Source: Candidatus Manganitrophaceae bacterium (GTDB lineage Bacteria > Nitrospirota > Nitrospiria > SBBL01 > Manganitrophaceae). From it: DNA of 64,000 nucleotides. The notes beneath the pieces were generated by a model. It saw nothing but the letters and a program-made list of their open reading frames with translations, had not been told where the DNA came from and searched no databases. Of the stretch, positions 1 through 64,000 are shown in pieces; within the stretch, counting starts at the first letter, position 1, and each line of letters begins with the position of its first letter. The DNA is taken from contig JACQEZ010000018.1 in assembly GCA_016200325.1 (NCBI GenBank), positions 1 through 64,000 of the forward strand, in the 5' to 3' direction. The translations under genes and the position numbers were made by a program.

Positions 1-106
1 ACACTTTCGTGATCGCAGAGGTCAACGTCGTCTTCCCATGGTCCACATGCCCAATCGTCCCAATGTTCACATGCGGCTTCGTCCGCTCAAATTTCGCCTT
101 CGCCAT
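1..106 (-). CDS. tuf: Elongation factor Tu, N-terminal part (runs off the window)
   Basis: Only the first 35 codons are present. They read as the EF-Tu N-terminus, with the G1 P-loop segment GHVDHGKTT, the GTP-binding loop of the GTPase that delivers aminoacyl-tRNA to the ribosome. The ATG is preceded by GGAGGG four bases upstream. It lies directly downstream of four tRNA genes on the same strand and is probably cotranscribed with them, in the same order as the thrU-tyrU-glyT-thrT-tufB operon of Escherichia coli. Confidence 0.96.
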
Positions 107-204
107 CTATCCCTCCAAAGTGCCGCTTCCCTGCATCTTCGTTCTCCATCTGGCCGATGTGCCCAGGGAGTCCGACCTACTCGGAAGCCTGATCAATCAT
201 AATC

Positions 205-280
205 TGGAGCCCTCGACCGGGATCGAACCGGTGACCTCATCCTTACCAAGGATGTGCTCTGCCAACTGAGCTACAAGGGC
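205..280 (-). tRNA. tRNA-Thr (anticodon GGT)
   Basis: The minus strand folds as a full cloverleaf. The acceptor stem GCCCTTG pairs with CGAGGGC, the anticodon loop is TTGGTAA, the T-loop is TTCGATC, and the CCA end is encoded. It is the last tRNA before tuf. Confidence 0.97.
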
Positions 281-372
281 TTAACTCACGCTCTCACATG
301 AAGCTAAGAGCGCTCGGTCACTAGAGCGATCTCATTATTCGTTTGTTGCTAAAATGGTGTTTCTTATTTATT

Positions 373-447
373 TGGAGCGGGAAACGGGATTTGAACCCGC
401 GACCCCTAGCTTGGAAGGCTAGCGCTCTACCGCTGAGCTATTCCCGC
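373..447 (-). tRNA. tRNA-Gly (anticodon TCC)
   Basis: A cloverleaf on the minus strand with acceptor GCGGGAA pairing with TTCCCGC, anticodon loop CTTCCAA, T-loop TTCAAAT and an encoded CCA. It is the third gene of the tRNA-tuf transcription unit. Confidence 0.97.
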
Positions 448-526
448 ACGATGCGACCATAATGCTTTACTGAACCAAAAACCCAGACCGCCCCAAGGGG
501 GTCTCTCCCCTTCATTATTGAGGGAG

Positions 527-609
527 TGGGGAGGGGAGGATTCGAACCTCCGAAGCCCGAAAGCGACAGATTTACAGTCTGTTCCCTTTGTCCACTCGGG
601 TACCTCCCC
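527..609 (-). tRNA. tRNA-Tyr (anticodon GTA)
   Basis: A class II tRNA with a long variable arm. Acceptor GGGGAGG pairs with CCTCCCC, the anticodon loop is CTGTAAA and the discriminator is A. CCA is not encoded here, unlike in the neighbouring tRNAs, so it must be added after transcription. Confidence 0.96.
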
Positions 610-663
610 AGCGAAGGTCTCGCTTTCTATAATCTCCTGCAGGACGAAGATGGCCGTTCCACA

Positions 664-739
664 TGGAGCTGGCGAAGGGAATTGAACCCCCGACCTGCTG
701 ATTACAAGTCAGCTGCTCTACCGACTGAGCTACGCCAGC
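664..739 (-). tRNA. tRNA-Thr (anticodon TGT)
   Basis: The first tRNA of the operon. Acceptor GCTGGCG pairs with CGCCAGC, the anticodon loop is CTTGTAA, and CCA is encoded. Confidence 0.97.
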
Positions 740-862
740 AATATACTTTGCAACGAAGAAAAGATTGTGCTATAAGCTCCCGTGTTTTCTTATTGAATTT
801 CAGATAAAATTTTGTCCCGGACAGAAGGGGAAAAGAGGCTAAACTTGCCAGATAAACGATTA

Positions 863-891
863 ATTATAGTTTTGAGCGAGCCAATTGTCAA
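863..891 (-). promoter_or_regulatory. Consensus sigma-70 promoter of the tRNA-tuf operon
   Basis: On the minus strand a perfect TTGACA (886-891) is followed after exactly 17 bases by a perfect TATAAT (863-868). Transcription should start near 856, about 115 bases before the first tRNA. A full-consensus promoter fits a stable-RNA/translation-factor operon. The rest of 740-957 shows no gene. Confidence 0.9.
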
Positions 892-957
892 GTGGGAAAA
901 GAAAAAATTTCACAAAAACCGGTCCAAACCAAACTCTAACCTGAACGGGAGGCATTC

Positions 958-1710
958 ATGCTGAGAGTATTCAGAGCCGACCTCTGGATCCCTGTCGGTC
1001 TCTTTGTTGTAAGCATCCTTTATCTAACGACACCGGCCCATGCCGCCGATTTCGATCTTCATCTCGCCGGCACCACCCTCAGCCAAAGTGAATTCAAAAG
1101 CCTTAGCGAGGAAGCGGGGCTGGCGCTGAGTTATCTTCCTCTGAGCCCGGCTCAACCACTGGGAATCCTTGGGTTCGATATCGGGGTCGAGGTGACGGCG
1201 GCCGATATCCATGAAGATCGCTCCTTCTGGAGAAGAGTCACGACGGATCCTCCCGGCCAAATGATTCTCCCGAAGCTCCATGTTCAAAAGGGACTCCCGT
1301 TTGGATTTGATATCGGAGCGGTTTATTCAAAAGTCCCCCAATCCAATATCTCGATGGCGGGAGGAGAACTCAAGTGGGCGTTTGTGCCGGGCAATGCCCT
1401 CTACCCGGCGGTCGCCATCCGGGGCTCTTATACAAAACTCCTTGGCGTCGGCGACTTGGACTTACAGACGATCGGTGCCGATCTCTCAGTCAGCAAGGGG
1501 ATTGCATTTGTCACCCCCTACGCGGGAATCGGCGAAGTGTGGGTCAAAAGCAAAGACAAAGCGGCCGCGCCTGCCCTGGGTCAGGAAAACCTTAATTTAA
1601 CAAAAGGATTCGTCGGGGTCAAGATCTCACTTCTGATCGTCAACTTCGTTGCCGAAGCCGACTTCTCGAAGATCCCTCTTTACTCACTTCGGATCAATGT
1701 CGGTTTCTAG
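958..1710 (+). CDS. Predicted outer-membrane beta-barrel protein
   Basis: A 250-residue protein with a clear Sec signal peptide (positive start, hydrophobic core, AHA cleavage after about residue 29). The mature part has alternating polar and hydrophobic strands and ends in a terminal Phe (NVGF), the usual C-terminal signature of outer-membrane barrels inserted by the Bam machinery. GGGAGG at 947-952 sets the ATG. I do not recognise a named family, and a porin-like or structural role is inference. It is monocistronic, and its 3' end overlaps the convergent gene at 1694-3343 by 17 bases. Confidence 0.75.
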   Translation: MLRVFRADLWIPVGLFVVSILYLTTPAHAADFDLHLAGTTLSQSEFKSLSEEAGLALSYLPLSPAQPLGILGFDIGVEVTAADIHEDRSFWRRVTTDPPGQMILPKLHVQKGLPFGFDIGAVYSKVPQSNISMAGGELKWAFVPGNALYPAVAIRGSYTKLLGVGDLDLQTIGADLSVSKGIAFVTPYAGIGEVWVKSKDKAAAPALGQENLNLTKGFVGVKISLLIVNFVAEADFSKIPLYSLRINVGF

Positions 1711-3343
1711 GAGTGGTTTTAGGTAGGTTTGATGAGGATGAGGGGGGGAGGATCTGGCAACCTCCCTTCTCTTTTTTATAGAGGGTGCCGCAGGCGGAGC
1801 AGGTCGCTTTCGATCCTTTGAAGGCAAGTTTCACCCCGCATCGGCAGACCCAGCCGTGCTGAGCAGCCGGGTTTCCATAGACCAACGCGAAATCGGGTAT
1901 ATCCTTTGTGACAACGGCGCCGGCGCCGACGAAGGCATAACGGCCGATCGTCCTTCCGCAGACGATGGTTGCGTTCGCCCCGATACTGGCCCCCTGCTTC
2001 ACCAACGTTTGCTTGAATTCTTCTTTTCGAGAAACCGCACTCCGCGGATTGATCACATTGGTGAAGACCATGCTCGGACCGCAAAAGACATCGTCTTCCA
2101 GCATCACGCCGGTGTAGATCGACACATTGTTCTGAATCTTCACGCCGTTTCCGATCTTGACTTGAGGCGAGATGACGACATTTTGGCCGATGTTGCAGTG
2201 GCGGCCGATTTCACTTCCTTTCATGATGTGAGAGAAATGCCATATCTTCGTTCCTTCTCCGACGACCGCCCCCTCATCGACCCGACTGGTCGGATCGACG
2301 TAGAACCTCTCTTGCGGCGAAGCCTCGTTCGATAGATTGCCGACGCGGACCGCTCTCCCCTGTTGCTGAAGAGAATCTTGGCAGGCCTGCAGCACCTCCA
2401 AAACGCGCAGCCCCTCGGCTCCATCCGTTTTCGGGCGCTTCCGGTTCGAGAGACACTCGAGAAAATGGAGGCATTCTTCGTGAAGCGGCTCCTTCATGGT
2501 AAAAGACACGATCTCTCCGCTTCCACGCGAGGGGACCGGCTCCCGATTGATCCATTCTATCTTATGGGGAAAGAGAAGGAGTTTCCGGTCGGGTGAGACA
2601 TCATCAAACACAGCCATCTTCTTCTCCCCGACAATCACCATCTTCTGCTCTTTGTAAGGATGCAGCCAGCTGACGAAGAGATGCGCCCGAACCCCGCTCG
2701 CGAAAGAGAAATTTGTAAACGTTACATCGGCGATCGTCGGATGGAGGTAGTTTCCTCCGTGGGTCGAGACCTCTTTCGGCAGCTCGCCGAGGAGCATCAG
2801 AATCACGGAGATATCATGCGGGGCGAAGCTCCAGAGGATATTCTCCTCTCTTCGAATCTTTCCGAGATTCAGGCGGGTGGAGTAGATATAATCGATCTTT
2901 CCAAGCTCCCCGTTGTCGATCAGCTCCCTGAGCTTCAGAACGGCCGGATGGTATTGCAGAAGGTGGCCGACCATCAAGATCCGCCTTTTTTTCTCGGCCA
3001 AATCGACCAGGTGACGCCCCTCTTTGGCATCGAGGGCGAGCGGCTTCTCGACAAAGACATCCTTTCCCGCTTCGAGCGCCCGTTTTGCCAAATCGAAATG
3101 GAGCGATGCCGGCGCTGCAATCACGACCGCATCGATCTCCTTGTCTTCCAAGACCTCGGAAAACGCCGGGGTGAACGTCAAATCGGGATAGGCTTCTTGG
3201 ATGACCGAGAGGCGGGTCGGATCGCTCTCGCAAACTGTCCGGAGCACACCGAGATCGTCAAAATTTCTCAGGAGATTCTTACCCCAATATCCGCTTCCGA
3301 TTAATGCGATGTTCTTGGAGCGGCCCTCGTTCTCTTGTTTCAT
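1694..3343 (-). CDS. Gfo/Idh/MocA dehydrogenase fused to a left-handed beta-helix acetyltransferase
   Basis: A 549-residue, two-enzyme fusion. Residues 10-330 are a Gfo/Idh/MocA oxidoreductase with Rossmann motif GSGYWG and the EKP triad at 99-101. Residues about 345-500 are hexapeptide repeats of a left-handed beta-helix acetyltransferase. Together these match WbpB/WlbA- and WbpD/WlbB-like steps of UDP-acetamido-uronic acid synthesis for surface polysaccharide, so UDP-sugar oxidation followed by N-acetylation is the likely pathway. A C-terminal zinc ribbon (Cys 500, 502, 515, 518) follows. The start has GGAGGAG upstream. It is the last gene of the leftward glycan run. The exact sugar is not deducible. 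Confidence 0.85.
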   Translation of the reverse strand: MKQENEGRSKNIALIGSGYWGKNLLRNFDDLGVLRTVCESDPTRLSVIQEAYPDLTFTPAFSEVLEDKEIDAVVIAAPASLHFDLAKRALEAGKDVFVEKPLALDAKEGRHLVDLAEKKRRILMVGHLLQYHPAVLKLRELIDNGELGKIDYIYSTRLNLGKIRREENILWSFAPHDISVILMLLGELPKEVSTHGGNYLHPTIADVTFTNFSFASGVRAHLFVSWLHPYKEQKMVIVGEKKMAVFDDVSPDRKLLLFPHKIEWINREPVPSRGSGEIVSFTMKEPLHEECLHFLECLSNRKRPKTDGAEGLRVLEVLQACQDSLQQQGRAVRVGNLSNEASPQERFYVDPTSRVDEGAVVGEGTKIWHFSHIMKGSEIGRHCNIGQNVVISPQVKIGNGVKIQNNVSIYTGVMLEDDVFCGPSMVFTNVINPRSAVSRKEEFKQTLVKQGASIGANATIVCGRTIGRYAFVGAGAVVTKDIPDFALVYGNPAAQHGWVCRCGVKLAFKGSKATCSACGTLYKKEKGGCQILPPSSSSNLPKTTPRNRH

Positions 3344-3364
3344 TGCTCTCCTCCTTATCGGACC

Positions 3365-3544
3365 TTAATCAAAAAAGTGGGGAACACAGAAGAGCAGCGC
3401 CCCCATCAATGCGATGATTAAACTTAGAGAAAGGCAGAACGCGCTGACGGTGTCGTAAGGTCGCTTGAGCGCACCCTGTCCCCACCAACTCAGCCCGATG
3501 CCGACGACGCCGAAAGAAATCATGACTAAATATAAGAGTGTCAT
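3365..3544 (-). CDS. Small two-helix membrane protein (59 aa)
   Basis: A short ORF starting two bases after the stop of the upstream gene (3547-4203), so translation is probably coupled. The product begins MTLLYLVMIS and has two hydrophobic helices (about residues 2-20 and 34-54) separated by a polar loop containing Trp-Trp-Gly and Lys-Arg. No family is recognised. Position suggests an accessory subunit of the ABC/TPR membrane genes upstream. The Shine-Dalgarno is weak, so coding status rests on the coupling and the membrane-like composition. Confidence 0.6.
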   Translation of the reverse strand: MTLLYLVMISFGVVGIGLSWWGQGALKRPYDTVSAFCLSLSLIIALMGALLFCVPHFFD

Positions 3545-3546
3545 CT

Positions 3547-4203
3547 TTACGCCTTCATCATCCCGATGATCCAGAGCGTGTAGAAAAAAAGGATCAGCGC
3601 TCCCACGAAAATTCCGCGTTTTAAGATTACCTGCCTCTTCACGTTAAACCCGACCCAAATGAACAGAAGAACACCGGCAACCCACCCCCAGAATCCAACC
3701 TCCAGAACGATCGACCATCCCGGGTCCGGTTTCTGCGGGACCTTTTGAATCGCTAATGCCTCCGCCGCCCGCTGTTCGACCGTCTTCTTTTTTTCCGCAT
3801 CCGAATAGGGAGGCTCTTGCGCCATGAGCAACACGATCTTTTGATCCGATCGATCGATCCATGCTTTTCCCGGCGTGTAAAAACTGCGGGTTGCATAAAG
3901 CGCCGTTCGGAGCGATCGATAGGCATCCAGCGCAAGGGTTGGATCTTCCTTCTCTAAGCTCTCCCCCATTTTCCAAAGACCCTCTGCCGACGACTCCACA
4001 TAACCGCCGGCCGGAAGGTACCAAAGCATCGACCGCTCATAATGCGCGATCGCCTCCCGGTAATCGCCTTTTGCCAGAGCGGTTTCCGCATTTTTGAATT
4101 CGCTTCTTGACGAAAAGAATACCTTTAAATATATCAAAAAGAAGAAGAGAACGACGAAGCAGAGACCCCAGCCGAGTTTTCTGATAAGTTCGCTTTTCAT
4201 CAT
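3547..4203 (-). CDS. Membrane-anchored TPR-like protein
   Basis: The 218-residue product has one N-terminal transmembrane helix (about 12-30), a soluble middle with TPR-like helices (ALAKGDYREAIAHYERS) and two C-terminal hydrophobic helices (about 165-188 and 198-215). The start codon follows directly on the stop of the ABC permease gene (4204-4983), and the small membrane gene at 3365-3544 follows two bases after its own stop, so it sits inside a tight operon. A scaffolding role for the exporter is inferred from context. No named family is recognised. Confidence 0.7.
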   Translation of the reverse strand: MMKSELIRKLGWGLCFVVLFFFLIYLKVFFSSRSEFKNAETALAKGDYREAIAHYERSMLWYLPAGGYVESSAEGLWKMGESLEKEDPTLALDAYRSLRTALYATRSFYTPGKAWIDRSDQKIVLLMAQEPPYSDAEKKKTVEQRAAEALAIQKVPQKPDPGWSIVLEVGFWGWVAGVLLFIWVGFNVKRQVILKRGIFVGALILFFYTLWIIGMMKA

Positions 4204-4983
4204 TTACTTAAAATCCCGCGTTTGAAAGATGACAGACGATAAAAACAGCAAAAGCGAAATATAAACCAGCGCATAAAGAGATCCTAAAAAGATCTTCCCG
4301 CTTTCCAGCGGCAGGCCGTAAACCACCTCGCCCTTGATATTAAAATTCTCCAGGTCGGGAAGGAGATAGTACATGAGCGCGGTCAGCCGTTCTAACAGAA
4401 GATTTCCGGAAAGCGCCCCCAGTCTTTTGAGGTCCGCCGTCAAATGACCGATGATGTAGATGGCCAGCGTAAACATCCCGCTCAGGAATGGCGTCGAGAA
4501 GGAGGAGAAAAGAATCGCGGCGGCGGCGACCACGGCCAGCTCCATAAAAATAAAGGCAATCGCTTCGAACAGGCCGACATCAAAAACGGGGCCGCTCCCC
4601 GCTGCATATATTCCCAACAGGAAGAATAAAAAAAATGACATCACCATCACCTCAACGGCCAACGTCAACACGATTCCGAAATATTTTCCGATTAGGAATT
4701 GGCTGCGGCGCACCGGCTTCGCCAAAATCGGATAAATCGTCCGCTTGTCGATCTCCTTATAGACGAGGCTGATTCCTACGACGATGGCAATCAAGACACC
4801 AAAAATATTAATGCTGGCGAGTCCGAAGTCTTTAATGATTTTACTTCGCTGGCCGATGGTCACCTGATCGAGAACGAGCGACAGCCCCATCATTACGAGC
4901 GCAAAAAAGATCAGACTGTACAGAATTTTATTGCGAACCGCTTCTTTGAAAGTATTCCGGGCAATCGCCCACAAGACTCTCAT
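4204..4983 (-). CDS. ABC-2 type transporter permease
   Basis: A 259-residue polytopic protein with about six transmembrane segments. It opens with WAIARNTFKEAVRNKILYS, the amphipathic N-terminus typical of ABC-2/NosY-like permeases. It has no nucleotide-binding domain; the partner ATPase overlaps upstream by ATGA (4980-4983), so the two should form one exporter in the inner membrane. The substrate is unknown. The glycan-gene context suggests an envelope component, but ABC-2 pairs of this type are also found with other functions. Confidence 0.85.
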   Translation of the reverse strand: MRVLWAIARNTFKEAVRNKILYSLIFFALVMMGLSLVLDQVTIGQRSKIIKDFGLASINIFGVLIAIVVGISLVYKEIDKRTIYPILAKPVRRSQFLIGKYFGIVLTLAVEVMVMSFFLFFLLGIYAAGSGPVFDVGLFEAIAFIFMELAVVAAAAILFSSFSTPFLSGMFTLAIYIIGHLTADLKRLGALSGNLLLERLTALMYYLLPDLENFNIKGEVVYGLPLESGKIFLGSLYALVYISLLLFLSSVIFQTRDFK

Positions 4984-5912
4984 TGACGCGCTCCCTTCAT
5001 CTCTTCCATAAAGATGTCTTCCAAACTCTCCTTTCTCGGCACGATCGAAACGATTTCCCCCCCCTGCTGCTCAGTCCAATGGATCAGCTTTGCGAGGGTC
5101 TCTTGATTATCCAGCGTCAGATAGAGCTCTTGACCGCGGATCGTGAGCCGTTCTGAAAAGGCTTTCAACGAAGTTTCTTTTTCCCGAGAGAGGCCGGTGA
5201 GGCAGACCTCAATCGACCTCAGCTTGGGATTGAGCATCTCTTCCAGCTTCCCCTTGTTTCGAAGTCGGCCTTTAATGATAATGCCGACTTCGTCGCAGAT
5301 CATCTCCGCATCGGAGAGGACATGGGTGCTGAAGAAAACAGTCTTCCCTTCTTCCCTCAATCGAACAATAATATCACGAACGTCCTTCCGGCCAATCGGA
5401 TCGAGCCCCGACATCGGCTCGTCCAAAATAACCAATTTCGGGTCGTTGATCAGCGCTTGCGCCAACCCGATTCTCTGAAGCATCCCCTTCGAATATTTTC
5501 GAAGCTGCTCTTTCTCCGCCCCTTGCAAATGTACCAGCTCAAAAAGTGCCGTGATTCGTCTGGACCGCTCTTTCTGGCCCATTCCAAAGAGCTGTCCGCA
5601 AAAATCGAGAAATTCGAAACCGGTCAGATAGTCATAGAAGTAAGGACTTTCAGGAAGAAACCCGATTTCCCTTTTCACGGCAATCTCAGAAATTGACTTA
5701 CCGAAAATCAGCGCGTCGCCTGAAGTGGGGTAAAGGACCCCGATCAACAGTTTAATGGTCGTCGTTTTCCCGGCGCCATTATGGCCGAGAAATCCGAATA
5801 TTCTTCCCTCCTCAACCTCTAGATTCAGATCGGAGAGGGAAAGCGTCTCTTTTAACCAAAAACCGGTCCGAAAGCTTTTAGTGAGATGTTGTGTCTGTAT
5901 CGCCAGTGCCAT
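4980..5912 (-). CDS. ABC transporter ATP-binding protein
   Basis: The ATPase has Walker A GHNGAGKTT, the signature-region YSKGMLQRIGLAQAL, Walker B LVILDEPMSGLD and the H-loop STH. Length is 310 residues from the chosen ATG, with a C-terminal extension of about 80 residues as in gliding/Nos-type ATPases. I chose this ATG because GAGG sits seven bases upstream; an in-frame start 24 bases earlier lacks such a site. The gene overlaps the preceding TPR gene by 35 bases and the permease gene by 4, so the set is translationally coupled. Confidence 0.93.
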   Translation of the reverse strand: MALAIQTQHLTKSFRTGFWLKETLSLSDLNLEVEEGRIFGFLGHNGAGKTTTIKLLIGVLYPTSGDALIFGKSISEIAVKREIGFLPESPYFYDYLTGFEFLDFCGQLFGMGQKERSRRITALFELVHLQGAEKEQLRKYSKGMLQRIGLAQALINDPKLVILDEPMSGLDPIGRKDVRDIIVRLREEGKTVFFSTHVLSDAEMICDEVGIIIKGRLRNKGKLEEMLNPKLRSIEVCLTGLSREKETSLKAFSERLTIRGQELYLTLDNQETLAKLIHWTEQQGGEIVSIVPRKESLEDIFMEEMKGARQ

Positions 5913-6594
5913 ATTTTTCCTCGCCCGACAAAACACGATCGATCTTTTCTTTTATCTTTTGCCGGATCATCCCATCGCTCGTATGTTGATACGCTTCTCG
6001 ATAAAAGTTAAGCGCCGCTTCCTTTTGCCCCGATTTGGAACTCAGATGGGCGACCAATACCTTGAGGTAAGGGGGTGATTTGGGAAGAGAAGAGGCTCTT
6101 TCGAGGTAAGGGATCGCCTTCGATGCATCCTGTTTATGATAGAAATAATTGAACCCGACGTAGAAAGGAAATTCCCAGCGTTGAGGATAGGCCTCCATCC
6201 CCCTCTCCAGGATCTGATTGGCTTGGTCCACCTGGGATGCTTCCAACGACAGAACCACCCCTCCAAAATAATAAGGAAAATCGAAGCGGGGATCTAGGTC
6301 GATGATGAGGGTCAAAATATGGTAGAGCCAGGGATACTGCTTATCGGTCAGATAATGGCCGCCGAAATAAGAAACGGCTTTCATCCAAAGAATATCGGCG
6401 GCAACTTGGTCATATCCCAAGGCGAGCGGTCTCAGATATTTTCCGGAGGGAAGATAGATCAACGACTCGATTTCGACCGTCTTATAGGCATGGAGTTCCT
6501 TTTGAACGCCCCAGAGAGCAGTTAAGAGAGCGGCCAGTGTGATGATCGTGAATACGCGTTGTTTCAGTTCTTTTCCCGGTGAAAGAGTCCCCAT
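5878..6594 (-). CDS. TPR-repeat protein with N-terminal membrane anchor
   Basis: A 238-residue protein with an N-terminal hydrophobic helix (about 15-32) followed by TPR-like helices, including YFGGVVLSLEASQVDQANQI and a repeat with PYLERASSLPKSPPYLKVLV. Family function is protein-protein scaffolding. The start is uncertain: an upstream TTG would add 7 residues. Both ends overlap neighbouring genes of the same strand, which indicates one polycistron with the flippase-like and ABC genes. It may hold the exporter or a glycan-assembly complex together (inference). Confidence 0.72.
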   Translation of the reverse strand: MGTLSPGKELKQRVFTIITLAALLTALWGVQKELHAYKTVEIESLIYLPSGKYLRPLALGYDQVAADILWMKAVSYFGGHYLTDKQYPWLYHILTLIIDLDPRFDFPYYFGGVVLSLEASQVDQANQILERGMEAYPQRWEFPFYVGFNYFYHKQDASKAIPYLERASSLPKSPPYLKVLVAHLSSKSGQKEAALNFYREAYQHTSDGMIRQKIKEKIDRVLSGEEKYGTGDTDTTSH

Positions 6595-7514
6595 GTCAAA
6601 ACCAGCACCGAACAAAATAGTTCAGCCAAAATCCACCAAATCCGTGAAACCAGCGAGATCCCTATCGATTGATGCGGCGGCAGATAAAAGTTGAGAAGAT
6701 AAACCAACGCTCCTTCTCGAACGCCGATACCAGCCGGTATAAAAAAAACGAAGCTGGCGACGATCCAGGCCAATGGATAGAGTCCCCATAAAACCAAGAC
6801 CATTTTAAAAGGAATCGGAATGACCGCCTCGATCATTTGATAAAAGGCAATCCCCACCATTCCCCAGAAGCAAGTATAGACCAAAAGGAGAAGAGAGACC
6901 TCCTTCGATTTATTTCTGAAATCGGTGAGATCCACCGTCCCACCGACATAGCTTCCAATTTTTCGTAATACAAATGGCGAAAAAAGAAGCGAGAGGACAA
7001 TCACGAGGCCGACCCAGAGAAGACCAATGATGAAATGCGGAATCGTCTTCCAGAAGAACGCGGAGAGTAAAAAGCAGACCACTCCGCTGAGGCTGAGAAA
7101 AAACACCTCCAAGAGGGTAATTAACAGAGCGATCTGCTTCTCAACCCCTTGTTGGTTCAACAGATAAACCCGTCCGACATAAGACCAGACTCCCCCTGGG
7201 ACATACTTCCCTAACTGGGAATAGAAATAGGCCTGATAGCTCTTTGAAAAAGAGATTTTTCGATTTAAGATTTCAGCCGTCATCTTAGAAGCGAGCGGAA
7301 GGAGGGCCAATGCAAGAGAAAGAATAAGGATGGAGAAGATAAAATCAGCAACATTGATGTCGCGCAGGCTTGCCTGCGGAACACTCCATCCCTCGGCAAA
7401 CTTCCTTCCGAGATAAAAAAGGATCAGCGAGACCACTGCAGCCTTAACCCAAAACCACTTCCTCTTTCCCGCGGTCATGCCGCTTTTTAATGTCAGCATC
7501 CAAGGGTCACTCAT
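6564..7514 (-). CDS. Flippase-like lysylphosphatidylglycerol-synthase-TM family protein
   Basis: A 316-residue integral membrane protein with about eight transmembrane helices. It has features of the UPF0104/AglD-type family, including QLGKYVPGGVWSYVGR near the first third and an IPAGIGVREGALVYLL segment near the C-terminus. Related proteins act with lipid-linked sugars and are annotated as flippase-like. I use the ATG overlapping the upstream stop by 8 bases rather than an upstream start, which would add 23 unconserved-looking residues. Neighbours are a LbH acyltransferase and a GT2 enzyme, which supports a role in surface glycan assembly. Confidence 0.8.
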   Translation of the reverse strand: MSDPWMLTLKSGMTAGKRKWFWVKAAVVSLILFYLGRKFAEGWSVPQASLRDINVADFIFSILILSLALALLPLASKMTAEILNRKISFSKSYQAYFYSQLGKYVPGGVWSYVGRVYLLNQQGVEKQIALLITLLEVFFLSLSGVVCFLLSAFFWKTIPHFIIGLLWVGLVIVLSLLFSPFVLRKIGSYVGGTVDLTDFRNKSKEVSLLLLVYTCFWGMVGIAFYQMIEAVIPIPFKMVLVLWGLYPLAWIVASFVFFIPAGIGVREGALVYLLNFYLPPHQSIGISLVSRIWWILAELFCSVLVLTWGLFHREKN

Positions 7515-8052
7515 CAGACTCTTTTTTCCTCTCTCCGATGATCTTGGCGGGAGCCCCTGCAACAATGGCAAAGTCCGGCACATCCTTGGTGACGACCGAG
7601 CCAGCCCCCACGACCGCCCCTTCTCCGATTCGGGTGACCCCGGGTAGGATCGACGCGAAAGCCCCCACCCACGCGTCTCGGCAAATCTTCAACGTACTCA
7701 GCCGGACCTCTTGATCCTTCTTGAGGCGGCGCGTTTTGACGACATGCTTGTGGGTATCAATGAGAACAAACTGCGAAACCCAGACGTCGTCTTCGATTTC
7801 AATGCCGCCCGAATAGTCAATCTCCACATCATGATTGATGGCGACCCGTTCTCCCAATGTAAGAAAGCCGCCTGTAAATCCGTGCGGTCGGATGAAGAGG
7901 ACATTTCGCGCAATAAGACTCTCACGTCCCACCTCAAAAAAAATCCGATAGGCACCCATCCTGAGATTGATCAGCCCGGGGGCGTCAAACCATTTGCTTG
8001 AAATCAGCATCTGGAGGCCCCGCCGGATATATTCGGAATTGAGACGACCCAT
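7507..8052 (-). CDS. Left-handed beta-helix acyltransferase (WcaF/Maa-like)
   Basis: A 181-residue hexapeptide-repeat protein. A C-terminal stretch GAFASILPGVTRIGEGAVVG followed by VVTKDVPDF and AGAPAKIIG is the standard ending of sugar O-acetyltransferases that use acetyl-CoA, and the motif DTHKHV carries a candidate catalytic His. The ATG overlaps the stop of the glycosyltransferase gene by one base (TAATG), preferred over a GTG 36 bases upstream. It probably acetylates a sugar made or transferred by the adjacent GT2 enzyme. Confidence 0.85.
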   Translation of the reverse strand: MGRLNSEYIRRGLQMLISSKWFDAPGLINLRMGAYRIFFEVGRESLIARNVLFIRPHGFTGGFLTLGERVAINHDVEIDYSGGIEIEDDVWVSQFVLIDTHKHVVKTRRLKKDQEVRLSTLKICRDAWVGAFASILPGVTRIGEGAVVGAGSVVTKDVPDFAIVAGAPAKIIGERKKESDE

Positions 8053-9002
8053 TATCGAAGATGCTTGTTGTAGTCCATATCGAACCACATACCGAAAAAG
8101 AGAGATTGTAATCCAGAAATGATGAGAAAGGCCGAAAAAAGAGCGCTCGTCGTTGCGACGGGACCGACCAGAATTCGATAAGCCACGAGATAAAATCCCA
8201 TCAGCGTGCCGAGCGGCAATAAAACCATTCCGAGGGCATAAAAAAAGATCAGTGGATGAAAATCCTTGATCACATATTTCAGTCCCATTCGTCTGAAAAA
8301 ACCTTTGAAGAGAAGCCAGGAGATGACCGGAATGACCTTTTTTAGACGGATTCCGGATATTTCTCCAATGTTGTAAACCGGTCGGACTGAAACGTCGGCC
8401 ACTTTAAAGGCGGCAATATTCAATTCAATCAGCAAGTCATTCGGGAAACCATATCTTGGATAAATGCGATCGAAATTCAACCGGGCGAGCGCCCGCTTTG
8501 AAATGGCGGTGTAGCCACATTGGGAGTCAGCGATATGCCAATAACCGGAGGCGAACTTTGTCAGCAGCGACAAAACGGAATTTCCCAGATAACGATAGTG
8601 GGGAATCATCTCCCATGACTCGCCTCTGAAAAGGCGGTTCCCCTTGGCATAGTCGACCTCACCGCGGACGACCGGAGCGATCAGGCGATCGAGGTCGTTT
8701 GGATCCATCTGAGCATCTCCCGCCATGACGACTACGACATCGATCTCTTCTTTGAGCGCCGCTTTATAGCCTGTGAGGATCGCCCCTCCGACCCCTTTGT
8801 TTTGTGCATGCTGAATGAGGAGAACGTGATCCGGGTGCTTCTTAACATACGATCGAACGACATCCGCGGTTTGATCCCGGCTCTGATCATCGACGATGAG
8901 AATACGATCGACATACGAAGGCATCGTTTCGATGACGCGCCCAATCAGCTTCTCTTCATTAAAGGCAGGAACCACCACCCCGATCTTTTTATTCTCTATC
9001 AA
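8052..9002 (-). CDS. Glycosyltransferase family 2 (dolichyl/undecaprenyl-phosphate mannose synthase-like)
   Basis: A 316-residue GT-A fold enzyme beginning KIGVVVPAFNEEKLIGRVIE. The nucleotide-sugar Asp pair is at 38-39 (VDDQSRDQT) and the metal/acceptor motif AGDAQMD spans 94-100. Two C-terminal transmembrane helices (about 252-280 and 284-305) anchor it, as in GtrB/DPM1-type enzymes that load a sugar onto polyprenyl phosphate in the inner membrane. The following DUF2723 protein could be the transferase using that lipid-linked donor. The sugar is unknown. Confidence 0.9.
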   Translation of the reverse strand: MIENKKIGVVVPAFNEEKLIGRVIETMPSYVDRILIVDDQSRDQTADVVRSYVKKHPDHVLLIQHAQNKGVGGAILTGYKAALKEEIDVVVVMAGDAQMDPNDLDRLIAPVVRGEVDYAKGNRLFRGESWEMIPHYRYLGNSVLSLLTKFASGYWHIADSQCGYTAISKRALARLNFDRIYPRYGFPNDLLIELNIAAFKVADVSVRPVYNIGEISGIRLKKVIPVISWLLFKGFFRRMGLKYVIKDFHPLIFFYALGMVLLPLGTLMGFYLVAYRILVGPVATTSALFSAFLIISGLQSLFFGMWFDMDYNKHLR

Positions 9003-9012
9003 GGCCGCTCTC

Positions 9013-11145
9013 CTAAGAGTTCATCCGCTGTTGAAGGCTGTTCACCTTATCCTTTGCATCTTCAAAATCGGGGTTTCCTTCTAGAACCTTCTCAAAGTAA
9101 AATAGTGCTTTCTTAATATCTCCTTTTTCTTCTTCCATCACGCCAAAGTAAAAGGTGGTCAGGAAATCGGTCGGATCCATATCGGATGCTTTTTTCAAAA
9201 GTTTCTCCGCTTCTTCCGGCTTTCCCTTATAAAAATAGAGCAGACCCAAATCCCGATACACTTCATGGTCTTGCTTGTTCACTGACATGGCTTCGAGGTA
9301 GAATTTTTCCGCCTCTTCAAGCTCACCCAGTTGGATGTGCGTCGCCCCGAGCATCTTCAGGCTCCACATGTCGTCGGGAATCAGCATTCGGGCCATTTCA
9401 AAATAACCGAGTGCCAATTTAAAGTTCTTCTGATCGAAATAATACGTCCCGCGGCCATTTAAAATATTCCAATAAAAGGTTTTCTCTTCACTGTCGTGGA
9501 ATTCCGTATTGCGGGTGATCTGCTCTCTGAATTTATTTAAAGAACGCTGCTTCGTCTCTACATCAAGGGTGACAGGGGATGTAGAAATCCGGAAGAAGAA
9601 TCCGTCGGGAACGAGCTGATCTAAGACGAGCTTATTATATTTAAAACTCGGCTCCCAATAAATTGGATGATCGTTAATATTCGCTTTAATGAATGAGGGT
9701 CCGAGTTTCTCTCGGGTTGTGGTCGGGACCACGACATGAGGGTATTTTGCCTGCTCAACTTTCGTGAAAACCCGCGGCTGCATAAAATCGACCACACTCA
9801 ACAGGGTCACGTCGGGACGAAAGCCCTCGATCTGTTGCAGATAGCTCAGTCCGAAACCTGTATTCACCATGAAGATGATGGAATTGTGTGGAACGCCATT
9901 TAAGATGGTCCTGTAAATATCTCTCGTAAACCAGTAATTCTCGTCGGCGTTGTCCTTAAAATGGCCCCAAATCAAAAAGCATAATTGAATTCCCAGCAAT
10001 CCCCAGATCACCTTAATGTAATTGGGATTAAATGCATATCTTTTCTGCCACATCAGACACTGCTTGCATATGAACCGGATACCGATTCCAAGGAGGAGCG
10101 TAACGACCAGAAAGGTCGGGATAAATGCTGAGTTCCACCGCCAATAACGAACAAAAAAGATAAAAGGAGGAAAATAAAAAAGAGCAAACATCGCCAACAA
10201 TTTTATTTCTTTTTTTATTACGAGATAGATCAATCCAATCCCAGCGACCAAGATACCCAGAAACGAAAAATTTTCCATGAGTAATTTTAAATAAAACAAA
10301 AACTGAGGGAGCAGCGGTTCAGGAAGGCTGAAATGATAGCTCGCATCTTTGCGATCTGTAATATGAATCAAAAAATTCGAAAGGGTTTCCGGGTCTCCCC
10401 AATTATAAAAAGGGTTCCGTGAAGAGCGAATTGGGAGATAAAGATAGACTGAGAACCCCAGCAAAAAAAAGAAAAAGAGGAGCGCGTATGTCTTAAAGAT
10501 ATCCTGGGAGAAAGGCCTCAGCCAAACGAAATAAACCAATAGAAGTAAAAGGGGAAGATAAAGAATCAAAATAGCATGAGCGCCCAAACTTAAGCCATAT
10601 AGAAACGACAGTGTGAAGAACAATTGAAATACACCCGCATTCTGGGGTCCAGATTGTTTGGAGAACAGATCGGTTTTGAGCAGGATCAAAATAAAAAGCG
10701 CGGTAAAGAAATTTTGAAAGGCATACACTTCGGTAGAGTTTGAATTCTCCCAAAGCGCATTCGAAAACGAAAAAACAAGTGTAGCAAAAAAAGCGATCCA
10801 TCGAATGCCATCGGATGAATCGAAGGCGGTGTCCTCGGTTGATATCTGTTGGAGCAAAACAGAGAGGATTAAATAAATAAGTGTCGCCACCGCTGCGCCG
10901 AAAAAGGCCGATACCAATGTGGTTTTAAAAGCGATGCTTCCTATTGGAATAAAGGTAAAAAGTTTGGCCATCATGGCATAAAGGGGCGATCCGGCTGGAT
11001 GGGCGATATCCAGCAAGAACCCAATGGTCTGGAACTCAGGCGTATCTCGCCAATAGGTAGAAGGAAGGGCGGTAAAGAGGTAAGTACTGAACGAAATAAA
11101 AAAGATAAGGGGTGGGAAAGAGTCGGTGATCCTCTTTGGCGTCAT
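9013..11145 (-). CDS. DUF2723 membrane protein with C-terminal TPR repeats
   Basis: A roughly 710-residue protein. The N-terminal half has about ten transmembrane helices and begins with the DUF2723 signature region (TYWRDTPEFQTIGFLLDIAHP, quoted in part as YWRDTPEF and AHPAGSPLY), a family related to GT-C protein O-mannosyltransferases. A large periplasmic part follows and then three or four TPR units (for example YFYKGKPEEAEKLLKKA). I take the ATG at 11145, because an earlier in-frame GTG lies inside the pilA terminator. It ends 10 bases before the GT2 gene. Transfer of a lipid-linked sugar to a surface protein, perhaps the pilin encoded just upstream, is inference. Confidence 0.8.
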   Translation of the reverse strand: MTPKRITDSFPPLIFFISFSTYLFTALPSTYWRDTPEFQTIGFLLDIAHPAGSPLYAMMAKLFTFIPIGSIAFKTTLVSAFFGAAVATLIYLILSVLLQQISTEDTAFDSSDGIRWIAFFATLVFSFSNALWENSNSTEVYAFQNFFTALFILILLKTDLFSKQSGPQNAGVFQLFFTLSFLYGLSLGAHAILILYLPLLLLLVYFVWLRPFSQDIFKTYALLFFFFLLGFSVYLYLPIRSSRNPFYNWGDPETLSNFLIHITDRKDASYHFSLPEPLLPQFLFYLKLLMENFSFLGILVAGIGLIYLVIKKEIKLLAMFALFYFPPFIFFVRYWRWNSAFIPTFLVVTLLLGIGIRFICKQCLMWQKRYAFNPNYIKVIWGLLGIQLCFLIWGHFKDNADENYWFTRDIYRTILNGVPHNSIIFMVNTGFGLSYLQQIEGFRPDVTLLSVVDFMQPRVFTKVEQAKYPHVVVPTTTREKLGPSFIKANINDHPIYWEPSFKYNKLVLDQLVPDGFFFRISTSPVTLDVETKQRSLNKFREQITRNTEFHDSEEKTFYWNILNGRGTYYFDQKNFKLALGYFEMARMLIPDDMWSLKMLGATHIQLGELEEAEKFYLEAMSVNKQDHEVYRDLGLLYFYKGKPEEAEKLLKKASDMDPTDFLTTFYFGVMEEEKGDIKKALFYFEKVLEGNPDFEDAKDKVNSLQQRMNS

Positions 11146-11153
11146 AGAAACGG

Positions 11154-11191
11154 AATAAAAAGAGGTGGATGGACCTTTCGATCCATCCACC
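11154..11191 (-). terminator. Rho-independent terminator of pilA
   Basis: On the minus strand a 10-bp perfect stem (11164-11173 with 11182-11191) and an 8-base loop are followed by a T-rich run (TCTTTTT) just past the pilA stop. It should separate pilA from the downstream DUF2723 gene, with possible read-through. Confidence 0.85.
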
Positions 11192-11203
11192 CCGGTGAGG
11201 TTC

Positions 11204-11602
11204 TTAGGCAGTAAATGAGGATGCCTTCGAATCGGTCAGCGTTTTGGTCTGATCGATTTTCCAGACGTCACCGATAACACGCCCCGCCGTCCCTGTTGCC
11301 TTGGCGGTGAACGTGGTATTGGCTAAACCGGAGAGTGTATATGTATACCGTGGCGACCCCGATGTCGTGAACCCGATGATCGGTAATGTGGCGCCGGTAA
11401 AGCCGGTCGTATTCGAGGCGGAATAGGCGACCATGCTGGTAAAGACCGCGCCTAAATTCGCCTTGGCCTCAGCCTGCTGCGACTTGGCTTGATAATTGAG
11501 AAAGTTCGGAATCGCAATCGCCGCAAGAATACCAACGATTGCAACCACGATCATCAGCTCAATCAGTGTGAAACCCTTCTGGTTCTTCGCTCTGTTAAAC
11601 AT
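11204..11602 (-). CDS. pilA: Type IV major pilin-like protein
   Basis: A 132-residue prepilin. The leader [10 protein letters not shown] is cut by prepilin peptidase between Gly10 and Phe11, the mature N-terminus [20 protein letters not shown] carries the conserved Glu5, and the helix continues into a small globular domain of Ala/Thr/Gly-rich beta strands. The start is set by AGGGAGG seven bases upstream. It is transcribed alone from a sigma-54-type promoter and ends at a good terminator. No other pilus assembly gene is in the window. The missing C-terminal Cys pair resembles short pilins rather than Neisseria-type ones. Confidence 0.93.
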
Positions 11603-11621
11603 GATTTCCTCCCTTTGATGT

Positions 11622-11652
11622 AATCTGAATCTACTCCTGAGTAATTCAGATT
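11622..11652 (-). repeat. Hairpin in the pilA 5' leader
   Basis: A 9-bp arm (11622-11630 with 11644-11652) continues into a 5-bp arm (11632-11636 with 11639-11643) across a one-base bulge, leaving a two-base loop. It lies between the predicted transcription start and the Shine-Dalgarno, so it would be a stable structure near the 5' end of the mRNA. Confidence 0.75.
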
Positions 11653-11672
11653 GCGAGTTCGTACAAGGACAT

Positions 11673-11688
11673 TGCACGTTATGTGCCA
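11673..11688 (-). promoter_or_regulatory. Sigma-54-type promoter of pilA
   Basis: The minus strand reads TGGCAC-ATAACG-TGCA, with the GG and GC dinucleotides separated by 10 bases as required for RpoN promoters (-24/-12). The start point is near 11662, about 60 bases before the ATG. RpoN plus a PilR-type activator controls pilA in many bacteria. Confidence 0.8.
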
Positions 11689-11702
11689 CCATTCGAACCC
11701 AG

Positions 11703-12080
11703 CAATAAAATGAAATAATTCACTATTTCAATAACTTACAGGACTGTATTCCCTTCCGGGATAGATTCGCATCCAAGGATTGTCACTGTTTGAATACGGA
11801 TCTGACACTTTTCGTCAACAGAGACTGAATCTTTGTAAAAATTCTTTAGAGGAATGGGAGAAGGGCTGATTAGTGGAATTCTTGGGATCGCCACCTGAAA
11901 GATTTTGAATTCGTTCGGTCGTTTAAATATCACTGGCGATTCGTCCCTGAAATGCCAATTACCTTCGCGTCGGGGTTTGACGCATTTAATCATCGATTAA
12001 CATCAAGTCGTGCTGCAGCCGCTGATTCTATCATTAACGTGCATTATTCTGATCATTAAAGCAACAACATTCCTACACCC
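11703..12080. other. Non-coding stretch upstream of pilA
   Basis: About 380 AT-rich bases with no convincing gene. An 85-codon open frame at 11736-11993 lacks a good ribosome site and family resemblance. Enhancer-like sites for a sigma-54 activator would be expected here, but I cannot define one. A short TACAC/GTGTA hairpin without a T-run follows the stop of the TPR gene near 12081. Confidence 0.6.
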
Positions 12081-13922
12081 TTAGTGTAAAGATCCTTTCT
12101 GGACATCTTTCTGTACAGAGGATTCAGCAGGAAAAATCTCCTGACTATCAGATCTTTTTTGAGAGCGGTCTTCAACGAGCGGTTCTCCAAAGCCGGCCTG
12201 CTTAAAGCGGGTGATTAACTTATCATTTTTCGGATCCAGTTTTAATGAGTGAGTCCATGCCTCTTTGGCAAGGTCGAGATGGTTTTGTCGAAGATAAAGC
12301 TCGCCGAGATGCTCATGAATGACCGGATCTTCGGGGACCAACGAGACCGCTTTCTGAAGCGTCTGTAGCGCTTCTTCCATCTTCCCCTTTTTATAGTATG
12401 CCCACCCGAGGCTGTCGATAAAGTAGCCGTCATCGGGTCGAATAATGAGGGCACGATTGATAAGATCAATCGCCTCATTCAGATGGACCCCTTTCTCGGC
12501 ATAGGTATATCCAAGATAATTGAGTGCGTTTGCATGTCGAGAATCCAGCTCGATCGTTTTTTCCATTTCTTTCACAACGTCATCAAATCGGTTCAATTTG
12601 TCATACGTCGCGCCGAGATGGAAATGCAGATCTGCCGCCTTTGGATTTTTTTCAATTCCCTTCAAAAAAATCCGGCTGGCCTCCTCATAACGGTTTGATT
12701 CGTAAAGAACCAGCCCGTTAAAAAGATAGGCTTCCGGTTTCTGACTGTCGATCTGGAGCGCACGTTCTCCCTGCTCAAGCGCCTCGTCGATCTGTTTCAA
12801 TTTATAAAAATAGAGCGCTCCCAGCCGGATTCGAACATCATACAACTTGTTATCTTTTTCCAGAGTCTCGCGATAAAGGGAGACCGCTTTTTCGTATTCC
12901 TTGTTTTCCTCATAAAGTGTCGCCAGATAGATCTTGAGGCGAATATCCTCCGGCCTTCCCTGAATGACTGTTGAAATTTTCTCGATCCCTTTAGCGTATT
13001 CTTTTTTCTCAACCCAGATCAGCGCCTCTTGCAAGGCGATGTCGAGATTGGACGGATCCAACCTGCCCAGCTCGTCCAAGAAACCGAGGGCTTCATCATA
13101 CGCCTTCTGCTGGATGAGGAGTTGTACCAGCCGGCCCCTCGCTTCTCGGCTTCTCGGATTGACCTCTTGTAGAATAAAGCGGTAGACCTTGTCTGCTTCT
13201 TCCGGTTTATTCTGAAGTTCATAGACGCGGGCAATTTCAAGATGCCCATGTTCAAAATTAGGATGGAAAGAGACCGCTTTCTGATAATAGGACAATGCGC
13301 GATCAAGTGCTTTCTTCTCAACGGAAATTCGACCGAGATAGTAATACCCCAATCCGGAGGTAGGATCGACATCGATCCCTTTTTGAATCATTTCTTCTGC
13401 CTTTGTCAGGTCCCCTTGCGCCGCATAAATTCCGGCCAAACTATAGTAGACTTCTATCTTTTTCGGATCAATCTCAATGAGCTGCCGAAAGACCTTCAAA
13501 CCCTTTTCAGACTGCCCCGCCGCAACATAAATATTTCCGAGCAGATTGAGGACTCGAGGATCCTTCGGATGAAGCTGGAAGGCGCGCTCCGCATAAGCCG
13601 TCGCTTGCTTCTGATCTTCCATCTGACCGTAGAGCGATGCGATCCGGGTGAGCAGAAAAGCGGAGCTGGGGTCATATCGGAGCGCCGTCATATAGGCTTT
13701 CAACGCCTGTTGGTCTTCTCCCTGATCCTCCAATTGAAGACCAATCACGGCATGATAGTAGGCGTCCGGCAGGGGAATTTCTTCACGAGAAGCTTCTCCT
13801 GCTGAAGGATCAATAGACAGATGGTTCTTCTTCAGGACAGCACAAGAAAGAGCTTGCGAACAAAGAAGAAGAATGAACAGAACTTTGGAGACAGACCTCA
13901 AAGGAAGAGACAGATAGGACAT
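12081..13922 (-). CDS. TPR-rich lipoprotein
   Basis: A 613-residue protein with a lipoprotein signal peptide: hydrophobic core VLFILLLCSQ, lipobox ALSC with Cys27. About 14 tandem TPR units fill the rest (recurring patterns such as LGxxY, A-x-x-x-Y and P-x-x-P). It should sit on a periplasmic membrane face as a scaffold. Similar TPR lipoproteins occur in pilus, exopolysaccharide and export systems, and PilF-like pilotins are shorter. AGAGAGG precedes the chosen ATG; a start 33 bases upstream would bury the signal peptide. It follows tatA after 33 bases on the same strand. Confidence 0.85.
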   Translation of the reverse strand: MSYLSLPLRSVSKVLFILLLCSQALSCAVLKKNHLSIDPSAGEASREEIPLPDAYYHAVIGLQLEDQGEDQQALKAYMTALRYDPSSAFLLTRIASLYGQMEDQKQATAYAERAFQLHPKDPRVLNLLGNIYVAAGQSEKGLKVFRQLIEIDPKKIEVYYSLAGIYAAQGDLTKAEEMIQKGIDVDPTSGLGYYYLGRISVEKKALDRALSYYQKAVSFHPNFEHGHLEIARVYELQNKPEEADKVYRFILQEVNPRSREARGRLVQLLIQQKAYDEALGFLDELGRLDPSNLDIALQEALIWVEKKEYAKGIEKISTVIQGRPEDIRLKIYLATLYEENKEYEKAVSLYRETLEKDNKLYDVRIRLGALYFYKLKQIDEALEQGERALQIDSQKPEAYLFNGLVLYESNRYEEASRIFLKGIEKNPKAADLHFHLGATYDKLNRFDDVVKEMEKTIELDSRHANALNYLGYTYAEKGVHLNEAIDLINRALIIRPDDGYFIDSLGWAYYKKGKMEEALQTLQKAVSLVPEDPVIHEHLGELYLRQNHLDLAKEAWTHSLKLDPKNDKLITRFKQAGFGEPLVEDRSQKRSDSQEIFPAESSVQKDVQKGSLH

Positions 13923-13955
13923 TGAACCTCTCTTAATTAACAACTCCGCCGACAC

Positions 13956-14159
13956 TCAATGTTTTTCCGCCCCTGCCTTCTGAGCCTCTTCCTTTTCTTT
14001 TGGGGTCACATCAATGGCCTCTGCTTCGGACATCCCTTTTTTAAAACCCCGGATGGCCTTCCCGAGACCCAATCCGATTTCGGGTAACTTTCCAGCGCCG
14101 AAAATGATCATAATGATAACGAGCAGAACCAGAAGCTCAGGCATCCCAATTCCAAACAT
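13956..14159 (-). CDS. tatA: Twin-arginine translocase subunit TatA/TatE
   Basis: A 67-residue protein with the TatA architecture: a short N-terminal transmembrane helix (about 8-21), the hinge [10 protein letters not shown], an amphipathic helix [11 protein letters not shown] and a charged tail. TatA forms the pore-like oligomer of the Tat pathway that exports folded proteins across the inner membrane. No tatB or tatC is nearby. The 239 bases between it and dnaB carry no gene I can see. Confidence 0.95.
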
Positions 14160-14398
14160 AAAAATACCTCTCAGTTAAATGATTGGAAGATCTCAAAATG
14201 AGGGGCAGGCATTGCGGTGAAACCAGAACGAAGAGCCCTTCACACCTAATTAAAACGGGGCAATCCTATCTTGATATTTTTTAGAAAGTGTTGAAGAACG
14301 CGCCGTGAGCGCAATTCTTACGCGTACCAATTTTGCCTATCTAAATGATCGCGTATTCAGCAAATTATAGGAGGAATTGAAGACCTTGTCAAATCGAT

Positions 14399-15811
14399 TT
14401 ATAGTTCCATTCCGGCGGGAAGCCGTTTGGGATGGTCGTCGGCCAGATCTTCGAATCGCGTATAGCGGTCTATAAAAGCCATCGGGACATCGCCGATGGG
14501 ACCGTTGCGCTGTTTTCCGATGATGATCTCCGCCAATCCTCTTCGTCCGCAGATGCACTCTCCGTCCCGCGGACATTTACAAGGATCGTACACCTCTTCG
14601 CGATAGATAAAGAGGACGACATCCGCATCCTGCTCAATCGCGCCCGACTCTCGCAGGTCGGCAAGCATCGGCCGCTTCTTTTTTTCCGGCCGTGATTCGA
14701 CGGCGCGAGAAAGCTGGGAAAGGGCGATCACCGGAACGTGGAGCTCTTTGGCCAAGGCCTTCAGAGAGCGTGAGATATCAGAAATTTCTTGCTGACGATT
14801 GTCGGCATCTTCCCGACCCCGCATCAATTGAAGATAATCGACGATGATCAAACTCAGATTGTGTTCCGCTTTCAGCCGGCGCGCCTTCGCCCGCATCTCC
14901 AGAATGGACATTGACGCGGAATCATCGATGAAGATCGGCGATTCACTCAATTTTCCTGCCGCCCGAATCAGTTGCTGCCAATTGTCATTGCCCGGCCGCC
15001 CGAGATAACCGGAACGGATCTTGTGCGAATCGACCCGCGCCTCAGAACAAAGCATGCGGAGAACCAATTGCTCTTTCGACATCTCCAAGCTGAAGACACC
15101 GACCGTTTGGCGGTTCTTAATCGCGACATTTTGTGCCATCCCTAACGCAAACGCCGTCTTTCCCATGGAGGGCCGGCCGGCCACAATGACCAAGTCACCC
15201 GCCTGGAGGCCGGAAGTCATTTTATCCAGATCTTTAAATCCGGTTGGAAGACCGGTCAGCCGCTGCTCCGCCAGTTTCTCGATGATTTCGAACCCCGCTT
15301 TCACCAGTTCTCGCATCGGAACGAAGGTTCCCTGCATCTTTTTGTCGGAGATGGCAAAGATGCTCCGCTCGGCATGGTCCAGCAGATCTTCCACCCGTCC
15401 CTGCGATTCATAACCGACGGTCACGATGTCGGTTGCAATGCTGATCAAATTTCGAAGCAACGCTTTCTCATGAATGATCTTGGCATGCAGCCGGACATTG
15501 GCCGCGGTGGCGACGCTGTTGAGGATTTCCGCAAGGTAGGACGCTCCGCCGACCGCTTCAAGCTGTCCTTTGACGCGAAGATATTCGGTTAAGGTGATCA
15601 TATCCACCGCCTCATTCGACTCATTTAGCTCGAGCAGCGCGGAGAAAAGCTTCCGGTGACTCTCTTTGTAGAAATCGTCCGACCGGAGGATCTCAACGAC
15701 CTTATTAATCGCCTGTTGATCGAGGAGAATTGCGGCCAACACCGCCTGCTCCGCCTCCAGGTTCTGAGGGGGAAGCTTTTGAATCGAAATTTCTGTCGGA
15801 CTCATCGCCAT
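14399..15811 (-). CDS. dnaB: Replicative DNA helicase DnaB
   Basis: A hexameric 5'-3' replication-fork helicase of about 470 residues. The N-terminal domain begins KLPPQNLEAEQAVL, Walker A is GRPSMGKT, Walker B-region is LIIVDYLQLM, and the arginine-finger area ends in KQRNGPIG. The region just before LAEIIIGKQRNGP carries an extra four-cysteine loop, C-x-C-x5-C-x-C (codons 14549-14581), which I do not expect in ordinary DnaB. The start is uncertain because no clear Shine-Dalgarno is visible and two ATG codons lie close together. hisZ ends just upstream. Confidence 0.95.
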   Translation of the reverse strand: MAMSPTEISIQKLPPQNLEAEQAVLAAILLDQQAINKVVEILRSDDFYKESHRKLFSALLELNESNEAVDMITLTEYLRVKGQLEAVGGASYLAEILNSVATAANVRLHAKIIHEKALLRNLISIATDIVTVGYESQGRVEDLLDHAERSIFAISDKKMQGTFVPMRELVKAGFEIIEKLAEQRLTGLPTGFKDLDKMTSGLQAGDLVIVAGRPSMGKTAFALGMAQNVAIKNRQTVGVFSLEMSKEQLVLRMLCSEARVDSHKIRSGYLGRPGNDNWQQLIRAAGKLSESPIFIDDSASMSILEMRAKARRLKAEHNLSLIIVDYLQLMRGREDADNRQQEISDISRSLKALAKELHVPVIALSQLSRAVESRPEKKKRPMLADLRESGAIEQDADVVLFIYREEVYDPCKCPRDGECICGRRGLAEIIIGKQRNGPIGDVPMAFIDRYTRFEDLADDHPKRLPAGMEL

Positions 15812-15847
15812 AAGACAACTCGGAATAGAGGTTAACAAAAAATCTGA

Positions 15848-17140
15848 CTAGGAAGATTTCAGCCACGCCAGAAGATCAGGCTCATCCTGGCGCTGCTGTC
15901 GTCCCGTTTGAACATCAATCGAGCGGATCGTTTTGTCACGTCCACCCGGAAGGAGAAGAATCTTAGCGACCTTTTGCTTGCGCGCATCGGCCAAACAAGG
16001 TTCGACATCGCCGCGGAATCCGTTTCGGCGGATCACGCGATAGCCTTCCCGGCGAAGTTGGCGGGAAAGCGCGATCGCCTCCGAGGAGGCGTCGCCGGCA
16101 TGGAGGATGAGAAAATCGGCCGACGCATAATCGTTGCCGTTTCCCGATGCCTGCTCCAGCACACACTGAACCCGCTCGAGATGGAGCGCAAAACCGGTGG
16201 AGGAGGAGGGGGTACCGAACTTTTCCAACAGAGCGTCATACCGCCCCCCGCCCCCCAACTCCGCGCCGATGCCGTCGGCAAAAATCTCGAAAATCGTTCC
16301 GGTATAATAATCGAAGCCGCGGACCTCGCTCAGATCAATCAACAACGATTCTTCATGCCCCGCCTGCTTTAAGATCAGATAAACCTCATGAAGTCTCCGA
16401 AGCGCCGCTTTGCAGGCGGGGCGCGTCGAGAGCCGCTTTGCAGCATCGAAGACCTCTTCGCCGCCAAAAAGCTCAAGCAGAGCAAGGACCTGTTTCTGGA
16501 CCCCGGCTCCGACCTGCGCTTCCTTCATTAATGCTTCCAAATGGGATGCATCTTTCTTCGCAACCGCCCCTAAGATTCGCTTAAAAGAGGCGGGCGATGA
16601 TTCAAACGGCTGAAGCACCCCCCGGGTGAATGCCATCTGTCCAAGGGCAATCTTAAATTTCTTCAACCCCAGTTTCTGCAAAATCTCAATGGCAAGCGAG
16701 ATCGTTTCCGCATCGGCTTCAGCATCGGAGGGACCGATCAACTCCCCGCCGATCTGATGGATTTCGCGCTCCCTTCCGGCATGCTCCTCCTCATGGCGGA
16801 AGACATTGGCCGAATAACAGAGCCGGAGCGGCAACGGTTGATCGGAGAGAAGCGTCGCCGCGATCCGGGCGATCTGAGGTGTCACATCGGGACGGAGAAC
16901 CATCAATCGACCGGTTGCACGGTCGACAAATTTATAGGCACGATTGAGCAGTTCCTCACCCACACCCAATGAAAAGACATCGAGGTATTCAAAGATCGGG
17001 GTAATGACCTCTTGATAGCCCCATTGGGAGAAGATCGAGAGGGTTTGTCGCTCGATCTCCCGGCGCTTGGCGGTTCCCTCCGGAAGAAAAGTGGCCACCC
17101 CTTTGGGAATCATTGTTCTTGGCTTACCGGGCAGTTTCAT
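15848..17140 (-). CDS. hisZ: ATP phosphoribosyltransferase regulatory subunit (HisZ)
   Basis: A 430-residue HisRS-like paralogue without the tRNA-binding role. The class II core includes motif 2 around LRPDVTPQIARI and CYSANVFRHEE, and a later VRGFDYYTGTIFEIF and GGGGRYDALL stretch. It retains an HGTP-type C-terminal domain (about 335-425) that many HisZ lack, so a true histidyl-tRNA synthetase is the main alternative; the opening PKGVATFLPEGTAKRREIE favours HisZ. With short HisG it would form the first enzyme of histidine synthesis. hisG is not in the window. Confidence 0.82.
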   Translation of the reverse strand: MKLPGKPRTMIPKGVATFLPEGTAKRREIERQTLSIFSQWGYQEVITPIFEYLDVFSLGVGEELLNRAYKFVDRATGRLMVLRPDVTPQIARIAATLLSDQPLPLRLCYSANVFRHEEEHAGREREIHQIGGELIGPSDAEADAETISLAIEILQKLGLKKFKIALGQMAFTRGVLQPFESSPASFKRILGAVAKKDASHLEALMKEAQVGAGVQKQVLALLELFGGEEVFDAAKRLSTRPACKAALRRLHEVYLILKQAGHEESLLIDLSEVRGFDYYTGTIFEIFADGIGAELGGGGRYDALLEKFGTPSSSTGFALHLERVQCVLEQASGNGNDYASADFLILHAGDASSEAIALSRQLRREGYRVIRRNGFRGDVEPCLADARKQKVAKILLLPGGRDKTIRSIDVQTGRQQRQDEPDLLAWLKSS

Positions 17141-17240
17141 GGGTGAGTCGGCTTAAACTCGCGATTTCCGCAGTGATGTCTCAACATGCAATCTAAACAG
17201 GGAGAGTGGGAGAAGCGGACTGTTGAACTCGTTCGTGGAG

Positions 17241-17302
17241 GCGGCCCCTCCCAAATTCAAAGGGGCCGCTTCACGCTTTATTGGTTTCGACCGCCTCGGC
17301 GG
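17241..17302 (-). terminator. Two hairpins directly after serA
   Basis: On the minus strand a CCGCC/GGCGG hairpin (17291-17302) abuts the serA stop, and a 9-bp stem GCGGCCCCT/AGGGGCCGC (17241-17249 with 17261-17269) follows. There is no strong T-run, so this may be a weak terminator or a 3'-end stabiliser. Confidence 0.5.
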
Positions 17303-18883
17303 TTACAGTTTCACCCGCTTGACGGAAAGGACGTGAGGAAGCGCCTTGATCTCTTGGAGAACCTGCGGTGAGACCACCCCGTCGATACCGACGACCGAGA
17401 TCGCTTTGCCGCCCGGCTTCTCTCTCCCGAGCTGCATCCGGGAGATATTGATCTGATTTTTGGCAAGAAGCTGACCGATCCCGCCGATCACCCCCGGCTT
17501 GTCCTCATTGAAGAGGTAGAGCATATCCCCTTCCGGAATGACTTCCAGAGACATCGAATCAATCTCAATGAAGCGCGGCTCCTTTTTATTAAAAATCGTT
17601 CCGGAGACCGCCTTGGTCTGCGTTCCGGCTTTCACGCGGATCGTGACCAGGCTCGCGAAATTCCCCGCATCGCTGCTCTTGGCCTCATTGACCTCGATGC
17701 CCCGCTCCTTCGCGATGCTCGGCGCGTTGACATAATTCACCGTCTCTTCCAAGATCGGTGCAAGCAGTCCCTTCACCGCCGCGAGCGTAATCGGGCTGGT
17801 CTGAAGGTCGGCTGCCTCGCCGTGGTACTCGATCGTCACCTTCTCGATTCCCCCTTCCGCCGTTTGACCGAGAAAAGCCCCCATCTTTTCCGCCAGCTCG
17901 ACATACGGCTGAACCTTCGGAAGCAGATCGGCCGAGATAGAGGGAAGGTTGACCGCATAACGGACCACGTTCCGAACAAGGAAATCGACCACCTGCTCCG
18001 CGATGGCCCAGGCCACATTCTCCTGAGCCTCGTTGGTGGCGGCGCCCAGATGCGGCGTGCAGATAAAATTCTCAAGGGTCAGAAGCGGGTTGGAGGGATC
18101 GACCGGCTCTTTTTCGAAGACGTCAAATGCCGCCGCCCCAACGCGCCCACTTTTTAAAGCTTCATAAAGGTCGGTCTCATTGACAATCCCGCCGCGAGCA
18201 CAGTTGATGATCCGAACGCCTTGCTTCATTTTCTGAATCGCCGCCGCGTTGATCATATATTTCGTCTCGGTGGTCAACGGAGCATGGATGGTAATGATAT
18301 CGGCCCGGGAGAAGAGGGTATCGAGATCGACCACTTCCACCCCCAACTTTCGGGCATTCTCCGGAGAGAGAAAGGCATCATAGGCGATGACGGTCATGTT
18401 CGCCCCCTGTGCAAGCTTGGCGACATAGCTTCCGATCTGCCCGATCCCGATGATTCCGATCGTTTTATTGAAAAGCTCGATCCCCATGAACTTATTTTTT
18501 TCCCACTTGCCCGACTTGACCGACGCGTTGGCCTGGGGGGTCTGGCGGGCCATCGACATCAGCAGGGAGAAGGTGTGCTCGGCGGTGGTGACGGTATTTC
18601 CACCCGGAGTGTTCATGACGACAATGCCCCGCTTCGTCGCGGCAGGGAGGTCGACATTATCGAGCCCCGATCCGGCCCGGCCGATGACTTTCAGGTTTTT
18701 TGCCGCGCCAATCACCTCTTTCGTCACCTTCGTCCCACTCCGGATGATGAGCGCGTCATAATTCGGGATCTCTTCAATCAACTGGGCCGGCGTCAGCTTC
18801 GTTTTGACATCGACCGCAAGGCCGGCCTTCTTTAAAATCTCGACCCCCCGCTCGGAAAGGGAATCACTGATCAATACTTTCAT
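17303..18883 (-). CDS. serA: D-3-phosphoglycerate dehydrogenase
   Basis: A 526-residue long-form enzyme that oxidises 3-phosphoglycerate to 3-phosphohydroxypyruvate, the first step of serine synthesis. The catalytic domain shows GRAGSGLDNVD, the NAD motif GIGQIGSYVA, and the Arg/Glu/His set in CARGGIV, FEKEP and CTPHLGA. An intervening ASB domain (about 325-440) and a C-terminal ACT domain (about 452-526) follow; ACT domains usually bind serine for feedback inhibition. GGAGG precedes the ATG. The upstream aminotransferase, 97 bases away, probably belongs to the same unit. Confidence 0.97.
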   Translation of the reverse strand: MKVLISDSLSERGVEILKKAGLAVDVKTKLTPAQLIEEIPNYDALIIRSGTKVTKEVIGAAKNLKVIGRAGSGLDNVDLPAATKRGIVVMNTPGGNTVTTAEHTFSLLMSMARQTPQANASVKSGKWEKNKFMGIELFNKTIGIIGIGQIGSYVAKLAQGANMTVIAYDAFLSPENARKLGVEVVDLDTLFSRADIITIHAPLTTETKYMINAAAIQKMKQGVRIINCARGGIVNETDLYEALKSGRVGAAAFDVFEKEPVDPSNPLLTLENFICTPHLGAATNEAQENVAWAIAEQVVDFLVRNVVRYAVNLPSISADLLPKVQPYVELAEKMGAFLGQTAEGGIEKVTIEYHGEAADLQTSPITLAAVKGLLAPILEETVNYVNAPSIAKERGIEVNEAKSSDAGNFASLVTIRVKAGTQTKAVSGTIFNKKEPRFIEIDSMSLEVIPEGDMLYLFNEDKPGVIGGIGQLLAKNQINISRMQLGREKPGGKAISVVGIDGVVSPQVLQEIKALPHVLSVKRVKL

Positions 18884-18980
18884 AAGACCTCCAGAGAAAG
18901 CTGCCGGCCATCGGCGTCAACAAGCCGCTCAACCAAAAACCGGTCAGCGGATGGTTGAAAGCGGATGACTGAACGCTTCA

Positions 18981-20120
18981 CTATTTCTTCAAAAGAATTT
19001 CTTGCGCGATTCCGACGCCGGTTCCGAGCTTGAGAGGATGCCCCATCCCCTTCAGGACCATTTCGACCGCCGCGACCGCAGTGATGATATCAAACGTGTC
19101 GGTATATCCCATCGTGGAAATCCGGAAGACCTTCCCCTTGAGCTGATCCTGTCCCCCTGCCGCCGTGATCCCATATTTGACGCGAAGATCTTTATAGATC
19201 GCCTGGCCGTCATATCCTTGGGGTGACTCAATCGCGGTCACCGCATCGCTCGGATACTCCTTCGGAAAGAGGGAGAGCCCCAAGCCCTTCATCGCCTCCC
19301 GTGTTGCTTTGGCAAGAAGGCCCTGGCGAGTAAACACATTTTGCAGCCCTTCGGCTTTTAGCATTTGAAGCGACTGATCCAAACCGAGGATAAGTGAAAC
19401 CGCCGGGGTATAAGCGGTTTGGTTTTTCGCCAGCGCTTCCCGCTCCTTCTTAAAGTTAAAATAGAACTTGGCGTTCTTCGCCTTCTCCGACTGACGCCAC
19501 GCCTTTTCGGAAACGGAGACGAAGGCCAATCCCGGAGGGAGGGCCAATGCTTTCTGCGAGCCGGTCACGACGATGTCGAGGCCCCATGCATCGGTCTGAA
19601 TGTCGAAGACCCCCATCGCCGAGACGGCATCGACGACCATCAACGTCCCTTCAAACTGTTTGACCACTTCGCCGATCTCTCGGATCGGGTGGGCCACGCC
19701 GGTCGAGGTCTCATTCGCTTGGGTGAAGACCGCTTTGATCGACGGATCTTTCTGGAGCGCCGCCTTGATCTGCTCCGGCTTGACCGCATATCCCCACTCG
19801 ACCTTAATCTCCTCCGCCTTCACGCCATAGGCGCTGCAAATCTTTCCCCAGCGTTCGCCGAACTTTCCGCCGTTGACGAAGAGCGCCTTGTCGCCGGGAG
19901 AGAGAAAGTTGGTGACCGATCCTTCCATCCCGCCGGTCCCCGAGGAGGCGATAATCAGGACATCGTTCTGCGTCTGAAAAAGCCATTTCAAATCTTGTTT
20001 AACCCGCTCAAGGATTTTCGCAAATTCAGGGGCACGGTGATGCAAAATCGGCTGAGCCATGGCCAAGAGAACTTCGGGAGAAACCTGCGTCGGGCCCGGC
20101 GCCAAGAGGTACTTCTTCAT
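18981..20120 (-). CDS. Class V aminotransferase (serine/alanine-glyoxylate type), likely serine pathway
   Basis: A 379-residue PLP enzyme of fold type I, class V. It starts KKYLLAPGPTQVSPEVLLAM and has SSGTGGMEG for phosphate binding, Asp in VVDAVSAMG, and the Schiff-base Lys190 in TGSQKALALPPG. The family includes serine-glyoxylate and alanine-glyoxylate transaminases. Next to serA it is a good candidate for the transamination of 3-phosphohydroxypyruvate that SerC normally performs. That role is inference; glyoxylate detoxification is the alternative. Confidence 0.88.
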   Translation of the reverse strand: MKKYLLAPGPTQVSPEVLLAMAQPILHHRAPEFAKILERVKQDLKWLFQTQNDVLIIASSGTGGMEGSVTNFLSPGDKALFVNGGKFGERWGKICSAYGVKAEEIKVEWGYAVKPEQIKAALQKDPSIKAVFTQANETSTGVAHPIREIGEVVKQFEGTLMVVDAVSAMGVFDIQTDAWGLDIVVTGSQKALALPPGLAFVSVSEKAWRQSEKAKNAKFYFNFKKEREALAKNQTAYTPAVSLILGLDQSLQMLKAEGLQNVFTRQGLLAKATREAMKGLGLSLFPKEYPSDAVTAIESPQGYDGQAIYKDLRVKYGITAAGGQDQLKGKVFRISTMGYTDTFDIITAVAAVEMVLKGMGHPLKLGTGVGIAQEILLKK

Positions 20121-20302
20121 CTTTAAGACTCCTTTTGAATTGGTTCAAAATGGGGGCTTTTTAAGGGATGGACTGAAAGCTGAGAATTTTTCCACGGTAA
20201 CATAGCAGGGCAAAAAATGTCAAGAAAAAGGTTCTATTTATGATAAGATAAAAAAGCTTTTAACGGCACTCTTTTAGTATGTTTTTGCGGGGATAAGGAT
20301 TG

Positions 20303-21901
20303 ATGGCTAAAGCCAAACGGGCCCCTCGGCGCCTTGGATCGTTGATCCATTTTACCCCCTTCTTTAATCCACTGATCCTCCTCATGACGATCCTTGCCAT
20401 CCTCGCGGCTCCGCCGGCCATCTTCCCGGCATCTGACGGAGACGATCTCAAGGAGGCGGAGAGCTGCCGTCAATCTCTTAAGGCGAGTCCGGAGAAGAAG
20501 AAGATCCGCACCCACTGGGAGCGGTGCATTCAAAAATACAAATCATCGCGCCCCTTCATGGAGAATGACGGCCGGACGATGATGCAGGTCGCCCGCCTTT
20601 ATCAAGAGCTCTATCTCTACTCCAACCGGCCGCAGGACCTCAAAGAAGCTCGGGACTATTATGCGGCGGTGGCTGAGAGATCGGCCCACGCTCCCCTCGG
20701 AAAAGAAGCGCAGCGTCAGGTCACCCGGATTGAAAAACTCCTGGGATCGGCACTCGCCGCCGACAGCCCCCAAGAAAAGAGTCCTGAGAAAGGTCCGGCC
20801 GATTCAGGAGAGACTGCCGTCGTCTCGAACATTCGGCATTGGGCCTACCCGGATTACACCCGGGTGGTGATCGACTTGAACCGCGCCGTCTCTGTCGACG
20901 TCGAGAAGACATCCTCCGTATTGATCGTTCGCCTTCCGAAGGCCTCTTTGGGAGAGCTTTTTCGGAAAAGTCATATCATTCCGGTAAGGGATGGCACGCT
21001 CAAGCAGATCGAGGCAAAGCAGAAAGAGCCGGATGCGATCGAGCTGCTCCTGACATTCAAACAGCTCGGCTCTTATAAGGTCGTCCCGCTCAGCGATCCG
21101 GACCGGCTGGTCATCGACCTTTTCACTAAAAAACAGGAGACGAACAGAGCGACGGCGGAGAAAGAAACTCAGGACGGGCGGGCGAGCGCCCCCTCCCTTC
21201 TTCCTTCGCCTCCCCCCTTCAATGTCCAGATGATCGTGATCGACCCTGGTCACGGCGGAAAAGATCCGGGTGCGATTGGAACCAGCGGCCTCGAGGAAAA
21301 GGAGGTGGTGCTCGACGTCTCCCTGCGTCTCCGAGATCTCATTCAAAAAAGACTGAAGAAAAAGGTCGTCATGACACGGGACCAAGATGTCTTCATTCCG
21401 CTCGACGAGCGGACCCTTCTCGCCAACTCGAAGAAAGCCGACCTTTTCGTCTCGGTTCACGCCAATTCGAGCCCGAAGAGAAACACGCAGGGGATTGAGG
21501 TTTACTTCCTTGGAAGGGCGAGCGACGACAGAGCGATCGATGTCGCCGCCCGGGAGAATGCGACCTCCCGGAAAGCGACCCTCAACCTTCAAGAGGTTAT
21601 CTTAAACGATCTGGAACGAGATTTTAACCTGAATGAATCGCTGGAGTTCGCACACTTTACCGAGGGGGCGTTTGTGGAGCACCTAATCGCGAAGTATCCA
21701 ACGTCTTTTCTCGGCGTGAAGCGGGCCCCTTTTTACGTTCTTGCAAACACGCATATGCCGGCCATCCTTGCAGAAATTTCATTTCTCACAAACCCGACGG
21801 AGGAAAAACGGCTCCGAAGCAACTCCTACCGGCAAAAAATAGCCGAGTCGCTGTTCAAAGGGATCGAACGTTACCTCGATTCGGTCAAAACCAGTTCATA
21901 G
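20303..21901 (+). CDS. N-acetylmuramoyl-L-alanine amidase (AMIN + Amidase_3)
   Basis: A 532-residue secreted or anchored cell-wall hydrolase. It has an N-terminal hydrophobic segment (about 20-45), a helical TPR-like region (about 60-150), an AMIN domain (about 175-275) for envelope targeting, and an Amidase_3 domain from about 310 that opens IVIDPGHGGKDPGAIG. Zinc ligands are expected at His in DPGHGG, Glu in LEEKEV and His in SVHANSS. It cuts the amide between MurNAc and the stem peptide during cell separation. AAGGA precedes the ATG. It diverges from the aminotransferase and is followed by truA after 21 bases. Confidence 0.93.
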   Translation: MAKAKRAPRRLGSLIHFTPFFNPLILLMTILAILAAPPAIFPASDGDDLKEAESCRQSLKASPEKKKIRTHWERCIQKYKSSRPFMENDGRTMMQVARLYQELYLYSNRPQDLKEARDYYAAVAERSAHAPLGKEAQRQVTRIEKLLGSALAADSPQEKSPEKGPADSGETAVVSNIRHWAYPDYTRVVIDLNRAVSVDVEKTSSVLIVRLPKASLGELFRKSHIIPVRDGTLKQIEAKQKEPDAIELLLTFKQLGSYKVVPLSDPDRLVIDLFTKKQETNRATAEKETQDGRASAPSLLPSPPPFNVQMIVIDPGHGGKDPGAIGTSGLEEKEVVLDVSLRLRDLIQKRLKKKVVMTRDQDVFIPLDERTLLANSKKADLFVSVHANSSPKRNTQGIEVYFLGRASDDRAIDVAARENATSRKATLNLQEVILNDLERDFNLNESLEFAHFTEGAFVEHLIAKYPTSFLGVKRAPFYVLANTHMPAILAEISFLTNPTEEKRLRSNSYRQKIAESLFKGIERYLDSVKTSS

Positions 21902-21922
21902 GCGAAACCCAACGCGTTCCCC

Positions 21923-22663
21923 ATGACCGATCGGCTCATCAAACTAATCCTCGAATATGACGGCACCCATTACCACGGATGGCAGATTCAGCCGCACCTG
22001 GTCACGATTCAAGGGGTTCTCGAGCAGACCCTCCGGCAGTTAACCGGACATTCGGTCCGCCTGACCGGCGCAGGCCGGACCGACGCCGGCGTGCACGCCC
22101 GGGGTCAGGTCGCCCACTTCACCCCGCCGGTCCCTTTCGATCTCAATACCTGGGTTCGCGGACTCAATGGCTTGTTGCCGGAGGACATCGCCGTTCGATC
22201 GGCCGAAACGGTTCCTCCCTCTTTCCACGCCCGGTTCTCGGCAAAGAAAAAGAAGTATACCTATTTTATCTACCCGAACCGCCTTCGCTCCCCATTGCAT
22301 CGACGAACCGCCTGGCATGTCTTCCAACCGCTCGATCTCCTTAAAATACAAGAGGCCGGTCGGCTTCTGCTCGGCCGCCATGACTTTACCTCTTTCTGCG
22401 CCGCCAAAAGCGAGGGAGACGATCGCTGGGTCGATTTAGAGACGCTGCAGGTGAAAGAGAGGGAAGATCAGATCGAAATCAATTTCGAGGCCAGCCGCTT
22501 TTTGCAGTATATGGTCCGAAACATGGTCGGTCTGCTGGTCGAGGTGGGACGGGGGCGGAGGCGGGTCGAAGAGGTTTCCGCAATCTTAGCGGGGCGCGAT
22601 CGTCGTCTGGCAGGCCCCACCGCGCCGCCCCAGGGACTCTTTCTGGTTCGAATCGATTATTAA
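21923..22663 (+). CDS. truA: tRNA pseudouridine(38-40) synthase
   Basis: A 246-residue TruA with the catalytic Asp54 in GAGRTDAGVHARGQVAHF and the N-terminal YDGTHYHGWQ strand. It isomerises uridines 38-40 of the anticodon arm. Length and motif order are normal. It is cotranscribed with the amidase gene, and its 3' end overlaps the convergent DUF4438 gene by 4 bases. Confidence 0.97.
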   Translation: MTDRLIKLILEYDGTHYHGWQIQPHLVTIQGVLEQTLRQLTGHSVRLTGAGRTDAGVHARGQVAHFTPPVPFDLNTWVRGLNGLLPEDIAVRSAETVPPSFHARFSAKKKKYTYFIYPNRLRSPLHRRTAWHVFQPLDLLKIQEAGRLLLGRHDFTSFCAAKSEGDDRWVDLETLQVKEREDQIEINFEASRFLQYMVRNMVGLLVEVGRGRRRVEEVSAILAGRDRRLAGPTAPPQGLFLVRIDY

Positions 22664-23586
22664 TCCCGCGGCTTCTTGGCTCGACGGGGCGCCGCTCTCC
22701 AGCGGCCGACGTTGAGATAAAATCCGATGTTGGCGTCGGACCGAATGACCGGTGAAAAAAGCCCTTCCTTGCTGGAGAGAAGCGTTTGAACGCCCGGACC
22801 GTGACCTGCCAGCTGACTGTCGCCATGAACCACGACGCCGATGGAGACCGCGCCCGTTCGGTAGCTCCAGCCGAACGAGCTGTCATGATCCAAGATCGCC
22901 ACGATATCGCCGAATCGAAGTCGATCGAGCCGGTGCTCTCGAATCATTCCCATGTCGCTCGTCTGGATGTCGTAATCCCCTTTAAAGACGTCGCTATGGC
23001 CCAGTCCCGAGCCCATCAGCTTTCCTGGCACAATGGCCGTGACGGGAACTTCCAATTGACCCCGCTGGGCCACGTGGAGACCGAGCTTCTTAAGTAGGCT
23101 CGGGTCGAGGCTAAAGCAGTGGACCTCGGGATAATCGAGAAGCCGAAGCCCCTGGCCGAATGCGCGAATGAGCACCTTATCGTCGTGCGTCAACTTTTCG
23201 AGGGCATGATCCGGAAAATCGGCCAGCACATGTTCGACCCCGCCGTGATGGCCGGTGACCATCCCCTTCTCCCCCTTCGCATCGCCGGAAATGATCACCG
23301 CTTCATTGCCGATACAGGAGAAGATATTAAAACCCCGATTCGGATCTTGCGTCAGCTTGGTCGGATCGCTGGTGAACGAGACCGCCGGCTCGATATGATC
23401 GCCGGCAAGACCGAAAACCGAATCGCCGACCTTCACATTGTAGGTGATCCCGCCGACGCTCGGAAGCATCATCGGCTGGCCGGTTCGCGATACCTCCCAG
23501 CCATAGCTCCGCGGATACATCACCGTTCCCTGAACGGCGAATCTGACCAATGATGCCTCATTGGTTCGAATCGGCGACGCGCTCAT
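22660..23586 (-). CDS. DUF4438 domain protein
   Basis: A 308-residue protein that matches the DUF4438 family as I remember it, including the segment GHHGGVEHVLADFPDHALEKL and the later FGDIVAILDHDSSFGWSYR and VVHGDSQLAGHGPGV. No enzymatic activity is established, and the fold is compact with many conserved His/Asp residues, which could hold a metal. It overlaps the 3' end of lgt by 4 bases (ATGA), so it follows lgt in the same operon. Confidence 0.75.
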   Translation of the reverse strand: MSASPIRTNEASLVRFAVQGTVMYPRSYGWEVSRTGQPMMLPSVGGITYNVKVGDSVFGLAGDHIEPAVSFTSDPTKLTQDPNRGFNIFSCIGNEAVIISGDAKGEKGMVTGHHGGVEHVLADFPDHALEKLTHDDKVLIRAFGQGLRLLDYPEVHCFSLDPSLLKKLGLHVAQRGQLEVPVTAIVPGKLMGSGLGHSDVFKGDYDIQTSDMGMIREHRLDRLRFGDIVAILDHDSSFGWSYRTGAVSIGVVVHGDSQLAGHGPGVQTLLSSKEGLFSPVIRSDANIGFYLNVGRWRAAPRRAKKPRD

Positions 23587-24401
23587 CTCCCTCGCGGTGC
23601 AGATCGGCCCAACGGTCGATCCCGCTCATCCTTTTGATATTGAAGCCATGCCATGATTGCGCCGATCAAAAACATCGGCAGACTCAAGAGCTGTCCCATG
23701 GAGAAGGGTCCCAAGATTAAACCGAGTTGCGGATCGGGCTGCCGAAAAAATTCGGCGATAAATCGGAACAGACCATAAAAGAGAAAGAACGCCCAGAAGA
23801 GAACCCCACGCGGGAGGTTACGATAAGATAAGAGCCAAAGAATGGCAAAGAGAGCAATCCCTTCCAGTCCGGCTTGATAAAGCTGAGAAGGATGGCGGCA
23901 GACCTCACCCCCTTGCGGGAAGATCATACACCAAGGAACATCGGTCGGCCGGCCATAAAGCTCGCCGTTGATGAAGTTGCCGATCCGACCGAGTCCCAGC
24001 CCGATCGGGACGGCCAGGATCGCGACATCGGCCACCTCATAAAACGAATAGCCGTACCGCTTACAGAAAAGGGCGCCAGCGACCAAGACCCCGATCAGTC
24101 CGCCATGAAAGGACATTCCCCCTTCCCAGACGGCGATGATTTTGGAGGGGTTCTCAAGATAGAAAGGGAGGTTATAAAAGAGAACATAGCCGAGCCGTCC
24201 TCCTAAAATAACGCCGATCGCCGCATAGAGCATCAGATCGGAAATTTCTTCCTTGGTGATCTTCAGCCCCTTCCGGATAGCCGTCACCCGAATGACGAAG
24301 ATCGCCGCGATAAAGGAGATCGCATACATCAACCCATACCAGCGGAAGGCCAACGGACCGATCCGAATGAAGACCGGGTCAAGATTGGGATAACGTATCA
24401 T
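23583..24401 (-). CDS. lgt: Prolipoprotein diacylglyceryl transferase
   Basis: A 272-residue inner-membrane enzyme with seven transmembrane helices. It transfers diacylglycerol from phosphatidylglycerol to the lipobox Cys, the first step of lipoprotein maturation. The family signature is present as GLGLGRIGNFINGELYGRPT, with the essential His in MSFHGGLIGV. The start is preceded by TAAGGA. Substrates in this window include the TPR lipoprotein at 12081-13922 and the esterase at 29590-30906. Confidence 0.97.
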   Translation of the reverse strand: MIRYPNLDPVFIRIGPLAFRWYGLMYAISFIAAIFVIRVTAIRKGLKITKEEISDLMLYAAIGVILGGRLGYVLFYNLPFYLENPSKIIAVWEGGMSFHGGLIGVLVAGALFCKRYGYSFYEVADVAILAVPIGLGLGRIGNFINGELYGRPTDVPWCMIFPQGGEVCRHPSQLYQAGLEGIALFAILWLLSYRNLPRGVLFWAFFLFYGLFRFIAEFFRQPDPQLGLILGPFSMGQLLSLPMFLIGAIMAWLQYQKDERDRPLGRSAPRGR

Positions 24402-24415
24402 AAAATCCTTATGGC

Positions 24416-24463
24416 GTGAGGCGGCTGGGAAAAGGAGAGAAAGCTTTTCCCTTGCCGCCTCAC
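24416..24463 (-). repeat. Large intercistronic hairpin between the ytfJ-like gene and lgt
   Basis: Ten perfect outer pairs (24416-24425 with 24454-24463) and an inner 8-bp stem GGGAAAAG/CTTTTCCC (24427-24434 with 24444-24451) leave a 9-base loop. It sits immediately upstream of the lgt Shine-Dalgarno on the minus strand and has no T-run, so it is more likely an RNA-processing or stability element than a terminator. Confidence 0.8.
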
Positions 24464-24478
24464 AGATTTGCGCTTTCG

Positions 24479-24901
24479 CTAAGGGGTCTGTAAACCGGGG
24501 GAAAAGCCGGCGGCGCTAGGACGCGTCGTTTCGCCGGCCATCCCCGGTTCTGCTTTCTTCGTCTTTTGAGTCGCCTTCTCAACCATCTTATCGATCAGTT
24601 CCGGCAACTTTTCATAAAGGACATCCAGCCCCTTACCGCGGCCGACGTTCATCAGGGAGACACTCTGATCCTTGACCACCAGGAAAGCGATCGGCTCTAC
24701 TTTCACCCCGCCCCCCCCGCCGACCCCTTCATTCTGCTGGGACTGTCCGCCGCCGCCGACGCCGATTCCCATTGAGATACGTGAAACCGGGATAATGGAC
24801 ACCCCGCCGGCCAAAAACGCCTCGCCGATGATCGTATCGGTACTGGCAATCGCCTTCAGTTGCTCTAAAAGGGTCTTCATCAACTCTTCCGCGATACTCA
24901 T
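24479..24901 (-). CDS. GerW/YtfJ family protein
   Basis: A 140-residue protein with the YtfJ layout: helix MSIAEELMKTLLEQLKAI, the TIIGEAFLAGGVSIIPVSR strand region, a glycine-rich loop (GIGVGGGGQ, GVGGGGGV) and a C-terminal helix. In spore-formers GerW affects germination. In Gram-negatives the family is uncharacterised, so no function is assigned. It overlaps the DUF2953 gene by 4 bases, the same pairing as ytfI-ytfJ in Bacillus. Confidence 0.85.
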   Translation of the reverse strand: MSIAEELMKTLLEQLKAIASTDTIIGEAFLAGGVSIIPVSRISMGIGVGGGGQSQQNEGVGGGGGVKVEPIAFLVVKDQSVSLMNVGRGKGLDVLYEKLPELIDKMVEKATQKTKKAEPGMAGETTRPSAAGFSPGLQTP

Positions 24902-25575
24902 GCTGAAACCTCCTCTTTTCTGACAGGACCTGGATGTCGAACTTCTTTATACACCTGATACATTTCCGAATAGGGCAGATGGATCAGAACCCGCAGCGTC
25001 GGAACAGCAAGCCGATATAAAGGGAGGGCAAATCGACCGACAAAGCGATTCTCGCCCCAAAAATTCACTGCAAGATACACCCGTTTTATCTGGACTCCCT
25101 GGAGGGCGCCGTAGCAGATCCCGTTGATCATCGGATCGTCCAAAGAGAGATCAAAATCAAGATGGGAAACCGAAAAGGCACGCAGCAGATCAATCAGATA
25201 CCGCGTTGCCAGCTCGGTCAGATGGACCATCAGCGCGCGGTGCGAGAACAACACTTTCACCACCGACGGCCGCTCCGGCGCTTCCCCTTTCTCCGGCCTT
25301 TTTTCATTTTCTTCGCGCGCGCGCTCATCCCCTTTTTCCGTTGCCTCTCCGGAGGGAGGAGTGGGTGCCTTTGTACCCTTCTTTCCCCTTCCTATCGGGA
25401 TGCCGACGACCCGAATCGTGAGACGCTGCCGCGTAAAATTAAATCCGATGTTTATGAAGAGCCACCGGACGGAGAAACGCTTTTCTTCCGAGTCGACGGT
25501 AAAAAAAAAGGGCACAAATAGAAAGAGAACAGTCACAATAAATAGAATCGAAACAATGGACCAGCCGATCGACAT
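24898..25575 (-). CDS. DUF2953 family membrane protein (YtfI-like)
   Basis: The 225-residue product has an N-terminal hydrophobic helix (about 5-28), a segment VDSEEKRFSVRWLFINIGF typical of DUF2953, a charged linker rich in Glu/Lys/Pro (about 65-105) and a C-terminal domain with FDLSLDDPMINGICYGALQGV. It is conserved beside ytfJ-like genes, and its molecular role is unknown. The ATG lacks an obvious Shine-Dalgarno. The 188 bases between it and the nuclease gene show no gene. Confidence 0.8.
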   Translation of the reverse strand: MSIGWSIVSILFIVTVLFLFVPFFFTVDSEEKRFSVRWLFINIGFNFTRQRLTIRVVGIPIGRGKKGTKAPTPPSGEATEKGDERAREENEKRPEKGEAPERPSVVKVLFSHRALMVHLTELATRYLIDLLRAFSVSHLDFDLSLDDPMINGICYGALQGVQIKRVYLAVNFWGENRFVGRFALPLYRLAVPTLRVLIHLPYSEMYQVYKEVRHPGPVRKEEVSA

Positions 25576-25763
25576 GAAGGGATCTCACACTACAGGGGGG
25601 TTCTGGATAAAGAGATCAATTCAATATAACACAAACAGAAATCAAAAAGAAAGAAAGGGAAGGGCGCAGAAGGAAGGGGGCACATCCGGCAGAGGGCTTC
25701 TCCCGGGGCGTTCATCGTAAAGGAAAGAAAGAGACAAAAGGGATCTCTCTTTCCTCATTGATA

Positions 25764-26294
25764 TTACCAATTCACCTTCACACGAAGCGACTGATTCGAC
25801 CGATCGGTGTAATAGATGAATCCATTCTCAAATCCGAAAAGATGGAGATCCCGCGTAATTCTGACATCCTCCTTGCAATAGAGGGCGATGTTGGCAAAGT
25901 TCCCTTCGCGATACCATCGGATGGCCTGGAGGCCATCGGCGCTCTTGCCCGAATTTAATGTCGCCGATGCCAGGTTATCAAGTTTTGGACGAAACCCCAG
26001 GGCGGTCCGAAGTGACACCAACAGATCGAGCGTCGGCAACGCGGAGAGGTTCACATCGGTGTAAGCGGAGAGAACGGCGTAGTCGAAGCCGAGGAGATTG
26101 TAGCCGACGATCCGGTCGGCGTCACCCAGGACGCCGATCAACTCAGGAATATCCTCTTCTTCGTATCCACGAAAGGCCTGGTCTTTTGTCGAATAGGTGA
26201 CGCCGAAAGAGAAACCCATCCGCTCTTTTCGATCCCACCCGCCGACCTCCTCCGCACTCCTCTGTGTCTCTAAATCAAAGTAGACGACATTCAT
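25764..26294 (-). CDS. Ribonuclease H-like (DEDD-type) 3'-5' exonuclease
   Basis: A 176-residue protein in the RNase H-like superfamily. The expected acidic residues are visible: Asp/Glu in VVYFDLETQRS, Asp in GYNLLGFDYAVL, Asp in TLDLLVSL and Asp in YCKEDVRITRDLH. This resembles the YprB-type predicted exonuclease domain. Substrate and pathway are unknown. A hairpin lies in its 5' leader. Confidence 0.8.
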   Translation of the reverse strand: MNVVYFDLETQRSAEEVGGWDRKERMGFSFGVTYSTKDQAFRGYEEEDIPELIGVLGDADRIVGYNLLGFDYAVLSAYTDVNLSALPTLDLLVSLRTALGFRPKLDNLASATLNSGKSADGLQAIRWYREGNFANIALYCKEDVRITRDLHLFGFENGFIYYTDRSNQSLRVKVNW

Positions 26295-26637
26295 CGGATA
26301 CCTCGATGGCCGCGGTGCAAGGGTGCCGGAGGGGAATCCTCCCGCCTTGCGATGGGGGTCAACTTAATAAAATAAGACCGCCCTGTCAAGAAATTTGAAC
26401 CAAACGCAAAATACATCCGGCCCGCATTTAAAAATCTATCATTACCGACAATCTCGATGCCTCCATGCTTTTCGGTATGGACTTGAGCGATTTCCGGTGT
26501 ATCGTCGGTGATGGGATGTAAAACGGCCGCTTTCACCAAAAACCGATATAGACAAAAACGCCTCTATCTTATAAAATGAAAATAATTTAGAACAGGTCGC
26601 GATTGGCTCTTCCACAAGATGAGGGGATCCCCGAAAA
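26295..26637. other. Intergenic region with leader hairpin (26317-26350)
   Basis: A divergent promoter region between the exonuclease and PP2C genes with no gene of its own. On the minus strand, a nested hairpin (GCAAGG/CCTTGC at 26317-26322 and 26345-26350, GGAGG/CCTCC inside) lies 23 bases before the exonuclease ATG. A TTGACA at about 26379-26384 on the minus strand could be a -35 element, but no convincing -10 follows at the right spacing. Confidence 0.5.
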
Positions 26638-27363
26638 ATGAAGGTGACGGCAGCAGGATTAACCGACGTCGGTCGAGTCCGTCGTTCCAACGAGGACAGT
26701 CTCGGACTTTTTCCAGAGTTCAATCTTTATGTGGTTGCAGACGGAATGGGGGGACATGCGGCGGGCGAGGTCGCAAGCCGGATTGCCGTCCAGTCGATCC
26801 AGGAGTTCTTTTCCTCCCCTGAGATTACCGAGCAGACGGCGGAGATGAAGCTGGCCCGCGCCATCGGGTACGCCAACGAGAAAATCTATGAGGCGGGGGA
26901 GAAAGATTCATCCCTCAGTGGGATGGGAACCACCGTCGTGGCGGTCGTCGCCCACCCGACCGAGACCATCATCGGTTACGTCGGCGACAGCCGCGTCTAT
27001 CTATTTCAGGAGGACAAGACGCGGCAGCTGACGCAGGACCATTCCCTCGTCAATGAATATGTCCGAAAGGGACTTCTTACCGCAGAGGCCGCACAACATC
27101 ATCCCCTGAAACATGTGATCAGCCGCGCCCTGGGAACCAGCCCCAGGGTCGACGTGGAGACCCTCCGACAGGCATCGGTTCCAAGAAATATTCTCCTCCT
27201 CTGCTCGGACGGGTTGAGCAACAAGCTGACCTTGGAAGAGATCAATACCATTCTCACCACAATGAACGACAATCTTGAGAAAGCATGCCGTGCATTGGTG
27301 GAGAGGGCGAAAGAAAAGGGAGGCGAAGACAACATTACGGTGGTCTTGATCGGCTATCAGTAA
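26638..27363 (+). CDS. PP2C-family serine/threonine protein phosphatase
   Basis: A 241-residue Stp1/PrpC-type phosphatase. Metal-binding motifs are RRSNEDS (first Asp), VVADGMGGHAAGE, GDSRVYLF and the C-terminal GGEDNITVV. It dephosphorylates Ser/Thr residues in the cytoplasm with Mn or Mg. Usually a Hanks-type kinase is its partner, but none is in the window. GAGGGG precedes the ATG. A sigma-54 response regulator gene follows after about 150 bases on the same strand. Confidence 0.95.
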   Translation: MKVTAAGLTDVGRVRRSNEDSLGLFPEFNLYVVADGMGGHAAGEVASRIAVQSIQEFFSSPEITEQTAEMKLARAIGYANEKIYEAGEKDSSLSGMGTTVVAVVAHPTETIIGYVGDSRVYLFQEDKTRQLTQDHSLVNEYVRKGLLTAEAAQHHPLKHVISRALGTSPRVDVETLRQASVPRNILLLCSDGLSNKLTLEEINTILTTMNDNLEKACRALVERAKEKGGEDNITVVLIGYQ

Positions 27364-27515
27364 GCAGCAGCCGCGCTCTCTCCAGACGCCTCTCTCCGGA
27401 AATGTGCCGGAGGCCTGAAAGAGCGACGCATCCGTTTCCCGGTCCATTCAGATTCATATCGAATCAATCAAACTCAACCAGAAAGCGGTCGGTCGGCGAG
27501 ACCCGCCAGGGCGAG

Positions 27516-28937
27516 ATGAAGAAAATCCTCATCATCGATGATGAGAGCAGCGTCCAGGAGTCCTTCCAAGCCTTCTTAAAGAAGGACTACTCCCTTCTTT
27601 TTGCGTCGGACGGCCGAGAAGGAATCCAGCGCTTCCAAGAGAATCAACCCGAGCTGGTCCTCCTCGACCTCCAGATGCCGAGGCTGGACGGAATGGCGAC
27701 GCTGAAGCGGCTGCGAGAGATCGACGAGAAAATCCCGATCATCATGCTGACGGCGACACGGACGATAAAAACGGCGGTCGAGGCGATCAAGGCCGGCGCC
27801 GATGACTACGTGACCAAACCGTTCGACCTGGAAGAACTTCAATGGATTCTGTCAAAAACGCTGGCCAATCGCGATCTGGAGAAAGAGGTCCAGTCGCTGA
27901 GGACGGAGGTCTCCAGGCGATATGGCTATGAGAATATTATTGGAAACAGCCGCGCCATGCAGGAGATGTTTGAGAAAGTCCGGCACGTCGCCGACACCAA
28001 GACGACCGTCCTGTTGCTCGGAGAGAGCGGCACCGGAAAAGAGCTGATCGCAAAAGCGCTCCACTATAACAGCAGCCGGAGCACCGCCCCGTTTGTCGCC
28101 ATTAACTGCGCCGCCATTCCCGAGACCCTCCTCGAAAGCGAGTTATTCGGTCACGAGCGCGGGGCCTTTACCGATGCACAGTCACGCCGAATCGGGCGGT
28201 TCGAACAGGCCCATCGCGGCACCCTCTTTCTTGATGAGATCGCCGAGCTCTCCCTTCCGTGCCAAGCGAAGATCCTCCGTGCCCTGGAGGAGCGGAAATT
28301 CATGCGCGTCGGCGGCTCGCAACTCCTGGAGGCCGATGTCCGCCTCATCGCGGCGACGAACAAGAACTTAGAAGAGGAGATTCAAAAAGGATCTTTCCGT
28401 GAGGATCTCTTTTACCGAATCAATGTCATTCCCATCGTCCTCCCCCCGCTCCGGACCCGGAAAGAAGACATCCCTCTCCTCCTCAAGCACTTCCTTGAAA
28501 AAAAGAGCCTGGCGCATCGTCTCCCGATGAAATCGATCACCCCTTCGGCAATCGAAGTCCTCATTCAACATGATTGGCCGGGAAACGTCCGCGAGATGGA
28601 AAACATGATCGAGCAGATGAGCGCCCTGGCCGCTTCCGACCAGATCGACCTGAACGATATCCCGGCTGCAATCCGAAGAGGGTCCAACCGCGCCCCGGCG
28701 GCGGGGGCGATCCCTCTGGGTGAGATGACGCTGGAGCAGGCGGTGGAACGGCTCGAGCGGCAGATGATCTCACAGGCGCTTCATCAGACCCGGCAGGTGC
28801 AGACCCGCGCCGCCAAATTGCTTGGCATCACCCGCCGCCAGCTAAAATACAAAATGGATGCATTGGGATTAACGGAGAAATACGAAGGAGGGGAACCCGA
28901 AGAACCTCAATCGGGGATCATGGGGGATCATGAATGA
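27516..28937 (+). CDS. Sigma-54-dependent response regulator (NtrC family)
   Basis: A 473-residue activator with three domains: a receiver (1-120, phospho-acceptor Asp51 in LVLLDLQMP), an AAA+ sigma-54 interaction domain (about 140-375; Walker A GESGTGKE, Walker B GTLFLDEIAEL) and a Fis-type helix-turn-helix (about 415-460, ARAAKLLGITRRQLKYKMDALG). The loop that contacts sigma-54 reads GAFTDA rather than GAFTGA. The ATG at 27516 is chosen because the receiver starts MKKILIIDDE there; longer upstream frames overlap the phosphatase gene. No cognate kinase is adjacent. It could activate promoters such as that of pilA, but nothing links them directly. Confidence 0.93.
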   Translation: MKKILIIDDESSVQESFQAFLKKDYSLLFASDGREGIQRFQENQPELVLLDLQMPRLDGMATLKRLREIDEKIPIIMLTATRTIKTAVEAIKAGADDYVTKPFDLEELQWILSKTLANRDLEKEVQSLRTEVSRRYGYENIIGNSRAMQEMFEKVRHVADTKTTVLLLGESGTGKELIAKALHYNSSRSTAPFVAINCAAIPETLLESELFGHERGAFTDAQSRRIGRFEQAHRGTLFLDEIAELSLPCQAKILRALEERKFMRVGGSQLLEADVRLIAATNKNLEEEIQKGSFREDLFYRINVIPIVLPPLRTRKEDIPLLLKHFLEKKSLAHRLPMKSITPSAIEVLIQHDWPGNVREMENMIEQMSALAASDQIDLNDIPAAIRRGSNRAPAAGAIPLGEMTLEQAVERLERQMISQALHQTRQVQTRAAKLLGITRRQLKYKMDALGLTEKYEGGEPEEPQSGIMGDHE

Positions 28938-28975
28938 TCAATAAAGTTTAGAAACAGACCGTCAATTCGACGTTT

Positions 28976-29590
28976 TTAGCCCTTCTCTCCCGGACCTCGG
29001 ACACCGCCGCTTAAAAGCCGCTCGACATATTTCCCGATCAGATCGCTCTCCAGATTTACCTGACTGCCGACCTGCTTCAGCCCCAACGTCGTCGCCTTCG
29101 CGGTATGGGGAATAATGGAAAGGGTCACCCCGCGGTCGGTGAGGGTATTGATCGTAAGGCTCACCCCATCCACGGCGATCGACCCTTTTTTGATGCAATA
29201 CTTTAAAATGTCCGGCGGGACCTCAATCGTCAGAAGGATGGCATTCTCTTCCTGTTCGCGCGCTCGGATCATCCCGATTCCTTCCACATGGCCCGAGACA
29301 AGATGTCCTCCGATCCGGTCCATAATACGCATCGCCCGCTCCAGATTGACCGGATCTCCCACCCTCAAACCTCCCAAAGTGGTTACTCGCGCCGTCTCCG
29401 GAGAGAGGTCGACCGTGAAGCCGCTTTCCGTCCGTGTGGCGGCCGTCGTGCAGACACCGTTTAGTGTCACACTGTCGCCCAGCTCCAGATCCTCTAAGAT
29501 CGCCGTCGCCAACAGGGTGAGCCGCATCGACCTGAGATTTCGATCGATCTCGGTCACCACCCCCATCTCTTCAATAATTCCGGTAAACAT
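28976..29590 (-). CDS. ribE: Riboflavin synthase, alpha chain
   Basis: A 204-residue protein with two lumazine-binding repeats. It starts MFTGIIEEMGVV, and the second repeat begins near residue 98 (HLVSGHVEGIG). It dismutates 6,7-dimethyl-8-ribityllumazine into riboflavin. The start overlaps the stop of the esterase gene by one base, so it is the third gene of ribD-esterase-ribE. No FMN riboswitch is visible upstream of the cluster. Confidence 0.96.
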   Translation of the reverse strand: MFTGIIEEMGVVTEIDRNLRSMRLTLLATAILEDLELGDSVTLNGVCTTAATRTESGFTVDLSPETARVTTLGGLRVGDPVNLERAMRIMDRIGGHLVSGHVEGIGMIRAREQEENAILLTIEVPPDILKYCIKKGSIAVDGVSLTINTLTDRGVTLSIIPHTAKATTLGLKQVGSQVNLESDLIGKYVERLLSGGVRGPGEKG

Positions 29591-30906
29591 TATTTTGCTT
29601 TTCCCGTTAAATCCACGGTCACAGATGCAGGATACAGGGCACCCGGATCATGACGTCGCTTCGTCTCCTTTAAGAGAGGCACAATCTCCTCCGAAAGACG
29701 CCCTTCGAAACTCTTCTTGCCGTTGGTGAAGACGACCACCGGCTTTGAGAAATCGATCAGCTTTCGATTAAAGAAAAGGGTATAGCGTCCTACCCGCTCG
29801 GTCGTCACATTGACCCGGTTCTCCTTGACTTCGGCCGTGAGCGATGAGAACGCTCCCTTTTTCACCCGCTCCGCCTCTTCCGGCTCGAAGATCGATCCCA
29901 ACACATTCGCCACCTCCCCTTCCGTCTGATTGATTTCGGTCCAATAGAACGGCTCCAGATGCTCCGAATCCCGGAGCGAGACGACCCGCTTCGGATAAGG
30001 CTGGCGGTGCTGCTGGTCAAACCAGGCGACCAGATCGGGAAGCTCCTCTTTCGGAAAAAAATGGCCGCCGGCCATCGGGTGCAATCGGTCGTGCTCTCGA
30101 TAGACAAAGGGGATCTGGTGTTCCGTCAGATACTCACTGATCTTTCTGGAGAGCATCACCGGCATCACTTCGTCTTTGGCGCCATGGACGATATAAATGC
30201 CGGTGGTCGAGAGATTCTGGAGGAAGGGAAAGATCTCGTCTGGAATACCGGACGCCATCGGGGCGATGGCGGCAAAACGGTCGGCGTGGAAAATCCCGAT
30301 CAAGTAGGCCCCGATCCCACCGTTCGACATTCCGGTCAAATAGATCCGATTCGGATCGATCCGATACTTCGATTGAACCGCATCGATCACCGACAAGACC
30401 AACGCCTCTCCTTCCGGCGTCCACCAGGCCCCATTGACCATGGTCGGACAGGCAAGGAGCGACTTCTCCCCAAGCCGTGCCTGCCACCGCTCCAAGTAAC
30501 TGTCTCCGGTAAAACCGGCTCCATGGAGACAGATAATGAGCGGATAGGGATTCGCAGGATCATACTTCTCTGGAACATACAGGGCGTAATCGGCCTGCTC
30601 TTCTCCCATATTAATGTTGAGATGAAGCGGCCCGACCGACGGCTGCGGCGGATAGAGCACCCCCTCCTGAATGGCCGTCTCAATCTGTACGACGGTCACC
30701 CCCTTCTGCGACTGAATTTCACTAAGGAGCGCCTCCGATTGCGTGTCGTCTTCGGAGGCGAGGTATTGCTGGACAGAGAGATTGAGATTCCCCTGCGGAG
30801 CGGGACCGCCGGTCGGCCCGGCGGCCGGACTCACCCGTTGGGTCTCGGCACAGCCGGCGCAGAAGACCATTAAGAAGAAGAACATCCAAGTTCGCATCGG
30901 CCTCAC
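29590..30906 (-). CDS. Lipoprotein alpha/beta-hydrolase (esterase or peptidase)
   Basis: A 438-residue protein with a lipoprotein signal (hydrophobic FFFLMVFCAGC, Cys19). The catalytic core (about 110-310) has an oxyanion/strand region LIICLHGAGFTG, the nucleophile elbow GMSNGG, and a candidate His in HPMAGGHFF. It resembles polyhydroxybutyrate-depolymerase or feruloyl-esterase-like hydrolases, and the substrate is unknown. The C-terminal 120 residues form an extra domain. Its start overlaps the stop of ribD by 4 bases. A periplasmic lipoprotein inside a cytoplasmic riboflavin operon is unexpected. Confidence 0.82.
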   Translation of the reverse strand: MRPMRTWMFFFLMVFCAGCAETQRVSPAAGPTGGPAPQGNLNLSVQQYLASEDDTQSEALLSEIQSQKGVTVVQIETAIQEGVLYPPQPSVGPLHLNINMGEEQADYALYVPEKYDPANPYPLIICLHGAGFTGDSYLERWQARLGEKSLLACPTMVNGAWWTPEGEALVLSVIDAVQSKYRIDPNRIYLTGMSNGGIGAYLIGIFHADRFAAIAPMASGIPDEIFPFLQNLSTTGIYIVHGAKDEVMPVMLSRKISEYLTEHQIPFVYREHDRLHPMAGGHFFPKEELPDLVAWFDQQHRQPYPKRVVSLRDSEHLEPFYWTEINQTEGEVANVLGSIFEPEEAERVKKGAFSSLTAEVKENRVNVTTERVGRYTLFFNRKLIDFSKPVVVFTNGKKSFEGRLSEEIVPLLKETKRRHDPGALYPASVTVDLTGKAK

Positions 30907-32027
30907 GCATCACCTCCTCTTTCCCCCTTCCGGGGGTAACCTTCAATTCGTAGATCTTCTCCTACCTTCCGAGCAGTCATCTGCTGGAGATTGAGTGCAT
31001 CGTTGAGATTTGGAATCGCCTTCCCGGAGACGACACTTCGCGCATCATCGCCGCAGAGGAGTTTGGGAGCGATGTAAAAAACAACCTTATCGACCACCCC
31101 GGCGCGAAGCGCCATCCCATTCACCACCCCTCCCCCTTCGATCATTACACTCGTGATCTCACGTGCTCCGAGCCGCTCGAAGAGAAGATTGAACGGGATG
31201 ATTCCTTGCCTTTGAGAAAAACGGAACAGCTCGACCCCGCGCTTTTCCAGCGCCCTTGCTTTTTCGGCGGAGGCCCTCCCCGTCGTGACCACCCAGGTCG
31301 GCGCGTCTGAAATCGATGTCACCAACCTCGATCGGACCGGAATCTTCAGATGTGGGTCGATGACCACCCGCACCGGATTTTTGGCTCCCGGCCGGCGCGC
31401 GGTCAACATCGGGTCGTCGGCCAACACCGTTCCGATCCCCACCAAAACCGCATCGACCTCCGATCGAAGCCGGTGCACCTCTCGTCGGGCCGCCTCCCCG
31501 GTGATCCAGCGCGACGCCCCCTTCGCCGTGGCGATCCGGCCGTCAAGGGTGGCCGCCGCCTTCAAGATCACGAATGGCCGGCCGGTGGTGATGTACTTGA
31601 TGAAGACTTCATTCAGCTGCGCCGCCTCGGGTTGCAGCACCCCTTCGGTAACATCGATTCCCTTTTTTCGGAGGAGATCCAGCCCGCCGCCGGAGACCGC
31701 CGGGTTCGGATCGATCATCGCAGCGACCACCCGCCGAAGACCACTTTTTAAGATCGCATCGGTACAAGGAAGGGTGCGCTTTCCGGCGTGACAGCAGGGC
31801 TCCAGGCTGGTGTAGAGGGTTGCTCCCTTGGCTTTCATCCCCGCTTCGGCAAGGGCCAACACCTCGGCATGCGGCGCGCCCGCTTTCGGGTGAAAACCTT
31901 CACCGAGAATGACGCCGTTTTTGACGACCACCGCGCCGACCATCGGGTTCGGCGCGGTTTTGCCGCGGCCTCGTTCGGCCAGACGAAGCGCCCGCCTCAT
32001 ATATTTTCGGTCTTCTGGCTCCGACAT
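30903..32027 (-). CDS. ribD: Bifunctional diaminohydroxyphosphoribosylaminopyrimidine deaminase / reductase
   Basis: A 374-residue bifunctional enzyme for the second and third steps of riboflavin synthesis. The deaminase half (1-145) has zinc site HAEVLALAEA and EPCCHAGKRTLPC. The reductase half (150-370) contains VILKAAATLDGRIATAKGAS and VMIEGGGVVNGMAL. In the deaminase motif the usual Pro-Pro-Cys is Leu-Pro-Cys, a mild change that keeps the cysteine ligands. It is the first gene of the rib cluster on this strand. Confidence 0.96.
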   Translation of the reverse strand: MSEPEDRKYMRRALRLAERGRGKTAPNPMVGAVVVKNGVILGEGFHPKAGAPHAEVLALAEAGMKAKGATLYTSLEPCCHAGKRTLPCTDAILKSGLRRVVAAMIDPNPAVSGGGLDLLRKKGIDVTEGVLQPEAAQLNEVFIKYITTGRPFVILKAAATLDGRIATAKGASRWITGEAARREVHRLRSEVDAVLVGIGTVLADDPMLTARRPGAKNPVRVVIDPHLKIPVRSRLVTSISDAPTWVVTTGRASAEKARALEKRGVELFRFSQRQGIIPFNLLFERLGAREITSVMIEGGGVVNGMALRAGVVDKVVFYIAPKLLCGDDARSVVSGKAIPNLNDALNLQQMTARKVGEDLRIEGYPRKGERGGDA

Positions 32028-32192
32028 GACCGTTACTATATAAGCGGGCCGCTTCGGATGTCAAATCGATTGCATTCAGGTTAGCATTGGGAGAGAAAGA
32101 GAATCAAGGGAGGAGGTGGATAGAATTTATATTCATAAAAAACAGACGCGGGAATACTTGAAAGAAAAGGCGGACGCGCCGTTTCTCCATCA

Positions 32193-32227
32193 CTTCTGAA
32201 TTCTGACTTCTGACTTCCGACTCCTGC
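32193..32227. repeat. Short tandem heptamer repeat
   Basis: Five consecutive 7-base units related to CTTCTGA (CTTCTGA, ATTCTGA, CTTCTGA, CTTCCGA, CTCCTGC) between ribD and the 122-residue gene. It has no coding sense. It resembles the short tandemly repeated heptamers known from several bacterial genomes. The rest of 32028-32243 shows nothing else. Confidence 0.7.
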
Positions 32228-32243
32228 TTTTAAAGCCTCATTT

Positions 32244-32612
32244 TCAGTAGTCTTCCATCGTGTCTTCTTTTAGAATCTGTCCCATTTCATCTTCCTCCTC
32301 TTCATCCCGGAGGACGCCATATATTTTCTTCTGGAGGGCTTGCGCTTTTTCCCAGCTTTCCGTGAAGAGGATCGCTTCGGTAAAAGAGGAAGCGGGGCCA
32401 AGTTTTGCTTCCGGGAAATTGGATTGCATGAGTTCGATATGGTCTACCTTGGAAAACTTCACCCAAACGGCCGGTCTGGCCGGGATTTTTAGGACCGGGT
32501 CGGTCTCGGCCGAATCCTTTGTAAAACGATACCAGGACAGGGCGAACTCATGGAGCGCTTCGTCCTCATCGTCGGGAACAACTTTGACCGCCCAGACCGT
32601 CTGAATCTTCAT
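32244..32612 (-). CDS. Uncharacterised acidic protein
   Basis: A 122-residue soluble protein that I do not recognise. The N-terminus MKIQTVWAVKVVPDDEDEAL suggests a small alpha/beta domain, and the C-terminus is strongly acidic (about 103-122, RDEEEEDEMGQ). There is no signal peptide or membrane segment. A GGAGGC box lies upstream. It stands alone between ppdK and ribD on the same strand, flanked by a heptamer repeat on one side and a 30-base palindrome on the other. Codon use and composition look native. Confidence 0.7.
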   Translation of the reverse strand: MKIQTVWAVKVVPDDEDEALHEFALSWYRFTKDSAETDPVLKIPARPAVWVKFSKVDHIELMQSNFPEAKLGPASSFTEAILFTESWEKAQALQKKIYGVLRDEEEEDEMGQILKEDTMEDY

Positions 32613-32635
32613 TGCCGCCTCCCTGTATTGAAAAA

Positions 32636-32665
32636 CGTAGGGGCGTATTGAAATACGCCCCTACG
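32636..32665. repeat. Extragenic palindrome, CGTAGGGGCGTATT family
   Basis: A perfect 14-bp inverted repeat (32636-32649 with 32652-32665) around a GA loop, lying between ppdK and the uncharacterised gene. Palindromes of the GTAGGGGCG type are common interspersed elements in bacterial genomes and are probably non-autonomous mobile elements. In this position it may also act as a weak bidirectional terminator. Confidence 0.85.
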
Positions 32666-32697
32666 AATGATGAACCCGATTTGTCTAAGATAGCCGA

Positions 32698-35373
32698 TCA
32701 GACCGTGGCGCGGTGGCCGGCCTCTTTCCCCTTGGTCTTCATCTTTCCTTTGATCGCCGCCTGCGCCGCCGCGAGCCGCGCGATCGGCACACGGAACGGA
32801 GAACAGCTGACATAATTCAAGCCGATCCGATGGCAGAACTCGATCGAGGTCGGCTCGCCCCCATGTTCGCCGCAGATTCCGATCTTCATCCCGGCGCGGG
32901 TCGAACGCCCCTTCTCTACCCCCATCTTCATCAGAAGCCCGACCCCCTCCTGATCGACGGCAACGAACGGATCTTGGTCGAGAATCCCTTTTCGGATATA
33001 CTCCGGCAAAAACCGGCCGGAATCGTCCCGTGAGAGACCGAAGGTCGTCTGGGTCAAATCGTTGGTGCCGAATGAGAAGAACTCCGCCTCTTTCGCAATT
33101 TGATCGGCCACCAGGACTGCCCGCGGCAGTTCAATCATCGTTCCAATCGAATACTCCACCTTCTTTTTATACCGGGCCATCACCTCCTGCGCAATTTTGA
33201 CGCAGAGCGCCCTCATGTCCGACAGCTCTTTGATGTGGGCGACCAGCGGGATCATCACCTCCGGAATCACCTTCATCCCCTCTTTCCCCAGCTCGCAGGC
33301 CGCTTCGAAGATCGCCTGCGCCTGCATCTCGTAAATCTCCGGATAGGTGATCCCGAGGCGGCATCCGCGGTGGCCGAGCATCGGGTTGAACTCGTGAAGG
33401 CTCTTGTTCTTCGCCCGAAGGAGCTCGACCGCCACCCCCATCTCGCGGGAGAGCTCCTCGAGATCGGCCTCCGTCTGCGGGAGAAATTCATGCAGCGGGG
33501 GGTCCAAGAGACGAATCGTCACCGGCAGCCCCTTCATCTCCCGGAAGATTCCGATAAAGTCGCTCTTCTGCATCGGCAGGAGCTTTGCCAATGCCCGTTT
33601 TCGCCCTTCGACCGTGTCGGCGAGGATCATCTCGCGGACCGCCTTGATCCGGTCTCCCTCGAAGAACATATGTTCGGTCCGGCAGAGTCCGATTCCCTCC
33701 GCGCCGAAGCCGCGCGCCACGCGGGCATCGTGCGGAGTATCGGCATTGGCGCGGACCTTGAGGGTCCGAGCGTCATCGGCCCATCCCATGATCGTTTTGA
33801 AAGCGGCGGAAAGCTCCGGCTGGATTAATTCGACCTGGCCCAAGATGACCTCGCCGGTCGAGCCGTTGAGGGAAATATAATCCCCCTCCTTCACCGTGAC
33901 GTTGCCGGCGGAAAAAACCTTCTTCTCTTCGTCGACCATGAGCGCGCCGCAGCCGGCCACGCAGCACTTCCCCATCCCGCGGGCGACCACCGCCGCGTGC
34001 GACGTCATCCCCCCCCGGGCGGTGACGATCCCCTCCGCCGCATGCATCCCGCCGATGTCTTCCGGCGACGTCTCGGTCCGGACCAAGATCACCTTCTCAT
34101 GCCGCTCCGCCATCCGCTGCGCCTCCTCGGCGGTGAAGACGACCTTTCCGATTGCCGCGCCGGGCGAAGCGGGAAGCCCTTTGGCGATGACATGCACCTT
34201 CACCTTCGGGTCGATCATCGGGTGTAAAAGCTGGTCGAGTTGGAGCGGATCGACGCGGAGCAGCGCCGTCTCCTTGGTGATCAGCTTCTCCTTCGCCATG
34301 TCGACCGCAATCTTGACCGCCGCCGCTGCGGTCCGTTTGCCGACCCGCGTCTGGAGCATGTAGAGCTTTCCCTCTTGAATCGTAAACTCGATGTCGAGCA
34401 TGTCTTTGTAATGTTGCTCGAGCTTTTTGTAGACGTTGATCAGATCGCGATAGGCTTTCGGCAACTTCTGTTTTAAGGCGCCAATCGGCAGCGGCGTCCG
34501 AATCCCGGCGACGACATCCTCCCCCTGGGCATTGAAGAGGAACTCGCCGAAGAAGCGCCGCTCGCCAGTGGACGGATCGCGCGTGAAGGCAACACCGGTC
34601 CCGGAGGTCTCCCCCAGATTTCCGAAGACCATCGCGACGACGCTGACGGCGGTCCCCCAGGTATCTGGAATGCCGTTGAGCCGGCGATAGGTCATCGCCC
34701 GCTGTCCGAACCAGGAGTTGAAAACGGCGTTGATCCCAAGCCGCAGCTGATCGAGCGGGTCTTCGGGAAAGCTCTGGCCGGTTTCATTCAGGACGATTTT
34801 CTTGTAGGTCTGCACCAGCTCTTTCAGGGCGTCGGCCGAGAGCTCGGTGTCGAGCCGGACGCGGAGCTGCGATTTTTTCTCCTCCAGCGCTTTCTCGAAC
34901 TTCTCCCGCTTCACCCCCATCACGACCGCGCCGAACATCGAGATGAACCGGCGGTAGGCGTCATAACCGAACCGCTCGTTCTTCGTCTTCTCGATCAGGC
35001 CGACCACCGTCTGGTCATTGAGGCCGAGGTTCAAGACCGTGTCCATCATCCCCGGCATCGAGGCGCGCGCGCCGGATCGGACGGAGACAAGCAGCGGGCT
35101 CTGCGGATCGCCGAACCGGGCCCCCATCAGTTTTTCAACCCGCTTCAGGGCAACGAGCGCCTCCTCCCAGAGCCCCTTCGGATGGCGCTTGTCGTTGTCA
35201 AAAAACGCGATGCACGCCTCGGTCGTAATCGTAAACCCCGCCGGGACCGGAATACCGAGCCGTGTCATCTCCGCCAGACCGGCCCCTTTCCCGCCGAGGA
35301 GTTCTTTCATATCCCCCCGTCCATCCGCTCGGCCGTCGCCGAAAAAATAGACAAACTTTTTCTTTGTTGCCAT
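32698..35373 (-). CDS. ppdK: Pyruvate, phosphate dikinase
   Basis: An 891-residue enzyme that interconverts pyruvate + ATP + Pi with phosphoenolpyruvate + AMP + PPi in the cytoplasm. The ATP-grasp nucleotide domain starts GGKGAGLAEM, the swivelling phospho-His lies in GGMTSHAAVVARGMGK, and the C-terminal PEP/pyruvate barrel has EIMIPLV-type motifs and the catalytic segment GEHGGEPTS. Length is normal. GGGAGG precedes the ATG. It fits gluconeogenic supply of PEP in an autotroph or acetate user, which is inference. Confidence 0.97.
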   Translation of the reverse strand: MATKKKFVYFFGDGRADGRGDMKELLGGKGAGLAEMTRLGIPVPAGFTITTEACIAFFDNDKRHPKGLWEEALVALKRVEKLMGARFGDPQSPLLVSVRSGARASMPGMMDTVLNLGLNDQTVVGLIEKTKNERFGYDAYRRFISMFGAVVMGVKREKFEKALEEKKSQLRVRLDTELSADALKELVQTYKKIVLNETGQSFPEDPLDQLRLGINAVFNSWFGQRAMTYRRLNGIPDTWGTAVSVVAMVFGNLGETSGTGVAFTRDPSTGERRFFGEFLFNAQGEDVVAGIRTPLPIGALKQKLPKAYRDLINVYKKLEQHYKDMLDIEFTIQEGKLYMLQTRVGKRTAAAAVKIAVDMAKEKLITKETALLRVDPLQLDQLLHPMIDPKVKVHVIAKGLPASPGAAIGKVVFTAEEAQRMAERHEKVILVRTETSPEDIGGMHAAEGIVTARGGMTSHAAVVARGMGKCCVAGCGALMVDEEKKVFSAGNVTVKEGDYISLNGSTGEVILGQVELIQPELSAAFKTIMGWADDARTLKVRANADTPHDARVARGFGAEGIGLCRTEHMFFEGDRIKAVREMILADTVEGRKRALAKLLPMQKSDFIGIFREMKGLPVTIRLLDPPLHEFLPQTEADLEELSREMGVAVELLRAKNKSLHEFNPMLGHRGCRLGITYPEIYEMQAQAIFEAACELGKEGMKVIPEVMIPLVAHIKELSDMRALCVKIAQEVMARYKKKVEYSIGTMIELPRAVLVADQIAKEAEFFSFGTNDLTQTTFGLSRDDSGRFLPEYIRKGILDQDPFVAVDQEGVGLLMKMGVEKGRSTRAGMKIGICGEHGGEPTSIEFCHRIGLNYVSCSPFRVPIARLAAAQAAIKGKMKTKGKEAGHRATV

Positions 35374-35445
35374 TCCTGCCTCCCATTTCTCTTCTGAGAT
35401 CAGAATCGTTGTGAAAAAACCTTCCCAACATCCACGATATTTATT

Positions 35446-35877
35446 CTAATGATTTCCTCGTTTCAAATCAGCAGATTCTTTTACAAGCGGGATCTGAATA
35501 TTAATTCCACTTTTCGAGGCAAGCGGAACGACCACCAGCCGCTGCTCCGCAGCGTAGAAACCGACCGGCTCTCCGGCATCCCAAAGATGATTCCCGTTGA
35601 GATCGACAAAAGCCCTCAGATAATAAATCCCCGGACGGACGTGAAGGGCGTAAGCGCCCGATTGCATTACGGCGGTGGAAAAGACCGGCCGCGGCGAGAA
35701 TTGGGGGCGATCATAGACTTCGATGACGATCGGTCCGGGAGGGTTTCCGACATAGATCACCTCCCCGCTGATCGTCAAGATCTCCGTCTGGATCCCGGCT
35801 CCCCCCGACGCAGACGCCCAGAGAAGGCCGAGCAGGCCGGCGAGGAGCCCTCCCAGCGTGGCCACTCGAAATCTCAT
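35446..35877 (-). CDS. Secreted protein with a carboxypeptidase-regulatory-like beta fold
   Basis: A 143-residue product with a signal peptide (hydrophobic LLAGLLGLLWASA, cleavage near residue 26) and a beta-sandwich domain of the kind seen in transthyretin-like or CarboxypepD_reg modules: ISGEVIYVGNPPGPIVIEVY, then GIYYLRAFVDLNGNHLWDAGEP, an Asp/Asn-rich calcium-like loop. The exact role is unknown. It overlaps the 3' end of glyS by 4 bases, so it is expressed with the glycyl-tRNA synthetase genes. That pairing is unexplained. Confidence 0.75.
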   Translation of the reverse strand: MRFRVATLGGLLAGLLGLLWASASGGAGIQTEILTISGEVIYVGNPPGPIVIEVYDRPQFSPRPVFSTAVMQSGAYALHVRPGIYYLRAFVDLNGNHLWDAGEPVGFYAAEQRLVVVPLASKSGINIQIPLVKESADLKRGNH

Positions 35878-38057
35878 TTTTGCTCCGGTTTGGTCGCGCC
35901 CTCTCCTTCCACAATCTTCGAAAAATCACCAAACGCATCAAAGCGTTTTTTGATTCTGAATAAGAGACTCAATCGATTCCGCTGGACCTCGGGATTCGGG
36001 TCCATCACCATGACCCCCTCAAAGAAGCGATTCAGCGGCTCGTACAGCGTCGCCAAGATCTCCAAGACCTGCTCATACCGGCCCTCCGACAGATCGGCGC
36101 GGATCGTATTGTCGACGCGGGAGATCGCCGCATAGAGATCTTTTTCAACCTGTTCTTTAAGAAGGGAGGGATCGACCTCCCCCGAAAAACCTTTCGGCAA
36201 AATTCGAATCGCCCGTTTGAAGCCGGTCATCAGCGGGCCGAAGAGGGGTTGCTTCGAGAAGCGGACCAGCGCCCGGGCCCAATCGATCATCACCTGGGGG
36301 CGGTCGAGCTCCCCGGCGAGGACGGCATCGATCAGATCATACCGAATTCCCTCGGACTGAAGATAAGAGGCGACCCGCTGCTTGAGAAAGCCGGTCACCT
36401 CCGCCGCGACCTGTCCGGCGGAGAACTTCTGCTGCATTTCATAGAGCCGGATCGACTCGCGCACCGCCGCCTGGAGGGAGAGGGTCCGAAGCGGAGAAGA
36501 CTCCATCACCAAAATCTGAATCAGTCCGAGCCCCTGACGCCGCAAGGCATACGGATCTTCCGAGCCGCTCGGGATCAGCCCGACGCCGAAGCAGCCGACG
36601 AGGGTATCGAGTTTGTCGGCCACCGCCACCGCCTGGCCGAGCGGGCTCTTCGGCAACGCGCCGCCTGAATACCGGGGGAGATAATGCTCCTCGATCGCCG
36701 AGGCGACTGCGGCCTCCTCTCCGTCGAGCCGGGCGTAGGTCCGGCCCATGACCCCCTGCAGCGCGGGAAACTCACGAACCACGCCGCTGATCAGATCGGC
36801 CTTGCAAAGGAGCGCGGCGCGCCCGATTGCCTCGGGCGACGTCCCTGCCTCCACCCCGATCTGCTGGGCGAGCGGGACCAGCCGCTCGACTTTCTCATGG
36901 AGTGTCCCAAGCTTCGCTTGGAAGGTCACCCCCTTGAGCCCTTCGACCCGGTCGGCCAATCGGCTCTTGCGGTCTTGGCTGAAATAAAATTGGGCATCGA
37001 CGAGCCGCGCGCGCAACACCCGCTCGTTCCCCTTCCGGATCGTTTCCGGTTGGTCGGTCGGATTGTTGACGATGGTGACAAAGTGGGGCAGGAGCGCGCC
37101 TTGTTGATGATGAAGGGGGAAGTAGCCTTGGTGCTCTTTCATCGCCGTGATGATCACCTCCTTCGGAACCTCCAGGAAGGAGGGATCAAAGGCGCCGCAG
37201 ATTGCTTTCGGATACTCCACCATAAAAGCCGCCTGCCAGACGAGCGCTTCGTCTTCTTCAATCTCCCCTTTTTTCTCTCGGGCGAGATCGCTCATCTCTT
37301 GGATGATCAAATCATATCGCTCTTTGGGGTCGATGAGGACAGACCGACGCCGCATCTCTTTTTGGTAAGAGGCGAAGTCGGCGACCTGGAACGATTCCGG
37401 GGCGAGGATCCGGTGGCCGTAGGAGATCCGATCGGAGGCGACCCCCGCGAACGAAAAAGGAACCACCTCGCCATTATAAAGCGCGACGATCCAGCGGACC
37501 GGCCGGACGAAGGAGACCCCTTCATCGTTCCATCGCATCGATCGGGGGAAGGAGAGCGAGGAGATCATTTCGGGGAGGAGCTTTTGAAGAAGGGTCGCCG
37601 TCGGCTCACCGCGGATCTCCTTCTCGACCGAAAGGTACTCTCCCTTCTCGGTCTGCCGGACCTTTAATTCCAACACGGCGACCCCTTGCGATTTGGCAAA
37701 ACCGATCGCCGCGGGGGTCGGATTCCCCTGCGCATCGAAGCCGACCTTTTTGGAAGGGCCGGTGGCCACCTCGGTCCGGCGCTCCTGTTGCGGGGCGAGC
37801 GAGGGGAGGGTCAGGATCAGCCGTCGCGGCGTGCCATACACCTGCGGCGGATCGAACGGGATCCCCAGGGCGGAGAGACGCGCCGTCACCCCCGCTTTCA
37901 GCTGCTCCAGCGCCGAGGCCATGACATTGGAAGGAATCTCCTCCACACCGATTTCAAGGAAGAGCTCCCGAGGTCCCTTTCCGGTCGCCTTGGAAACGGC
38001 GCTCTTTTTTCCGGGACGGCTCCCCGCGCTCCCTTCTGCGGAACCCTTAGGAGCCAT
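35874..38057 (-). CDS. glyS: Glycyl-tRNA synthetase beta subunit
   Basis: A 727-residue subunit of the alpha2beta2 bacterial enzyme. It has an atypical Lys/Pro/Ser-rich N-terminal extension of about 28 residues before [16 protein letters not shown], the usual start of GlyS. Internal landmarks are [16 protein letters not shown] and the HD-like YARLDGEE stretch. It follows glyQ with an 11-base overlap. The start at 38057 is the only one inside that coupling, but a later ATG is possible. Confidence 0.96.
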
Positions 38058-39018
38058 GGTTCTTGTCCTTTAAGAGAGGGAACCCGGCCGCTTCACGTTG
38101 TTTGAGATACCCTTCAGCGCAAAGCCGGGCCAATCCGCGGACGCGGGCGATATAGCTGGTTCGCTCGGTCACGGAGATCGCGCCCCGGGCATCGAGCAGG
38201 TTGAAGAAATGGGAGCTCTTCATGCAGTATTCATAGGCGGGAAGAATGAGGCCTTTGGAGATCAGCCGTCGAGACTCTTCCTCGGCGCGATGGAACGCTT
38301 CTTTCAGGTGGACGATGTTCGCCTCTTCGAAATTAAACCGGGAAAACTGGACCTCCCCCTCATGATGGACTTCGCCATAAGAGACCTGGTCATTCCAGGC
38401 GAGATCGTAGACGTTGTCGACCTGCTGCAGGTACATCGCAACCCGCTCCAGCCAATAGGTGATCTCCACCGAAATCGGATTGAGCTGAATCCCGCCGATC
38501 TCCTGGAAATAGGTGAACTGGGTGATCTCCATCCCGTCTAATCGGACCTCCCAGCCGAGTCCCCAGGCGCCGAGGGTCGGCGACTCCCAATCGTCCTGGA
38601 CAAATCGGATGTCGTGCTCCTCCATCTTGATGCCGAAGGAGGAGAGGCTCTGAAGATAAAGCGCTTGGATGTTCTCGGGCGCCGGTTTGAGGATCACTTG
38701 GTATTGGTAGTAGTGCTGAAGGCGGTTCGGGTTCTCGCCGTAGCGGCCGTCGGCGGGGCGGCGCGAGGCCTGAACATAAGCGGCATTCCAAGGCTCCGGC
38801 CCGAGCGCGCGCAAAAAGGTCGCCGGATGAAAGGTTCCGGCGCCGACCTCGGTGTCATACGATTGAAGGATCAGACAGCCTTGCGCGGCCCAGTAGCGGT
38901 GAAGCGACAAAAAAAGCTCTTGAAAGGTAAGCGGCTTGCGGGCTGTTTGAGACGTTTTGTGGACAGAGGCCGTCGCGCTCTTTCTCTGAGAAGTGGTGGC
39001 TTTCAAGGGGTCCTTCAT
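38047..39018 (-). CDS. glyQ: Glycyl-tRNA synthetase alpha subunit
   Basis: A 323-residue catalytic subunit of the class II tetrameric enzyme. Motifs include [28 protein letters not shown]-like [44 protein letters not shown] and [14 protein letters not shown]. It also carries an N-terminal extension of about 28 residues (Lys/Thr/Ser-rich) relative to the family, so the true start may be downstream. Glycyl-tRNA synthetase in two subunits is the bacterial-type enzyme. It follows a promoter-like sequence and precedes glyS. Confidence 0.96.
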
Positions 39019-39050
39019 TAGAATAGCGCAAGGTGAGCGTTCGAGCTACA

Positions 39051-39079
39051 AGTTAACAAAAGATTTCGGAGATTGTCAA
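39051..39079 (-). promoter_or_regulatory. Possible sigma-70 promoter of glyQS
   Basis: A perfect TTGACA (minus strand, 39074-39079) is followed after 17 bases by TTAACT (39051-39056), a poor -10 hexamer. The start would be close to 39044, about 26 bases before the glyQ ATG. Support is mainly from the -35 element. Confidence 0.45.
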
Positions 39080-39173
39080 GCAAATCAAGCGAATTTAGAT
39101 GCAGGACCATCGGTTCCGAGTTGCGAAATGAACCCGGCTTTTTCTTACTCCGCATTCCGCAATTAAAACTTTT

Positions 39174-39923
39174 TTAGGAGTGGACCGGCTCCGGAACAAA
39201 TTTTGGGGAAGGCGCCCCGGTGATATAGGTAATGTGATCCCCGAAGAGGACCTCAATTTCCGACCGCATCGCGGCAGTGAGTTTAATCCGATGCGCGGCG
39301 GCATAGTCCATCCGCTGCGATCCCCTAAGAAAAGCGAGGGTCCCTTGGGAGATCGATGCGAGCCGCTCCATCCGCTCGGCACAGGGGGGGCAGACGGTTC
39401 CGCCCTGGCCGGGGGAGAAGTAGATTTTGGGCTCGGTCAGCCGCTTGCGGCATTTTAAGCACTGGTCGAGCCTCGGTTGATATCCGCTATAGGCGACCAG
39501 ACGGATGACAAAGAGGATCGCGGAGAGCTGCCGGTCGGCCCCCTTCTCCAAATAGGTGAGCGCTTCGAGCAAAAGACGAAAGATCGCCGGGTTCGGCTCC
39601 TCATCCGGGGTCAACTTCTGGACCATCTGAACCATATGGGAGGCGAGATGAATCTCGGACCAGTTCTCCCGGAGCAGCTGAAAAGAGTGGACGATGTCCG
39701 ACTGGTTGATCCGGGCGAGTTTGTCCCCCGGTTTTTCGAAGACAACGAGATTGCAGTGGGTAAACGGCTCCAGCGCGGCACCGAACCGGCTCTTCATCCG
39801 ACGGGCCCCCTTCGCCACCCCTTTTAGCTTCCCTTTTTTAGCGGTAAAAAAAGTGACCAGCTTATCGGCCTCACCGAGCTTAATGCTCCCGAGAACGATC
39901 GCCGGCGTGGTCAGTAACGACAT
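39174..39923 (-). CDS. recO: DNA repair protein RecO
   Basis: A 249-residue protein with the N-terminal OB-fold (PAIVLGSIKLGEADKLVTFFT) and a C-terminal zinc domain with Cys in CLKCRKRL and CPPC. RecO loads RecA with RecF/RecR in recombinational repair. Length and motif order are typical. Confidence 0.94.
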   Translation of the reverse strand: MSLLTTPAIVLGSIKLGEADKLVTFFTAKKGKLKGVAKGARRMKSRFGAALEPFTHCNLVVFEKPGDKLARINQSDIVHSFQLLRENWSEIHLASHMVQMVQKLTPDEEPNPAIFRLLLEALTYLEKGADRQLSAILFVIRLVAYSGYQPRLDQCLKCRKRLTEPKIYFSPGQGGTVCPPCAERMERLASISQGTLAFLRGSQRMDYAAAHRIKLTAAMRSEIEVLFGDHITYITGAPSPKFVPEPVHS

Positions 39924-40385
39924 GCCTCTCCTTATAAAATAATAAAGTAAGAAAAATTTTATTTTACTTCATAGACGGTCTATTTACAAGGAGGAGGTTC
40001 GGTTTGGATGGTTCTCATTTTCTGAACTTAGGGAGGAAGGAAAAGGTAGGTGGAGCGATTGATTATAACCGAGGGAAGCTGCGTCCTCGCTCCACCCCTC
40101 CCCCAGTAGGGCTCTTTCTCTCCGACATAGCACGCCACCGAGGAGATAAACCTAGAGCTAGTGATTTCTGAATCAAAAAAAAGATCGTAAGCGCCTGCGC
40201 GGCAAGGGCGCACTACGCCCCCCCCCCACTCTGCTGCGTTTTATATCAGACGTTCCATCGACCGAATCAGGTCACCTGTCGAAGCCCCATCCGCGGTGCT
40301 CTCCCGCACGTGGTGCAAGTTGTGACCGTGGGGGGGAGCCCCCCCGCTGCACGGGAGGCCGCAGGGGAGCCCAAGGCGCGACCGG
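39924..40385. other. Structured intergenic region, no gene found
   Basis: About 460 bases between recO and the sensor-kinase gene. An inverted repeat of 10 bp (40049-40058 with 40087-40096) could form a loop with a 28-base interval. Further on, G-run/C-run complementarity near 40330-40355 (GGGGGGAGCCCCCCC) sits inside a 6-bp CTCCCG/CGGGAG frame. A 61-codon frame at 40028-40213 is not convincing. A non-coding RNA or the remains of a lost element are both possible. Confidence 0.5.
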
Positions 40386-42353
40386 CTATTGATTCAGACG
40401 GCAGGGAAGGAACACCGTAAAGGTCGATCCTTTTCCTTGCTCACTTTCGACGCGGATCTCCCCCTCGAGCAGATTCACCAGGTCCTTAACGATCCGCAAT
40501 CCCAACCCGACGCCGCCGAACTCCCGGGTGAGGTCGGCATCGAGCTGATAAAAGGCCTCGAAGATTCTCGGCAGCGCCTCCGGCTTCATGCCGATGCCGG
40601 TATCACTCACCGCCACCTCGACGCCGTCGCGTCGCGGTGCCTTCCGCGCCGTCAAGGTAATGCCGCCGTGGCGTGTGAATTTGACCGCATTTGAAAGAAG
40701 GTTGACGAGAATCTGCTTGACCTTCCCCGCATCGGTCTCCAGCGTCGAAAGGGTCTCTTCCACCTCCTGCTTGAGATAAAGTCCCCGTTCATCGATCAGG
40801 GGTTGCATCCCGGAGATCACCTCCTCGATGAGGTCGTGAAGGTCGAACGAAGAGCGCTGAATTTTCAGCCGCCCCGCCTCCATCCGGGAGAGGTCGAGGA
40901 CCTCTTCGATCAGATGCAGCAGGTCGTCGGCGTTTCTCAAAATTCCTTCAAGCGGCTTTTTCTGATCCGATCCGACGGGACCGAAGGTTTCATCGTGCAT
41001 CAAGGTGGCATAGCCGAGGATGGAATTCAACGGGGTTCGAAGCTCATGTGAGACGTTTGAGACAAACTGCGATTTCAAACGGCTCGCCTCTTCCGCCTCA
41101 TGCGTCCGCCGCTGGAGCGCCTCGTTCGCCGTCTGCAACTCCGCCGTCCGCTCCCGCACCCGAATCTCCAGCTCTTCATTCAATTTACGGATCGCATTCT
41201 CCACCTGTTTCCGTTCGGTGATATCCTGCGCCGTCCCGAACATCCGCACCGGCTTTCCTTCTTTGTTGAGGAGGACCTCTCCCTGGCTGTGAAGGATCCG
41301 TACGATTCCATCCGGGCGGACGATTCGGTGCTCGAAGGCGAAAGTCTGGCCGTTCTGATATGCCTTCTCGATGATCTCTTTTACGGAAGCAAGGTCCTCC
41401 GGATGAAGAAAGGTGAGATACCGATCATAGGTCATCCCTTCCGATCGGGAAGAGAGCCCATAGATCCGATAGAGCTCGTCGGACCAGGTCAGCGTGTTAG
41501 AGGCGATCTCCCACTCCCAGCTCCCGATATGGGCGATCCGCTGGGCAACGGAAAGCTGCGCCTGACTTTTCCGAAGCCGCTCCTCCGCCTCTCTTCGCTC
41601 GGTCAGGTCGCGGGTGAGCTTCGAGAAGCCGATCAGCTCTCCCTCTTCATTCCGAATCGGGGTGATCACCGCGCTGGCCCAAAACCGGGAGCCGTCTTTT
41701 CGGACGCGCCATCCTTCATCTTCAAACTGACCGTCTTCAACGGCCCGCTTTAACTCATATCCCGCTTTGTCCCACACTTTATCTTCATCCGGATAGAAGA
41801 CGGAGAAGTGCTTTCCGATAATTTCGTCGAGCTGATATCCCTTGATCTGCACCGCCCCCCGATTCCAGCTCACCACCCGCCCTTGGGGATCGAGCATAAA
41901 AATGGCATAGTCTCGGACCCCCTCCACCAGAAGACGGTGACGCTGCTCCGCCTGTCTTCGCTCCGTCAGGTCCCGGGTAATCTTTGCAAAGCCGATTCGC
42001 TTTCCTTCATCATTCTCTAAGCGGGTAATCACGATATTGGCCCAGAATCGGGAGCCGTCTTTCCGAATCCGCCAGCCCTCTTCCTCGAATCGCCCCTCTT
42101 CCAAAGCGCGGGACAGGTTGTACGCCGGTTTCCCTCGACGCTGATCGTCCTTGGTATAAAAGGCAGAGAAATGTTTGCCGATGATCTCCTCAGGACGGTA
42201 TCCCTTGATCCGCTCCGCCCCCTGATTCCAGCTCATCACCTTTCCCTGAAGATCGAGAAGGTAAATCGCATAATCCTTCACCTCCTCTACCAGGTGGCGA
42301 TAGCTTTCTAAACTCTGCAGAAGCGGTTCTGAATCGCGACGCGCTTTCCCCAT
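40386..42353 (-). CDS. Multi-PAS sensor histidine kinase
   Basis: A soluble 655-residue kinase with no membrane segment. Three PAS domains follow one another: about 20-132, 140-252 (both with the MSWNQGAERIKGY or VSWNRGAVQIKGY core) and 275-382 (PAS_3 type, WEWEIASNTLTWSDELYRI). The dimerisation/phosphoacceptor domain has His436 (SNVSHELRTPLNS) and the catalytic ATPase domain has N555, DTGIGMK and GGVGLGLRIV. The first two PAS units are near-duplicates. No response regulator is adjacent. It follows the 1108-residue kinase gene on the same strand after 52 bases. Confidence 0.93.
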   Translation of the reverse strand: MGKARRDSEPLLQSLESYRHLVEEVKDYAIYLLDLQGKVMSWNQGAERIKGYRPEEIIGKHFSAFYTKDDQRRGKPAYNLSRALEEGRFEEEGWRIRKDGSRFWANIVITRLENDEGKRIGFAKITRDLTERRQAEQRHRLLVEGVRDYAIFMLDPQGRVVSWNRGAVQIKGYQLDEIIGKHFSVFYPDEDKVWDKAGYELKRAVEDGQFEDEGWRVRKDGSRFWASAVITPIRNEEGELIGFSKLTRDLTERREAEERLRKSQAQLSVAQRIAHIGSWEWEIASNTLTWSDELYRIYGLSSRSEGMTYDRYLTFLHPEDLASVKEIIEKAYQNGQTFAFEHRIVRPDGIVRILHSQGEVLLNKEGKPVRMFGTAQDITERKQVENAIRKLNEELEIRVRERTAELQTANEALQRRTHEAEEASRLKSQFVSNVSHELRTPLNSILGYATLMHDETFGPVGSDQKKPLEGILRNADDLLHLIEEVLDLSRMEAGRLKIQRSSFDLHDLIEEVISGMQPLIDERGLYLKQEVEETLSTLETDAGKVKQILVNLLSNAVKFTRHGGITLTARKAPRRDGVEVAVSDTGIGMKPEALPRIFEAFYQLDADLTREFGGVGLGLRIVKDLVNLLEGEIRVESEQGKGSTFTVFLPCRLNQ

Positions 42354-42405
42354 TATGTGACTTCCCCCATTATTTTAGATATTTGGTTGAAGACCCTTTC
42401 TGCGG

Positions 42406-45400
42406 TCACTTTCGGCTGAGTCGGATCGGCAGCGTGAAGGTGAAGGTCGATCCTTTTCCAGGGTCGCTTTCCACCCGGATCCCCCCTTCCAACAAAGAGA
42501 GCAGCTCTTTAACGATCGCGAGCCCCAGACCGACCCCGCCGAACTCCCGGGTGGCGGCGCCGTCCACCTGATGGAAGGTGTCGAAGATCCGCGGCAAATG
42601 TTCGGGACGGATGCCGATTCCGGTATCCTGAACGGCAATCTCGACTCCGGTCCCGTCTGCCTGCATCCTCGCTCGGATGGTGATTTCCCCGTTGGAGGTA
42701 AACTTCACTGCATTCGAAAGAAGGTTAACCAAGATCTGTTTAATCTTCCCGACGTCGCTTTCAATCGAGGGAAGCCCCGAAGCAATACCGCAAGAGATCG
42801 GGAGCCCCTTTTCCTCGGAGAGGGGATAAATTCCGCTCACCACCTCGTCAATTAAAACGGCTAGATCGACCTTCGAAGGGGTCACCGACATCTTTCCCGC
42901 CTCAATCTTCGCCAGATCGAGCACATCGTTCACCAGCTGGGTCAGGTCATGCGCATTGCGTCGAACCCCTCTGAGGGCAAGCCGCTGCTCTTCTCGGACC
43001 GTTCCGTAGACCTCTTCCATCAAAAGATGGGTATAGCCGATGATCGCATTGAGCGGGGTTCGAAGCTCGTGGGAAATATTGGAAAGAAAGTGCGACTTGA
43101 GCCGGCTTGCCTCCTCCGCCTCGATCTTCTTGCGCTGCAGCTCCTCATTGATTTGCTCAAGATGGCCGGCATATTGCTGATTTGCAATCGCCAAGGCGAT
43201 TTGATTGGCTATCGTCTGCATCAGCTGAATGTCCTCGGAGGTAAACGGCTCCTGCTGCTCCTTATCGCAAATCCAGAGGACGCCGAGCGGAATGCCCCGG
43301 ATTTGGAGCGGAACGGCGAGAATCGATTCAATGCCGAGCCGCTCGATAAAGGGCCGATACCGTTCCATGCCGGGGTCGCTCCAGATCGGATGAAGCCTCA
43401 GCATCTCCCCCCGGTAGAGAAGGCGATAGATCGGATCCCCCTCCTCCTCGATGAGCGGCGCTTCGAGCCGCTGCATCACCCCCTCCTCAAAGCCATAAAA
43501 CGCGTGGGGACGGATCGTTTTCCGGTTTGAATCGATCAATGAGATCCCACAGCGGGTTGCCTTCGTCAGTTCGGCGATCCGCCTCACCACCTCGGTCAGG
43601 AAGAGATCGCTCTTCTCCCCCAACGCAAATCGACTGGAGAAGTGGTGGAGGGCCTGCGAGATATCGAGCTGCCGCCGAAGCTGCTCCATCCCGCCCGCCA
43701 AGGCATCGTGCGCCTTTTGAAGGGCCGCTTCCGCCTGCTTCCGCTCCCACGTCTCCAGGGCGAGGGCGGTGACATCGGCAATCGACGCTGAAAAGTGCTG
43801 CTCCTCGGAGGTCCACCGTCGGGCGGGGCCGACCTGCTCATGGCAAACGACCCCGACCATCTTTCCATTCAGCCAGATCGGGGCGTCGAGCATTGAAGTA
43901 ATCCCGAGCGGGGCAAGGTAAGACTCCGAGAACTCTTCCGTGCGCGGATCGGCATGGGCATCGTGCGCCGGGATGATCCGCTCCAATTCCAACGCTTCAA
44001 AATAGGCCGGATATCGTTCTGCAGGGAGCTCCATCCCTTCCGAATGGCGGGAAAGGCTTCGTTCGTAGAGGTCGAAACAGCGGATTTTAGAACGCGCGTC
44101 GTCATAAAGCCAGACGCTGGCACGCTCGACCTCTAAAACATGCGCCGCCGCCCTCGTGATTTCTCCGAAGGAAGCCTTCAGATCGACCCCCTCGGACAAC
44201 CGGCTTCTCGCGAGCCGTCCCAACACCCGGTTCTGGCGACGCAAGCGGTTTTCTCCCTTCCGCTGCTCCGTGATATCGCGTGTAAAACAGCGGACATGGA
44301 CGAACTTTCCGTCTTCCCAAAAAACGTTGGAGTCGATGAGCAGATGCTTAATCGAACCGTCTTTGCACCGAAACCGGGCTTCATAGTGACGAAGCGTCTC
44401 CCCCTGCGAGAGCCGCTGCAGGAGATCGTTGGCCACCTCCACATCGGCATGAAATTCGGAGATATGGCGGCCGACATACTCTTCGCGTTGATACCCGAGC
44501 AGATCGAGCTCCGCCCGATTGGCCCGTAAGATCATCCCGTCCGGCCCGATCCAATGCAGACCGACCGCCGCATTTTCGAAAAAGTCGGCCAACGTCTGCT
44601 CGCTTCGACGCAGCGCCCGCTCTATCCGCTTCCGCTCGGTAATATCCCGTTTCACACCGACGTGACAGACCACGTCGCCCGCGTCGTCTTTCATCGAGAA
44701 GGCGGTGAGCTCGATCTCGATCTTCTTCCCCGACTTGGTCCGGCTGACATGCTCGCCCTGGTAGCTTCCGCTCTTCTGCAATTGCTCCGCAATCCGTCGG
44801 AAGGGTTCCTCTCCGAGATGGATTTGAGGCGTTTTGCCCTGGAGCGCTTCATCGGAATAGCCGATCAGCATCCGATGGGCGTAGTTCTGCTCGAGATAGT
44901 ATCCTTTGGCATCAATGATCGCGATGGCATCGCTCGCGGAAGCGATGATCCGCTGATAGAGATGCAGCCGCGCATCGGCCCGCCGGCGCTCGGCGGTCTC
45001 TTCCTCCAGCTGCCGTTTCTTGAGCGCGAGCGCAGCTTTTCCCTCGCTCAGTGCGACCGCATCGCGCTCCCGCTCGACGATATGACGAATCAGCCGCTCC
45101 ACTTCCTGGGCGGCGCCCCGATCTGTAAGAAACTCATCGGGTGGGATGTAATACTGATTCTGGCAGACGAGCCCGCCGGAAATGACCTTCGGATGGGTCC
45201 GGATGACATCCTGGATGAGCTCCGGCTGGAACCGGTTTCGATTGTACTGGCAAATGGCCACGACATTGTTGCTGGGGAAAAACCGATTCAGCTTTGCCTC
45301 ATACTCCATCAACCGTTCTGCTCCCGGGTCCCCCCCCAATGCCCAGGTCATCTCCCCCGTGATCCTCAATGCCGTATACCCGGCCCGTTCGGCCGCCTCG

Positions 45401-45732
45401 ACCGCCCCTTTTAAAAAAGCGATCATTCCATCCGGATCAAAATATCCCTTATTGAGGTAGACCTGTTTGTCGGCAATGGTCAGGGCGCCCGATTGGATCG
45501 CGGCATCGACATTGATCCCCTCCTGGTGCATGGCGTCGATCACCGTTGCCGCGACATTCTCATCGACAATATAAACGCACTGCTCCCCCCGCTCTAACCC
45601 GATTCGGATAAAGGAGACGGCGGCGGCGAGCTGCTCTTGAAGGGTCTCATAGATCAGACAGAGGTGATCGTGCGGCGCGGCCTGTTTGATGGCCTGAACG
45701 AGGGAGGAGTGGCTCTCTTTGGAATAATGCAT
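42406..45732 (-). CDS. MEDS-PAS-PAS-GAF-GAF sensor histidine kinase
   Basis: An 1108-residue cytosolic kinase. Residues 10-210 match the MEDS (DcmR-type sensory) domain: HDHLCLIYETLQEQLAAA, then an ITGEMTWALGG segment. PAS domains follow at about 252-370 and 378-492, GAF domains at about 510-662 and 700-852, then a HisKA domain (His889 in SNISHELRTPLNA) and a HATPase domain (N1006, GGVGLGLAIV). The MEDS family is known from methanogens and methylotrophs and may bind a small ligand or cofactor. Upstream lies about 200 bases without a gene. Confidence 0.93.
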   Translation of the reverse strand: MHYSKESHSSLVQAIKQAAPHDHLCLIYETLQEQLAAAVSFIRIGLERGEQCVYIVDENVAATVIDAMHQEGINVDAAIQSGALTIADKQVYLNKGYFDPDGMIAFLKGAVEAAERAGYTALRITGEMTWALGGDPGAERLMEYEAKLNRFFPSNNVVAICQYNRNRFQPELIQDVIRTHPKVISGGLVCQNQYYIPPDEFLTDRGAAQEVERLIRHIVERERDAVALSEGKAALALKKRQLEEETAERRRADARLHLYQRIIASASDAIAIIDAKGYYLEQNYAHRMLIGYSDEALQGKTPQIHLGEEPFRRIAEQLQKSGSYQGEHVSRTKSGKKIEIELTAFSMKDDAGDVVCHVGVKRDITERKRIERALRRSEQTLADFFENAAVGLHWIGPDGMILRANRAELDLLGYQREEYVGRHISEFHADVEVANDLLQRLSQGETLRHYEARFRCKDGSIKHLLIDSNVFWEDGKFVHVRCFTRDITEQRKGENRLRRQNRVLGRLARSRLSEGVDLKASFGEITRAAAHVLEVERASVWLYDDARSKIRCFDLYERSLSRHSEGMELPAERYPAYFEALELERIIPAHDAHADPRTEEFSESYLAPLGITSMLDAPIWLNGKMVGVVCHEQVGPARRWTSEEQHFSASIADVTALALETWERKQAEAALQKAHDALAGGMEQLRRQLDISQALHHFSSRFALGEKSDLFLTEVVRRIAELTKATRCGISLIDSNRKTIRPHAFYGFEEGVMQRLEAPLIEEEGDPIYRLLYRGEMLRLHPIWSDPGMERYRPFIERLGIESILAVPLQIRGIPLGVLWICDKEQQEPFTSEDIQLMQTIANQIALAIANQQYAGHLEQINEELQRKKIEAEEASRLKSHFLSNISHELRTPLNAIIGYTHLLMEEVYGTVREEQRLALRGVRRNAHDLTQLVNDVLDLAKIEAGKMSVTPSKVDLAVLIDEVVSGIYPLSEEKGLPISCGIASGLPSIESDVGKIKQILVNLLSNAVKFTSNGEITIRARMQADGTGVEIAVQDTGIGIRPEHLPRIFDTFHQVDGAATREFGGVGLGLAIVKELLSLLEGGIRVESDPGKGSTFTFTLPIRLSRK

Positions 45733-45938
45733 CAGTTCTCCGTGACGTGATTCTGTTGTGATGGCAAGAAGGGAGGGAGCGCGTTTTAGGCGACTTTTAT
45801 CACGTCATTTATCGCATGAAAATCATGCAGATAAGGGTTCTATTTTTAAGAGAAAAGGGATCTGAGTCATTATAGGAGAAAGACCGGTAATGATGCAAGA
45901 GGAGGATTTTCGTGATCCACCCGATCCCACGCCGGATT

Positions 45939-47471
45939 TTACGCCAGCCGATAAATCGGGGTAAATTTCTCCTTCAGATATTGGACGAAATAATCGGGGT
46001 TCAGCGTCTCTCCCGTAATGCGAAGGATCAGTTCATCGCTCGCATATTGTTTGCCCCAGCGATGGATCTTTTCATTGAGCCACTGCTTCAAAGGCAGCAG
46101 ATTCCCTCGCGCACTCTCCCCTTCCAGGTCGGGGATCTCCTTCTTTGCCTGATTCAAAAATTGAATTGCATAGAGGTTGCCGAGCGTGTAGGTCGGAAAA
46201 TAGCCGAATGCCCCTCCCGACCAATGAATATCTTGCAAGACCCCCTGCGCATCCGAAGGGGGGGTCAGGCCGAGGTAGAGGCGCATCTTTTCATTCCAAA
46301 GAGCGGGGAGCGCCTCCACCGGAAGATTCTCCTCAATCAGTGCACGCTCGATTTCGAAGCGGATGATGATGTGAAGGTTGTAGGTCAGCTCGTCGGCTTC
46401 CACCCGGATCAGCGACGGCTGCACCCGATTGATCGCCGCGTAGAAGCGCTCCAGATCGACCCCCTCCAGCCCTTCCGGAAAGGTCTTCTGGAGGATCGGA
46501 TAAAAATGCCGCCAGAGGGCCTTTGACCGGCCGATCCCATTTTCCCAAAGGCGGGACTGGCTCTCATGGATACCGAGCGAGCGCGCCTCACCGAGCGGGG
46601 TTCCATAGAGGTCGGGGTTCAGTCCCTGGTCATAAAGGGCATGTCCTCCCTCATGAATCGAGCTGAAAAGGGAGGAGAGCAGATCACCTTCATCCACCCG
46701 GGTGGTAATTCGAACGTCGGTCGGATGAAACGAGGTCGTGAAAGGGTGGGCTGAAATATCTTGACGGCCGCAATTGAAATCATAGCCCATCGCCTCCAGC
46801 ACCTTCTGGCCGAACGCCAGCTGCTTCTCCGGCGGATAGGAGCGATGCAAAAAATCACCGTTCGGCTGAATGGGGGAGTGAACGATCTGCTCCAGCAGCG
46901 GCACCAACTTCGCCCGAAGCGACGCGAAGAGCGGGACCAGCTGCGCCACCGTCATCCCCGGCTCGTAAGCGTCCAACAGCGCATCATACGGGGAGCGTTG
47001 ATAGCCGAGGTAGTCGGCTTCTTCTTTTTTCAGGGCGATCATCGTCTTCAGATGCGGGGCGAACCGAGAGAAGTCGCTCTTTTTTCGCGCCTCAACCCAA
47101 ACCTGCTCCGAAATCGAGGCCGCTTTTCCAAACCGCCGAACAAACTCGGACGGCAACTTGGTTGCCTTATGGTAGTCGCGCCAGCTCTCCCGCAGGAGGG
47201 CGCGCGCCGCCTCGTCCCACGTCTCCTCATTCCCTTTAATCGCTCCGCTTTCCAGATCGACCCACTGGGAGAGGATCCGCTGCATCTCCGGCCCGACGCT
47301 CTTGTCGTGCGCCAATCCCCCCAACGCCGACAACTGCTCCGCCCGCGCCCCCCCCGCCCCCGGCGGCATATAGGTCTCCTGATCCCAATGAAGCAGCGAG
47401 ATCGCGCTCGAAAGATGTTGTATGTCTTGAAGGTATTCAATCAACGGCTTGAGATCTTTCACACCCTTCAC
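45939..47471 (-). CDS. Carboxypeptidase Taq, peptidase family M32
   Basis: A metallocarboxypeptidase of 510 residues from the chosen GTG, matching the length of Thermus aquaticus carboxypeptidase 1. The zinc site is SSIHEGGHALYDQG (HExxH) with the downstream ligand in GIHESQSRLWENGIGR. It removes single residues from the C-terminus of peptides in the cytoplasm. I chose GTG at 47471 because GGAGGGG lies six bases upstream; earlier in-frame starts would add 45 residues outside the family. It diverges from the proteasome operon and could process its peptide products (inference). Confidence 0.94.
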   Translation of the reverse strand: MKGVKDLKPLIEYLQDIQHLSSAISLLHWDQETYMPPGAGGARAEQLSALGGLAHDKSVGPEMQRILSQWVDLESGAIKGNEETWDEAARALLRESWRDYHKATKLPSEFVRRFGKAASISEQVWVEARKKSDFSRFAPHLKTMIALKKEEADYLGYQRSPYDALLDAYEPGMTVAQLVPLFASLRAKLVPLLEQIVHSPIQPNGDFLHRSYPPEKQLAFGQKVLEAMGYDFNCGRQDISAHPFTTSFHPTDVRITTRVDEGDLLSSLFSSIHEGGHALYDQGLNPDLYGTPLGEARSLGIHESQSRLWENGIGRSKALWRHFYPILQKTFPEGLEGVDLERFYAAINRVQPSLIRVEADELTYNLHIIIRFEIERALIEENLPVEALPALWNEKMRLYLGLTPPSDAQGVLQDIHWSGGAFGYFPTYTLGNLYAIQFLNQAKKEIPDLEGESARGNLLPLKQWLNEKIHRWGKQYASDELILRITGETLNPDYFVQYLKEKFTPIYRLA

Positions 47472-47599
47472 GGCAGCCCCCTCCAAACGTTTTTTGCCAT
47501 TGTAGCCAATCTCTTCAGAGAAGACAATGCGGGGGCGATGGGAATGGGCCATAGCATAAAACGTCTGACGCCGACAGCAGCGCGCTCCCGACATGATGA

Positions 47600-47628
47600 T
47601 TGACAAGCCACTCCCATCAGTTTAGAAT
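47600..47628 (+). promoter_or_regulatory. Sigma-70 promoter of the proteasome operon
   Basis: TTGACA (47600-47605) and TAGAAT (47623-47628) are separated by exactly 17 bases, a near-consensus promoter. Transcription would start near 47635 and give a leader of only about 30 bases before the ATPase gene. Confidence 0.85.
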
Positions 47629-47663
47629 TTTTTATTACCCTTATTTTTGAAGGAGAGACCCCC

Positions 47664-49349
47664 ATTAGCGATTCATCCAAATTTTATCGACCCGAACGCG
47701 ATAACCCAAAAGAGAAGCGCTCTCAAAACCCGCTCCAATTGATTGATCATATTTTGTCGATCACAACGCAGGACGATCCCCGCCATTCGCTTCTCTATGC
47801 GCTGCGGGGCAAGATTCTCGAGGGCGATCTCAGCCTGCAACAGGTCCAGCAGGAGATCCAAAAGCTGAACCAGGTGGTCGAGAAGGTCACCGCGCCGGCC
47901 AACCGGATCGGCACGCTGTTGAGCCTTCCCGCCCCCGATTTGGCGCACATCGTCGTCGGCGGCGCCGACTACTATACCAATCTCGACCCGCGCCTCACGC
48001 CGGAAGAGCTACCGGTCGGCACGCAGGTTCTGGTGAATGAGGCGTTTGTCGTCCTCCGAGCGATCGGATATGACCGGAACGGATCGATTCAAAAAATCAC
48101 CGACGTCCTCCCCGACGGCCGGCTGCGCGTCGGGCAGGACCTCGGGGCACAGTCATCGTTGGTGATCCGATCGGCCCAACTAGCCGACGCGCCATTGAAG
48201 ACGGGAGAGGAAGTTCGCATCGACGCGAGCCACCGTGTGGCGGTCGAAAAGGTGAACAATGCCCAGCGGCGCGAATATTTCCTCGATGAGACACCGAAAG
48301 TCGGCTGGGAGGAGATCGGCGGTCAGAAAGAGGCGATCGACGCGATCCGCGATACCCTAGAGCACCCGCTTCTTTATCCCGATCTCTACAAAAAATATAA
48401 CTTTTCTCAGCCGAAAGGCTTCCTCCTCTATGGTCCCCCCGGCTGCGGCAAAACATTAATCGGCAAGGCAACGGCGTATAGCCTGGTGCAGAAGCTGAAG
48501 GCACAGGGAAATCCGCAGGTCGAAGAGTTCTTTCTCCACGTGAAGGGGCCGGAGATTCTCAACATGTGGCTCGGCGAGTCGGAGCGGATGGTCCGGGAGC
48601 TCTTCTCCCGCGCCCGCGAAAAACGGGGCGCCGGCTTTCTCCCCTTCATCTTCATCGATGAGGCCGAATCGATCCTCGGGACGCGCCGATCGAGCCGCTC
48701 CCACAACATTTTAAGCACCCTCGTCCCGATGTTCTGCGCCGAGATGGACGGAATCGAATCACTCAAAGAGATGGTGATCATCCTCGCTTCCAATCGGCCC
48801 GACCTGATCGACCCGGCGGTCCTTCGGCCCGGACGAATCGATCGGAAGATTAAAATCAACCGGCCCGACCGGGTTGGGACCGAGGAGATCTTCGGTATTT
48901 ACTTGACCCCGGAGACCCCCCTCTCCCCGGCGCTCCTGGCGGCGCATGGAGCCGATCCGGCCGCCGCCCGGCGGTCCTTGATCACCGCCGCCGTCGACGC
49001 GATCTTTACAAAAAGCCCGGCGCAGCAATTTATGGAGCTTCAGCTCCGAAGCAGCCGCCGCCAGATCCTCTACCGATCCGACTTCATCAGCGGGGCGCTG
49101 ATTTCCTCGATTGTACAGCGGGCGAAGGAGAAAGCGATCAAGCGAACGATCGCCGGGGGGGAGGAAGGGGTCCGACTCGACGATCTCCTCACCGCGGTCG
49201 AGACCGAGTTCCGGGAGGGAGAGATTCTCCCGCCCAACGACATCCTCGAAGATTGGCTGAAGTTGATCGACGCCGACCCCGAAAACGTGGTCGGACTCTC
49301 GCTGCTTGATAAAAAAGAGCGTCCGCGATCGGAAAAAAGAGTGATCTGA
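47664..49349 (+). CDS. mpa: Proteasome-associated AAA+ ATPase (ARC/Mpa)
   Basis: The ring ATPase that recognises the modifier and unfolds substrates into the 20S core. It has a short N-terminal helical, coiled-coil-like stretch (about residues 45-80), two OB domains (about 80-205), and one AAA+ domain with Walker A GPPGCGKT (257-264) and Walker B FIFIDEAES. The only Shine-Dalgarno, AAGGAGAG at 47650-47657, is six bases before an ATT at 47664; the first ordinary start is a TTG at 47739 with none, so I place the start at AUU (561 residues). The C-terminus, KRVI, lacks the penultimate Tyr of the HbYX tail that docks actinobacterial Mpa. Confidence 0.93.
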   Translation: MSDSSKFYRPERDNPKEKRSQNPLQLIDHILSITTQDDPRHSLLYALRGKILEGDLSLQQVQQEIQKLNQVVEKVTAPANRIGTLLSLPAPDLAHIVVGGADYYTNLDPRLTPEELPVGTQVLVNEAFVVLRAIGYDRNGSIQKITDVLPDGRLRVGQDLGAQSSLVIRSAQLADAPLKTGEEVRIDASHRVAVEKVNNAQRREYFLDETPKVGWEEIGGQKEAIDAIRDTLEHPLLYPDLYKKYNFSQPKGFLLYGPPGCGKTLIGKATAYSLVQKLKAQGNPQVEEFFLHVKGPEILNMWLGESERMVRELFSRAREKRGAGFLPFIFIDEAESILGTRRSSRSHNILSTLVPMFCAEMDGIESLKEMVIILASNRPDLIDPAVLRPGRIDRKIKINRPDRVGTEEIFGIYLTPETPLSPALLAAHGADPAAARRSLITAAVDAIFTKSPAQQFMELQLRSSRRQILYRSDFISGALISSIVQRAKEKAIKRTIAGGEEGVRLDDLLTAVETEFREGEILPPNDILEDWLKLIDADPENVVGLSLLDKKERPRSEKRVI

Positions 49350-49403
49350 TCCCCCCACACTGGGGACCAGAAGGCGATTATTCCTGCGAATGGACCGGAG
49401 CGG

Positions 49404-50903
49404 ATGATTAAGCTTTTCGGAATTGAAACGGAATATGGGATTACCCGGGAAGATCTCGACCAGGTCGATCCGGTCGTCGAGTCGATGGAGCTGGTCCGGG
49501 CCTATCTCAACCGGCCGTTCCGCGCCGGCTGGGATTACAGCGCCGAAGATCCGCGGCAAGATGCCCGCGGTTTTCGCGCAGACCATCTGGCGCAAGACGA
49601 AGAAGAGACCGCCTTCGAAAAACTCGATCGCCACCGCCCTTTTTCGTTTCATGAGATGAAGAGCGATCTTGCCTTGACCAACGGCGCCCGTTTCTACAAC
49701 GATCATACCCATCCCGAATATTCCACCCCTGAATGCCGCTCGTTACGGGACCTGATCATTCATGACAAAGCCGGCGAGCGGATCGTCCAGCAGTGCGCCG
49801 ACCGGCGGAACGCCGCCCTCGGAAACCCCGTGGTTCAAGTCTACAAAAACAATACCGATTTCTACGGCCACAGCTACGGCTGCCACGACAACTACCTCCT
49901 CCCCCGGTCGATTCCGTTTGATCGGATCCTTCGCTCTCTGACCCCGTTCCTGGTGACCCGCCAGATCTTCGCCGGCGCAGGAAAGGTCGGAATCGAAAGT
50001 CCGGAGGGATACCGATCCGGTGTTTACCAGCTCTCGCAACGGGCCGACTTCATCGAGGTCGAGATGTCGGTCGATACGATGGACCGCCGGCCGATCATCA
50101 ATACCCGAGACGAGCCGCACGCCGACCGGAGCCTGTATCGGCGGCTTCACCAGATCTTGGGGGATGCCAACCTCTCGGAGACCGCCACCGCGCTGAAGGT
50201 CGGGACGACCTGGTTGGTGCTGCGCCTGATCGAGGGAGACGCCGCCCCCGATGCCGCGATCCCCGAACCGGTCGCCGCCGTGCATGCCGTCTCGCTCGAC
50301 ACCACTTGCAAAAAGCCGGTCCCCTTAATGAACGGCAAAACGATTACCCCGATCGATCACCAGCGTCTTTATCTCGCCGCCGCGCAGAAAGCGTTCGGAC
50401 AGGAGGCCGACCCCGACACGCAGTGGGTCCTCTCTAAATGGGAAGAGGTTCTGAACGATCTGGAGGTCGATCCGATGTTGTTGACGAACCGGCTCGACTG
50501 GGTCGCCAAGAAATGGCTTCTGGAGACCTTTTTGGAAGCGGAGGGGTGCGGCTGGGACGACCCGCGCCTCCGAGGACTCGACCTCGAATACCACAACCTC
50601 GCCCCCGATCGGGGCCTCTTCATCGGACTCGAGATGGAGGGGACGATGGAGCGGCTTTCCAATGAGGTCGACATCAAGGAGGCAATGACCGCCCCTCCCT
50701 CCGACACCCGCGCCGCCATCCGGGGACTCTGCATCGAGAAATTCTATGACGACATCCATCGGATCCAGTGGGAACAGGTCGTCTTTCAAAATGGCCTTTT
50801 CAAGAAGACGCTTGAGATGAACACCCTGTTTGATCCGGCGGAGATTGCTTCCCTCCGGACGCGGATCGCCGCGGCAGGCAGTTTCAAAGAAATTTTTAAT
50901 TAG
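49404..50903 (+). CDS. dop: Pup deamidase/depupylase (Dop)
   Basis: A 499-residue member of the carboxylate-amine ligase family. The ATP site starts with Glu in FGIETEYGI, and the catalytic Asp is in RFYNDHTHPEYSTPEC. The extended insert of about residues 40-85 (GWDYSAEDPRQDARGF) is the Dop-loop that separates Dop from PafA, and INTRDEPHAD is shared by both. Dop removes the modifier from substrates. Deamidation is not needed here because the modifier already ends in Glu. The gene lies between the ATPase and pup, as in actinobacteria. Confidence 0.93.
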   Translation: MIKLFGIETEYGITREDLDQVDPVVESMELVRAYLNRPFRAGWDYSAEDPRQDARGFRADHLAQDEEETAFEKLDRHRPFSFHEMKSDLALTNGARFYNDHTHPEYSTPECRSLRDLIIHDKAGERIVQQCADRRNAALGNPVVQVYKNNTDFYGHSYGCHDNYLLPRSIPFDRILRSLTPFLVTRQIFAGAGKVGIESPEGYRSGVYQLSQRADFIEVEMSVDTMDRRPIINTRDEPHADRSLYRRLHQILGDANLSETATALKVGTTWLVLRLIEGDAAPDAAIPEPVAAVHAVSLDTTCKKPVPLMNGKTITPIDHQRLYLAAAQKAFGQEADPDTQWVLSKWEEVLNDLEVDPMLLTNRLDWVAKKWLLETFLEAEGCGWDDPRLRGLDLEYHNLAPDRGLFIGLEMEGTMERLSNEVDIKEAMTAPPSDTRAAIRGLCIEKFYDDIHRIQWEQVVFQNGLFKKTLEMNTLFDPAEIASLRTRIAAAGSFKEIFN

Positions 50904-50906
50904 TCC

Positions 50907-50937
50907 GCCGTCCTTCCGCTTTCGCGGGAAGGACGGC
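50907..50937 (+). repeat. Hairpin between dop and pup
   Basis: An 11-bp perfect stem (50907-50917 with 50927-50937), extended by two GC pairs across one bulged G, lies right after the dop stop and 19 bases before the pup Shine-Dalgarno. No T-run follows, so it is not a typical terminator and could set an mRNA processing or stability boundary. Confidence 0.85.
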
Positions 50938-50969
50938 AACGAAGAAAACGCTTGTTAAGGAGAACAACG

Positions 50970-51140
50970 ATGATCGAATTCGAACGACGCGAGCGGCCGG
51001 TGAATCCGCTCGAAAAACCCCGAGAAGAGACAGGACCGAAGCGTCCCGACACCGACTCCAGCAAGGAGAATCTTTTAAAGCGGATGCGGAAGGTCGATCC
51101 GAAACAGGCCGAGCGCTACCGCCAGCGAACCGGAGAATAA
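50970..51140 (+). CDS. ubact: Prokaryotic ubiquitin-like modifier, UBact type (Pup homologue)
   Basis: A 56-residue, highly charged, disordered-looking protein. It ends RYRQRTGE, matching the R-[T/S]-G-[E/Q] ending of UBact proteins, the Pup homologues described from Nitrospirae and other Gram-negative phyla; actinobacterial Pup ends GGQ or GGE. The terminal Glu side chain is linked to substrate lysines by PafA. A central helix (about 33-52) should bind the coiled-coil of the ATPase. AAGGAG seven bases upstream sets the ATG; an upstream TTG would add six residues. It lies just before prcB. Confidence 0.93.
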   Translation: MIEFERRERPVNPLEKPREETGPKRPDTDSSKENLLKRMRKVDPKQAERYRQRTGE

Positions 51141-51154
51141 AAGCGGGAGTTCCG

Positions 51155-51973
51155 ATGCATAATGGAGATTTTTGGTCGCTGCTGAAGACGACCGGTTACC
51201 AGCTCGGGCCGGGGGCCCTCCCGGAGGGTCGGGAGCCGATGGGGACCCGCCTGCCCTTCACCCAAGGAACGACCATCTTCGCATTGAAATACAAAGGGGG
51301 GGTCCTCGTCGCCGGCGATCGGCGCGCAACCGCAGGGACGACGGTGATGTATGACCGGACCGACAAGGTCCTGGTGATCGATCGTTACTCGGTGATGGCG
51401 ATCGCGGGGGTTCCTGCCACCGCCTTCGAGATCGCACGGGTGATGGAGCATACCTTCAAATATTACCGGCGAAGCCAGCTTCAAGAGCTGAGCCTCGAAG
51501 GAAAGGTCCGCGCTCTCTCGAGGCTGCTGAAAGAGAACATCCCGATGGCGCTCCAAGGGATCGGCGCCGTCGCCCCGATCTACGCCGCGTATGACCTGCA
51601 GCGGAAAGAGGGGAAAATTTTCTTCTACGATATCCTCGGAGCGGAGTTCGAAGTCGTTGAATTTGCCACCTCCGGCTCCGGCTCGCCGGCGATTCGCGGC
51701 GTTCTTCACTACGAGAACCGATGGGGAAAGCGGGCCCTGGGTGATCTGCCGGAAGAAGAGGCGCTCACCCTCTCGATGCGGCTGCTCGAGACCGCTTCCG
51801 AATTTGATTCGGCAACCGGCGGAAGCAACCGGGACGCCCATCTTTATCCGATCATCAAGCTGGTCACTCAAGAAGGGGTCCGCGAGGTGGCGCAAGCGCA
51901 GCTCGAATCGCTCTTTGCAAAAAAGGTAATCGGCCGCCCCGTCGAAGGGGGACCGGGTCTGAACGTCGGGTAA
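51155..51973 (+). CDS. prcB: 20S proteasome beta subunit
   Basis: The protease subunit, 272 residues. A propeptide of 38 residues ends TQG and is removed to expose Thr39 as the nucleophile. Counting from it, Asp17 and Lys33 are both present (GDRRATAG, RTDKVLV), so the site should be active. GGGAG precedes the ATG, 14 bases after the modifier stop. The tail runs on past the core by about 20 residues. With PrcA it forms the barrel that degrades tagged proteins. Confidence 0.96.
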   Translation: MHNGDFWSLLKTTGYQLGPGALPEGREPMGTRLPFTQGTTIFALKYKGGVLVAGDRRATAGTTVMYDRTDKVLVIDRYSVMAIAGVPATAFEIARVMEHTFKYYRRSQLQELSLEGKVRALSRLLKENIPMALQGIGAVAPIYAAYDLQRKEGKIFFYDILGAEFEVVEFATSGSGSPAIRGVLHYENRWGKRALGDLPEEEALTLSMRLLETASEFDSATGGSNRDAHLYPIIKLVTQEGVREVAQAQLESLFAKKVIGRPVEGGPGLNVG

Positions 51974-52003
51974 ATACCTTCACTTTTAGAAAAGGAAAAA
52001 ACA

Positions 52004-52783
52004 ATGGCGTTCGATGAGCCTTACCGTTGGGTGGAAGCGGTCCGGAACCGACGCGATTATCTCGAAGAGCAGCTCTCCGCCGGCAGCCCGATCGTCGCCC
52101 TTCCCTTCCAAAACGGCATTTTAATCGCGACGCTCGGTACCGGCACGTCGAAGCTCTATGAGGTGTACGACCAGATCGCGTTCGGTGGAATCGGACATCC
52201 GGCCGATCTTGAAAAGCTCCGGAACGTCATGTTGGACACCGCCCACGTGGAGGGATTCAACCGCTCCCCGGCCGATGTCACCGTCCGGCGGCTGATGAAA
52301 TTCGTCTTGGCCCCGATGGTCAAACAGGCGTTCGAGGAGGTCTTGCACGCCCCCTACATTGCGAAGATCGTGATGGCGGAGATCAGTCTCCCCTCGGGCA
52401 AGCCGCTCTTCTTTCGTTTGAACTACGATGGGGTCTTCGAAGAAGAGGAAAAAGGGACCGTCCTGACATCGACGCCGATCATGGCGGAGCGGATGGAGGC
52501 TTTCCTCAATACGGTCGGCGACACCTCCGCCACGTCGTTTTCGGAGGCCCTCCGGACCTCCCTCCGAACCTGGGCGATCTCGCAATTGGAGACCGATCTG
52601 GAGGCGGAAAAACAGGCCGGCGCCGTCCCGACCCCGGAGGCACTCGACCCCCTCCTCAAGCGAAGCCTCGAATCACACACGATTGAGGTCGCCCTCCTCG
52701 ATCGAACCGAGCCGGGAAGCTCCAAATACCGGACCCCTTCCCGCGACGAAATTGAGCAGGCGCTGAAGGGGTGGCTGAAATGA
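52004..52783 (+). CDS. prcA: 20S proteasome alpha subunit
   Basis: A 259-residue alpha subunit, lacking a catalytic Thr, that forms the outer gated rings of the 20S core and docks the ATPase. N-terminal helix DEPYRWVEAVRNRRDYLEEQL and the strand region LIATLGTGTSKLYEVYDQIAF fit the bacterial alpha family. It is separated from prcB by 30 bases with AAGGA, and its stop overlaps the pafA ATG by 4 bases. Confidence 0.92.
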   Translation: MAFDEPYRWVEAVRNRRDYLEEQLSAGSPIVALPFQNGILIATLGTGTSKLYEVYDQIAFGGIGHPADLEKLRNVMLDTAHVEGFNRSPADVTVRRLMKFVLAPMVKQAFEEVLHAPYIAKIVMAEISLPSGKPLFFRLNYDGVFEEEEKGTVLTSTPIMAERMEAFLNTVGDTSATSFSEALRTSLRTWAISQLETDLEAEKQAGAVPTPEALDPLLKRSLESHTIEVALLDRTEPGSSKYRTPSRDEIEQALKGWLK

Positions 52784-54183
52784 CGTCGCGGATTATCGGG
52801 CTGGAAACCGAGTATGGCTGCCTGATCAAACAGGAGCAGCCGAATGCATCGCCGGAGCGGATCGCCTATCGGATCCGGGATGCGATCTTCAAAAAGGGAA
52901 AGCGCGGTCTGATCGATCTGCATCACCGGGCGCACGACGAGCCGCCCGGAAACGGCGGGTTTCTTCTCAACGGCGGCCGGATTTATATCGACATGGGTCA
53001 CCTCGAATATGCCTCTCCGGAGTGCCTCTCCCTCACCGATCTCGTGGCCTATGATCGGGCGGGAGATCGCATTTTGCTCGACGCGGTCGAATCGCTCGGC
53101 CTCTCGGATCAGGTCTCCATCATTAAGAACAACATCGACCATGAGACCGGCGCCACCTTCGGGTCGCACGAGAATTATCTCGTTCCCCGAAGCTTTCCTT
53201 TTTCATACGACGGCCTCGGACAGTTGATCCCTTTTCTGGTGACCCGTCAGATTTTCACCGGCGCAGGCCGGGTCGGCGCTCACCTCATCCCCGACGGGTG
53301 GGTCCTCCTCGGAGAGCAGGCCCTCCCGCAAATCGATTTTCAGATCTCTCAACGGGCCGACTACATCGTCAACGATTTCTACCAATGGGTCCAGTTCAAC
53401 CGCGCCATCATCAATACCCGCGACGAGCCGCTCGCCGATCCGAACCACTACCGAAGAATCCATCTGCTTCTCGGCGACTCCAACATGCTCGAATATGCCA
53501 CCGCGCTGAAGTTTGGAACCACCTCCGTCATGCTGTCGTTGATCGAAGAAGGGACCGCACCGACCGATCTGGCGCTGCAAGACCCGGTGGCCGATCTCCG
53601 GCAGCTCTCCCGCGATCCGGAGCAGCATTGGATGGTGACCCTTCAGGGGGGGAAAAAGATGCCGGCAATCGAACTTCAAAGACGCCTTCAGGAAACGGCG
53701 GTGCGCGCGTTGATGGGCAAGGATGAAGAGACCGATTGGGTTCTCACGGCATGGGGAGAGACCTTGGCGGCGCTTGCCGACGATCCCCGCCGGCTGATCG
53801 GCAAGATCGACTGGATCTCCAAAAAATGGCTTCTGGAGACGTTTATGGAATCGGAGCAGGTCGGATGGAACGATCCCTGGATCGCCAGCCTCGATCTGGA
53901 ATACCACGATTTGAATCCGGCGCGCGGACTCGCCTTTGCGCTGGAAGAGGAGGGCAAGGTCGTCCGGAAGACGACCGACGCGGCGATCGATCTTGCGACC
54001 GGCGCTCCGCCTCGCAACACCCGCGCGTCGGCACGAGGCGAGTTCATCCGTGCCCTGTTGGCTAAAAAAATGCCCTACGTCATCAATTGGTCGAATATTC
54101 ACATCGACGGCAGGAGAGCGTTGTCGATGGATAACCCTTTTAAAACTTATCTTTCCGAGATTGAGACCTATCTTCGGGGCTAG
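52780..54183 (+). CDS. pafA: Pup/UBact-protein ligase (PafA)
   Basis: A 467-residue ligase that joins the C-terminal Glu of the modifier to substrate lysines using ATP. Glu in GLETEYGCL and Asp in IYIDMGHLEYASPEC are the expected active-site residues. The motif INTRDEPLAD and a closing helix with NPFKTYLSEIE match PafA, and the short insert after the first strand lacks the Dop-loop. The usual GSHPEY is here GHLEY, one residue shorter. The ATG overlaps the prcA stop (ATGA). Its 3' end overlaps the convergent receiver gene by 4 bases. Confidence 0.92.
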   Translation: MTSRIIGLETEYGCLIKQEQPNASPERIAYRIRDAIFKKGKRGLIDLHHRAHDEPPGNGGFLLNGGRIYIDMGHLEYASPECLSLTDLVAYDRAGDRILLDAVESLGLSDQVSIIKNNIDHETGATFGSHENYLVPRSFPFSYDGLGQLIPFLVTRQIFTGAGRVGAHLIPDGWVLLGEQALPQIDFQISQRADYIVNDFYQWVQFNRAIINTRDEPLADPNHYRRIHLLLGDSNMLEYATALKFGTTSVMLSLIEEGTAPTDLALQDPVADLRQLSRDPEQHWMVTLQGGKKMPAIELQRRLQETAVRALMGKDEETDWVLTAWGETLAALADDPRRLIGKIDWISKKWLLETFMESEQVGWNDPWIASLDLEYHDLNPARGLAFALEEEGKVVRKTTDAAIDLATGAPPRNTRASARGEFIRALLAKKMPYVINWSNIHIDGRRALSMDNPFKTYLSEIETYLRG

Positions 54184-54551
54184 CTCGATCGCTCGCCGCA
54201 GGGTCGGAGCGCTTCAATCTTCTCCAACAGCAGCTCAAACGAAAATGGTTTGGCAAGGTAATCATTGGCGCCGGCCCGACGTCCCTCGTCCTGAACATGC
54301 GGGGCGTCTCTTGCCGTCATGATTAAAATAGGGGTCGCCAATCCCTGAAGCCTTAACTTCCGGCAGAGATCAAGGCCGCTGATTCCGGGAAGATAAATAT
54401 CGAGGAGGAGGACATCGTACGAATGGGTTTTCGCCAGATCGAGACCGATCTCGCCGGTGGGGGCGGTCTCGATCTCATGTTGCTCGGCCTCCAGCCCTCG
54501 CTTCAAAAAACCCAATATCCGCTCATCATCCTCAACGATCAAAACACGCAT
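54180..54551 (-). CDS. Stand-alone response-regulator receiver protein
   Basis: A 123-residue receiver with no output domain: acidic pair EDDE at the start, phospho-acceptor Asp51 in VLLLDIYLP, Thr/Ala in MTARD and Lys in LAKPFSF. It resembles the receiver of the OmpR-type regulator at 55349-56020 (VEDDERI, F-x-KRGLEAE), so it may be a duplicated, truncated copy. GGAGGAG sets the ATG at 54551. Possible partner kinases include the orphan sensor kinases at 40-46 kb or the one at 56020-57351. Confidence 0.9.
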   Translation of the reverse strand: MRVLIVEDDERILGFLKRGLEAEQHEIETAPTGEIGLDLAKTHSYDVLLLDIYLPGISGLDLCRKLRLQGLATPILIMTARDAPHVQDEGRRAGANDYLAKPFSFELLLEKIEALRPCGERSS

Positions 54552-54766
54552 TCTGGTCTCCTCCGGCTCAATGCGACAGGCAAGACCTTCTATGAAGATC
54601 GACGCGCCGGTCTGTGGATCTCGCTGCAAATTTCTCGTTGAATGGCAGCGCGTCCGATCTCCGGCCCTGGCCGTTCTTTTGATTAGAAAAATGGGATCGA
54701 ACGGAGAACACCGACGCGCATTCGGGAGGCGGCGGACGATGAACCGACCTCTCTCACGACATCTTC

Positions 54767-55105
54767 TTAGTAGATAAACCTCGCACCGATCTTAAAGTGA
54801 GCGTTAGGCATTTTTTCTACCCATCGGATCTCAATAAGGGTCGGGATACTGATCGGGAGGGATTCCAGCTTAAAGGCCAATCTTAAGAACTGATTTACTT
54901 CCAGCTTTGTTTTCGTGATGAGACAGATGCCGCCGTTGCTGACATTCTGCGCACGTGCGCCGATAGAGGCGCGGGGCGGCCGATTGGATTGAAACGTCCC
55001 CCCTCTCCAAAGCACCACCTCTTCTTTAAAGGCCATCCGCCTGTTTTCTCGCGCCGGATTGAAAGTGGTTTCATCTATCGTCGTGTCCATGATCGTTGAA
55101 GACAT
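54767..55105 (-). CDS. PilZ domain protein
   Basis: A 112-residue protein with a single PilZ domain: RENRR near residue 20, NVSNGGICL in the middle and IGARFIY at the end. PilZ proteins bind cyclic di-GMP and couple it to motility or polysaccharide output. GAAGGAG lies six bases before the chosen ATG; an upstream frame without a site is rejected. The gene stands alone between the two receiver genes. Confidence 0.87.
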   Translation of the reverse strand: MSSTIMDTTIDETTFNPARENRRMAFKEEVVLWRGGTFQSNRPPRASIGARAQNVSNGGICLITKTKLEVNQFLRLAFKLESLPISIPTLIEIRWVEKMPNAHFKIGARFIY

Positions 55106-55348
55106 TTTTTTCTCCTTCACTTTCTCCTTACCCGCTCTCAATCGCATCGAGGTGACACTCAATGATTTATCCTACGGCAAACCGCTCCTGTCTCAACAAT
55201 ATCCTAATCGGGAAAGATGAAATCTGGATGAGGAACAAATTAGAAATTTATTAAAATAGAAAAGACGATAAAGATCTTTAAGAGGGGTCTCTCTGAATCG
55301 ACTTGGACTGAACGGAGATCGGGAAAGCGGGAACGTTGAATGACGAAT

Positions 55349-56020
55349 TCAATCCGAGATTTTATAGCCGATGTCCCGGATGGTCTGGATGAGCCGCTTC
55401 GGATAGCCTTCGTCGACTTTTTTCCTAAGATACCGGATATAAACATCGACGACATTCGTAAGGGTATCGTAATGATATCCCCAGACTTTCTCTAAAATCG
55501 AGGTGCGGCTGAGGACTTTGTTCGGATTGGACATTAAGTATTCGAGGAGGGCGAATTCCTTAGCGGTTAATGGAATCACCTTCCCTCCCCTTTGAACCTC
55601 GTGCAGGTCGCGGTTGAGCGTTAGGTCGGCGACTTTCAGCTCCGAATGCGCCTCTCGATAGGGGCCTCGGCGCAAAAGCGCCTTCATCCGGGCGAGGAGC
55701 TCTTCAAAAACAAACGGCTTGGTCAAATAATCATCGGCGCCGATTCGGAGTCCCTCTACCTTCTCTTCGATGGTATCCTTTGCCGTGAGCATTAAAATCG
55801 GAATCCCGATCCGCTCTGACCGCAGCGCGAGACAAACATCGATGCCGCTCTTCAAAGGAAGCAGCAGATCGAGGATAATTAATTGATAGGGAATCGCCCG
55901 GGCCATGTCGATTGCCTCCTGTCCGTCGCGGGCCACATCGACACGGTAGTGCTCCGCTTCGAGGCCTCTCTTAACGAAACTGACAATCCGCTCATCGTCT
56001 TCGACGAGGAGAATTTCCAT
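55349..56020 (-). CDS. OmpR-family response regulator
   Basis: A 223-residue regulator with a receiver (1-120, Asp51 in IILDLLLP) and a winged-helix DNA-binding domain (about 128-221, LTAKEFALLEYLMSNPNKVLSR in part, ending in IRDIGYKI). The start overlaps the kinase stop by one base (TGATG), so the pair is a translationally coupled two-component system. Targets are unknown. Confidence 0.95.
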   Translation of the reverse strand: MEILLVEDDERIVSFVKRGLEAEHYRVDVARDGQEAIDMARAIPYQLIILDLLLPLKSGIDVCLALRSERIGIPILMLTAKDTIEEKVEGLRIGADDYLTKPFVFEELLARMKALLRRGPYREAHSELKVADLTLNRDLHEVQRGGKVIPLTAKEFALLEYLMSNPNKVLSRTSILEKVWGYHYDTLTNVVDVYIRYLRKKVDEGYPKRLIQTIRDIGYKISD

Positions 56021-57351
56021 CAGGCCTGGACCCTCTCAAAAATAGGAAGACGCACCGTCACCCGGGTTCCGATATTCACTTCGCTGGCAATCGCAATCTT
56101 ACCATCATGGGCTTCCGCAATCCACTTCGCAATCGGCAGCCCCAGTCCGGTTCCTTTGGCCATCGATTTGGTTTTCTCAACCCGATAGAACCGCTCAAAG
56201 ACGTGTGGAAGGGCTTCCGGAGCAATGCCGACCCCCCGGTCGGTCACGGTGATACTTCCCCACCCCTCCTGCTTTTCCCAGCTGATTTCAACCACCCCTC
56301 CCCCTTTGGAGTAGTTGATTGCATTGTCGATGATAATGACAAAAAGCTGCCGGAGCCGCTGCGGATCACCTTGAATGACCAATTCCTCTTCCGGAAACCC
56401 TCTAAGAAAAAGGGTGATCCCTTTTTTCAAAGCGAGGACCTCTCCCTCGTGTAAGGCCTCGCCGATGATTTCTTGAAGGGTCACCTCTCTCTTTTCAATT
56501 TGCAGATTTCCCGCTTCCGAGCGGGCGAGGAAGAGGAGGTCGCTGACCAATTTATTGAGTTGATCGACAAGAAGAATGATATACCCGAGCACCTGCTTAT
56601 ACTCCGGGACCGGTTTTTCTTTGCCCCGGAGCGTGATCTCCGCCTCCCCGCGAATGACCGCCAGAGGGGTTCGAAGCTCATGGCTGATATCGGCAAAAAA
56701 TTGTCCTTTGAGGTATCCAAGCTCCTTCAGCTTCTTATTTGAAATTTCCAACGCCGTTCTCGACTCCTCCATTTTATAACGGGATTCAAACTCCTGATAA
56801 CGGAGCCGGGAGACGAAATAAGCGCCGGTCAGCGCGATGAGCATGGTCGAAATCAGAAAGGCATTGTTGTTGATTAAGATTTCCGGATAAACGATATGGT
56901 CGTAAAGAAGGATTGGAATAATATAAAAACCATAGATGATAAGGCAGATCGCGGCGGTAATCCGGACCTCCCAGACAAAGAGCATGGCAATGGCGAGCAT
57001 GACCAAATTGAGACCGGCATAGTAACGGGATTCATACCCGCCGAGATAACGAACCATCACCGCAATGGTTCCGCCGATGAGGAGGGTGGCAACCGCACCG
57101 ACAAAATCAATATATCTTTTCCCAAAAGAAGTGAACGAAAACAGAAAAAGCAGAAAGGTGAGGAGGGAAGTGGACAATCGGATCAGGAGGAAAGCCTGAA
57201 AATGATTGGGAACCGCAAAATAATCGAGAAGACCAAAGACGGGAACAAGCGTAAATCCTAATATACAGCCGATTCGAATCCGAAAGGTATTAATCTCTTT
57301 TAAGTAGATATGAAAGGAAGGGAGAAGTTTTGGATCTCTAATTTTTTCCAT
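56020..57351 (-). CDS. Membrane-bound sensor histidine kinase
   Basis: A 443-residue kinase. The N-terminal half has about six transmembrane helices (about 28-180) with little periplasmic loop, so it may sense a membrane or lipophilic signal. His224 is in FADISHELRTPLAVIRGEAE, and the ATPase domain has the N-box IIDNAINYS, DRGVGI and GTGLGLPIAKW. It is coupled to the OmpR-type regulator downstream and overlaps the methyltransferase gene upstream by 14 bases. Confidence 0.94.
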   Translation of the reverse strand: MEKIRDPKLLPSFHIYLKEINTFRIRIGCILGFTLVPVFGLLDYFAVPNHFQAFLLIRLSTSLLTFLLFLFSFTSFGKRYIDFVGAVATLLIGGTIAVMVRYLGGYESRYYAGLNLVMLAIAMLFVWEVRITAAICLIIYGFYIIPILLYDHIVYPEILINNNAFLISTMLIALTGAYFVSRLRYQEFESRYKMEESRTALEISNKKLKELGYLKGQFFADISHELRTPLAVIRGEAEITLRGKEKPVPEYKQVLGYIILLVDQLNKLVSDLLFLARSEAGNLQIEKREVTLQEIIGEALHEGEVLALKKGITLFLRGFPEEELVIQGDPQRLRQLFVIIIDNAINYSKGGGVVEISWEKQEGWGSITVTDRGVGIAPEALPHVFERFYRVEKTKSMAKGTGLGLPIAKWIAEAHDGKIAIASEVNIGTRVTVRLPIFERVQA

Positions 57352-58543
57352 AGAAATGTGAGGTGGCTTCCTGCCCTCTATAAATAGGTGAGGTCAGCCC
57401 TTTCCATTTTTTTACAATCAGGTAAAGTTGTGCCTCCTCCGCGTCGGCCTCCACCTCCACATGCAAGGGAGAGGTCAATCCCTCCGCCATCTCCATCATT
57501 TCCTGAGAGGTTCGATAGATCACATACCACTCCGCCCCGTATTCCATGAAATAGCGGGCGTCATTGGAAGCGTTGAGGTTTCCGATAATCAGCTCCCCCT
57601 CGTCGGAGAGCAGGCGATAAAGCTTCTGCAATAGCCGTTTTGCAATGTGCGTCGGGAGGTAATCAAACAATCCCATTGCATAAATCAGGTCTTGGCTCCC
57701 CAATGAATCGGTCATATCGGGATCGAGAATCAACTGATGAATCGACCGATTGAGAAAGGAGACGCGGGTGCGGCTCTGAGTCACCTCTTTCAGACGGCTG
57801 ATCCTCTCATGGCAGTGATGCAGCGCCTCCGGTTCCGTGTCGACCAATGTCACACGGCAGGGATCGCTCATTGGATTCCGCTGGATCAGCTCCTGGATCT
57901 CCATCGCCGGCCCACAACCGATACTTGTAAAAGAGACCGCCTCCTTATGTCGTGAGACCTGGTCGATCGTCCGGCCGATCCGATCGAGCATGTAGGGAAC
58001 CCGCTTGACGACCGAGCGAGCGGCCGTGACCTGGCAGCAATATCGATTGATCACGCGGGCGAAGAGAGACTCCCCTTGGTCATGAGACCGGTAGAGCATG
58101 TCCATCATTTCATAATCTCCGGCATATCCCAACGGCTTTGAATAGGCCCGCTTGACGAAAGGCGAAAGGAGGAGAAAAGGATGGAGATGCTGCTGGAAAA
58201 AATTCCGATGGATCAAATGCTCTTCGGGTGAAAAACGGACGACAATTTGGTTCATGATCGGAACGAACCGATCTAAATAGTGGGTAATGATCTTTTCAGC
58301 CGTCTGAAGCAGCTTTCTCTCCAGGAGCGTACGCTGCCCCGGATCTTCCTGGCCGATCTTCGCCTCTTCCATATCGAGCTGCTGCTTCATTTCGCCGAGG
58401 AAATCGCGCAGCTCTGAGACGCAGATCCGAAATGCCGGAGAAACTCGGAAGAGCCCTTTGTTTTTATCAAAGGGGCGATATCCTCCCGGCCGGTCGTTCT
58501 GGCCCTCCCGCGATCGGATCTCAACCTGATTTTCTTCTGCCAT
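57338..58543 (-). CDS. SAM-dependent methyltransferase-like protein
   Basis: A 401-residue protein with a class I SAM-binding domain in its C-terminal half (motif I FTSIGCGPAMEI, Asp in VTLVDTEPEAL, IYAMGLFDYLP). The N-terminal region contains FVKRAYSKPLGYAGDYEMMDM, which I associate with proteins annotated as extracellular-factor 3-hydroxypalmitate methyl ester synthesis enzymes. Such esters act as cell-density signals in Ralstonia. Here the gene overlaps a sensor kinase gene, which could read such a signal, but this is inference. AGGAAGGA precedes the ATG. Confidence 0.7.
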   Translation of the reverse strand: MAEENQVEIRSREGQNDRPGGYRPFDKNKGLFRVSPAFRICVSELRDFLGEMKQQLDMEEAKIGQEDPGQRTLLERKLLQTAEKIITHYLDRFVPIMNQIVVRFSPEEHLIHRNFFQQHLHPFLLLSPFVKRAYSKPLGYAGDYEMMDMLYRSHDQGESLFARVINRYCCQVTAARSVVKRVPYMLDRIGRTIDQVSRHKEAVSFTSIGCGPAMEIQELIQRNPMSDPCRVTLVDTEPEALHHCHERISRLKEVTQSRTRVSFLNRSIHQLILDPDMTDSLGSQDLIYAMGLFDYLPTHIAKRLLQKLYRLLSDEGELIIGNLNASNDARYFMEYGAEWYVIYRTSQEMMEMAEGLTSPLHVEVEADAEEAQLYLIVKKWKGLTSPIYRGQEATSHFYGKN

Positions 58544-59595
58544 ATTCCTTCCTAACCCTAATACTTAGGATTCGGCGACGACAATCCCATTCGAGCGGCG
58601 TTCGTATAGGGCGCCACACTCCGTCGGGAAAAAGGGCAGGCCGCCCGTCATTTGTGTTTGGCTCCAGATCATCCGGAAGAAGAATCGGTTCAACCGATCC
58701 CTGTCAGGCCCCCCTTACAGGTGCAGGGAGTACTGTAGCTCATTCTCGCTTCTCTTAGGGAATGCGCTGACCTCTCTTCTGATCTTCTTACCCTTTTCCC
58801 GATGGATCGCCGCAGCGCCTGATAACCAACTGTCGAAAATCGATCAGGCGCATGGTTTTACTTTCATTGAGGCGATGATGGCATAAATGTAGACCGAAGA
58901 AGAAAAGCCCTGGTCAGAATAACTGATTTTACCCAGAATGGCAATCAAGTATTGACTCCATGAGAGATCCCATAAAAGTTAAACGGGGATGGTCGCTCTC
59001 ATTTTAGACGGTCGAAAACGGCACATCCTTATTCGGGACGAAGAGGAGATGAATCGGAAATCGAAATACGAATATGGGATTGGCAATGTGCGGCTCCAAA
59101 CAGGTCGCAGCGGCACCCTATCTATTTGGCAGTAAAAATCTTAAGCCTCAGGGAAACCTTTGTCAAGAATTAAGTAATGAATTCCGAACCCCTTTTATGT
59201 GTAGGACTGAGTCCGACAGCGTCGGTGCCATCTAGGGACCGTCTGTTTTCCACGCCTATAAAAATTTAATCGATGGTTCCCTCCAGGTTATCCTAGGCTC
59301 AACCTCGACCCGGCACCTTTACGGGATGAAAACCTTGAAGACCCTCCTTCTAAACTTATTCGAAAAATTACATCAGTTCTGAATAAATCACCCATCCACC
59401 ATCAGGATCTCTCCGGCGTCCTCATTTAATTTGTCCTTTTCAACTTTTGTGGCCGATACGAGGACCTTAAAACTCGATTGATTAGACCCGATAAATTGAC
59501 CTTTTGCTTATCTTGGGGTATCATACAATCGCTTTTCAATAATCATTTTTTCATTGCCCTTTTCAGGCATTCCGAACCTAATTCGACAGAGTGAA
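58544..59595. other. 1 kb region without a recognisable gene
   Basis: No open frame here has both a ribosome site and family resemblance. It is less GC-rich than its neighbours and shows no obvious tRNA, palindrome or repeat. It may hold the promoter of purM, a decayed gene or an unrecognised RNA. Confidence 0.5.
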
Positions 59596-60627
59596 ATGGC
59601 GCGGCTGACATACAAAAAAGCAGGGGTCGACATCGAGGCGGGAGATCTCTTCATTCAGAAAATTACCCCGCTCGTTCGCTCGACGTTCCGTCCTGAAGTG
59701 CTGACCGATCTCGGAGGATTCTCCGGCCTCTTCTCCCTCCGTTCTAAAAAATATAAAGAGCCGGTTCTGGTGTCCGGCACCGACGGGGTCGGGACCAAAC
59801 TGAAGATCGCCTTCATGACCGACCGACACGATACGGTCGGGATTGATCTGGTCGCAATGTGTGTGAATGATGTCATCGTGACCGGCGCCGAACCGCTCTT
59901 CTTCCTCGACTACTTTGCCACCGGAAAACTCTTTCCGGAAAAAGCGGTCGAGGTAATGAAGGGGATCGTGGAAGGATGTCGGCAAGCCGGTTGCGCGCTG
60001 ATCGGCGGCGAGACGGCTGAGATGCCTTCCTTTTATCCCGCGGGTGAATACGACCTCGCCGGATTTGCGGTCGGGGTGGTCGATAAAAAGAAGATCATCG
60101 ATGGGAAAAAGATCCGGCCGGGCGACCTTTTGGTCGGCCTCGCCTCCTCCGGACTCCACAGCAACGGGTTCTCGCTGGTTCGTAAGATACTTTTCGAAAA
60201 GGGAGGCCTCACGGTCAAAGACCGCCTTCCCGGCGAATCGAAAACAGTCGGCGAGATCTTATTGACCCCCACGGTCATCTATGTGAAGGCCTTCGCTAAG
60301 CTGATGGAGAAAGTTCAAATCAAGGGGGCGGCGCACATCACCGGCGGCGGAATTACGGAAAACCTTCCGCGCGTTCTCCCGAAAGGATGCGCGGCACAGG
60401 TCAGACGGGATCGATGGCCAGTCCCCTCTATCTTTCCGGCGCTTCAAAAGATCGGAGAGGTCGACACGGAAGAGATGTATACCGATTTTAACATGGGGAT
60501 CGGAATGATTCTCGTCCTCTCCCCAAAGGACCTCCGTCCCGCCCTCTCGATATTGAAGCGGCAGGGCCACTCGAGCTACGTCATCGGAGAGATCATCAAA
60601 GGAAAGGGAGAGGTTCTCTATGTCTAG
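59596..60627 (+). CDS. purM: Phosphoribosylformylglycinamidine cyclo-ligase
   Basis: A 343-residue PurM that closes the imidazole ring of AIR in purine synthesis, using ATP. Landmarks are YKKAGVDIEAGD at the start, SGTDGVGTKLKIAF, GLASSGLHSNGFSLVRK and HITGGGITENLPRVLP. I place the start at the ATG of MARLTYKK because the earlier frame begins with a TTG and lacks support; AGAGTGA is a weak ribosome site. It overlaps purN by 8 bases. Confidence 0.97.
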   Translation: MARLTYKKAGVDIEAGDLFIQKITPLVRSTFRPEVLTDLGGFSGLFSLRSKKYKEPVLVSGTDGVGTKLKIAFMTDRHDTVGIDLVAMCVNDVIVTGAEPLFFLDYFATGKLFPEKAVEVMKGIVEGCRQAGCALIGGETAEMPSFYPAGEYDLAGFAVGVVDKKKIIDGKKIRPGDLLVGLASSGLHSNGFSLVRKILFEKGGLTVKDRLPGESKTVGEILLTPTVIYVKAFAKLMEKVQIKGAAHITGGGITENLPRVLPKGCAAQVRRDRWPVPSIFPALQKIGEVDTEEMYTDFNMGIGMILVLSPKDLRPALSILKRQGHSSYVIGEIIKGKGEVLYV

Positions 60628-61291
60628 CGGCGCCCGCTTCCCTTCAGATCGATCCAAAGCAATACCGGTGCTGGGGGTGCTCGCCTCCGGCCGAGGGAGC
60701 AATCTACAATCGATTCTCGAAGCGATCGAGCAAGGAAAGCTCGCCGCCCGGGTCGGCGTGGTTCTCAGCAATAAGAAGGATGCGCCGGCCCTTGAGCGGG
60801 CCGCGCGGCATGATATTCCCTTCTGCTTCATCGATCCCGCCCATTATCCGGACCGAAAACAGTATGACGCCGCCCTCCTTCAACAGTTGAAGGGACACGG
60901 CGTTGAGCTAATCGTTCTGGCGGGCTATATGCGGCTGGTCACCCCGATCTTGATTGAGGCATACCGAGACAGGATCATGAACATCCATCCGAGCCTCCTT
61001 CCCGCCTTTCCGGGGCTGCATGCCCATCGGCAGGCACTGGAATATGGCGTGCGTGTCAGCGGCTGCACCATCCACTTCGTCGATGAAGAAGTTGATCACG
61101 GCCCGATTATCGCCCAGGCGGCCGTGCCGATCTTCGAGGGAGACACGGAAGAGCAGCTCTCCGAACGGATTCTGGCCGAAGAGCACCGCCTCCTTCCCCG
61201 CGTCATTCAGCTCTATGCCGATGGAAAGCTCAAACTCGAGGGTCGAAAGGTCCGCATCCTCGAAGAATCCTCCGTGAGATTAGCGCGATGA
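60620..61291 (+). CDS. purN: Phosphoribosylglycinamide formyltransferase
   Basis: A 223-residue PurN that formylates GAR with 10-formyl-THF. The N-terminal strand VLGVLASGRGSNLQSILEAI and the catalytic region with NIHPSLLPAFPGLHAHRQAL and the His in GCTIHFVDEEVDHGP are intact. It overlaps purM upstream and the next gene downstream by 4 bases (ATGA). Confidence 0.97.
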   Translation: MSSGARFPSDRSKAIPVLGVLASGRGSNLQSILEAIEQGKLAARVGVVLSNKKDAPALERAARHDIPFCFIDPAHYPDRKQYDAALLQQLKGHGVELIVLAGYMRLVTPILIEAYRDRIMNIHPSLLPAFPGLHAHRQALEYGVRVSGCTIHFVDEEVDHGPIIAQAAVPIFEGDTEEQLSERILAEEHRLLPRVIQLYADGKLKLEGRKVRILEESSVRLAR

Positions 61292-61887
61292 TCTGCCCCA
61301 ACTGTGGATGCGAGCAACGGGAAGCGGGAAGATGTATCCAATGCCAAATGACCCTTCCCGGCATCAGCCAATCGGTTGCGACCGGGACACCTCCCCCTCC
61401 TCCGCCGGTGGTAACAGCTGTGTTAAAAAAGGCAAAGGGAGAGAAAAAATCGGAGATCGAGGAAAGGGTGGAAGAAGATGAGCCCATATCGGAGCGGCCG
61501 CCGGCCATTCGAGTCGTCGAGCCGGAGCGAAGCGGACGGGTGGACGAAGGCACTCAGAAAATCCTTGTGACCACCACACAGAAAATTGAGGGAAAAAAGA
61601 TCAAACGCTATTACGGCTTGGTGAATGCCAACATCGTGATTAAAATCGAAGACCCAGCCGAGGAGAGCCCGGATGAGCCGGATACGGAGGCCTACTCAAT
61701 GAATGCCTCTTACCGAAGCCGAATGAAAACGGGCGTGCTCCTTGCCCTTCGTGAACTCCGGGGAGAAGCCGGACTCTTGGGGGCAAATGGTGTGATTGCA
61801 ACCTCATTTAATTTTCATCGAATCGATCCCCGCTCTATTCTTCTTACAGCCGTTGGGACCGCCGTCCACATCGAAGGTCCGAGCTGA
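61288..61887 (+). CDS. Zinc-ribbon protein with a YbjQ-like domain
   Basis: A 199-residue protein. The N-terminus has a zinc ribbon (CPNCG with CIQC, 13-14 bases apart in sequence position), followed by a Pro- and Glu-rich linker (about 30-85). Residues about 88-198 resemble the YbjQ/UPF0145 (DUF74) fold (TTTQKIEGKKIKRYYGLVN, GANGVIATSFNF). YbjQ proteins are small pentameric proteins of unknown role, sometimes tied to heavy metals. The fusion with a ribbon is uncommon. It overlaps purN by 4 bases. Confidence 0.75.
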   Translation: MICPNCGCEQREAGRCIQCQMTLPGISQSVATGTPPPPPPVVTAVLKKAKGEKKSEIEERVEEDEPISERPPAIRVVEPERSGRVDEGTQKILVTTTQKIEGKKIKRYYGLVNANIVIKIEDPAEESPDEPDTEAYSMNASYRSRMKTGVLLALRELRGEAGLLGANGVIATSFNFHRIDPRSILLTAVGTAVHIEGPS

Positions 61888-61954
61888 CCTGAATCGACCG
61901 GAGTTGATCGGACCCGTTTAAGCACCGTTCCAAAATAGCAAGGGAGGCTTTGAA

Positions 61955-62440
61955 ATGACCGCAGAAGAGTACTTAGAATTGGGCCATGCCTATGTTCAGG
62001 AAAAAAATTGGGAGCCGGCATTGAATGCCCTTCTTGAAAGTCAAAAATATTTCAAAGAACTGGAGGAAGACGCCACCCCGCCCCTGTTGCTCTCTTTGCT
62101 CGGCCTCTCTCAAGCGATGGCGCGGAATAACATTGAAGTCGGCGTCAGTTACTGCCAGCGTGCCATTGCAGAGGACAGTCTTCAAGAGGACTTTTATCAT
62201 CACCTTGGCCTGGTGTACTTAAAAGCGGGCGATAAAAAGAAAGCGATTACTGTATTTAAAAAAGGCCTTAGGCTCAGTCCGAACCACTCGGGCATCTGGT
62301 CCCGAATCGCTCAACTCGGCTTACGAAAAAGACCGCTCCTTCCCTTCCTCCCCCGTCAGCACTTTTTGAATAGGTTTATCGGAATGTGGCTGGCCGGCCC
62401 AGGGGAAAAACCGAGGACGGCCGCGCGAAGAATCAATTGA
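61955..62440 (+). CDS. Small TPR protein
   Basis: A 161-residue protein with two to three TPR units: LGHAYVQEKNWEPALNALLESQ (first), and YHHLGLVYLKAGDKKKAITVF (second). The C-terminal 40 residues are basic and Pro-rich with no clear fold. There is no signal peptide or membrane segment. GGAGG precedes the ATG. It follows the YbjQ-like gene after 67 bases and ends 48 bases before tRNA-Ala. Confidence 0.8.
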   Translation: MTAEEYLELGHAYVQEKNWEPALNALLESQKYFKELEEDATPPLLLSLLGLSQAMARNNIEVGVSYCQRAIAEDSLQEDFYHHLGLVYLKAGDKKKAITVFKKGLRLSPNHSGIWSRIAQLGLRKRPLLPFLPRQHFLNRFIGMWLAGPGEKPRTAARRIN

Positions 62441-62488
62441 CAATTCGGACCAAATGTTTTATTTTCTTTTCTGTTTGATCGGTCACAA

Positions 62489-62564
62489 GGGGCTGTAGCT
62501 CAGCTGGGAGAGCGCCTGGTTCGCAATCAGGAGGTCCGGGGTTCGATCCCCCGCAGCTCCACCA
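62489..62564 (+). tRNA. tRNA-Ala (anticodon CGC)
   Basis: A complete cloverleaf of 76 bases: acceptor GGGGCTG with CAGCTCC including the G3-U70 pair that identifies tRNA-Ala, anticodon loop TTCGCAA, T-loop TTCGATC, discriminator A and encoded CCA. A decayed copy of its 3' half lies at 63679-63723. Confidence 0.97.
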
Positions 62565-62863
62565 AAATCAAATCCTTAAATAGCTTTTTCTCTTGTTTCT
62601 TGTCAGAATATCGGCCGTTTTATTCCACCCGCCAGTACGATCATCCACGACAATAGGTCATCACCTCTCGGACCAGAATCTCCACATCTATTTTCATTAG
62701 GCGCCAGGAGAGGGGGAACAACACGGTTGCCCCTTTTTTCTCAGACCTTCGGAAAGTGATGAATACCACAGTTTTAATGAATCTATTACCCAAACACTTT
62801 GAACTCCAATACTCAGGAAAACGGTTTCACCCACATATGCTCTGGACCAACTCGAGGAGCACA

Positions 62864-63235
62864 CTACGCCAGATAAACCACACCCGGAAGATCTTTTAGA
62901 TCGGCATCGCTTGTTATAACCTGGGCATCCTGTTCCCGGGAGGTCGCATACACGATCGCATTGGCCATGGCGATTCGATATTGAAGGCTTAAGTCCGCGG
63001 CCAGGAGCGCAGTCGACGCTGAGAGTGTAATCACCTCCGTGGCATTTAACTGCCCTGCCGCCAGCATCGCGGCCTCTTCTCCCCGATCCCGCTTGATCTT
63101 CTTGTACACCTCATAAAGTACGATCGTGGGGGTCAACAGTTTCCTAGAATCTTTCATGTAGGATTCATAGCGATCCGCAAGCCGGCCCCCGGTGAAAAAC
63201 TCAATCCACCCGCTGGAGTCGATCAATGTTCTCAA
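62864..63235 (-). CDS. vapC: VapC-family PIN-domain toxin
   Basis: A 123-residue PIN-domain RNase, normally inhibited by its antitoxin. Acidic residues are Asp6 (TLIDSSGW), Glu42 (VLYEVYKK) and Asp110 (ITSDADL). The third position, usually Asp in M-A-D-x-I, reads Asn92 (AMANAIVYAT); one G-to-A change would give this. The start is a TTG overlapping the antitoxin stop by 4 bases. Activity is therefore uncertain. Confidence 0.88.
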   Translation of the reverse strand: MRTLIDSSGWIEFFTGGRLADRYESYMKDSRKLLTPTIVLYEVYKKIKRDRGEEAAMLAAGQLNATEVITLSASTALLAADLSLQYRIAMANAIVYATSREQDAQVITSDADLKDLPGVVYLA

Positions 63236-63441
63236 ACACGATCCTCCTTCTCCCGAACACCCTCCTTACCCATTCCTTTTAGAAAACCTTTCATCGACTT
63301 CAGAGAAACCTCCGGGACCAATGTGATCACGCCCCCCTTCACTAAAACCTGTAGCCGTTGCCGGGGGCTGAGATGGAGCTTCTCGCGGATCTCTTTCGGG
63401 ATGACAATCTGGTACTTTGATGAAATCGTTGTCGTAGCCAT
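63232..63441 (-). CDS. vapB: AbrB/SpoVT-type antitoxin of the VapBC module
   Basis: A 69-residue protein with the swapped-hairpin AbrB DNA-binding fold (TTTISSKYQIVIPKEIREKL), here the antitoxin and autoregulator of the downstream toxin. I place the start at the ATG with GGAGGG nine bases upstream. A much longer frame reading back to 63807 would run through the tRNA remnant and is rejected. Confidence 0.9.
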   Translation of the reverse strand: MATTTISSKYQIVIPKEIREKLHLSPRQRLQVLVKGGVITLVPEVSLKSMKGFLKGMGKEGVREKEDRV

Positions 63442-63678
63442 CTCTTCCCTCCATCTTACGCTTGTTCCATCGATAATATTATTGTAAAACGACCTTTGAG
63501 TCAACCATCCTGGAAAGAAACCTCTTTTAGCGCGATGTGACGAAATTGCGACAGAATGATCTCGAGTGAATAAAATGAACTCTAATCCATAGAGTCCATA
63601 CAAACGGAACAGGACCTTAATTGAACAGATAAAAGTGAGAAAACCGGCCGACCCGCCATAAAAAAATAATTCTTTTTT

Positions 63679-63723
63679 TTCGCAATCAGGAGGCCCAGGG
63701 TTCGACCCTCCACAGTTCCACCA
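63679..63723 (+). pseudogene. tRNA-Ala 3' half, decayed duplicate
   Basis: Forty-five bases matching the tRNA-Ala 3' half from the anticodon loop through CCA, with six transitions. Two of the T-stem pairs are broken by the changes and no 5' half precedes it. The sequence can no longer fold as a tRNA. See the integrative-element entry. Confidence 0.8.
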
Positions 63724-63909
63724 GTAGATTCCCGTATATTCCTTCCGCTTCATTCCACGAAAAGCAACGCCTGCAATTGTCAGATCACGTACATTCTTGT
63801 ACGGCAAACTGCACCGCCTTGGATGGAATTTTCTTCCCTACCCCTGCCCTCTCCTTTATTCCGCCGGTAAAAACGCTCCCTTTACAGATGCCGGAGTTTA
63901 ATTCCGAGT

Positions 63910-63925
63910 CGGCATGTCTCTTGCT
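63910..63925 (+). promoter_or_regulatory. Sigma-54-like promoter of the response regulator at the window end
   Basis: CGGCATG-N4-TTGCT has GG (63911-63912) and GC (63923-63924) separated by 10 bases, the RpoN -24/-12 spacing. Transcription would start near 63936, 23 bases before the ATG. The hexamer is one base off the usual TGGCAC. Confidence 0.6.
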
Positions 63926-63958
63926 TTTATTCCAATTGTTTAAATAAGGAGAAGTACC

Positions 63959-64000
63959 ATGGGACAGAAATCGACCATCCTCATCGTCGATGACGAGAGC
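63959..64000 (+). CDS. Response regulator receiver, N-terminus only
   Basis: Fourteen codons read MGQKSTILIVDDES, the start of a two-component receiver domain with the acidic pair DDE. AAGGAGAAG lies just upstream. The output domain is outside the window, so no family can be given. Confidence 0.85.
   Translation, partial: MGQKSTILIVDDES

Follow-up and report, generated by a model that had tools for sequence, protein, structure and literature searches.

A vapBC pair between tRNA-Ala(CGC) and its displaced 3' half: the probable remnant of an integrated element in a Candidatus Manganitrophaceae genome

In a 64,000-nucleotide stretch of Candidatus Manganitrophaceae DNA (the window, meaning the whole stretch analysed), we found an insert bounded by two copies of the 3' end of tRNA-Ala(CGC). 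This insert is probably what is left of a tyrosine-integrase element that entered the tRNA gene and was then mostly lost, with the displaced tRNA copy drifting and the retained VapC toxin becoming defused. The two cores, one of them within the tRNA, form a direct repeat in the same orientation with 39 of 45 identical positions, for which the chance expectation over the whole window and both strands was ∼1.6e-12. The six differences were all transitions, and none fell in the 15 nt that begin at the anticodon loop. ARAGORN called the tRNA and none at the copy, which, read as a tRNA 3' half, has lost two of five T-stem pairs (C49-A65 and A50-C64), while one more pair has become G-U. The cores are separated by 1,114 bp, whose sole gene content is a single VapBC-type pair on the minus strand. 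A sequence-only reading had reported this 45-nt duplication with six transitions at the ends of a vapBC-only stretch, which ARAGORN, the repeat comparison and family searches confirmed, and had described the copy as free to drift, in agreement with the transitions and the lost T-stem pairs.

Table 1. Features of the insert and its flanks in the window, and integration sites in relatives (G002, G005).
Feature	Position	Strand	Basis or remark
tRNA-Ala(CGC), intact; putative integration target and reconstituted attL side	62489-62564	+	ARAGORN; identical tRNA in G001, G002, G004, G005
Putative attL core, anticodon loop (nt 32) to CCA	62520-62564	+	Direct repeat; same 45 nt bounds the G005 228-kb element
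Left non-coding part of insert	62565-62863	.	44% G+C; no homolog found
CAANNNNTTA, just inside left end of insert	62569-62578	+	Also at 4 other insert left ends, same site
vapC, PIN-domain toxin homolog, 123 aa, Asp92->Asn	62864-63235	-	PF01850
Codon AAT, Asn92 of VapC	62960-62962	-	Asp in relatives covering the site
vapB, AbrB/MazE-type antitoxin, 69 aa	63232-63441	-	PF04014, TIGR01439
Right non-coding part of insert, vapBC promoter side	63442-63678	.	39% G+C; homology to relatives ends ∼63504
Putative attR core: displaced 3' half of tRNA-Ala, 6 transitions, T-stem broken	63679-63723	+	Direct repeat
Probable original chromosomal right flank	63724-63958	+	Aligns to DNA directly 3' of the tRNA in G004
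Response-regulator gene start, runs beyond window	63959-64000	+	PF00072 in G005 ortholog
228-kb element at tRNA-Ala(CGC), G005	G005:C1:3364981-3593035 (L036:15026-20000 to L048:1-3035)
tRNA-Ala(GGC), G005	L124:835-910; copy in L125 near 14763		∼34 kb apart
tRNA-Ala(GGC), G002	L126:730-805; copy near 14712		∼14 kb apart
tRNA-Ala(GGC) displaced copy, G002 contig C13	L129 near 384

We compared the site across 58 genomes, six of them from the same genus (the window's own, G000, and G001 to G005). The sequence-only reading had proposed looking in relatives for an empty tRNA-Ala site or a full element with an integrase, and both were found. G004 had a clean empty site, with the tRNA followed directly by the response-regulator leader that in the window lies 3' of the copy; the response-regulator gene was the far-side marker of the site in G002, G004, and G005. 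In G005, an exact second 45-nt copy lay at a distance of 228,055 bp, and the interval is a conjugative element integrated at tRNA-Ala(CGC). Two genes for PF00589 tyrosine recombinases lie next to the distal copy, on the side of the element opposite the tRNA, with the G005 integrase encoded at L036:15249-16460. The element has direct repeats of the CGGTGACCA type at either end and carries a set of F-type transfer genes (TraC, TraG_N, and a coupling protein) together with genes for a primase-like protein, ParB, and ribonucleotide reductase and a type I modification gene. In G014, from the same order, an integrase gene adjoined the same tRNA, the displaced copy was on another contig, and GTGATA-type repeats were common to the element ends; different integrases use tRNA-Ala(CGC) in relatives of the window.

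The remaining same-genus genomes were more varied. G002 had no element at the site, only a ∼160-bp tRNA-tail unit 3' of the tRNA that was also present beyond the distal copy in G005, and G001 had unrelated sequence 3' of the tRNA up to the contig end. In G003, we found the displaced copy alone, on a short contig where its flank is element-like, and a pattern search of this genome did not find a full tRNA-Ala(CGC). The G003 copy directly adjoined the cut C-terminal part of a helicase-like gene (L049:56-970), a gene that the G005 element has at its left end; this junction is either a rearranged element or an assembly join. None of the five other same-genus genomes had a match to the vapBC insert at this site.

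A common boundary connected the window's copy to those of integrated elements. We examined seven displaced copies, from tRNA-Ala(CGC) in G000, G003, G005, and G014 and from tRNA-Ala(GGC), a second integration site in the genus, in G005 and on contigs C3 and C13 of G002. All seven started at tRNA nt 32, where the anticodon loop begins, setting aside 0–2 matching bases 5' of it that are possibly due to chance. The anticodon loop is described as one of three usual integration sublocations in tRNA genes (PMC4383910, PMC8371274). Given an exchange at the anticodon loop, the distal copy would be the original host 3' half, and the broken T-stem would therefore reflect decay after integration. The history that we favor would have begun with an element with a tyrosine integrase recombining at the anticodon loop of tRNA-Ala(CGC), supplying its own tRNA 3' half and pushing the original one to the far end. 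Most of the element, including the integrase and arm-binding sites, would later have been lost, leaving ∼1.1 kb with vapBC, and the displaced 45-nt copy, freed from selection, would have drifted by six transitions. The loss of the third active-site Asp from the retained VapC would have come last.

Apart from vapBC, the insert contained little that could be recognized. Its two non-coding parts were A+T-rich compared with the window (54% G+C; Table 1). A Pfam search of this DNA in ten of twelve frames, all but two minus-strand frames of the right-hand part, returned no family except one at E 0.26. ORF and family searches detected neither an integrase nor transfer genes in the insert, and PF00589 had no match on the window's 65-kb contig (G000 C18). 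Arm-type repeats between the insert ends were likewise not detected, with 8-mers shared between left and right at chance level, in a search controlled with the ends of the G005 and G014 elements, where such repeats do show. A six-frame comparison of the non-coding parts against 700 kb of loci, including the G005 element, gave no credible relic. Across 58 relatives and 295 phylum genomes, all DNA matches inside the insert were confined to 62870-63504, which corresponds to vapBC and its promoter; 42 of the 295 phylum genomes, the window's own included, had such matches, and a DNA comparison with plasmids and phages returned none.

Three short motifs were observed at and around the insert. Of 22 loci, 5 had the CAANNNNTTA motif, and each of these is an insert or probable insert; having been spotted post hoc in the same sequences, it is no more than suggestive as a left-end motif. 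An A7/T7 inverted repeat (AAAAAAATAATTCTTTTTTT, 63660-63679) lies immediately against the displaced copy. A GTACATTCTTGTAC palindrome (63789-63802), located 5' of the response-regulator gene and conserved in G002, G004, and G005, is a possible binding site.

The gene pair resembles type II VapBC toxin-antitoxin modules in gene order, in the 4-nt overlap of vapC and vapB, in its domains (a PIN toxin and an AbrB/MazE-type antitoxin), and in having close relatives in numerous genomes of the class. It differs from them in the VapC active site, where the four PIN acid positions are occupied by Asp6, Glu42, Asn92, and Asp110, so that the third catalytic acid is replaced. Position 92 was Asp in all 31 relatives covering the site (36 loci were compared, five of them without coverage or without a hit). 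The same substitution detoxifies Haemophilus VapC1 in the laboratory: the D99N variant is reported as non-toxic while it keeps VapB binding and binds the promoter in complex (PMC3302801, PMC4229260), and mutation of Asp96 is reported to abolish the toxicity of a Streptomyces VapC (PMC4963828). We equate Asn92 with D99 because of its motif position and a weak alignment of the window VapC to the solved VapC 7by2 (E 0.012). Given the altered third acid, the Asp in 31 of 31 relatives, and the D99N precedent, the pair is probably defused, and by analogy with Haemophilus the window VapC is probably non-toxic with VapB binding retained.

Other positions did not point to general decay. Compared with its relative in G002, vapBC had a dN of 0.15, saturated dS, and intact frames, values indicating that the pair is under purifying selection relative to G002 and is not generally decaying. 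We also considered and rejected general relaxation of vapBC: in a leave-one-out comparison the window departed at two VapC and two VapB columns that were otherwise invariant, but G028 (L060) departed at three of each, so the window was no outlier overall. The sequence-only reading had held that an addiction module persists here; the pair is present with intact frames but has lost the third catalytic Asp of VapC, and "a probably defused VapBC pair persists" is the better wording. We regard it as doubtful, though worth considering, that the pair is a naturally defused toxin-antitoxin system, kept as an autoregulated repressor or as a source of antitoxin against related intact VapBC modules, which G002, a member of the same genus, and many genomes of the class carry. 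On such a reading, the Asp to Asn change would have been acquired after the carrier decayed, and toxicity would have been split from VapB and operator binding.

Close vapBC relatives were found in many genomes of the class, and those in G002, G014, G013, G020, and G028 sit among ordinary genes. In the fetched stretches, no tRNA was found near them, except a tRNA-Cys ∼5 kb off in G013, and of 15 VapC pattern matches in viral contigs none was a relative. Given this setting of its relatives, vapBC may or may not have been cargo of the original element. With no integrase, no arm repeats, and no homology outside vapBC, decay of a large element would be indistinguishable from the arrival of a tiny non-autonomous passenger, that is, vapBC between att sites at about its present size, inserted in trans by another element's integrase. 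Nothing in the insert signals a larger former size, vapBC occurs as a lone module elsewhere, and helpers exist, as different integrases use this tRNA in relatives. We nevertheless consider a passenger unlikely, given that the same unit was found nowhere else among the 58 relatives, the 295 phylum genomes, plasmids, and phages, and that the integrase arm sites which a passenger needs were not visible.

Two further explanations concern the copy itself. It could have arisen by partial duplication of the tRNA or as a tRNA-tail repeat, with vapBC lying between by chance, and units with a terminal copy of the tRNA 3' end are indeed present right after tRNA-Ala in G002, G005, G014, and G019. Those units, however, copy only the last 17–20 nt, and a DNA search of G000 found none, whereas in the window the copied stretch is 45 nt long and begins at the anticodon loop, as do the copies bounding integrase-bearing elements; this explanation is accordingly very improbable. 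tRNAs are known targets of VapC toxins, and the copy, which lies on the vapBC promoter side with 39 of 45 bases kept, could instead have been retained for a present function, as a regulatory element of vapBC or a decoy for the toxin. Against this, the copy lacks the 5' half for an anticodon stem and has a broken T-stem, and VapC is probably inactive. The arrangement was also conserved in no relative: the sequence-only reading had reasoned that relatives with the same arrangement and a fully conserved copy would indicate a functional role, and none of the 58 genomes searched had it. We therefore hold a functional copy to be the least credible of these explanations. The remnant of a mostly lost tyrosine-integrase element is the reading we retain.

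As a scar, the insert is ordinary and, judged from sequence, is best called a CIME-like island remnant, a known kind. Cis-mobilizable elements are described as decayed ICEs or IMEs without integration and transfer genes in which attL and attR are kept, and tandem accretion is known at sites of this type (PMC5704250). The window insert is like them in having two att-like cores, one at each end, at a tRNA whose site is empty in G004, with cargo between them and neither integrase nor transfer genes, but it is unlike them in the six changes of its attR core, the absence of visible arm sites, and its size of ∼1.1 kb. It also resembles the tDNA islands described for Islander, with a regenerated tRNA, a 3' fragment in the same orientation, and a site in the anticodon loop (PMC4383910). 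According to that source, Islander screens its candidates for an integrase gene and a length of at least 2 kb, and the pipeline would thus reject this scar. The sequence-only reading of an integrative-element scar is upheld in part: the empty site and the full elements in relatives support it, but a large ancestor is less supported, given that no integrase relic or arm repeats were found.

The insertion would be younger than the split of G000 and G004, as indicated by the Jukes-Cantor distance of the copy (0.147, 6 of 45 sites), which gathered on one lineage, compared with a distance of 0.62 over 225 sites for the right intergenic flank against G004, spread over two lineages, and response-regulator synonymous sites near saturation (dS 2.4). 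Its age is perhaps ∼0.1–0.5 of that split, a crude estimate given that 45 sites alone were usable.

The tRNA-tail unit is a structured repeat in its own right, ∼115–150 nt long and located directly 3' of tRNA genes (Ala GGC, Ala CGC, Leu TAA, and Ser CGA). It occurred in 14 of the 295 phylum genomes as well as G002 and G005 (loci L086, L087, L088, L089, and L131-L142). Seventeen loci were analyzed, three of them without the unit, and 15 units were extracted, three of them without a parsed tRNA end. At its head, the unit carries the tRNA T-arm in reverse complement. At its tail, 11 of the 12 scored units matched the 3'-terminal 20 nt of the neighboring tRNA, CCA included, at 16–20 positions; for the twelfth (G108), whose upstream tRNA end is degenerate, 4 of 20 matched. 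Folding 11 units together gave a consensus of 27 pairs, six of them with compensatory changes, and in an Rfam scan of four unit loci (L086-L089) no family but tRNA reached gathering score. The unit may be akin to the rtT repeats in the tyrT operon of E. coli and may be of more interest than the vapBC scar.

Within one genus, a single tRNA site presents a series from empty to scar to a 228-kb conjugative element. The scar offers a natural case of a left-behind "addiction" gene that is missing a catalytic residue, and a VapC that is probably defused is relevant to the question of whether addictiveness is what lets toxin-antitoxin pairs outlast their carriers.
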